Shown here: in pieces, positions 1-28,953 of the stretch
Layout: each line of letters starts with the position of its first letter
How positions within the stretch are numbered: the stretch's first letter is position 1
Virus record (IMG/VR): IMGVR_UViG_3300017917_000776
Span: 1-28,953 of that record
DNA length: 28,953 bases
Source: a virus
Strand: one strand, 5' to 3'
The notes under the pieces: generated by a model
The model's input: the letters and a program-made list of their open reading frames with translations, nothing else
Told to the model about the DNA's origin: nothing
The model's database searches: none
Translations under genes and position numbers: made by a program

Positions 1-2
1 CA

Positions 3-617
3 AACGCTTTTGCTAACGATATCGAAGATCTCGCTATCAATGGTGATGGTTCAACAGGCAACTTCCTTTCAATCATGGAAGGTTTCGTACACAAAGTTAC
101 AGACGGTTCAGATGCTCACGAAGCAGTTGTTACTGTCACAGATAATGAGTGGACACCATCTGTAATGCAAGATATTATTCTTGCAATGCCACGCAAGTAT
201 CGTGCTATCAAGTCTAACTTGAAGTTCTATGCTGGTACAGATGCATTCCAGGGTATCGTTAAGAATAACGGTACACTTGCTGATGCAGTAGCAGAAGCAA
301 TTGCTGGAATGACTCCAGGCAGCACACAGGCTAACCGTCAGAATTATCTTGATGGTGTAGGACAGACACTTGGTGGAGCACGTACAACACGTGTTCTTGG
401 TGTGGATGTTATGGAAGTACCTTACTATCCAGCAGACTATGTCGATTTGACATTCCCTGCTAACCGTGTTTGGGGCTTCCAGCGTGATATCACAGTAAAT
501 CGTGAATACAAGCCAAAGAAGGATACAGTTGAATATACAGTATTCGTACGCTTTGGTCTACAATGGGAAGAACTAGATGCAGTTGCTTATGCAGATGCAG
601 ATAGCTCAGATTCATAA
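3..617 (+). CDS. Major capsid protein, C-terminal part (5' end outside window)
   Basis: The reading frame is open from base 3, so this is the last 204 residues of a gene that begins upstream. It would form the icosahedral head shell. The visible part has the look of an HK97-fold capsid protein: an early NDIEDLAINGDGS segment, a central helix-rich part (LADAVAEAIAGMTPG), then a beta-rich end with LGVDVMEVPYYP and the closing FVRFGLQWEELDAVAY strand. Position next to neck, tail tube and tape measure genes fits. All nine arginines read here use CGT or CGC, unlike most neighbours, as expected for a very highly expressed gene. The family assignment comes from sequence character and gene order, not from a database match. 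Confidence 0.85.
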   Translation, partial: NAFANDIEDLAINGDGSTGNFLSIMEGFVHKVTDGSDAHEAVVTVTDNEWTPSVMQDIILAMPRKYRAIKSNLKFYAGTDAFQGIVKNNGTLADAVAEAIAGMTPGSTQANRQNYLDGVGQTLGGARTTRVLGVDVMEVPYYPADYVDLTFPANRVWGFQRDITVNREYKPKKDTVEYTVFVRFGLQWEELDAVAYADADSSDS

Positions 618-623
618 TCACAA

Positions 624-1001
624 TTAAATAAGATCATTTTTGATCAAATATTGAGAGGCAGCCTTGATTATTTCAGGGCTGTCTTTCAACATTCCAATAC
701 CTATATTGCAATTATTACATAATAAACCACGAATTTTTCCAGTAATATGGTTATGATCTACAACTAAAATACTTTTTTCTTTACATATAGCACAAGATTC
801 ATTTTGAAAATTTAGTAAAGCTTGACGTTCTTCTTCTGTTATTTTATATCCAGATCGTTTTCCATTTCTTCTAGTTTTATAATTTTGATTTCTACTTTTA
901 TATCTGCAGTTATTGCAAATATTGCCTCTTTTTTTATTCTTGCCTTTAAAAACAAATGATTTTTCAGGAAGCATCCTGTTACATCTTGGACATTCTTTCA
1001 T
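624..1001 (-). CDS. Endonuclease VII-type HNH nuclease, inserted antisense
   Basis: This 125-residue protein looks like a phage recombination endonuclease VII domain, a beta-beta-alpha-metal nuclease that cuts branched or double-stranded DNA. An N-terminal zinc knuckle has C4/C7 and C29/C32. The catalytic part has C70-x2-C73, the metal-site motif DHNH at 82-85, then C95-x2-C98, the standard order for this family. It sits alone on the minus strand between the capsid gene and the next structural gene, with its stop only six bases from the capsid stop. That is typical of free-standing homing endonucleases. Start: an in-frame TAA lies just upstream, so the ATG at 1001 is the first available. Its own ribosome site is poor, and the strong AGGGAGGG lies about 30 bases further up, before the small leader ORF. 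Confidence 0.85.
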   Translation of the reverse strand: MKECPRCNRMLPEKSFVFKGKNKKRGNICNNCRYKSRNQNYKTRRNGKRSGYKITEEERQALLNFQNESCAICKEKSILVVDHNHITGKIRGLLCNNCNIGIGMLKDSPEIIKAASQYLIKNDLI

Positions 1002-1029
1002 AAATATATTTTACCATACTCTCCATCAT
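979..1029 (-). CDS. Putative 15-16 residue leader peptide overlapping the HNH start
   Basis: The minus strand carries a strong Shine-Dalgarno (AGGGAGGG, complement of 1031-1038) immediately before a double ATG at 1029/1026. The frame MMESMVKYIYERMSKM then stops at 979, about 20 bases past the endonuclease start at 1001 and in a different frame. The best ribosome site in the area therefore serves this tiny ORF and not the nuclease itself. Translational coupling or reinitiation is a reasonable reading. Whether the peptide matters is unknown, and it could also be a degenerate 5' end. Confidence 0.35.
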   Translation of the reverse strand: MMESMVKYIYERMSKM

Positions 1030-1049
1030 ACCCTCCCTATAATAAATGT

Positions 1050-1064
1050 TGATATAATATATCA
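1050..1064. promoter_or_regulatory. Palindromic, possibly bidirectional extended -10 site
   Basis: TGATAT-AAT-ATATCA is a perfect inverted repeat with six-base arms. On + it reads TGATATAAT, an extended -10. On - it reads TGATATATT, a close variant facing the endonuclease gene. A start on the minus strand near 1049 would place the strong SD and both ATGs correctly. No good -35 is visible for either direction. Confidence 0.5.
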
Positions 1065-1081
1065 TTAGAGTATTCACATTC

Positions 1082-1090
1082 TGATATAAT
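1082..1090 (+). promoter_or_regulatory. Extended -10 promoter (TGATATAAT)
   Basis: A TGn plus TATAAT match lies 16 bases before the ATG at 1107. It would restart + strand transcription after the antisense endonuclease gene. The 5' leader would be only about 10 bases and would begin at the GGAGG ribosome site. No -35 is evident. Confidence 0.55.
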
Positions 1091-1106
1091 AGCAGTGGAG
1101 GAAAAT

Positions 1107-1463
1107 ATGTTATTAGAAGCAACAGTAGATGAGTTAAAAAGTAAAACTGTACCACAATTAAAATCATATGCTAAGAAAAATAATATAGATTTATTTGGAG
1201 TTAGTACAAAAGCAGAAATATTAGAAGTTATTTTTTCTTTCTTACCAACACCACATAAAGTTCAAAAAGAAAAAAGTAAAGATATAAATATAGAAAAAAT
1301 TGCTGTTTATTCTACAAAAAATCTTCATTGGAATGGGGTAGGTTCTCTTGAAAAAGGTTATAATATTTTAAGTAAGGAGGATTCGGAAAAATGGTTAGCT
1401 AATAAATCTGTAAGAGTAGCAACTCCAGATGAAGTAGCAAAATTTTACCGTAAAAAGAAATAA
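1107..1463 (+). CDS. Small structural protein with Rho-N/SAP-like helical domain
   Basis: This 118-residue protein has an N-terminal helix-extension-helix segment (about residues 4-43: VDELKSKTVPQLKSYAKKN then GVSTKAEILEVI) of the Rho N-terminal/SAP type. A lysine-rich linker follows, then a C-terminal domain (YSTKNLHWNGVGSLEKGYNI ... VRVATPDEVAKFYRKKK). Genes like this commonly follow the capsid gene in actinophages, where they are annotated as Rho-like or head-tail connector proteins. A head-associated role is more likely than transcription termination. The ATG at 1107 is preferred over the in-frame GTG at 1095, because GGAGG at 1097-1101 spaces correctly for 1107. Its stop overlaps the next start as TAATG. 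Confidence 0.65.
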   Translation: MLLEATVDELKSKTVPQLKSYAKKNNIDLFGVSTKAEILEVIFSFLPTPHKVQKEKSKDINIEKIAVYSTKNLHWNGVGSLEKGYNILSKEDSEKWLANKSVRVATPDEVAKFYRKKK

Positions 1464-2374
1464 TGGAAGTATTACGTTTACCACCATATCCAATAGATAC
1501 AAAATGGGATGTTCCAGCTCCTAGTACTCAATATAAGCTTTACATTGAAGACCTTGTTGATCACTCCGTAGAAGATTTAACAGTTACTTCTGACTCTAAC
1601 TCACAAATTACTTATACCATTCAACAGTCAAAAGCTCAGTTTGATAGAAAATTTTTATTTAGAATTTTAAGCATGTCTGGAACTATTATTCTTGATAGCA
1701 ATCTAGATATTTTACGTCCATATATTGACTATAGAACACTAGGGACAACCGCATCTGAAATACAAGAGTATAAGATATTAGAGATGGTAGCAAGAGGCCT
1801 TATTGATTCTGTAGTAACTGATGGTTTTTATAATGAAAAGCATATTGTTGAAACAACTGGCAACGGTGCTGACTATATGCCAATATGGGAAGACTTAAAT
1901 AAAGTTCTTAAGGTATATCGTGATAATGTATTAATTTATGATGTAGATGCTGAAATCCCAGAAGACAATGAAGCAGCATACACAGTGACTCTTGATAACT
2001 CTGCAATTATTCGTGTTGAAAGTGAAAGATTTGATAGACTACAATCTGCACCGTTAGATATTCCTGGAGCAGTTGGAGATCTTGGATATGTAGGTGGATT
2101 AACAACGGCATTTCCTAAGTTATGCGATTTCTTATTTGTATTAGATGTTGGTTATAAGGCTGTTCCGCCAGATATCGAATATGCTACAAAATTATTAATA
2201 GAGGATCTAAAGTGCGGAAAGCTAGACTACTATAAGCGATACACCACATCATATAACACTGATCAGTTTAGAATTCAGTTTGACAAGAGTATGTTAGAAG
2301 GTACTGGTAATATGATAGTTGATAAAATATTAAGTAAGTATACTAAAAATATCACCAAGATAGGTCTAATTTAA
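1463..2374 (+). CDS. Probable head-tail connector (adaptor)
   Basis: This 303-residue protein has no motif I can name with certainty. The first 80 residues look beta-rich (YKLYIEDLVDHSVEDLTVTS, FLFRILSMSGTIIL). The middle has a connector-like helical stretch (EIQEYKILEMVARGLIDSVV), and the C-terminus is helical (PPDIEYATKLLIEDLKCGKL ... MIVDKILSKYTK), as in adaptor proteins that sit under the portal and count bound subunits. Position after the capsid gene and before a stopper-like gene supports an adaptor. The start overlaps the previous stop (TAATG) and the end overlaps the next start in the same way. Arginine codons are mixed (mostly AGA), unlike the capsid gene. Confidence 0.6.
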   Translation: MEVLRLPPYPIDTKWDVPAPSTQYKLYIEDLVDHSVEDLTVTSDSNSQITYTIQQSKAQFDRKFLFRILSMSGTIILDSNLDILRPYIDYRTLGTTASEIQEYKILEMVARGLIDSVVTDGFYNEKHIVETTGNGADYMPIWEDLNKVLKVYRDNVLIYDVDAEIPEDNEAAYTVTLDNSAIIRVESERFDRLQSAPLDIPGAVGDLGYVGGLTTAFPKLCDFLFVLDVGYKAVPPDIEYATKLLIEDLKCGKLDYYKRYTTSYNTDQFRIQFDKSMLEGTGNMIVDKILSKYTKNITKIGLI

Positions 2375-2820
2375 TGCTATGCGATACAACAGATTTTATG
2401 TACCCGCTAAAAGCAGATATATTTTATCCAATTGTTGAGCAGGGTGCATACGGAAATTTAACAAAACAATGGGTTCTTGATAGAACAATAAGTTGTAACT
2501 TTGCACCAGCAGGAACCGCATCTGGCGAAGAAATAAAGCCAAACGCTAAAATTAATATTGATATGAGCCTTCTTGGAAGAACAAAAAGTGATTTAAGAAT
2601 TACTTCAAGACAATCAAAAGAATCTATTACAAATGTTATAGTTACAAATATTAGAACAAGTGCAAATACTCCAGTGTATTTAGAGACCGCTGGACCAAGA
2701 TCTGGAAAATCTACTATTTTTGAAATAGCGTCAAATGAACCTATACTTGGTCCATTTGGGGATATAGAATTTTATAAGTTAGTTATTCGTAGATCAGAGA
2801 ATCAGGCAACAGACCTATGA
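2374..2820 (+). CDS. Probable head-closure (stopper) protein
   Basis: This 148-residue protein has a beta-rich pattern and a central segment KINIDMSLLGRTKSDLRIT. Size and position, between the adaptor-like gene and two further neck genes, match the head-completion/stopper proteins that seal the portal and join the tail. The assignment is mainly positional. It starts on TAATG with the upstream gene and ends on ATGA with the next, so it is probably translationally coupled on both sides. Seven of eight arginines are AGA. Confidence 0.5.
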   Translation: MLCDTTDFMYPLKADIFYPIVEQGAYGNLTKQWVLDRTISCNFAPAGTASGEEIKPNAKINIDMSLLGRTKSDLRITSRQSKESITNVIVTNIRTSANTPVYLETAGPRSGKSTIFEIASNEPILGPFGDIEFYKLVIRRSENQATDL

Positions 2821-3494
2821 TATCTGTTAAACTAAATCAGGCTAAGTTTATTAAAGATTTAAATAATATTGTTAATTATTCTGTTGGATTTATTGATGGG
2901 GTCCAAAAAGGCAAAAGACACTTCCTTAATAATTTAGGTGCTGGAATTAAAGAAGTTCTTGAAATGTTTATTGACTCAAATGCAAGATCAAACCCTCAAG
3001 CATTACACCATGTTTATGAGTGGTATAAAGTAGGAAGTCCAGATGCAAGATTGTTTGATATTAACTATACTGTTAGTAATTTAGGATTATCTTTTTATTC
3101 TTCTTTTAGACAGTCAAAAAGTATTAAAGAGGGATCAACTACACCATTTTATAATAAAGCAAAAATTATGGAAGAAGGAATTCCAGTAATCATTAAACCT
3201 AAAAAGTCTGAAGTATTAGTTTTTGAAGATAATGGAGAAAATATTTTTACCAAAGGCCCAGTTGAAGTTTTAAATCCAGGGGGTTCTCATGTACAAAATT
3301 CTTTTGAAAATACAATGAATATATTTTTTAAAAGATATTTTTCTCAGGCATTTTTAAAAGTAAGCGGTATGGATAGATATTTTAAAGACCCATCTATCTA
3401 TAAGAGAAATCTTGCTAAAGGTAAAAACTTAGGAAGATCAGTAGGAGTGTCAACAGGATACTCATGGATTGTGAATGCAGGAGTTAAACTATAA
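2817..3494 (+). CDS. Probable neck / tail-completion protein
   Basis: This 225-residue protein resembles neck proteins of the HK97 gp10 type in layout. It has a basic N-terminus, an amphipathic helix (FLNNLGAGIKEVLEMFIDSN), a conserved-looking HHVYEWYKVGSPDARLFDI segment, and a beta-rich end followed by a long helix near NTMNIFFKRYFSQAFLKV. The HHVYEWY-like core is usual in actinophage neck proteins. Its ATG overlaps the previous TGA (ATGA) and its stop overlaps the following ATG (TAATG). All eight arginines counted are AGA. Function is inferred from shape and position. Confidence 0.5.
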   Translation: MISVKLNQAKFIKDLNNIVNYSVGFIDGVQKGKRHFLNNLGAGIKEVLEMFIDSNARSNPQALHHVYEWYKVGSPDARLFDINYTVSNLGLSFYSSFRQSKSIKEGSTTPFYNKAKIMEEGIPVIIKPKKSEVLVFEDNGENIFTKGPVEVLNPGGSHVQNSFENTMNIFFKRYFSQAFLKVSGMDRYFKDPSIYKRNLAKGKNLGRSVGVSTGYSWIVNAGVKL

Positions 3495-4111
3495 TGGCAA
3501 ATGATACAACATTAAATACACCAACACTATGGGTTAATAAATATCTAGAAGCAAAAATTTCAGAGCTTGCTGGCCTATCCAATGTACCATTTTTTCCAAC
3601 TACTCCATCTAACATAGAAGATTTAACAACAACATTTCCAGAAAATGATGTTTTTGCAACATATGACAGAATGTTTAAAATGAATAGAAAAAATTTTCCA
3701 CATATTAAAAATGAAGAGGTACTATATTATTTTTATGCGGTAGGGGCAGAAAGAATAGAGAAGGCCGTAAAAACAACAGAGTCTATATTTAGACTTTTAG
3801 ATCGTTTTGATGAATCTGCGGAAGAGGTAAATAATTGGTGCTCAAATCGTAGGATTAATCTTGGAACACCACAACTACCAAACTTAATAGATAATATTTT
3901 TTATTTTCATAATTTTAAAGTATATCAGCTTGAAGAAACAAGAGATATTGTAGATTTTGCTACAGCAAGAACATACGCTGGAAATAAGATTATTATAGAA
4001 TTTGAATATCATCAGAAGCCAGTAATAGGGGTAGACGGAAAAGATTCGGTTATGTATTCCGACTGGAATCCAGAGCCACGCCTTACTGGTGATGATAAAA
4101 TAACCATATAA
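3494..4111 (+). CDS. Probable tail terminator / tail-completion protein
   Basis: This 205-residue protein has a mixed alpha/beta look (ATYDRMFKMNRKNFPHIKNE, then VLYYFYAVG, a helical middle, and a beta-rich end NKIIIEFEYHQKPV). It is the last gene before the tail tube gene, the usual place for the tail terminator that caps the tube and joins it to the neck. I see no decisive motif. It starts on TAATG with the upstream gene and ends the coupled neck block. A promoter-like site follows six bases after its stop. Confidence 0.5.
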   Translation: MANDTTLNTPTLWVNKYLEAKISELAGLSNVPFFPTTPSNIEDLTTTFPENDVFATYDRMFKMNRKNFPHIKNEEVLYYFYAVGAERIEKAVKTTESIFRLLDRFDESAEEVNNWCSNRRINLGTPQLPNLIDNIFYFHNFKVYQLEETRDIVDFATARTYAGNKIIIEFEYHQKPVIGVDGKDSVMYSDWNPEPRLTGDDKITI

Positions 4112-4116
4112 AAATC

Positions 4117-4125
4117 TGATATACT
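4117..4125 (+). promoter_or_regulatory. Extended -10 promoter (TGATATACT) for the tail tube gene
   Basis: It differs by one base from the TGATATAAT sites elsewhere and sits in the 74-base gap before the tail tube gene, about 60 bases upstream of its ATG. It would give this highly expressed gene its own transcript, ended by the terminator at 4843-4873. Confidence 0.45.
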
Positions 4126-4185
4126 TGCAATGAGGAAACCCGCCAAAACTTAATAATAGATCTATTGAAAGTAGAGGTGAAAAAT

Positions 4186-4821
4186 ATGGCATATACTCGT
4201 GGTACGTCTACCAACATTATCGTTGGTGCTGCTGCTCTTTTTGTAGCAGACACAACCCTTACTCCAAGCAGATTGGAGTCATTTGTTAGCACTGAGTCAT
4301 TCAAGGAAACCCTTGCAGATGAAGCAGACTACACAAACGTAGGTTACACCATGAATGGTCTTGAGCTACAGTTCCAACCAGACTTCGGTGAAGTACAGGT
4401 TGATCAGGTTCTTGACGTTGCTAAGTTGTATAAGCAGGGTATGCAGGTAAATCTTGCTACTGCTTTCGCTGAAGCTACACTTGAGAATCTTCTCTTGGCA
4501 CTTGCTTACAGCGACACTAATCTTTCAGGAAATAAGGCAACTTCTGCAGGTAAGGTTCTTGACCTTTCAGCAGGCCAAATCGGAGAATGTCCAGTAGAAC
4601 GAGGAATCGTTGCTGTTGGACCTGGAACTGGCGATTGCGAAGACTCTCTATACGTTGAACGTGTTTATTCAGCATACCGTGCTCTATCAATTGAGAACGT
4701 AACTGTATCAGCAAAGCGTGATGAGGCTTCAATGTTCGAAGTTTCTTTCCGTCTTCTTCCTGAAGATGCATCTGGATCATATGGTAAGATCGTTGATCGT
4801 ACCTGGACACCAGCAAGCTAA
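4186..4821 (+). CDS. Major tail protein (tail tube)
   Basis: This 211-residue protein would polymerise into the tail tube. Evidence is its place just before the chaperones and tape measure, the typical size, and a beta-rich sequence with MAYTRGTSTNIIVGAAALFV at the N-terminus, YTMNGLELQFQPDFGEVQVD in the middle, and a terminal strand block (MFEVSFRLLPEDASGSYGKI). ATG 4186 follows a good SD (GAGGTGA, 4174-4180). An in-frame TTG at 4165 is less likely. Seven of eight arginines are CGT/CGA. The gene is set off by its own promoter-like site and a strong terminator, consistent with many copies being needed. There is no sheath gene, so the tail is probably non-contractile. Confidence 0.8.
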   Translation: MAYTRGTSTNIIVGAAALFVADTTLTPSRLESFVSTESFKETLADEADYTNVGYTMNGLELQFQPDFGEVQVDQVLDVAKLYKQGMQVNLATAFAEATLENLLLALAYSDTNLSGNKATSAGKVLDLSAGQIGECPVERGIVAVGPGTGDCEDSLYVERVYSAYRALSIENVTVSAKRDEASMFEVSFRLLPEDASGSYGKIVDRTWTPAS

Positions 4822-4842
4822 TTTTATCTAATTAGACAGATT

Positions 4843-4873
4843 AGACCTGCCCTATATCGGGTAGGTCTTTTTT
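4843..4873 (+). terminator. Intrinsic terminator after tail tube gene
   Basis: AGACCTGCCC (4843-4852), loop TATATC, then GGGTAGGTCT (4859-4868). This gives a 10-bp stem with one G-U pair, followed by a run of T ending at 4873. It is the clearest rho-independent terminator in the window and lies 21 bases after the tail tube stop. Confidence 0.9.
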
Positions 4874-4876
4874 GTA

Positions 4877-4885
4877 TGATAAAAT
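4877..4885 (+). promoter_or_regulatory. Extended -10-like site (TGATAAAAT)
   Basis: It starts three bases after the terminator T-run and ends 15 bases before the ATG of the long chaperone gene, so transcription could restart immediately after termination. It varies from the recurrent TGATATAAT in one base. No -35 is recognisable. Confidence 0.45.
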
Positions 4886-4900
4886 AGTTGTTGGGGTTAT

Positions 4901-5593
4901 ATGGCTACTAAAATATATTCAACTAAAAATATTTATTTGTTTGATGGAACAGAGATTGAGCTGTCCCCATTAAAAATAAAATATTTACGTGAATTTATGG
5001 ATACATTTTCTCTTATTAGCCAAACCAAAAATGATGATGATTCGATATTATTATTGCTTGAATGTGTAAGGGTAGCAATGAAACAATATTATCCAAAATT
5101 ATCTAAATCTATATCAGATGTTGAAGATGCAGTAGACATGCCTCTAATTCATGAAATATTAGAAATAGCAGGCGGTATAAAAATAAATGATGATTCTAAA
5201 GAAACAGTAAAGCAACAGGCACAAAATAATGAATCAAAAAACTCATGGGAAGATATAGACTTAGTAAAACTAGAGTCAGAAGTATTCACACTTGGTATTT
5301 GGAAAAATTATGATGACCTAGAAGTATCAATATCTATGCCAGAATTAATGGCTATTATTGCTGGTAGAAGAGAATTAGATTATGAAGAAAAGAAATTTTT
5401 AGCAGCTATTCAAGGAATAGATATAGAAAAAAATCAAGAAAAGGGTCAGAAAGAGTGGGAAGACTTAAAGGCTAGGGTATTCAGCCGTGGCCAAGCAACA
5501 GACTCAAATGATGTTTTAGCACTACAGGGTCAAAATGCTCAAAAGGCAGGGTTTGGTATAGGTTTTGGTCTTGATTATGAAGATTTAAGATAG
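4901..5593 (+). CDS. Long tail assembly chaperone (GT-like)
   Basis: This 230-residue protein has two parts. Residues 1-100 match the short chaperone encoded next (shared DGTEI, PLKI, LR.F, EC...AMKQY). A Q/N/K linker (KQQAQNNESKNS) follows, then a C-terminal domain (SISMPELMAIIAGRRELDYE onward). Short-domain and extended forms of this sort are the G and GT chaperones that coat the tape measure and recruit tail tube subunits. In most phages the long form comes from a ribosomal frameshift. Here it is a single open frame. An in-phase A_AAA_AAC lies at the linker (5236-5242). Arginine codons are mixed and include rare AGG, unlike the short copy. ATG 4901 has GGGG upstream and its own promoter-like site. 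Confidence 0.7.
   Translation: MATKIYSTKNIYLFDGTEIELSPLKIKYLREFMDTFSLISQTKNDDDSILLLLECVRVAMKQYYPKLSKSISDVEDAVDMPLIHEILEIAGGIKINDDSKETVKQQAQNNESKNSWEDIDLVKLESEVFTLGIWKNYDDLEVSISMPELMAIIAGRRELDYEEKKFLAAIQGIDIEKNQEKGQKEWEDLKARVFSRGQATDSNDVLALQGQNAQKAGFGIGFGLDYEDLR
5236..5242 (+). other. In-phase slippery heptamer A_AAA_AAC
   Basis: In the reading frame of the long chaperone the codons are TCA AAA AAC, giving a canonical X_XXY_YYZ heptamer after about 113 codons, exactly at the junction between the N-domain and the C-domain. A -1 shift here would read 23 more codons and stop at 5311-5313, giving about 137 residues. The same heptamer also occurs in phase inside the tape measure gene (8694-8700), so chance is possible. 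Confidence 0.4.
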
Positions 5594-5600
5594 CCTATTA

Positions 5601-5609
5601 TGATATAAT
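5601..5609 (+). promoter_or_regulatory. Extended -10 promoter (TGATATAAT) for the short chaperone
   Basis: An exact TGn-TATAAT lies in the 48-base gap between the two chaperone genes, 32 bases before ATG 5642. It would allow the short form to be made separately and in larger amounts than the long form. Confidence 0.55.
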
Positions 5610-5641
5610 TAATGCAAGCCTATATGGGAGGGAAACAAATA

Positions 5642-5965
5642 ATGGCAACAACAGTTCATGAAGAAAAATCACTTCTTCTTATTGATGGAACAGAGATTAA
5701 GGTACGTCCTTTAAAGATTTCTTTGCTTCGTCCATTTTTGAAGAAGTTTGAAGGAGTTGCGGCAGTGGCGGATGACAATGAAAAGTCAATGACTTTGCTT
5801 GTTGAATGTGCACAAATTGCGATGAAGCAGTATAAGCCAGAAATTGCAGAAGATCTTGAAAAGTTAGAAGAACTACTTGATCTTCCAACAGTTTACAAGA
5901 TTGTTGAAGCAGCTTCTGGAGTAACACTTGGCGGAATGCCAGATGTTATTAATAGTCCTGAATAA
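5642..5965 (+). CDS. Short tail assembly chaperone (G-like), paralogue of the preceding gene
   Basis: This 107-residue protein aligns over its whole length with the N-domain of the gene at 4901 with one single-residue gap. By eye, 18 of the first 36 positions are identical (MAT, K9, DGTEI at 15-19, PLKI at 23-26, LR at 29-30, F32, F36), and later EC and AMKQY also match. It lacks the C-terminal domain, like a lambda gpG-type chaperone. ATG 5642 is chosen because GGGAGGG (5626-5632) spaces well. The in-frame ATG at 5612 overlaps the promoter-like site. Both arginines are CGT and lysines favour AAG, as in the capsid and tube genes, suggesting higher expression than the long form. No T-domain frame follows; the tape measure starts 26 bases later. 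Confidence 0.72.
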   Translation: MATTVHEEKSLLLIDGTEIKVRPLKISLLRPFLKKFEGVAAVADDNEKSMTLLVECAQIAMKQYKPEIAEDLEKLEELLDLPTVYKIVEAASGVTLGGMPDVINSPE

Positions 5966-5991
5966 TTACAACTTAAAATGAGGTGAAGTAA

Positions 5992-8900
5992 TTGGCTGAT
6001 GTAAATGCCGAGATTAACGTAAATATAGATACGTCGGGTGCATTAGCACAGCTTAAAGCTCTCCAAAGAGAGATATCAAGATTTCATGCCTCAGTAGCAA
6101 AAAGTAGCGATGCAGCTGCGTTAGCACAACGTGATCTGCAGAAGAACTTCGTGAATGGAATCAACGCTATTCAGGGGTTCTCTGCAGAACTTCGCACAGT
6201 AAAAACAACTGCAGAAAGCTTTACAGATTCTTTAGAAAAAAATAAATTTTCAATGCGGGAATACTTTAGATATTCCATGGCATCAACAAAAACTTTCGGA
6301 AGACTTTTTTCTTCTGAGTTAGATACAGTAAATAAGGTAGCAACTGAAAACGTAAAACGTTTACAAACACAATATATTAAAATGGGCCGTGATGCAAACG
6401 GTGCAATGAGAGCTATTGCTGTAATGCCAACTAGACTAGACATGAGTAATATGTCTACACAAATACAGATGGCAGCACAAAAACAGGCAATATTTAATCA
6501 ACTTGTTAAACAAGGATCAACAAATCTTTTAAATTTTGGTAAGAATACACAGTGGGCTGGTCGTCAGCTTATGGTTGGTTTTACAATTCCATTGATGGGA
6601 CTTGGCTCAGTTGCAACCAAGACATTTATGGATATGGAAACTGCTGCAATTAAATTTAAGAAGGTATATGGAGATTTATTTACAGCACCAGAGGAAACAC
6701 AATTTGCACTTGATTCAGTTAAAATGCTTGGTAAAGAATTTACTAAATATGGTATTGCTGTTTCTGATACTGTTAGTCTAGCAGCAGAAGCAGCAGCAGC
6801 TGGTTTTTCAGGTTCAGATTTACAAGCACAAGTAACACAAGCAACAAGACTTCAAGTTCTTGGACAAATTGATCAGCAAAAAGCCTTAGAAACAACGATT
6901 TCTTTACAGAATGCTTTTAAAATTAATTCTAATGAATTAGCAGATGCAATTAACTTCTTGAACTCAGTAGAAAACCAAACAGTTGTATCTTTGGATGATA
7001 TTACAACTGCAATTCCAAAAGCAGCACCAATTGTTAAGGATCTTGGCGGAGATGTAAAAGATTTAGCATTCTTTATGGCAGCCATGAAAGAAGGAGGCAT
7101 TAATGCAGCCGAAGGCGCAAATGCATTAAAGTCTGGTCTAGCTTCTCTTATTAATCCAACAAATAAAGCAAAGGGAATGCTCATGGACATGGGCATTAAT
7201 ATTGATCAAATTGTTGAAAGTAATGTTGGAAATCTTAAAGGAACAGTTATTGAATTTGCTAAAGCTCTTGATGGTTTATCTAATTTACAAAGACAAAGAG
7301 CTATTGAACAACTATTTGGCAAGTTCCAGCAAGCACGTCTTTCTGCATTATTTGATAATGTAATTAAGGATGGAAATCAAGCTTCAAGAGTTCTTGATTT
7401 AGCTACGGCATCAATGGAAGATCTAGCTGCACTAGCTGAAAAAGAATTAGGGATTACTGCAGATTCTGCAATGAATAAGTTTAGAGCATCTATTGAAAGT
7501 TTAAAGGCCTCACTTGCACCAGTTGGAGAAGTATTTGTACGTATTCTTACCCCACTATTAGATAAACTTAATGGATTACTAGAATGGTTTAATGGTTTAT
7601 CAGATACGTCTAAGCAGGTAATTGCTAAGGTTGTTCTGTATTTAGGTGGACTAGCTCCAGTAATATTAATGACTATTGGTCTTTTTGCTAACTTTGTTGC
7701 CAATGGTATTAAAGGTCTAATGTTACTTAGAAATGGATTCTTAAGATTAACTGGCCAATCTAAAGTTCTAAGTGAGCAAACTCAATATTTATCTGTTGAA
7801 CAACAAAATGCAATTGCAGCTGCTGCATCCTTAGAACAATCACACATCAAATTACAGCAGGCGTTTACTGGAGAAGCTGGTGCAGTTAGACAATTAATTG
7901 CAGAATATCAAAGAATGATAAATGCACAAAATGTTGCAGCAACAAGATTTCCAGGAATGATGCAACCAGGTTTTAAAGCAAAAGGTTTTGCCAACGGAAT
8001 AGTTAGTGTGCCTGGACCAAAGGGTGCTGGAGATGTTGTTCCAGCAATGGTTTCTCCAGGAGAAGCAATTATTCCAACAGCAATGAATGAAAAATATGGA
8101 TCGTTAGTACAAGGAATTATTGCAGATAATATTCCTGGGTTTATTAATGGTAGAACTGGAAGACCTTCAATTACAGGTGGACAGTCTGTTTTGTATAGTG
8201 GTCTTGCTTTGCCTGCACCAGGAAATACAGCTGCCAATAAATTTGGTATGAGCCGTGATTTTTTTGCACAGGGTGAAGGATTTGCACTTTCTATGTTATC
8301 TGCACTAGGTGCAGGATCATTTAAGCTTGGTCAATCTGCTGGTACAGAAACAAGATCAAGAATGACTGATGTTGTTAGAAAAGAATATGCAGATGATTTA
8401 CAGGTATATGCAGATGAAATTGTTGCAAGTCTAAGAGGAACAGCAGCAAATCTTGGTGGAGTACAAAATGAATCTCTTACAATGGCAAAGATTTTAGAAG
8501 AATCAAAAACAGATCTTTCAGATATTTTTGCAAGAATGAGAAACGCTGGAGGTAAAGCAGCACTTGGAGCAGAAGCTTTAGAAAAACATGGATTCTTCCC
8601 AGGTATGTCAGAATTACAGGGGCCATTTGCAGAAATGAGAGCTCCGTCAGGAAAAGTTGGAGATAAACTTTCTGCAATATCTATGAGAAGATTAAAAAAC
8701 TCAGTATTCCAAGGTCCAGTAGAGGGAATGTGGAAATTCTTAACAAAGAATAAGCCAGACCTAGCTGGATTAAAAACAACATATGCACATTTAAATGAAG
8801 CAAGACTTTTAGGTGCTGTAATGCCAATGTCTGGCGGAGGCATGGCTCCAGGTTCTATGTCTGAACAAGAACGAGCATCATTAATTGCAAATGTTCAAGC

Positions 8901-11556
8901 AAAAAGTTCTCAGGCACAATCTGCATATAGCGCAACTGAAATAAGATCTGCACAAGCATTAAGACAAAAGGCTCAACTAGATGCAAAAACATATCAAGAA
9001 ACAATAGATAAAAATACTCAAGATATTTATGCCCAAAGTAGAGATAGAAAGAGCCCTCATCCTCTTGCTATTCAGGACGGACAAGATGATGGTCGTGCAT
9101 ATCAAAATGCAAGAATAAAAGGAATGCAGCAGGTTGGCGGTAAAGGAACATCTTCTGCTGCAACAGCATTAATTAATCCAAGAACTGGAAAAGCATTTAC
9201 AGATAAAGAACTTTCTGATTTACGTAGAGTAAGAGCATCTGAAGTTGGAATACTTGCAGCTGGTATGGGTGGACCAGAATCAGATATTCCAGAAGGAAAA
9301 GTTGGAAAGTCTACTAGAGTTGGCAGATTACGTGGTGCGGTAGGTCGTGGATTTGGAAGAGCAAGAGGAGCAGGCGGAGGTTTAGGGCTTTCTGGGTTAC
9401 TCTTAGGGTTATCAATGCTACCTGGCAAATTTGGTCAATTAGCACAGTCAATAATGCCAGCAGTATTTGCATTCCAAGCTTTTGGAATGTTAAAAAATAT
9501 TATAGGTGGATGGCCAACCTTATTACTAGCAGTAGGTGTTGGACTATATCAGTTTAATAAGACTGCAATAAAAGCTGCAGAAGAAATTGCAGATGCAGCA
9601 AAAATGGAGGCAGAAGCAAGATATGGCAGCATAAAGTCTCTAGAGGATTTTTCAAAATTTACTGGAAGAGCACTTCCAAGCGCAAGAGAGTTTAGTAGAA
9701 ATAATAGACAGCTTATTTCTGCAAGTGGAGAAGCAGCAAAGCGTTTTGCAGAATTTTATGGACAAAAGGGTAATAGAGCAACACAAGTAATTAATAAAGC
9801 AGCATTAAAGGGTCCACAGGCAGGAATTAATGCAGCTGCAGTTGATGTTGCACAAAGAGCAGCTATATTTGGTTTAGGACCTGCAGATATAGCAGCAAAT
9901 ATTAAGGCAGCTGCAGATCTAATTGGTGCAGATCAAGTTAAGCTAAAAATGGCGGTACAGTCAATACTTTCTCCAGATGGAAAAGATATTACAAAAGAAC
10001 CTCTAACTATTAAAGCACGAATGGAATTTTTAAGACAAAGTGGAACACAGAATATTGAGTCTATTACAAAAGCTATTCAAAATATATCAAAAATAAAGTT
10101 ACCAACATCTTTTGGAGCAAAGGTAAATTATCAACAGCTTAAAAGAGCTGCTGGAATGCAGGAGTCAATTAATCAATCATATAGTGGTGGTATTGGTGGC
10201 AATCTTATTGGTCTTGGCAAACAGGCTTTGCGTGGTCTTGATGTTAGAGTTCCAACTGGCGTTAATGCATTAAAAGATTTTGGAGATATACAAAATAAAG
10301 TTCAGTCAGCCACTACTCAGCTAACAGCAGCATTTACTCAAGAAACTGAATCATTAGGTTTATTAAATGCACAATATGCAGATGGATTAATAACAAAAGA
10401 AGAATATGATGCACAAATGGTAATTTCTTCTGAAAATTTTGCAAAACTTGCTGATTCAACTAAAGATTTAGTAGGTGAGTTAGATAAGGTTGATTCTAGT
10501 GGAGAATTATCTGCTGCAGCATTAAAAGACTTAGGTAATCAAGCATTTGCAGCATTAAAAAAGACTAATCCAGAATTATTTAAAAAGATAACTAAGTCTT
10601 TAGAAGGTTTAGATAGTGCTGCACAAATTGATATTATGATGGGGTATGCACAAGGCAGCATGACAATACTAGATATTGCAAAATTACCAAGCTTGCTAGA
10701 TCAAATAGATGGCAAAACTGTAGAAGCTGCAATAAATATTTTAGCAAAATCTGGAATAAATGCTGGTTTCCTTGAACAAGATATTAGAGATCAATTAGAT
10801 ATTATTGATAAAGCAATTAAAAACTACTCTGGTCCAAAAACTGGGTCTGAAGCATATGCATATTATCAACTTTTAGATAGAAGAAAAGGTTTGGCTGCAG
10901 AATTAGCTAAGATTGAGGCAAGTAAAAAGGTTATACCTGGAGCAGGCAAAGATACTGATAACGCTAATAAAAATGTATCATCATCTACTGTTGGAAAATT
11001 TTTAAATCCATATGAAAAAGAACTTGATATATTAAATCAAAAACGAGATGCGCTAAAAGAGATTAATGATGAGTTAGATCGTCAAAATCAATATCAAATG
11101 AAACAGCTAGATCTTATTAATCAAGCTGCTAAAGCAAAAATGACAGGAAACTATCTTGAGGCTGCAGCACTACAACAACAGTCTATGTTGGAAGGCGGTA
11201 AATTTGCAAGAGAAAGTAAGATTGTTCAAATGGACAAACTTATTAATATGGTTGAGGCAAGAAGTAAAATAGTTGCTGATACTAAGAAACTTACTGCTAC
11301 AGATACAACTCTTCTTGGAAAATTACGTTCTGGCAGTTATAGTAGTTTAGTTCCTGTTCCAACAACACCAAATGTTGGATTTGGAGCAAAATATACTGGC
11401 ACTGGAAATGAAACATCTACAAATGTGGGCGGATCAGTGTATAATGTAACTATGAATGTAACTGGAAGTAATTCTGATGAAATTGCATCTAGAGTATTAC
11501 AGAAACTTAAAATTATGGAAAGTAAAACTAATAAGAGTAATAAGGTAGGACTATAA
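5992..11556 (+). CDS. Tape measure protein
   Basis: This 1854-residue protein sets tail length and probably helps DNA entry. It starts at TTG 5992 after AGGTGA, the only well-spaced start. Residues about 1-200 are helical and alanine-rich. About 200-450 resemble the TP901-type tape measure core (FMDMETAAIKFKKVYGD ... MKEGGINAAEGANALKSGL). A hydrophobic segment lies at about 542-575 (VVLYLGGLAPVILMTIGLFA). A loop at about 665-695 carries FANGIVSVPGPKGAGD and PAMVSPGEAIIP, a motif common in actinophage tape measures. A second hydrophobic region lies at about 1128-1188 (GLSGLLLGLSML, PTLLLAVGVGLYQF), followed by more helix and a short beta-rich tail with YNVTMNVTGSN. At about 1.5 angstrom per residue the tail would be near 280 nm. 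The stop overlaps the next ATG (TAATG). Confidence 0.93.
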   Translation: MADVNAEINVNIDTSGALAQLKALQREISRFHASVAKSSDAAALAQRDLQKNFVNGINAIQGFSAELRTVKTTAESFTDSLEKNKFSMREYFRYSMASTKTFGRLFSSELDTVNKVATENVKRLQTQYIKMGRDANGAMRAIAVMPTRLDMSNMSTQIQMAAQKQAIFNQLVKQGSTNLLNFGKNTQWAGRQLMVGFTIPLMGLGSVATKTFMDMETAAIKFKKVYGDLFTAPEETQFALDSVKMLGKEFTKYGIAVSDTVSLAAEAAAAGFSGSDLQAQVTQATRLQVLGQIDQQKALETTISLQNAFKINSNELADAINFLNSVENQTVVSLDDITTAIPKAAPIVKDLGGDVKDLAFFMAAMKEGGINAAEGANALKSGLASLINPTNKAKGMLMDMGINIDQIVESNVGNLKGTVIEFAKALDGLSNLQRQRAIEQLFGKFQQARLSALFDNVIKDGNQASRVLDLATASMEDLAALAEKELGITADSAMNKFRASIESLKASLAPVGEVFVRILTPLLDKLNGLLEWFNGLSDTSKQVIAKVVLYLGGLAPVILMTIGLFANFVANGIKGLMLLRNGFLRLTGQSKVLSEQTQYLSVEQQNAIAAAASLEQSHIKLQQAFTGEAGAVRQLIAEYQRMINAQNVAATRFPGMMQPGFKAKGFANGIVSVPGPKGAGDVVPAMVSPGEAIIPTAMNEKYGSLVQGIIADNIPGFINGRTGRPSITGGQSVLYSGLALPAPGNTAANKFGMSRDFFAQGEGFALSMLSALGAGSFKLGQSAGTETRSRMTDVVRKEYADDLQVYADEIVASLRGTAANLGGVQNESLTMAKILEESKTDLSDIFARMRNAGGKAALGAEALEKHGFFPGMSELQGPFAEMRAPSGKVGDKLSAISMRRLKNSVFQGPVEGMWKFLTKNKPDLAGLKTTYAHLNEARLLGAVMPMSGGGMAPGSMSEQERASLIANVQAKSSQAQSAYSATEIRSAQALRQKAQLDAKTYQETIDKNTQDIYAQSRDRKSPHPLAIQDGQDDGRAYQNARIKGMQQVGGKGTSSAATALINPRTGKAFTDKELSDLRRVRASEVGILAAGMGGPESDIPEGKVGKSTRVGRLRGAVGRGFGRARGAGGGLGLSGLLLGLSMLPGKFGQLAQSIMPAVFAFQAFGMLKNIIGGWPTLLLAVGVGLYQFNKTAIKAAEEIADAAKMEAEARYGSIKSLEDFSKFTGRALPSAREFSRNNRQLISASGEAAKRFAEFYGQKGNRATQVINKAALKGPQAGINAAAVDVAQRAAIFGLGPADIAANIKAAADLIGADQVKLKMAVQSILSPDGKDITKEPLTIKARMEFLRQSGTQNIESITKAIQNISKIKLPTSFGAKVNYQQLKRAAGMQESINQSYSGGIGGNLIGLGKQALRGLDVRVPTGVNALKDFGDIQNKVQSATTQLTAAFTQETESLGLLNAQYADGLITKEEYDAQMVISSENFAKLADSTKDLVGELDKVDSSGELSAAALKDLGNQAFAALKKTNPELFKKITKSLEGLDSAAQIDIMMGYAQGSMTILDIAKLPSLLDQIDGKTVEAAINILAKSGINAGFLEQDIRDQLDIIDKAIKNYSGPKTGSEAYAYYQLLDRRKGLAAELAKIEASKKVIPGAGKDTDNANKNVSSSTVGKFLNPYEKELDILNQKRDALKEINDELDRQNQYQMKQLDLINQAAKAKMTGNYLEAAALQQQSMLEGGKFARESKIVQMDKLINMVEARSKIVADTKKLTATDTTLLGKLRSGSYSSLVPVPTTPNVGFGAKYTGTGNETSTNVGGSVYNVTMNVTGSNSDEIASRVLQKLKIMESKTNKSNKVGL

Positions 11557-12029
11557 TGGCATATGCACTTCAATCAGGTATACATATTTCTCTTAACGGA
11601 ACAACGTGGTACAAACTAACAGATCATAACCGAAGAGAGATTGAGATTTCTCCTACTCTTATTGAAAAAGAAAATAGAATGGCAAATGGCACACTTAGAA
11701 AGTTTGTTACTGCTAAAAAAGATATAATTTCTGTATCTTGGGATTTTTTACCTGCAAAATCTAACGATATTGTGGATGGAAATTATTCAGGATCTTGGAT
11801 ACAATCATTCTATAATGCCAACTATGGAATACCAGTTTATATTAAGATTATTGCATCTAAACATACAGATCCAACTACAGGACAAGTTCCTACAGACAGC
11901 ACATATGTGTCTGCTTCAACGGGGGAGAAAGTCTATAATGTTTTTATGACAGGACTTTCTAAAACAATTAGAAAAAGAACAGCCGTAACAGACTACATAG
12001 ATATGACATTAGAGTTTACGGAGATCTAA
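11556..12029 (+). CDS. Tail-tip protein, probably distal tail (Dit-like)
   Basis: This 157-residue, strongly beta protein lies directly between the tape measure and the large hub gene, the usual position of a distal tail or tube-fold adaptor at the tail tip. Visible segments are WYKLTDHNRREIEISPTLI, LRKFVTAKKDIISVSWDFLP, a variable loop (KHTDPTTGQVPTDSTYVS), and closing strands KVYNVFMTGLSKTIRKR and DYIDMTLEFTEI. That pattern fits a tube-fold beta sandwich. It is coupled on both sides by TAATG overlaps. Exact role (Dit or another tube-like minor tail protein) is inferred from position. Confidence 0.55.
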   Translation: MAYALQSGIHISLNGTTWYKLTDHNRREIEISPTLIEKENRMANGTLRKFVTAKKDIISVSWDFLPAKSNDIVDGNYSGSWIQSFYNANYGIPVYIKIIASKHTDPTTGQVPTDSTYVSASTGEKVYNVFMTGLSKTIRKRTAVTDYIDMTLEFTEI

Positions 12030-15000
12030 TGCTTACAAATGTTAGCTCTAATATTTTTTCTGATTCTAATTCTATTAAGATGACACCAGCAGTTTTTGCT
12101 GAGTGGAATCAAAATATATTTAATCCACCATATGCAACTATTGCTGGAAACGGTACACTAGAAACAGATTTATCAACATCTACAATAGTTGAAAGTGTAA
12201 CAGACTCTAATGCAAAAGCAGGATTTACAACTAAAAAATATACAATGGTTGCAGATGAGGATACAATATCCTATACAGTAACGCCTGCTGTAGCTGGTAG
12301 TGCATTTAAAATAATTACATATATTAAAACAGATAAAGATTATCCTGTAATGGCTAACATTTATGCTTTTGGAGATACCAGTCAGTTTGGATCTTCTACT
12401 CTTGAAATTAATTCTTTTGGATGGGCAAAAGTAGAAACCTATATTGGTGGCGCTTCAGACTCAGACACAATATCTGAATTTACATACAATGTATCATTAA
12501 ATAGATTAAACACAGAAGACGAATTTCCAGAAGTATTTTTTACAGTTCCAGAAGTTTACTCTGTAAGTTATTTTGATTATCAATATAATTCTATTTGGCC
12601 ATCAGACTCTGTTTTTACAAATTTTAGACCAGGGGAATCCTATGTTAATACGGGAAGTTCTAAGTTTTCTTTTCCATCTAATTTTAGAAAACTAACTAAG
12701 GATATTATTGATGGGTATACATCAGATGTTTATATGCCAGTAAGCCCTATCATACAAAACCCTAAATTAATAAATATTGCACCACCAGTACCGTTTTATA
12801 AAAATGGACTAATTAGCGATATGAATCAGTACAAGTATTTTGTATCAGACACAACAGAAAGGTCTGTTACTGGACTGTATGACAAGGCTGGAGTATCAAC
12901 AAATAAGCTAGTGTTAAAGTTTAATACATTAATGGCAGTTCCAACAATTAACATCTATATAAATGGATCAATAATATCGGTTGATGGTTCTACATCAATT
13001 AATCTTGCAGCAAATGTCAGTAAAGAAAATGGCGGTGTAAGAGAAGATGCTGGCGTATTAGTTCTTTACTGGACTGGAAGCGCATGGACAAGATCGAGAT
13101 GGACCGCTATGCCAACGTTCAATGCTTCTGGAGCAATTGATAAAGTGACCACTTTAAATAAGATTTGTGTAACTCAAGTTTCAAACACAGTAAGAGATGA
13201 TTTTTCTTCTTATACATCAGATACACTTGATTCAGATATTACTAGAATGCAGGTAGTAGAAATATCTCCACGACTAGAGCTTGATTTAACAAGCTATGTT
13301 ATTGGATTTTCTTTAAATAAGTCTTTAGATAGTAAAGACACATACTTGCCAATTTCATCTATTAACTCAGACGACATTTCTCTAACCTTATCTGGTATAC
13401 CGCTAGGAACAATATCAGCACCAGTTCCAATTTTTTCAAGCCAGAGCAACCTATCTGGAACAGCATTAAAGGGAATGCTTAGGAAAAACATAAAGCTATA
13501 TGTTAATTATTATTTAGAAAATTATTTTGATAGTGCAACAAAAACATTATCAACACCAAATACTTTAATTCCTGGAGGCATATTTTATTCAGATACGTGG
13601 GAAGAGTCCGATATTGATGAAGTAACTGTTCAGGGGTACGATATTGGGCGGTACTTACAATCAACACAAGTATCAGACTATGTATCTAATCTACGTACAG
13701 TAATAGATGTAATATCTAATATGCTGGACCTTTCTGGATTTACAGACTATGATTTTAATTCTTTGTACGATGTTTGTAATAATAGAAATATTCCTTTAGA
13801 CCTTGCATATTTTTATGTGAACTCAAAAGATACAACTATTGTTGATGCACTAAGTCAAATATTCTTACCATATCAGGTTGGCGCCTTCATAGATGAGTAT
13901 GGCATTATGAGATTTTTGAGCTTGTCAGAAATACTTGGATCTACGACATCAGACCTAGTAATCAATGAATCTGACATTGTAGATGGCGGTTATGCAGTAT
14001 CTAATAAAGCTAAGCCAGGAAAGATATCTCTTAGATATCAGCTTCCTAAGATTAAACAATCTTTAGCATTACAAAATACATCTTTAAATCCAAACTCACC
14101 ATCCTTTATTTATACAACGTCTAATGATATTGTTTGGTCACAACAAAACTCAGACTCTGTTGGTATGAACTATTTAAATGAAGATATGAATAGTACACAA
14201 AATTATTTTGTAACAGATAAGAATGATGTTTTAGATATTTTTCATACGTACAATCTAAATAACAACGGGTACGCATTTATTGAAAATGAAATAGTTTCTT
14301 TTATATATAAAGAATACTCGCTAGAAGATCAAAACAATGGCCCTATATATGTGTCTGTAAAAAATGACATAGAGCTCTCTGGAGAAATAGATAGATTTAA
14401 TAAAAAGTATAAAGTTGGTCTAATGACTAGTGATGGAACAACAAAGTCAGAGTACAACACAATTATTGAGCCAACTGGCAAAATTACAAATATTCAAAGA
14501 GGTATGTTTGGAACAAAGGTTTCAGATCATACTGTTTTAACTAGCGCTAATGTAAGCACTAAAAATATTACATGTAAAAATCTTTCATCAAACTATTCAA
14601 TAACTGGTAATGGAACATATAGTGCTTCTACATATAACCAGTTTACACCAACAACACAAAGCACTGGAAAAGTTATTTTTTATCCAACTACAGAACGTAG
14701 CTTAACAATAACAGATGATGGATCAGAACCATACAGAACATACTCTACAAAGTTTAATTTTAAAAACGGTACAGAAAAGTGTTCTGGAGGAGTGTTCTTT
14801 AATCTAGATGATTCTGAAACAGATGCTAATCAGGCTTATTTTGTTGAACTGATTAGATATAATACATTAAAGCAAGATGGTATTACATGGAATTCTCCAC
14901 AAGTTTATAAATATGCTATGGCATTTTATAGAGTTAATGGAACTAATGTGCAAATGATAGCTTATTCAGATGTTACAACCACTGTTAAAGCCATTATTGA

Positions 15001-16153
15001 TAATTTTGAAAAGGTGTTAGTAAAATCTGGTACTGGAGAAAATATTACATACCAGGCTACAACAGATTTTAGATATGCCTCATTTAATCTAAGAGTATCT
15101 ACATATAACTCCACAGGAGATGATGGAGAAAGTTCATCTGTTACAAACCTAATGTCAGTATTTTTAAATAATATTGAAATAGGCGGATGGATGACATACA
15201 GCTCTGGATCATGGGTTCCAATAGAATTAAATTCAATTACTAGCCTACCAAAGAAATTAAGTTTCTCGCAAGATATTACTCCAGGATCTATTTTTGGATC
15301 TTTTATTTCAACAGATCCAGTAGCAATTTCAGGAATAACATATCCATCACAAAGCGGTACAGATGCTGGCGGAGTGAGAGAAATATATGCAACACACAAA
15401 CCATTAATTGAAAGAAGTGTTAATTATTATTTCCAAGATAGAGAGTTTTTGAACGGCATGATTCAAAATCAAAATATATTCTCTAGATCAAAATCTTATA
15501 TGATGCAGACTAAACCAGAAATAATTGGTATTAATACATATGACGTTCAGTATACTACACCAGCTGCGGTATCTGTAAATGTTTGGCCAGTTGAATATTT
15601 ATTAAAATATTTTCCAGGATCAGAGGTTGTGGATCAACAATATATGCAAGAGAAAGAAGTTGACGAATACTCACTTTCATACTCTACAGTTTTAAATACA
15701 GGGTTTAGAGCAAAATTTGCTATTGCAAATAACTCATCACATATGGTATTTTTAAAACAAGATCCAACAGAATTATTACAGGGCATGTCAGTACTAAATT
15801 TATGGACATTTGAAATTATAGCTCCATCAGACCCAGAAATATTAGAAAAGACAATAGACCCAGCTAACATGTCTGAATCGGTTCAGCTAGACTCAAACTG
15901 GATTCAGTCTAAGGAGTCTGCAAACAAACTAGTAAACTCTATAGCAAGAGGAATAGATATCTTTTCTAAAGATATATCTGTGGAAATCTTTGGAAATCCA
16001 CTAATACAGGTTGGAGATGTTGTTCAGCTAAGTTATAATCTTGGTGGACTTAATCAGCAAAAGTATGTAGTCCACTCAGTTTCACATAGCTTTGATAATG
16101 GCCTGTCTACTAGCCTAGTTTTAAATATGATCGACAAAGGGGTATCATATTAG
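12029..16153 (+). CDS. Large tail hub / central baseplate protein
   Basis: This 1374-residue protein probably forms the hub at the tail tip. Residues about 1-400 are a beta-rich accessory region. From about 410, LDLTSYVIGFSLNKSLDSKD and the following strands look like the start of a gp27/Tal-type hub core. It continues with VTVQGYDIGRYLQS at about 530 and GAFIDEYGIMRFLSLSE at about 615. Residues about 884-1107 form an inserted beta domain with a LamG/jelly-roll look (YSTKFNFKNG, SGGVFFNLDDSE). The C-terminus resumes the hub pattern with EIFGNPLIQVGDVVQLSYNL and YVVHSVSHSFDNGLSTSLVL, characteristic of phage hub proteins. The large N-terminal and inserted domains are unusual and may bind cell-surface sugars. 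It starts on TAATG; its stop lies in a palindrome. Confidence 0.7.
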   Translation: MLTNVSSNIFSDSNSIKMTPAVFAEWNQNIFNPPYATIAGNGTLETDLSTSTIVESVTDSNAKAGFTTKKYTMVADEDTISYTVTPAVAGSAFKIITYIKTDKDYPVMANIYAFGDTSQFGSSTLEINSFGWAKVETYIGGASDSDTISEFTYNVSLNRLNTEDEFPEVFFTVPEVYSVSYFDYQYNSIWPSDSVFTNFRPGESYVNTGSSKFSFPSNFRKLTKDIIDGYTSDVYMPVSPIIQNPKLINIAPPVPFYKNGLISDMNQYKYFVSDTTERSVTGLYDKAGVSTNKLVLKFNTLMAVPTINIYINGSIISVDGSTSINLAANVSKENGGVREDAGVLVLYWTGSAWTRSRWTAMPTFNASGAIDKVTTLNKICVTQVSNTVRDDFSSYTSDTLDSDITRMQVVEISPRLELDLTSYVIGFSLNKSLDSKDTYLPISSINSDDISLTLSGIPLGTISAPVPIFSSQSNLSGTALKGMLRKNIKLYVNYYLENYFDSATKTLSTPNTLIPGGIFYSDTWEESDIDEVTVQGYDIGRYLQSTQVSDYVSNLRTVIDVISNMLDLSGFTDYDFNSLYDVCNNRNIPLDLAYFYVNSKDTTIVDALSQIFLPYQVGAFIDEYGIMRFLSLSEILGSTTSDLVINESDIVDGGYAVSNKAKPGKISLRYQLPKIKQSLALQNTSLNPNSPSFIYTTSNDIVWSQQNSDSVGMNYLNEDMNSTQNYFVTDKNDVLDIFHTYNLNNNGYAFIENEIVSFIYKEYSLEDQNNGPIYVSVKNDIELSGEIDRFNKKYKVGLMTSDGTTKSEYNTIIEPTGKITNIQRGMFGTKVSDHTVLTSANVSTKNITCKNLSSNYSITGNGTYSASTYNQFTPTTQSTGKVIFYPTTERSLTITDDGSEPYRTYSTKFNFKNGTEKCSGGVFFNLDDSETDANQAYFVELIRYNTLKQDGITWNSPQVYKYAMAFYRVNGTNVQMIAYSDVTTTVKAIIDNFEKVLVKSGTGENITYQATTDFRYASFNLRVSTYNSTGDDGESSSVTNLMSVFLNNIEIGGWMTYSSGSWVPIELNSITSLPKKLSFSQDITPGSIFGSFISTDPVAISGITYPSQSGTDAGGVREIYATHKPLIERSVNYYFQDREFLNGMIQNQNIFSRSKSYMMQTKPEIIGINTYDVQYTTPAAVSVNVWPVEYLLKYFPGSEVVDQQYMQEKEVDEYSLSYSTVLNTGFRAKFAIANNSSHMVFLKQDPTELLQGMSVLNLWTFEIIAPSDPEILEKTIDPANMSESVQLDSNWIQSKESANKLVNSIARGIDIFSKDISVEIFGNPLIQVGDVVQLSYNLGGLNQQKYVVHSVSHSFDNGLSTSLVLNMIDKGVSY

Positions 16154-16163
16154 GCCAGGCCTA
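16151..16163. repeat. Perfect 13-bp palindrome TAGGCC-A-GGCCTA
   Basis: The six-base arms are GC-rich in an AT-rich setting. It includes the hub stop codon and lies two bases before an extended -10 site. The position suits a repressor operator, but it could also act as a weak hairpin. No T-run follows, so a terminator is unlikely. Confidence 0.45.
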
Positions 16164-16164
16164 A

Positions 16165-16173
16165 TGATATAAT
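16165..16173 (+). promoter_or_regulatory. Extended -10 promoter (TGATATAAT) before the fibre block
   Basis: This exact match is 19 bases before ATG 16193 and adjoins the palindrome at 16151-16163. It would drive the lectin-like and fibre genes. AAAGGAG at 16181-16187 is the ribosome site. No -35 is seen. Confidence 0.55.
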
Positions 16174-16192
16174 TGTATATAAAGGAGAATAA

Positions 16193-16681
16193 ATGTCTTA
16201 CGTAAAAATATCAGACCCAGCAATTATAGATTTGGCGGGTATTCAACAAATTATTAGTGTTGTAAATCAACACAGCGACTATCTCAATGTGCTCATTAAC
16301 AAGCTTGGTGTATTAAATAACCCAGATTGGACTGCCGATGATCTTGATGCAATTAATGATTTAGCAAATACAACAATTGCATATGGTAAAAGAAAAATTG
16401 CAGATACATCTTCCCAAAGGTTTTTAACTTCAAACAATAAAAGATTTTATGCAAGACCAGTAACATTCGGCTCTGGAGTATCTTTTTCTCAGCCACCAAG
16501 AGTTGTTGCTACAGTGGATAACTCAGAGCACTCATCAAACACACAGTTAGACTTTATTGTTTCTGTACATGATGTAACTACGACAGGCTTTACAATAAGA
16601 CTCATGAGAGCTGGTTCACAGGGAACTTTAGAGATGGCTGACAATATTCTTGTAAATTGGATTGCTATAGGACCAAGGTAA
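16193..16681 (+). CDS. H-type-lectin-like tail protein
   Basis: This 162-residue protein has a helical N-terminal half (IIDLAGIQQIISVVNQHSDY ... DLDAINDLANTTIAYGKRK) that could trimerise or anchor to the baseplate. The second half (about 85-162) has the H-type lectin pattern: an opening VTFGSGVSFSQPPRVVATVD, a middle strand FIVSVHDVTTTGFTIRLMRA, and a closing NWIAIGPR. H-type lectin folds bind sugars and occur in tail-tip and receptor-binding proteins, so host recognition is likely. Good SD (AAAGGAG) before ATG 16193. The next gene follows after eight bases. Confidence 0.65.
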   Translation: MSYVKISDPAIIDLAGIQQIISVVNQHSDYLNVLINKLGVLNNPDWTADDLDAINDLANTTIAYGKRKIADTSSQRFLTSNNKRFYARPVTFGSGVSFSQPPRVVATVDNSEHSSNTQLDFIVSVHDVTTTGFTIRLMRAGSQGTLEMADNILVNWIAIGPR

Positions 16682-16689
16682 TAACATAA

Positions 16690-19600
16690 ATGGCATCAGA
16701 ATATAAGTCACCGTTTTCTGTTGGTAAACGACAGACTATGTTTATTGATGCCAACGACCCAAGAATTAGAGGATATAAGGCTGGAATATCTGCAGCAAGA
16801 GCTGGTGCAGAAATTGTTGTTGTAAATTCTAACGGTGGATCTTTAATTGGTTCATCATATAATGCAAGCAAAAAACAAACACCTGGGTCACCATCAACCC
16901 CAAATTCTTCAGAAGGAAAAACTCCTGGAGAAATAACTAATCTTTCTGCTGAGTGGCAGGATTTAGACAGTGGTCCTGCTCTTGTTTTTTCTTTTGAAAT
17001 AGATTTAACAAATCCTGACAACGATACAATTGATAGCTTTTATTATACATTAAGCGATGGTGTAGCAACTACACAGCCAATTATTTATTCTAAATTAAAC
17101 ACATCTTCTTCTCAACAAGAACTTATATTTTATTATGCTGATAATACAAAATACTTTGGACTTTTTCAGCCATCATTTACAGAGTTTAAAATTAAAGCAC
17201 ATGATAAAACTGGAATATTTGGTCCAGAAGCAACTCTAACAAATATACCAACATATACACCAGACTTATGTATTCCAGAAATTGTTGTTACAAGTATTCC
17301 AATGGGCTATAGCGTAAGTCTAATAGATGTATGTAATAAAGCATATGAGTTTCTATCTGTAGAAGAGGTAGTGTCTGATGCTGGTACAGCACCAACAACT
17401 GGCTATCAACAGGTATACCTAAGCAGCCTAAAGCCAGCAAATATTATTACTCCAACAACTGAAGCAAGATGGGTTAAGGCACGTTATACAAGCAAGTCTG
17501 GTCTGTATGGAGAGTATTCAAATATTGTAAAGGTTACTCCAACTAATCCAGTTTCTGCAGACTTAATTCCACCATCAGAAGTTGCAGCAGTTTCTGCAGC
17601 ATGGTCTGGCGATAATATTATTGTAAGTTATACATTACCTGCAGCAGATGCAGGAATTAGATTTCAAATAGCTCTTACTGCTCCAAACTCTAGTGTGGGA
17701 TATTTTTATGTATTTCCAACAGGCACATCTTTAAGTCAAACCGCTACAATAACAAAAGCAGATTTATTTACTCAGTTTGGTGAACACTATTCATCATTTA
17801 ACGGTGTTTTCAAGAGCATAGATGCAGCAGATAATAAATCTTCTGGAGTATCTTTTACGGTTGCACAAAGAGCAAACCCACTACTGGGAATTACTCCAAC
17901 ATTTACAACTACTGCGCTAGTTAATGGATATTCAGTTTCGTATACTTTGCCACAGTATGCTGCCTATGGAGAAGTTTATCAAAAGTACACAACATGGTCT
18001 GGTTTTACACCGTTTGACTCATTTACTGGAACATACTCCTCTGGTGGTGCATCTGGAACAAACACGGTAACTTTAACAAATGTTGTTACAAATAAAGGAA
18101 TACCAGTAACAACAATACCAACAGGATATAGAGTTGTTGGAACTGGCATACCAGAAAACACATATATTACTGCAGTATCTGGAAATCAAATAACAGTAAA
18201 TAATAATTTTGATGAGCAAGTGTCTGGATCGATAACTGGATATGCTGTTGTATATTCGGGAGCAAGCCCAGCTACAATATCTTCTACAATATATCAAAAC
18301 ACATATTTGCTTATTAGATACTATGATGATTTTGGAAATGCATCAAATTATTCTGCAGAACAGGTAGTTGTGCCACTTTCTCCAGTAACTGTTGACATCA
18401 CTGGTCCAGGAAATGTTTCGCAAGTTGGAATGTCAACATCACCAGGAATTGATACTAGTGGCACTCTTGGGTTTAATGGATACATAAATCTTTCTTGGGC
18501 TGCTGTAACAGAGTCTAGTTTACGAGGGTATAGAATTAGATTTACTACAGATACAACTAATCCAGTATATTCATATGTAGACTACCCAATAGATCAAGCA
18601 AACATACCTACAGGAACACTATCATATAAGCTTCAAGGTTTAGCAGTAGGTGCAACATATAAAATAGCAATTGCTACGTATGATCAATATAATAATACAT
18701 CTACAGATTATATTTCATTTACAGATACAGCAATATCTGGTACACCAGCAATAACAGATTATATAACTGCTGGTAATTTTCAGTTTGGTGTTGGTGTAGA
18801 TCCAAGTAATACTACTGGAATAGCTGGAACAAAACGTGGTTTATTTTTTGATAATAGCAACTATTGGTTTTTAAATGCATCAGATAGTGCAAGACTAAAG
18901 GTAGGTGGATCTACCAGTAACTACTTGCTTTGGAATGGGACTAAGTTCACTATTGATGGAGATATAACAGCAAGAGGTGGTTCGTTCTCTGGCAATATAG
19001 CACTAACTACTTCTGGTGCATCTATATATAGTGGAGATGTAACAACAAGTCCAGGAAATTTAACTGGCGATGGTTTTATTTTTAATAAAGACGGTATCTT
19101 AATTAGAAAAGGTAGCAACCAAGTATCTCTTGATACTACCAATGGTGCTATAACAGCAAACTATGGAAGTATTGCTGGTTGGGAAATATCTTCAAGTAGT
19201 ATTTTTAAGCTAGACCCTACATCAGTAAAATATGCTGGAATGTCTTCTTCTGGAACATATAAGTTCTGGGCAGGAAGCACATCTTCAGCTGGAGATACAT
19301 CTAAGTTTGCAGTTGATAGAGATGGAAAAATGTACGCACAGGGTGCACAAATATCTGGAGGTACCCTTGATGTAGGTTCAGCGTGGCCTAGTGGATTTCA
19401 CGTAGATGCAGCTGGAAATCTTAAGGCAGCTGGAGCAATCATTAATGGAGAAATCCAAGCAACATCTGGAGAAATCTCTGGTAACTTCCAAATCAAGTCA
19501 ACAGGAACATTTTATGCTGGTAATGGAACAACATCTTCTGTTGTAATTAATACAAATGGATTATCTGCTCTTAATTCTAGTGGTGCAGGTATTACAGAAA

Positions 19601-20355
19601 TATTAACTACCCCAATTACATATGGCTCAACTCCAAGAGGAAATGATACAGGAGCTACATCTGGAAATCCACTTCCAGTAGCAATTAACTTCTTTACCAA
19701 GGGTGGTCTTATTGGTGGATGGGTTGTAGGAGATTCTACAATTACAGATAGGTCTCAGCAGTTTGTTCTTGATTCAGTTAACAAGAGAATATCTATTACT
19801 GGTGTTATTGATGTATCAACAAATTATTCAGTAAAATTTGGAACAGATATATTAAATATGGCTACATCTAGCTATAATATTTTTGAAGCTGGTACAAGTG
19901 GGCAAATTCCAAACTTTTATATTACAAGAGGTGGAATACTAAATGCAACTAACGCAGTAATTTCTGGAAATATCACAGCAACTACAATGACATCTACTGG
20001 AAGTTTCAGTTTTGCTGGTGGAATATTGCAAGGAACATCTTCATCTGTTACAATTAGTGGAGCCAATCTTGTTTTAACAGATCTTAGTGGTGGAGATGAT
20101 GGAACAGCTGGAGATCCAACGGTTGTAAGTATTATTAATCCTGCAGCTATTGGCGGGGTACCAGATGGTAAAATAGTTACAGGAAGAGCAATTTGGTATG
20201 GTGGAAATAATACTCCAACATCATCAATTACTTCTAGATATGCATTTAATAACACATTTGGAGCAACTCAGGGATATTACAATGGTCAACCAAGATATAC
20301 ATCCACTAATCCTGGATACTTTAGTACTGGTGACCTTTATATGACTCTAGTATAG
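16690..20355 (+). CDS. Giant tail fibre / minor tail protein with FN3-like and beta-helix-like regions
   Basis: This 1221-residue protein has an N-terminal head (MASEYKSPFSVGKRQTMF) and a low-complexity linker (TPGSPSTPNSSEGKTPGE). Several fibronectin-III/Ig-like beta domains follow up to about 700 (LSAEWQDLDSGPALVFSFEI; VSAAWSGDNIIVSYTLP; LSWAAVTESSLRGYRIRFT). From about 690 the pattern changes to repeated glycine/serine-rich turns typical of beta-helix or side-fibre shafts (ITARGGSFSGNIALTTSG; GAQISGGTLDVGS; AAGAIINGEIQATSGEISGN; ATNAVISGNITATTMTST). It probably projects from the tail tip and contacts the host surface. No enzymatic motif was seen. The ribosome site is weak (AAGG at a long distance), so coupling to the upstream gene is possible. 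Confidence 0.75.
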   Translation: MASEYKSPFSVGKRQTMFIDANDPRIRGYKAGISAARAGAEIVVVNSNGGSLIGSSYNASKKQTPGSPSTPNSSEGKTPGEITNLSAEWQDLDSGPALVFSFEIDLTNPDNDTIDSFYYTLSDGVATTQPIIYSKLNTSSSQQELIFYYADNTKYFGLFQPSFTEFKIKAHDKTGIFGPEATLTNIPTYTPDLCIPEIVVTSIPMGYSVSLIDVCNKAYEFLSVEEVVSDAGTAPTTGYQQVYLSSLKPANIITPTTEARWVKARYTSKSGLYGEYSNIVKVTPTNPVSADLIPPSEVAAVSAAWSGDNIIVSYTLPAADAGIRFQIALTAPNSSVGYFYVFPTGTSLSQTATITKADLFTQFGEHYSSFNGVFKSIDAADNKSSGVSFTVAQRANPLLGITPTFTTTALVNGYSVSYTLPQYAAYGEVYQKYTTWSGFTPFDSFTGTYSSGGASGTNTVTLTNVVTNKGIPVTTIPTGYRVVGTGIPENTYITAVSGNQITVNNNFDEQVSGSITGYAVVYSGASPATISSTIYQNTYLLIRYYDDFGNASNYSAEQVVVPLSPVTVDITGPGNVSQVGMSTSPGIDTSGTLGFNGYINLSWAAVTESSLRGYRIRFTTDTTNPVYSYVDYPIDQANIPTGTLSYKLQGLAVGATYKIAIATYDQYNNTSTDYISFTDTAISGTPAITDYITAGNFQFGVGVDPSNTTGIAGTKRGLFFDNSNYWFLNASDSARLKVGGSTSNYLLWNGTKFTIDGDITARGGSFSGNIALTTSGASIYSGDVTTSPGNLTGDGFIFNKDGILIRKGSNQVSLDTTNGAITANYGSIAGWEISSSSIFKLDPTSVKYAGMSSSGTYKFWAGSTSSAGDTSKFAVDRDGKMYAQGAQISGGTLDVGSAWPSGFHVDAAGNLKAAGAIINGEIQATSGEISGNFQIKSTGTFYAGNGTTSSVVINTNGLSALNSSGAGITEILTTPITYGSTPRGNDTGATSGNPLPVAINFFTKGGLIGGWVVGDSTITDRSQQFVLDSVNKRISITGVIDVSTNYSVKFGTDILNMATSSYNIFEAGTSGQIPNFYITRGGILNATNAVISGNITATTMTSTGSFSFAGGILQGTSSSVTISGANLVLTDLSGGDDGTAGDPTVVSIINPAAIGGVPDGKIVTGRAIWYGGNNTPTSSITSRYAFNNTFGATQGYYNGQPRYTSTNPGYFSTGDLYMTLV

Positions 20356-20365
20356 TGGGGAAGCT

Positions 20366-23300
20366 ATGCCAATTTTTAGATATGATAGCGATGGTTATCC
20401 AGGTACAAGTACACCAGGTACACCTGAGTGGAAAGCCATGTCCAATATCTATAGATGGAATGGTTCAGTATGGCAAAAAATAAAAAAGATTTATCGTTTT
20501 AATAATACTATTGCAGCAAAATGGCAATTAGTTTTTAGTGGAACAGATGCTCCACAACCAAAATCACCCTTTTCATCTTTATATAGAGCTTCAGATGGTC
20601 AAACTGAACCACTCTATAGTGGAAACACTGTAAGGTTAAGCAGAGGTGGATGGACACAAAATCCTACATCTTATAGACTTAGAATACAAACATCACTCAA
20701 TGCTGCAAGTGGGTATACAAGTGTTGCGGATCAAACCTATAACTCATCTTCAAGTCCTACAGCATCAAGTACAACAGATTCTACATATATTAGTTATACT
20801 ATTACAGATTCAGATGCATTATATCCATCATACTATATTAAAGGTCTTGTGCAAGCAACTAATGCTGATGGAACCACACCATTAGAAACTGCAGCTATTT
20901 TATTGCGAATTGGTTTTACTCTAAGCAATCTATCTGCAAGCTCTATAACTAGTTACGGAGCAACTTTTAGTTGGAACATATCTGGTGTTCCAGATCAAAC
21001 TAGCTATATATATGATCAAACATTAACCATTAGAAGAGTTTCAGATAATTTTGTTGTAAAGACAGTAAATATAGCTGCTGGCACTAATACTGCATATATA
21101 AATGATTCAGCATCTTTAGCTCCAAATACCGCATATTACGCTAAGCTAGTCGTAACAGCAAACGATAGTTGGAGAGACAGCGCCACTAGCCCAACTACAA
21201 GAACTATTGATAATTATTTATTTACTACAGCTGGAAATCCTCCACAAAATACCGTTGCCCCAATAATTACACCATTAAATAATAGATCTTATTTACCAGT
21301 AAGTACAGAGTTAACAGCCAATAAGGGAACTTGGAGTAATGTTTCAGCTTCAACCACATATGAGTATGATTGGTGGATTGAAGATGGAATAACTGGGGTA
21401 GTGACTAATAGTGGCTATATAGGAAGTACAAGAACATATACATCAATATATGCAGGAGATTTCCTTTTTGTTAGGGTAAAAGCAACTAATCCAGATGGTA
21501 CATTTGGTACAGCAGTATCTCAAACCTATATATTGGATCAGGCAGTAGCAGTAAGTCAAGTAACTCCAGTAACAGCATTTCCTAATACCTCCACTAATTT
21601 TTCTTTTAGCATTAGCCACTATCCTAATAGTTATATTGTGGATTGGGGGGATGGCACATCTAATAGTTATACTGTATCAGCAAATACTTCTACAGTTAAT
21701 CAAACAATAGCGCATACCTATAGTTCATCTGGAAATAAAATTATAACAATTACTGCTCAACCAGGAAGTAAACAAAGCTTAACATCAATAGATGTAAATT
21801 ATCCACTACCAGGAAATTTAACATCTGTTGAAAGCTACAACTTTACTGCTGGTAATGCACAATCATTTTTTACAACAGGTAATAATACAACAAAAGTATT
21901 ATATTATTATGACTGTATATCTATTCCATCTTTATCAACTACAACTTATACTCAAAATACGGTAAGTAATTTTCCATATAAAATACAGACCAATCTTTTG
22001 TCACAATTCACTTTAGATACTTGGAATAGTGATACATATAGTCCGTCTACAACATATTTTTTAAATAATACTGTCTGGTACGCTGGTAATCAATATAGGC
22101 TAACAACAACTATATATAGGTCTACACCGCCATACGATGAGCTGGGAGTTTCTGGACAAGTTCCAACAAATACTTCATATTGGACTAGAATTCAGACTAT
22201 AACATATACCCCTGGAGACTATGTTCTTTATAATGGCGCATATTATTTTTGTAAAGTATCAACTAATGGAACATATCCAACAAATACTACATATTGGATA
22301 CCAGATTCTACAGGTATTAGCTTTCAGCTGTATGCTACACCATATAATATAGACAGAGCTGGAACTCAGTCTGCAGCATCAAATATTATCATAAGGGTGT
22401 CTACAGCAACATCTCCACTACAGATTAGTGAAACTCCAACATTTTCCAATATAACGCAATCGGCTTTTAGAACAACATTCTTACCAAGCGTTTATACAAA
22501 TCAAGTTGATTTTTATATTCAAAAAGTTTCAGATGCGACGTACCCAACTGGTTATAATCCAAAAGTTATAAACGTATCAGGAGCATCATATAATAACCAT
22601 GATACAACAGTAGCTTTAACTTCATTAACACAATATTTAGTAACAATTAATGCTAGATATGTTTACAATTCAACTTACGGTATTTACCATGATGGTTCTG
22701 GACTGTCTGCGTATGTGACAACGGCACCACCACCACCAACACTATCAAATGCAACACTGTCTGATATTACAGATACACCATCTCAAGCATCAAGTATATC
22801 TGTTTCTGGAAGTTCTTCAAATATTGCTACAATATCGTGGGCTAATGGTTCTCCAGCAACATCAATATCTGTTGCATATAGCGGAGCTGGAACTAGTGGG
22901 TCACCACATGTAGATAGTACATCTCCTTTTGATACATCTATAACTAGATCATATACTTCAAGCGGAACTATTTCTGTTACTGTAACAACAACTAATAATA
23001 ATAAAAAAGCTAGGATTAGCTGGAATCAAACAAATACAGCAAGCTATGCAATTACTTATACATTAAGCGGAATAGGTGCAGTAACCGATTATGGAAATAA
23101 TACGGGATCTTCTGTTAATTATGATATAACTATAGGCTCTACATCAAGAGTTGTCACATTAAATTCTATAACATTGTATTCTGGTGCTAATCAGACTGGA
23201 ACATCTTCTACGTATAATTTTTCTTCTTCAGTAACTCCTGCAGATAAAACATCTAGCGGTAGCGGATCTGGATCCGTAACATATTCTTCACCAATTCCAG

Positions 23301-24130
23301 TTAATACTGTTGCTCCAACATTAGCACCTACAAGCATAGCTGTTGGAACTACACTTACTGCAGGTGTTGGATCTTGGATTAATAGCCCAACAAGTTACGA
23401 TATAAGAATATACCGTGGCACAGCTGGTGTTATTATGTCAGAAACTTTAGTAGCTTCTGGAACAGGTACAACTTTAAATTATACAGTCACACAAGCAGAC
23501 TATGATTCTGGACAAAGATATTTTAGAACATATGTAAGCGCTTCAAATGCTGGAGGATCATCTGCATTTGTTGCTGGACAAGAAAGAGGTCCAATTGCTG
23601 CACCAACCACATATACTGTTACATGGAATGCTAATGGTGGTTCAGTATCACCAACATCAAATAGCGGTGTAAGTGGTACAGTTATTTATGCACCAACACC
23701 AACAAGGTCTGGGTATACATTTTTATATTGGAGAGATACTCCATCAGGAGACTATCTATATTCATTAAATGCTGGTGCATCATGGACTATTTTTGATACT
23801 AGAACATTTTATGCAAGATGGCAAGCAGTTAGTGGATCTGCACCAGCAACTCCAACTGGACTAGTAAATGTTTATAATGGTGGAACAAGCTATACATTTA
23901 GTTGGGATCCTTCATCAGGAGCTACTAGCTATCAGATTATTCCATACCACGCTACTGATGGATCAGGTACAGGTTCTACAGCAAAAGCATCTAGAAATTT
24001 TACAAGTGGGTCAACATATGATAGCTCAGTAGATGGCGGAACAAGCTCAACATATGTCTCATTTGCAGTAAGAGCAACTAATGCAAACGGAAGTAGTGCG
24101 TATTCAGCAATTTATACGCCATATAGGTAA
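20366..24130 (+). CDS. Giant multidomain adhesion fibre (Ig-like, PKD, CBM-like, InlB-type repeat, FN3)
   Basis: This 1254-residue mosaic looks like a bacterial surface adhesin. At the N-terminus there are two W-x-K repeats (YRWNGSVWQKIKKIYRFNNT). Ig-like domains of the kind common in actinobacterial secreted proteins lie at about 65-185, 291-395 (NTVAPIITP) and 977-1080 (NTVAPTLAP). A PKD-like domain lies at about 400-475 (VDWGDGTSN ... AHTYSSSGNKIITIT). Two carbohydrate-binding-module-5/12-like repeats lie at about 550-650 (FLNNTVWYAGNQYRL; GDYVLYNGAYYFCKV). An InlB/Flg_new-type repeat lies at about 1080-1155 (TVTWNANGGSVSP ... YTFLYWRD ... TFYARW). A final FN3 domain (FSWDPSSGATSYQI) ends it. 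Host-surface binding is the likely role. SD GGGGAAG precedes ATG 20366. Domain limits are by eye. Confidence 0.78.
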   Translation: MPIFRYDSDGYPGTSTPGTPEWKAMSNIYRWNGSVWQKIKKIYRFNNTIAAKWQLVFSGTDAPQPKSPFSSLYRASDGQTEPLYSGNTVRLSRGGWTQNPTSYRLRIQTSLNAASGYTSVADQTYNSSSSPTASSTTDSTYISYTITDSDALYPSYYIKGLVQATNADGTTPLETAAILLRIGFTLSNLSASSITSYGATFSWNISGVPDQTSYIYDQTLTIRRVSDNFVVKTVNIAAGTNTAYINDSASLAPNTAYYAKLVVTANDSWRDSATSPTTRTIDNYLFTTAGNPPQNTVAPIITPLNNRSYLPVSTELTANKGTWSNVSASTTYEYDWWIEDGITGVVTNSGYIGSTRTYTSIYAGDFLFVRVKATNPDGTFGTAVSQTYILDQAVAVSQVTPVTAFPNTSTNFSFSISHYPNSYIVDWGDGTSNSYTVSANTSTVNQTIAHTYSSSGNKIITITAQPGSKQSLTSIDVNYPLPGNLTSVESYNFTAGNAQSFFTTGNNTTKVLYYYDCISIPSLSTTTYTQNTVSNFPYKIQTNLLSQFTLDTWNSDTYSPSTTYFLNNTVWYAGNQYRLTTTIYRSTPPYDELGVSGQVPTNTSYWTRIQTITYTPGDYVLYNGAYYFCKVSTNGTYPTNTTYWIPDSTGISFQLYATPYNIDRAGTQSAASNIIIRVSTATSPLQISETPTFSNITQSAFRTTFLPSVYTNQVDFYIQKVSDATYPTGYNPKVINVSGASYNNHDTTVALTSLTQYLVTINARYVYNSTYGIYHDGSGLSAYVTTAPPPPTLSNATLSDITDTPSQASSISVSGSSSNIATISWANGSPATSISVAYSGAGTSGSPHVDSTSPFDTSITRSYTSSGTISVTVTTTNNNKKARISWNQTNTASYAITYTLSGIGAVTDYGNNTGSSVNYDITIGSTSRVVTLNSITLYSGANQTGTSSTYNFSSSVTPADKTSSGSGSGSVTYSSPIPVNTVAPTLAPTSIAVGTTLTAGVGSWINSPTSYDIRIYRGTAGVIMSETLVASGTGTTLNYTVTQADYDSGQRYFRTYVSASNAGGSSAFVAGQERGPIAAPTTYTVTWNANGGSVSPTSNSGVSGTVIYAPTPTRSGYTFLYWRDTPSGDYLYSLNAGASWTIFDTRTFYARWQAVSGSAPATPTGLVNVYNGGTSYTFSWDPSSGATSYQIIPYHATDGSGTGSTAKASRNFTSGSTYDSSVDGGTSSTYVSFAVRATNANGSSAYSAIYTPYR

Positions 24131-24133
24131 AAT

Positions 24134-24346
24134 ATGAATAATATAGATAAAATAGAAATATTAAATGATAAAATAAATAATCTATCAAAAATTATAGATG
24201 GACTATCTTATGGAATATCTAATATACCATGGGATGAATCCAAGGGTATAGACTCAAGGGAACAAGATTTATCCGATTATATCCTAAAAAAGGAGGCACT
24301 TTTAAAAGAGCTTCAGGATATACAGGATAGTGATATAATATACTAG
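24134..24346 (+). CDS. Small probable coiled-coil protein A
   Basis: This 70-residue charged protein is almost entirely helical, with heptad-like hydrophobics (IDKIEILNDKINNLSKIIDG), a short loop around NIPWDESKGID, and a second helix (LSDYILKKEALLKELQDIQ). No known motif. It begins three bases after the fibre stop with only a weak AGGT site, so it may be coupled to the fibre gene. The overall layout resembles the next gene. It could be a fibre chaperone or minor tail factor, but this is not shown. Confidence 0.6.
   Translation: MNNIDKIEILNDKINNLSKIIDGLSYGISNIPWDESKGIDSREQDLSDYILKKEALLKELQDIQDSDIIY
24331..24339 (+). promoter_or_regulatory. Extended -10 promoter (TGATATAAT)
   Basis: An exact match inside the last codons of small protein A, 15 bases before ATG 24355. 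The AGGAGG ribosome site follows at 24345-24350, so a transcript from here would have a leader of only about 10 bases. It may begin the transcript that leads into the regulator and replication genes. Confidence 0.5.
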
Positions 24347-24354
24347 GAGGAAAA

Positions 24355-24567
24355 ATGACAACACTAAGCAATGAAGAAAAAATAACCATAGTTAATCAAC
24401 ATAAAAGAACTGTTGAGTATACTAAGTATGGAGTAGAGCTTTCCATCAAGGAAGAGAATGCCGTAGATAGTCCAAATCAGGATGCTATTAGCTCTCTTAA
24501 CGAGCAGCTAGCTGATTTAAATAGCAAGCTTGCAGTGCTTGATGCAGAAATAACTGCTTTATCATAA
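24355..24567 (+). CDS. Small probable coiled-coil protein B
   Basis: This 70-residue protein has the same size and helix-loop-helix layout as the preceding gene: EEKITIVNQHKRTVEYTKYG, a loop ENAVDSPNQD, then a clear heptad helix LNEQLADLNSKLAVLDAEIT. Similarity to protein A is only suggestive (KI-I-N near the start, a D-containing loop, a C-terminal leucine-rich helix). It has a strong SD (AGGAGG) and its own promoter-like site. Function unknown. It has no membrane segment, so it is not a holin. Confidence 0.65.
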   Translation: MTTLSNEEKITIVNQHKRTVEYTKYGVELSIKEENAVDSPNQDAISSLNEQLADLNSKLAVLDAEITALS

Positions 24568-24588
24568 TAAAAATTTTGGGGGTATAAA

Positions 24589-24783
24589 ATGGAAAAATCA
24601 GAATTAATTATTACTGCACTACAGCAGCGCATAGGTGAACTAGTATCTAACTATGAAACACAGGTTGCTGTACTAAGAGCAGAAATAACTCATCTTATTA
24701 ATCAACAGAATAAGAAAGATGAAGAAACTAAGAAGTATGCTGAAGAAATAGCAGAAAAAGTAGGAATTGAAAATCTAACATAA
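24589..24783 (+). CDS. Small probable coiled-coil protein C
   Basis: This 64-residue, highly charged helical protein (ELIITALQQRIGELVSNYET, VAVLRAEITHLINQQNKK, EETKKYAEEIAEKVG) looks like a continuous coiled coil. It follows GGGGG at a normal distance, and its stop overlaps the ATG of the zinc ribbon gene (TAATG). Unknown function. The third tiny helical gene in a row, it may act with fibres or as an adaptor. No transmembrane stretch. Confidence 0.65.
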   Translation: MEKSELIITALQQRIGELVSNYETQVAVLRAEITHLINQQNKKDEETKKYAEEIAEKVGIENLT

Positions 24784-24971
24784 TGTTTTGTAAAAAATGT
24801 AAAGGTAGAGTTTTTATAGATCGTCAGTACACGAGTGCTGATCATTTAGAGACCTTTTGCATACTGTGCGGAACAAGAAATTTTTTTCATCCACCATCTC
24901 AATCTTTGGAGGGAAGATGGCTACTGGAAAAGGAAAAATCCAGAGTCAAGAATACAATAACGAGCCTGTAA
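24783..24971 (+). CDS. Small zinc-ribbon protein
   Basis: This 62-residue protein begins MFCKKCKGRVFIDRQYT and has C3/C6 paired with C26-x2-C29 (CILC), a zinc ribbon, followed by a basic helical tail (LEGRWLLEKEKSRVKN). Similar small ribbon genes often sit directly before MerR-like HTH genes in actinophages and are taken as regulatory. Its last 55 bases overlap the start of that HTH gene in another frame. It starts on TAATG with the upstream gene. Confidence 0.65.
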   Translation: MFCKKCKGRVFIDRQYTSADHLETFCILCGTRNFFHPPSQSLEGRWLLEKEKSRVKNTITSL

Positions 24972-25462
24972 TAAAAGCCAATAAGAAAATTTGGTTTTTA
25001 AATGGAGACTTAGTTAGACTGTATCATAGCTCTAGATCAACTGGATTAGTCACTGTATATAATATAACTCAAGATAGATTAGAAACATGTCTACGTTCTG
25101 ATTTTAGAAAAAATAGACAAAGAGCATATACTGTAGCAGATACAGCAAGACTTGTCAATAGGCATAGGAAATATTTTCCGTCATTAATTAAACGTGGAAT
25201 TATTCCACCACCAACTGGTGCACAGGTTGGCGGTACAAGAGAGTGGAAGATCAGAGCTTACTACTCTGAGTCGCAAGTAAAAGAGATACGTGATATACTT
25301 GCAACTATACATATTGGAAGACCAAGAAAAGATAACTTAATAACAAATAACATGACGCCAACAAGTCAAGAGTTGACAAGAAAAACTGGCGATGGTATAC
25401 TGGTTTATACAAAGACAGAAGACGGCGGGTTTATACCTGTTTGGGGAGAGAGCATTAATTAG
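24917..25462 (+). CDS. MerR-like helix-turn-helix DNA-binding protein with AT-hook-like tail
   Basis: This 181-residue probable transcription regulator has an N-terminal domain (about 18-68, IWFLNGDLVRLYHSSRSTGL ...) of unknown type. A MerR/excisionase-like winged HTH follows at about 71-128: YTVADTARLVNRHRKYFPSL is the HTH and IKRGIIPPPTGA leads into the wing with TREWKIRAY. IGRPRKDN at 133-140 fits an AT-hook core. The start is the ATG at 24917 after GGAGGG, well inside the zinc-ribbon gene. A further in-frame upstream start at 24857 has no ribosome site. Position between late genes and the replication cassette suits a switch regulator. Targets could include the recurrent promoter sites or the palindrome at 16151, but that is speculation. 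Confidence 0.72.
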   Translation: MATGKGKIQSQEYNNEPVIKANKKIWFLNGDLVRLYHSSRSTGLVTVYNITQDRLETCLRSDFRKNRQRAYTVADTARLVNRHRKYFPSLIKRGIIPPPTGAQVGGTREWKIRAYYSESQVKEIRDILATIHIGRPRKDNLITNNMTPTSQELTRKTGDGILVYTKTEDGGFIPVWGESIN

Positions 25463-25480
25463 CCTATGAAGGAGGCAGCA

Positions 25481-25693
25481 GTGGAAGAACGTAATGAAAC
25501 AAAGGTATCTGTAACACTTGGATACACACTTAATCTAGGAAACTTTCAATCTTTGCGAGTAGATATTGGCGTAGTTGATAGTGTCCGTGAAAACGAAAAT
25601 ACAAACGAGGCTATGGATCGTGTTTACGATTTTGTTGAAGCTAAGGTTGTTCAGAAAGTTCAAGAAGCAAAGCAAGAGTTAGTAGAGGACTAA
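25481..25693 (+). CDS. Conserved small phage protein, unknown function
   Basis: This 70-residue protein has a beta-rich first half (KVSVTLGYTLNLGNFQSLRV, then DIGVVDSVRENEN) and a helical second half (AMDRVYDFVEAKVVQKVQEA). The GYTLNLGNF motif followed by a beta strand recalls small proteins found beside replication genes in other phages, but I cannot name a function. GTG 25481 is preferred because GGAGG at 25470-25474 spaces well for it. The in-frame ATG at 25466 overlaps that SD. The next gene follows after one base. Confidence 0.6.
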   Translation: MEERNETKVSVTLGYTLNLGNFQSLRVDIGVVDSVRENENTNEAMDRVYDFVEAKVVQKVQEAKQELVED

Positions 25694-25694
25694 T

Positions 25695-26003
25695 ATGGCT
25701 GAGCGCAAAGACCGAATGGCTTTGCTCAGTCGCTACAATAAGCTTCATTTACAAAGATATGAGCAAAAGTCTAATCTCAATCTAAACGTTGAGCAATGGG
25801 GTGCTGATGCCCTAGTCGAGTCATACGGGCTTCCAGCCTGCTATGATTTATTAGAGTATTACTTTGAAATAGCACAAACTCCATCTTGGAACTTTTTTGC
25901 ATACAATGCACAAGACATTTTAAATAATAGACAGGCAACAGAGCAGGATATACTAGAGAGAGCAGAGCGTAGAAAATTGGCAAGGAAGTGGTTAGGTGAA
26001 TAA
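25695..26003 (+). CDS. Conserved small protein upstream of the helicase, unknown function
   Basis: This 102-residue, mostly helical protein has aromatic-rich segments (ACYDLLEYYFEIAQTPSWNF, FAYNAQDILNNR) and a basic C-terminal helix (ERAERRKLARKWLGE). It overlaps the DnaB gene start by eight bases, so the two are likely made together. A helicase-loader or partner role would fit the position but has no motif support. Preceded by AGAGGAC. Confidence 0.6.
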   Translation: MAERKDRMALLSRYNKLHLQRYEQKSNLNLNVEQWGADALVESYGLPACYDLLEYYFEIAQTPSWNFFAYNAQDILNNRQATEQDILERAERRKLARKWLGE

Positions 26004-27219
26004 TACAGAAGCAAAACTAATATCTGCGGTATTAGAAGATAAGCAAGTTCATGTTCTGCTACAAGCCAATGTAGACTCAATACTAAGAACACATAATGAC
26101 GTTTGGAACTTCATCAAAAGATATTCTGAGTCTAATGGTACTGTTCCTCCTACATCTCTTATTATAGAAAAGTTTAGAGATTTTTCTCCAGTTCAAAATG
26201 TTGGAGCAACAAAGCACCATCTGGAAGAACTTCAGGCTGAATATCTAAATGATAGTCTAAAAGATATTATTCGCAATGCAGCTACTGAAATTCAGGGTGG
26301 TCAAGGTGTAAAAGCACTAGAGCAACTAATCACAAAAACCTCAGAACTAAAAAAGAACACATCTGTAATACGTGATATTGATGCAACAGACATTGATTCT
26401 GCTATTGCATATTTTGAAAATGTTAAGAAACAACAGGAGCTTGGTAAGCTAGGAATTAAAACAGGTTTGCCAGGGTTTGACAACTATCTCCCTTCAGGAA
26501 TCATGCCAGGTCAATTGGGAATCTTCTTGGCATATCCAGGTATTGGCAAATCCTGGCTCGCTCTTTACTTTGCGGTACAGGCATGGAAGCAGGGCAAAAC
26601 TCCAATGATCATAAGCCTTGAAATGTCTGAGACAGAAGTCCGTAACCGTGTATTTGCAATTATGGGCGAAGGCCTTTGGTCTCATCGCAAAATTTCAAAT
26701 GGAGATATTGAAATTGATATGCTAAAGAAATGGCATGAAAATAAAATTGTTGGAAGACCGCCATTTCATATTATTTCAAATGATAGCGGTGGAGAAATTA
26801 CTCCATCAGTAATTCGTGGAAAGATTGATCAATATAAGCCAGACTTTATTATTGTTGACTATCTACAGCTGATGTCTCCTAATCAAAAGTCTGACAACGA
26901 AACTATTCGTATGAAGAATCTTTCTCGTGAGCTAAAGCTTATGTCAATTAGTGAAGAGGTGCCAATTATTGCAATATCATCTGCAACACCAGATGATGTT
27001 ACAAATATGAGCACTGTTCCAACACTTGGACAAACTGCTTGGTCAAAACAGATTGCCTACGATGCTGACTGGGTTTTAGCACTTGGTAGAGCGTCCAACA
27101 GTGATATAATTGAATGTGCGTTTAGAAAAAACCGTAATGGATTCATGGGAGACTTTTTAATACAAGCAGACTTTGATAAAGGTTACTACAAATATAAAGA
27201 TTATGAAGATGGCAAATAA
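25996..27219 (+). CDS. DnaB-type replicative helicase
   Basis: This 407-residue RecA-fold helicase unwinds DNA at the phage fork. A small N-terminal helical domain (about 1-110) is followed by a linker and the core. The P-loop reads A-Y-P-G-I-G-K-S at 179-186, with alanine at the usual first glycine. Walker B is FIIVDYLQL with D288 and the DnaB-typical YLQ. A substrate-sensing segment (MIISLEMSETEVRNR) and an arginine-rich end (ECAFRKNRNG) are in the expected order. GTG 25996 is the start; it overlaps the previous stop and has AAGGAAG upstream. The primase gene overlaps its 3' end by about 11-17 bases. A TGATATAAT lies inside the coding part at 27102-27110. Confidence 0.9.
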   Translation: MNNTEAKLISAVLEDKQVHVLLQANVDSILRTHNDVWNFIKRYSESNGTVPPTSLIIEKFRDFSPVQNVGATKHHLEELQAEYLNDSLKDIIRNAATEIQGGQGVKALEQLITKTSELKKNTSVIRDIDATDIDSAIAYFENVKKQQELGKLGIKTGLPGFDNYLPSGIMPGQLGIFLAYPGIGKSWLALYFAVQAWKQGKTPMIISLEMSETEVRNRVFAIMGEGLWSHRKISNGDIEIDMLKKWHENKIVGRPPFHIISNDSGGEITPSVIRGKIDQYKPDFIIVDYLQLMSPNQKSDNETIRMKNLSRELKLMSISEEVPIIAISSATPDDVTNMSTVPTLGQTAWSKQIAYDADWVLALGRASNSDIIECAFRKNRNGFMGDFLIQADFDKGYYKYKDYEDGK

Positions 27220-28135
27220 AGAGATATATACAGCACAGCAAATTCACAGGGTACTTACTGGTGCTGGAATAGATATAGAAGCAGAATACGGAACTGACTA
27301 TATTATATTTTGCCCATATCATAATAATAATAGAACTCCTGCAGGTGAAGTTTCTAAAGACTCTGGATTATTCTTTTGCTTTGGATGCCAAACCACTAAG
27401 CCACTTATTGAATTAATTATGCACACAACTGGCAGATCATACTTTGAGTCTGCACGGTATATAAAGACAAAAGAGATAGAAGTAAATATCTCTGATGTAG
27501 TAAATAAAGCTTTATATGCTGCACCAGATTTTGTTCAATATGATGAATTGTTGATTAGAAGATTAAACAAGCAGGCCATAGATTCTCCTAGAGCTATGTC
27601 ATATTTTGAAGGTCGCAGAATAACAAAAGATTCTGTTGCAAAGTTTGACCTAGGTTATTCAGAGAAACAAGATTCTGTGGTAATTCCTATGCAGTCTCCA
27701 GACGGTATGACAATAGGGTTTGTTGCAAGAACTATAGAAGGAAAAGAATTTAAAAATACTCCTGGGTTGCCTAAGAGTAAAATATTATTTAACTTACACA
27801 GAGTTAAATCATCAAAGATGGTGTATGTTGTAGAATCATCTTTTGATGCTATCAGACTGGATCAAGTAGGATTCCCAGCAGTAGCTACGCTGGGGGCTAA
27901 TGTTTCATCAAGCCAGATGAAACTATTAGAAAAGTACTTCAATAATGTTGTACTTGTTGCAGACAATGATGAAGCTGGCTCAATTATGGCTGACCGCCTA
28001 ACTGAGAAACTAGGGTCACTAATAACAGTAATTAGATTAGATAAACAATATAAAGATATTGGCGATATGAATGATGATGCTATTAGACAACTTGAATATC
28101 AATTTGACAACTCTATCATTGCTATGCTAAAATAG
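27209..28135 (+). CDS. DnaG-type primase, compact
   Basis: This 308-residue primase makes RNA primers. The N-terminal zinc domain has C35, H38, C57 and C60 (CPYH ... CFGC), a CHC2 finger. The TOPRIM core has E209-S-S-F-D213 and D252-N-D-E-A-G. The glycine normally after the TOPRIM glutamate is replaced by serine. There is no long C-terminal helicase-binding domain, making it much shorter than bacterial DnaG. The start is ambiguous: ATG 27209 (MANKE) or ATG 27203 (MKMANKE), both without a clear SD and both inside the helicase gene, so coupling is likely. Its end contains the promoter for the SSB gene. Confidence 0.88.
   Translation: MANKEIYTAQQIHRVLTGAGIDIEAEYGTDYIIFCPYHNNNRTPAGEVSKDSGLFFCFGCQTTKPLIELIMHTTGRSYFESARYIKTKEIEVNISDVVNKALYAAPDFVQYDELLIRRLNKQAIDSPRAMSYFEGRRITKDSVAKFDLGYSEKQDSVVIPMQSPDGMTIGFVARTIEGKEFKNTPGLPKSKILFNLHRVKSSKMVYVVESSFDAIRLDQVGFPAVATLGANVSSSQMKLLEKYFNNVVLVADNDEAGSIMADRLTEKLGSLITVIRLDKQYKDIGDMNDDAIRQLEYQFDNSIIAMLK
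28104..28133 (+). promoter_or_regulatory. Sigma-70-type promoter for the SSB gene
   Basis: TTGACA (28104-28109), an 18-base spacer, TAAAAT (28128-28133) with an extended TGC in front. This is the only site in the window with a consensus -35. It sits within the last codons of the primase gene, and a start near 28140 would give a leader of about 19 bases with AAGGAG before ATG 28159. Confidence 0.75.
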
Positions 28136-28158
28136 AAAAACTTATATAAGGAGAAAAC

Positions 28159-28812
28159 ATGACTATAGTAAAAGGGCTTAAGAACATCAACGCATTAGTT
28201 GACAAGCCAAAATATGAAAGCACAGGAACAAAGGTTCGTTGGGTAAAGTTAGCTGACGGACAAGCAGCAAAGATTCGTTTTGTAAACGAACTAGATTCAG
28301 ATTCAGCAAACTATAATGAAGAGCGTGGTCTTGCAGTTGTAGTTTCAGAACACACAAATCCAAAGGACTACAAGCGCAAGGCAGCTTGTACTCAAGAATC
28401 AGAAGGTCGTTGCTTCGGTTGTGAAATGGCACGTAAAGAGCCAAAGAGCGGTTGGAGATCACGTCTTCGTTTCTACACAAACGTTCTTGTTGATGATGGA
28501 ACTGAAGATCCATATATTGCAGTATGGTCACAGGGTATCAGCAAGCAATCAGCCTTCAATACAATTCGTGAGTATGCTCTAGAAACTGGTAGCATCTCAA
28601 ATCTTATCTGGAAGTTGAAGCGTAATGGACAGGGAACTGAGACAAACTATACCCTTATTCCAAGCACTCCAGACACAGAACCATTTAATTGGGAAGCTAA
28701 TGAGTTTTTCAATTTAGAAAAGGTTGTTCGTGAAGTACCATATCCAGAACAGGAAAGCTTCTATTTTGGATTTGATACTCCTTCTGTTACTTCAACAAAC
28801 ATTGACTGGTAA
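28159..28812 (+). CDS. Single-stranded DNA-binding protein, T4 gp32-like with zinc site
   Basis: This 217-residue protein coats ssDNA at the fork. It has a basic N-terminus, then a probable OB-fold core with H65, C77, C85 and C88 (CFGC). This is the H-C-C-C order and nearly the spacing of the T4 gp32 zinc site (H64, C77, C87, C90). Later segments (LRFYTNVLVDDGTEDPYIAV, ISNLIWKLKRNGQGTETNYT) fit the same fold. The C-terminus ends STNIDW without the long acidic tail of T4 gp32. Eleven of twelve arginines are CGT/CGC, unlike most neighbours, consistent with abundant expression from its own promoter. SD AAGGAG precedes ATG 28159. Confidence 0.8.
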   Translation: MTIVKGLKNINALVDKPKYESTGTKVRWVKLADGQAAKIRFVNELDSDSANYNEERGLAVVVSEHTNPKDYKRKAACTQESEGRCFGCEMARKEPKSGWRSRLRFYTNVLVDDGTEDPYIAVWSQGISKQSAFNTIREYALETGSISNLIWKLKRNGQGTETNYTLIPSTPDTEPFNWEANEFFNLEKVVREVPYPEQESFYFGFDTPSVTSTNIDW

Positions 28813-28815
28813 TAG

Positions 28816-28953
28816 ATGAACTACGTTGGCTTACATGTTCATACACACTATTCCTTAATGGATGGTGTTGCTACTCCAGAAGAATACGTGAACCGTGCAG
28901 TTGAGTTAGGGATGCCAGCAATTGCCATCACTGACCACGGTACTTTATCTGGG
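28816..28953 (+). CDS. DNA polymerase III alpha subunit (DnaE-type), N-terminal fragment
   Basis: Only 46 codons are in the window. They read MNYVGLHVHTHYSLMDG and AIAITDHGTLSG, the first two motifs of the PHP domain that opens bacterial DnaE-type replicative polymerases. The HxH and TDHG metal ligands are both present. ATG 28816 is three bases after the SSB stop, so the two genes are probably coupled. A phage that carries a bacterial-family polymerase would replicate with its own helicase, primase, SSB and C-family polymerase. Only a full-length view could tell DnaE from PolC or from a stand-alone PHP protein. Confidence 0.85.
   Translation, partial: MNYVGLHVHTHYSLMDGVATPEEYVNRAVELGMPAIAITDHGTLSG

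Follow-up and report, generated by a model that had tools for sequence, protein, structure and literature searches.

In phage lambda, the 30:1 molar ratio of the tail assembly chaperones G and GT has been described as crucial, and the G/GT frameshift has been described as conserved in long-tailed phages at large, T4 being an exception (PMC5009743). Subclusters of Microbacterium cluster EA have no evident tail chaperone frameshift (PMC7302621), and none was detected in subcluster B4 mycobacteriophages (PMC8248883). The phages of Stanwilliamsviridae (Coruscant, EGole, BillNye, Gilson and others) carry the same N and T domains as the locus described here (36-45% identity), and these domains occupy the same place between the major tail protein and tape measure genes. 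However, the Stanwilliamsviridae have a single N domain, with T in the -1 frame, and no paralogue. The locus analyzed here comes from a virus record of 28,953 bases (the whole stretch is called the window below), with exactly two chaperone genes between the major tail protein and tape measure genes. Our main reading, to which we give a probability of about 0.77, is that these genes encode G and GT, that they arose through a duplication with loss of the slip site, and that unequal leaders would set the amounts of the two proteins.

Gene layout and identity of the two proteins

All features given below were on the plus strand. The upstream neighbor, the major tail protein gene (4186..4821), matched phrog_2175 (Ig-domain protein, 5e-34) and phrog_885 (major tail protein, 8e-6) and is annotated as such in relatives; its reading frame was listed from a TTG at 4165, the likely start being the ATG at 4186. 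The gap behind it contained an intrinsic terminator-like hairpin followed by a T run (4843..4868; 10-pair stem, TTTTTG tail) and, 24 nt 5' of the ATG of the long gene, a sequence match to an extended -10 element, TGATAAAAT (4877..4885), which was off consensus. The long gene, the predicted GT (4901..5593), encodes 230 aa with an N domain at about residues 1-98, a linker and a T domain at about residues 115-230; the N and T domains share one uninterrupted frame. A perfect match to the extended -10 element, TGATATAAT (5601..5609), which was kept in relatives, and a Shine-Dalgarno (SD) sequence read as GGGAGGG (5626..5632) preceded the short gene, the predicted G (5642..5965). Its product of 107 aa was recognized by homology to the long-gene N domain as an N-domain-only paralogue. 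The start at 5642 was favored over an in-frame ATG at 5612 because the MAT at 5642 aligned with all relatives. The tape measure protein gene followed downstream (5992..11556) and matched phrog_10030 (tape measure, 2e-105) and PhageMin_Tail (4e-26). The N domains of the long and short proteins (N1 and N2) were 39% identical (E 5.5e-23, one-genome search), and profile-profile comparison of the two gave a probability of 99.9% over 99 columns. The sequence-only reading had placed the long form first, with a separate N-domain-only paralogue behind it that carried its own SD and a further sequence element, and both descriptions agreed with the features found at these positions.

When the long protein was used as a query in tblastn, 130 phage records were retrieved, nearly all of them Streptomyces phages of Stanwilliamsviridae, with values down to 3e-38 over 85% of the protein. 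The match in the Stanwilliamsviridae records covered two genes, annotated as tail assembly chaperone or hypothetical protein, and the homology extended over both the N and T domains, in genes placed between those of the major tail protein and the tape measure. A joined chaperone gene was annotated in TunaTartare, Phredrick and the Rhodococcus phage NiceHouse. Since T lies in the -1 frame in Stanwilliamsviridae and joined genes are annotated in relatives, GT is the counterpart of the long protein of the window, and G that of the short one. The earlier proposal that the long protein is a chaperone was put to a refutation test and stood, the protein being homologous to annotated tail assembly chaperones; nor were unrelated proteins found at these loci in relatives, where the same two genes were present. 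We take the two genes to be the tail assembly chaperones G and GT, with a chaperone function predicted from homology.

Other searches gave less specific results. Both N domains matched phrog_10504 and the T domain phrog_10474, neither of which has a named function. Pfam and NCBIfam contained no family for the long or the short protein, and in a sequence search of the PDB the long profile had no match and the short profile chance matches only. The AlphaFold models were of low confidence, with a mean pLDDT of 65 and 59; the value of 65 was that of the long protein, whose N domain reached about 82. The best Foldseek matches of the long-protein model among viral proteins included several tail assembly chaperones, with a weak match to N15 GT, and nothing credible was found by Foldseek against the PDB, so that the chaperone role is only weakly supported by fold comparison.

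Two arrangements among relatives and the origin of the fused type

Viral contigs were scanned with both proteins of the window, with the single-gene homologue from locus L175 and with a T-domain alignment, and genome contigs were scanned in addition. This gave about 410 loci, some of them overlapping stretches of one contig fetched by different queries. When 412 loci were classified with domain profiles, 198 had a fused N1-T gene followed by N2 (fused type), and 205 had a single N with T in the -1 frame (frameshift type). The sets of distinct sequences used for statistics comprised 123 of the fused and 70 of the frameshift type. No true intermediate (a fused long gene without the short gene, or a duplicated N with a frameshift) was observed in the 412 loci. 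Only N1-T was seen at five loci, four of which were at contig ends; the fifth (L037) had an inserted gene and then the contig end. Three T-only loci and one N-only locus came from two Rhodococcus phages, with an N domain beyond the reach of the profiles, and from contigs ending there. L254 and L255 had been considered as a duplication intermediate (N > N > T) and were rejected, the first "N" being a spurious weak match of an unrelated protein.

Every relative examined from 50,697 deposited phage records was of the frameshift type, and so was the one locus (L175) from the scan of genome contigs. L175 (CAINGU010000031.1) is a 110-kb contig with the frameshift-type chaperone locus of this phage family in a MAG labelled uncultured cyanobacterium, and is probably a phage contig binned by mistake. 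In the Streptomyces phages Faust and Gilson (L169:2091-2150 and L172:2058-2147), T was annotated as a gene of 20-30 codons; the -1 frame is open for more than 100 codons, and the frameshift was missed in the annotation. Judging from the relatives, the host of the window phage would be a freshwater actinobacterium.

The slip site was kept in one type and lost in the other. T was in the -1 frame in all 205 frameshift-type loci, and an in-phase CCCAAAY heptamer sat in the overlap of the frames in 64 of the 70 distinct sequences (CCCAAAC in 41 and CCCAAAT in 23). Five sequences without the heptamer were Streptomyces phages, with CCCGGAA there or (one) unresolved by the script, and one sequence had another heptamer only. 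CCCGGAA stood in place of CCCAAAC/T in the Boydwoodruffvirinae phages (L003, L004, L171 and L173) and may be a weaker or different slip site. Among the fused type, 106 of 121 distinct linkers contained no in-phase XXXYYYZ heptamer. The short and long forms have a common N domain as in lambda, but as two genes; both forms are not made from one start via a slippery site, T being in frame with N1 and no in-phase heptamer being conserved. An A AAA AAC in the linker of the window was considered as a residual slip site and dismissed, as near relatives code the same S-K-N residues as TCT AAA AAC or TCC AAA AAT and the heptamer is not conserved.

In trees of the N and T domains, which were built on only about 100 columns each and disagreed on the nearest frameshift group, N1 formed one clade (99/89), N2 formed one clade (100/97), N1 and N2 grouped together (100/98) beside the single G proteins, and the fused-type T domains were one clade (99/96). 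In the tape measure tree (700 columns), the fused clade (100) was sister to the freshwater frameshift type (support 84), the Streptomyces frameshift phages fell outside, and Rhodococcus phages served as an outgroup on whose long branches the root rests. On these trees the fused type has a single origin, independent of the disagreement over the nearest group and of the root. The frameshift is present in all three outer groups, so that the simplest history is one duplication and in-frame fusion in one ancestor. The fused type was probably derived from the frameshift type, a direction that depends on the nearest group and the outgroup. The one-gene frameshift relatives that the sequence-only reading had suggested looking for do exist, as a sister group.

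Leaders, codons and the supply of G and GT

A perfect extended -10 element, TGNTATAAT, was located 32-41 nt 5' of the short-gene start in 123 of 123 distinct loci. In the first set of sequences it was within 60 nt of that start in 104 of 104 distinct loci, compared with 0.57% expected per such window; the loci are related and hence not independent trials, but the flanks have diverged and the element has not. The element was highly conserved and its surroundings little. GGAGG stood no more than 20 nt from the start in 121 of 123 short genes and in none of 120 long genes, and the mean SD pairing energy was -12.2 kcal/mol for the short gene vs -3.8 kcal/mol for the long gene. The short-gene leader recurred in the freshwater frameshift phages, whose single G gene had a perfect -10 element 31-38 nt upstream in 58 of 60 and GGAG in 60 of 60.

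The short-gene leader was also retained after an insertion. At L029, a gene resembling endonuclease VII (HNH type, with zinc-binding motifs; 5715-6343) lay between the long and short genes and is likely to be a mobile insertion. TGGTATAAT and GGAGG were still directly upstream of the short gene despite the inserted nuclease gene, showing that the short gene keeps its own promoter when parted from the long gene. At L037, another gene (5700-6223), 2OG-Fe(II) oxygenase-like by eye, followed the long gene with its own TGCTATAAT and GGAG; that contig ends before any short gene could be seen.

The long gene had a different leader. A terminator-like structure was found between the major tail protein and long genes in 94 of 102 distinct relatives, followed by a -10 element of the form TGNTA[AGT]A[AC]T, 14-24 nt 5' of the ATG, in which TG and TANNNT were kept. 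This element was off consensus in 91 of 102 relatives, and all 8 consensus bases were present in only 11 of 102. The promoters described here are sequence matches; with the usual 5-9 nt between a -10 element and the transcription start, the leader of the long-gene transcript would be 0 to about 9 nt. Leaderless transcripts can be translated well in actinobacteria, so a long gene without an SD does not prove a low output. No terminator was detected between the long and short genes in the set of relatives, indicating that the long-gene mRNA also runs through the short gene, which would only add to G.

Further perfect TGATATAAT elements were observed in the window at 1050-1120 (1082), 16165-16195 and 24331-24357, with an SD and an ATG within about 25-57 nt after them. 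As it stands before other genes too, the combination of promoter and SD appears to be a promoter type that this phage uses generally. One reading frame of 122 aa, listed at 1095 (ATG 1107), contained a Rho_N/SAP-like stretch.

Codon usage differed between the two copies. The sequence-only reading had contrasted a CGT-rich short copy with a mixed long copy; in the window itself the arginine codons of the short gene numbered 2, both CGT, which is too few alone, and those of the long gene were AGA (3), AGG (2) and CGT (2). The contrast was borne out over 102 distinct relatives, in which the CGT share of arginine codons was 45% in N2, 15% in N1 and 79% in the major tail protein; the main arginine codon was CGT in N2 and AGA in N1 and T. 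The codon adaptation index, calculated against the major tail protein gene, was higher in N2 than in N1 in 102 of 102 relatives (means of 0.623 vs 0.469). Median dN/dS values among near relatives were 0.28 for N1, 0.17 for T and 0.14 for N2. All three were under purifying selection, and N2 most strictly, as expected of a highly expressed G, which argues against a decaying duplicate.

With the promoter, SD and codon contrasts as proxies, the predicted control of the G:GT ratio by expression is well supported. The sequence-only reading had proposed that the frameshift was replaced in this way; the proposal is supported by a fused gene that has lost its slip site and by the conserved differences in promoter, leader and codons, and the ratio itself is what we infer from them. 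The proposed history starts from an ancestor in which a -1 ribosomal frameshift at CCCAAAY would have yielded GT, and a single tandem duplication of the G (N) domain would have followed. One copy would have been fused in frame to T, with the slip site lost, and the other would have shed T while retaining or regaining the strong leader of G (extended -10 promoter, leader of about 26 nt, GGAGG). GT would be transcribed at a low level, through terminator read-through after the major tail gene and/or from the weaker -10 element with a start 0-9 nt 5' of the ATG. G, with its own consensus promoter, its ribosome site and better codons, would be made in excess. By analogy with lambda, many G and few GT molecules would then cover the tape measure protein and bring in the major tail protein.

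Three other explanations were weighed against this one. The short paralogue could have taken on a new role, for example in the baseplate or in head-tail joining, with the long protein alone acting as chaperone and the ratio irrelevant. The N1/N2 split is old, with only 36-50% identity within one genome, which speaks for this reading; we nevertheless consider it unlikely, because the core of the N domain is conserved in N2, which is the better conserved of the two copies (dN/dS 0.14), always sits after the long gene and ahead of the tape measure gene, and has the type of leader seen before the single G gene. Moreover, no genome with the long gene only was found, save the four contigs ending there and L037. 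A single transcript from an upstream promoter, with the -10 elements as decoys and the ratio set by translation initiation or after synthesis only, is very unlikely. The genes are close and co-directional with no terminator between them, but a perfect TGNTATAAT in 123 of 123 loci, at a narrow distance and with low conservation around it, speaks against decoys, as does its being kept when a foreign gene was inserted upstream.

It is very unlikely that a dnaX-like frameshift into an early stop still lets the long gene supply the two forms, with the short paralogue as an additional copy that does something else. The in-phase A AAA AAC of the window lies exactly in the linker; however, the 106 heptamer-free linkers, the many close relatives in which the same S-K-N residues are coded without the heptamer, and the strong conserved leader, which belongs to the short gene and not to the long one, all speak against it. 

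We consider it likely that this freshwater clade swapped one of the most conserved programmed frameshifts of tailed phages for a gene duplication with a division of labor, with a conserved pair of unequal promoters and ribosome sites setting the ratio and a nearly leaderless GT transcript.

Comparison with known systems

In this large group of lake viruses, two gene copies, the long one driven weakly and the short one strongly, would do the work of a ribosome slip. The sister phage groups, one with a frameshift and the other with two genes, are a natural experiment on the purpose of the frameshift: if nothing beyond a fixed ratio is required, the strength of promoter and ribosome site can supply it. 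The case illustrates how a recoding event may be lost through duplication and division of labor. For annotation, a second N-domain reading frame ahead of the tape measure gene can serve as a sign that the frameshift has been lost.

The nearest group by the tape measure tree, the freshwater frameshift phages (most IMG/VR loci from L176 to L302 and the MAG locus L175), has a single G with the strong leader of the short gene. It differs in having a CCCAAAC/T slip site and T in the -1 frame. Lambda G and GT resemble the genes of the window in being a short and a long form with a common N part, encoded before the tape measure gene. However, lambda has one gene and a -1 frameshift, whereas the window has two genes with separate leaders, and the Foldseek match to N15 GT is weak. 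In pairs of the lambda type the short form is in large excess, its G part binds the tape measure protein and the T part the major tail protein, and the chaperones are not present in the virion. In cluster EA and subcluster B4, as far as the accessible text of those reports goes, the tail chaperone genes are likewise not linked by a frameshift, but two separately expressed reading frames or a single chaperone are described, with no report of an in-frame GT together with a promoter-bearing N paralogue. Loss of the tail chaperone frameshift per se was already known from cluster EA and subcluster B4, and T4 is an exception. The searchable literature yielded no precedents for the arrangement other than cluster EA and subcluster B4, and no case in which an in-frame GT stands before an N-domain paralogue that has a conserved promoter of its own.
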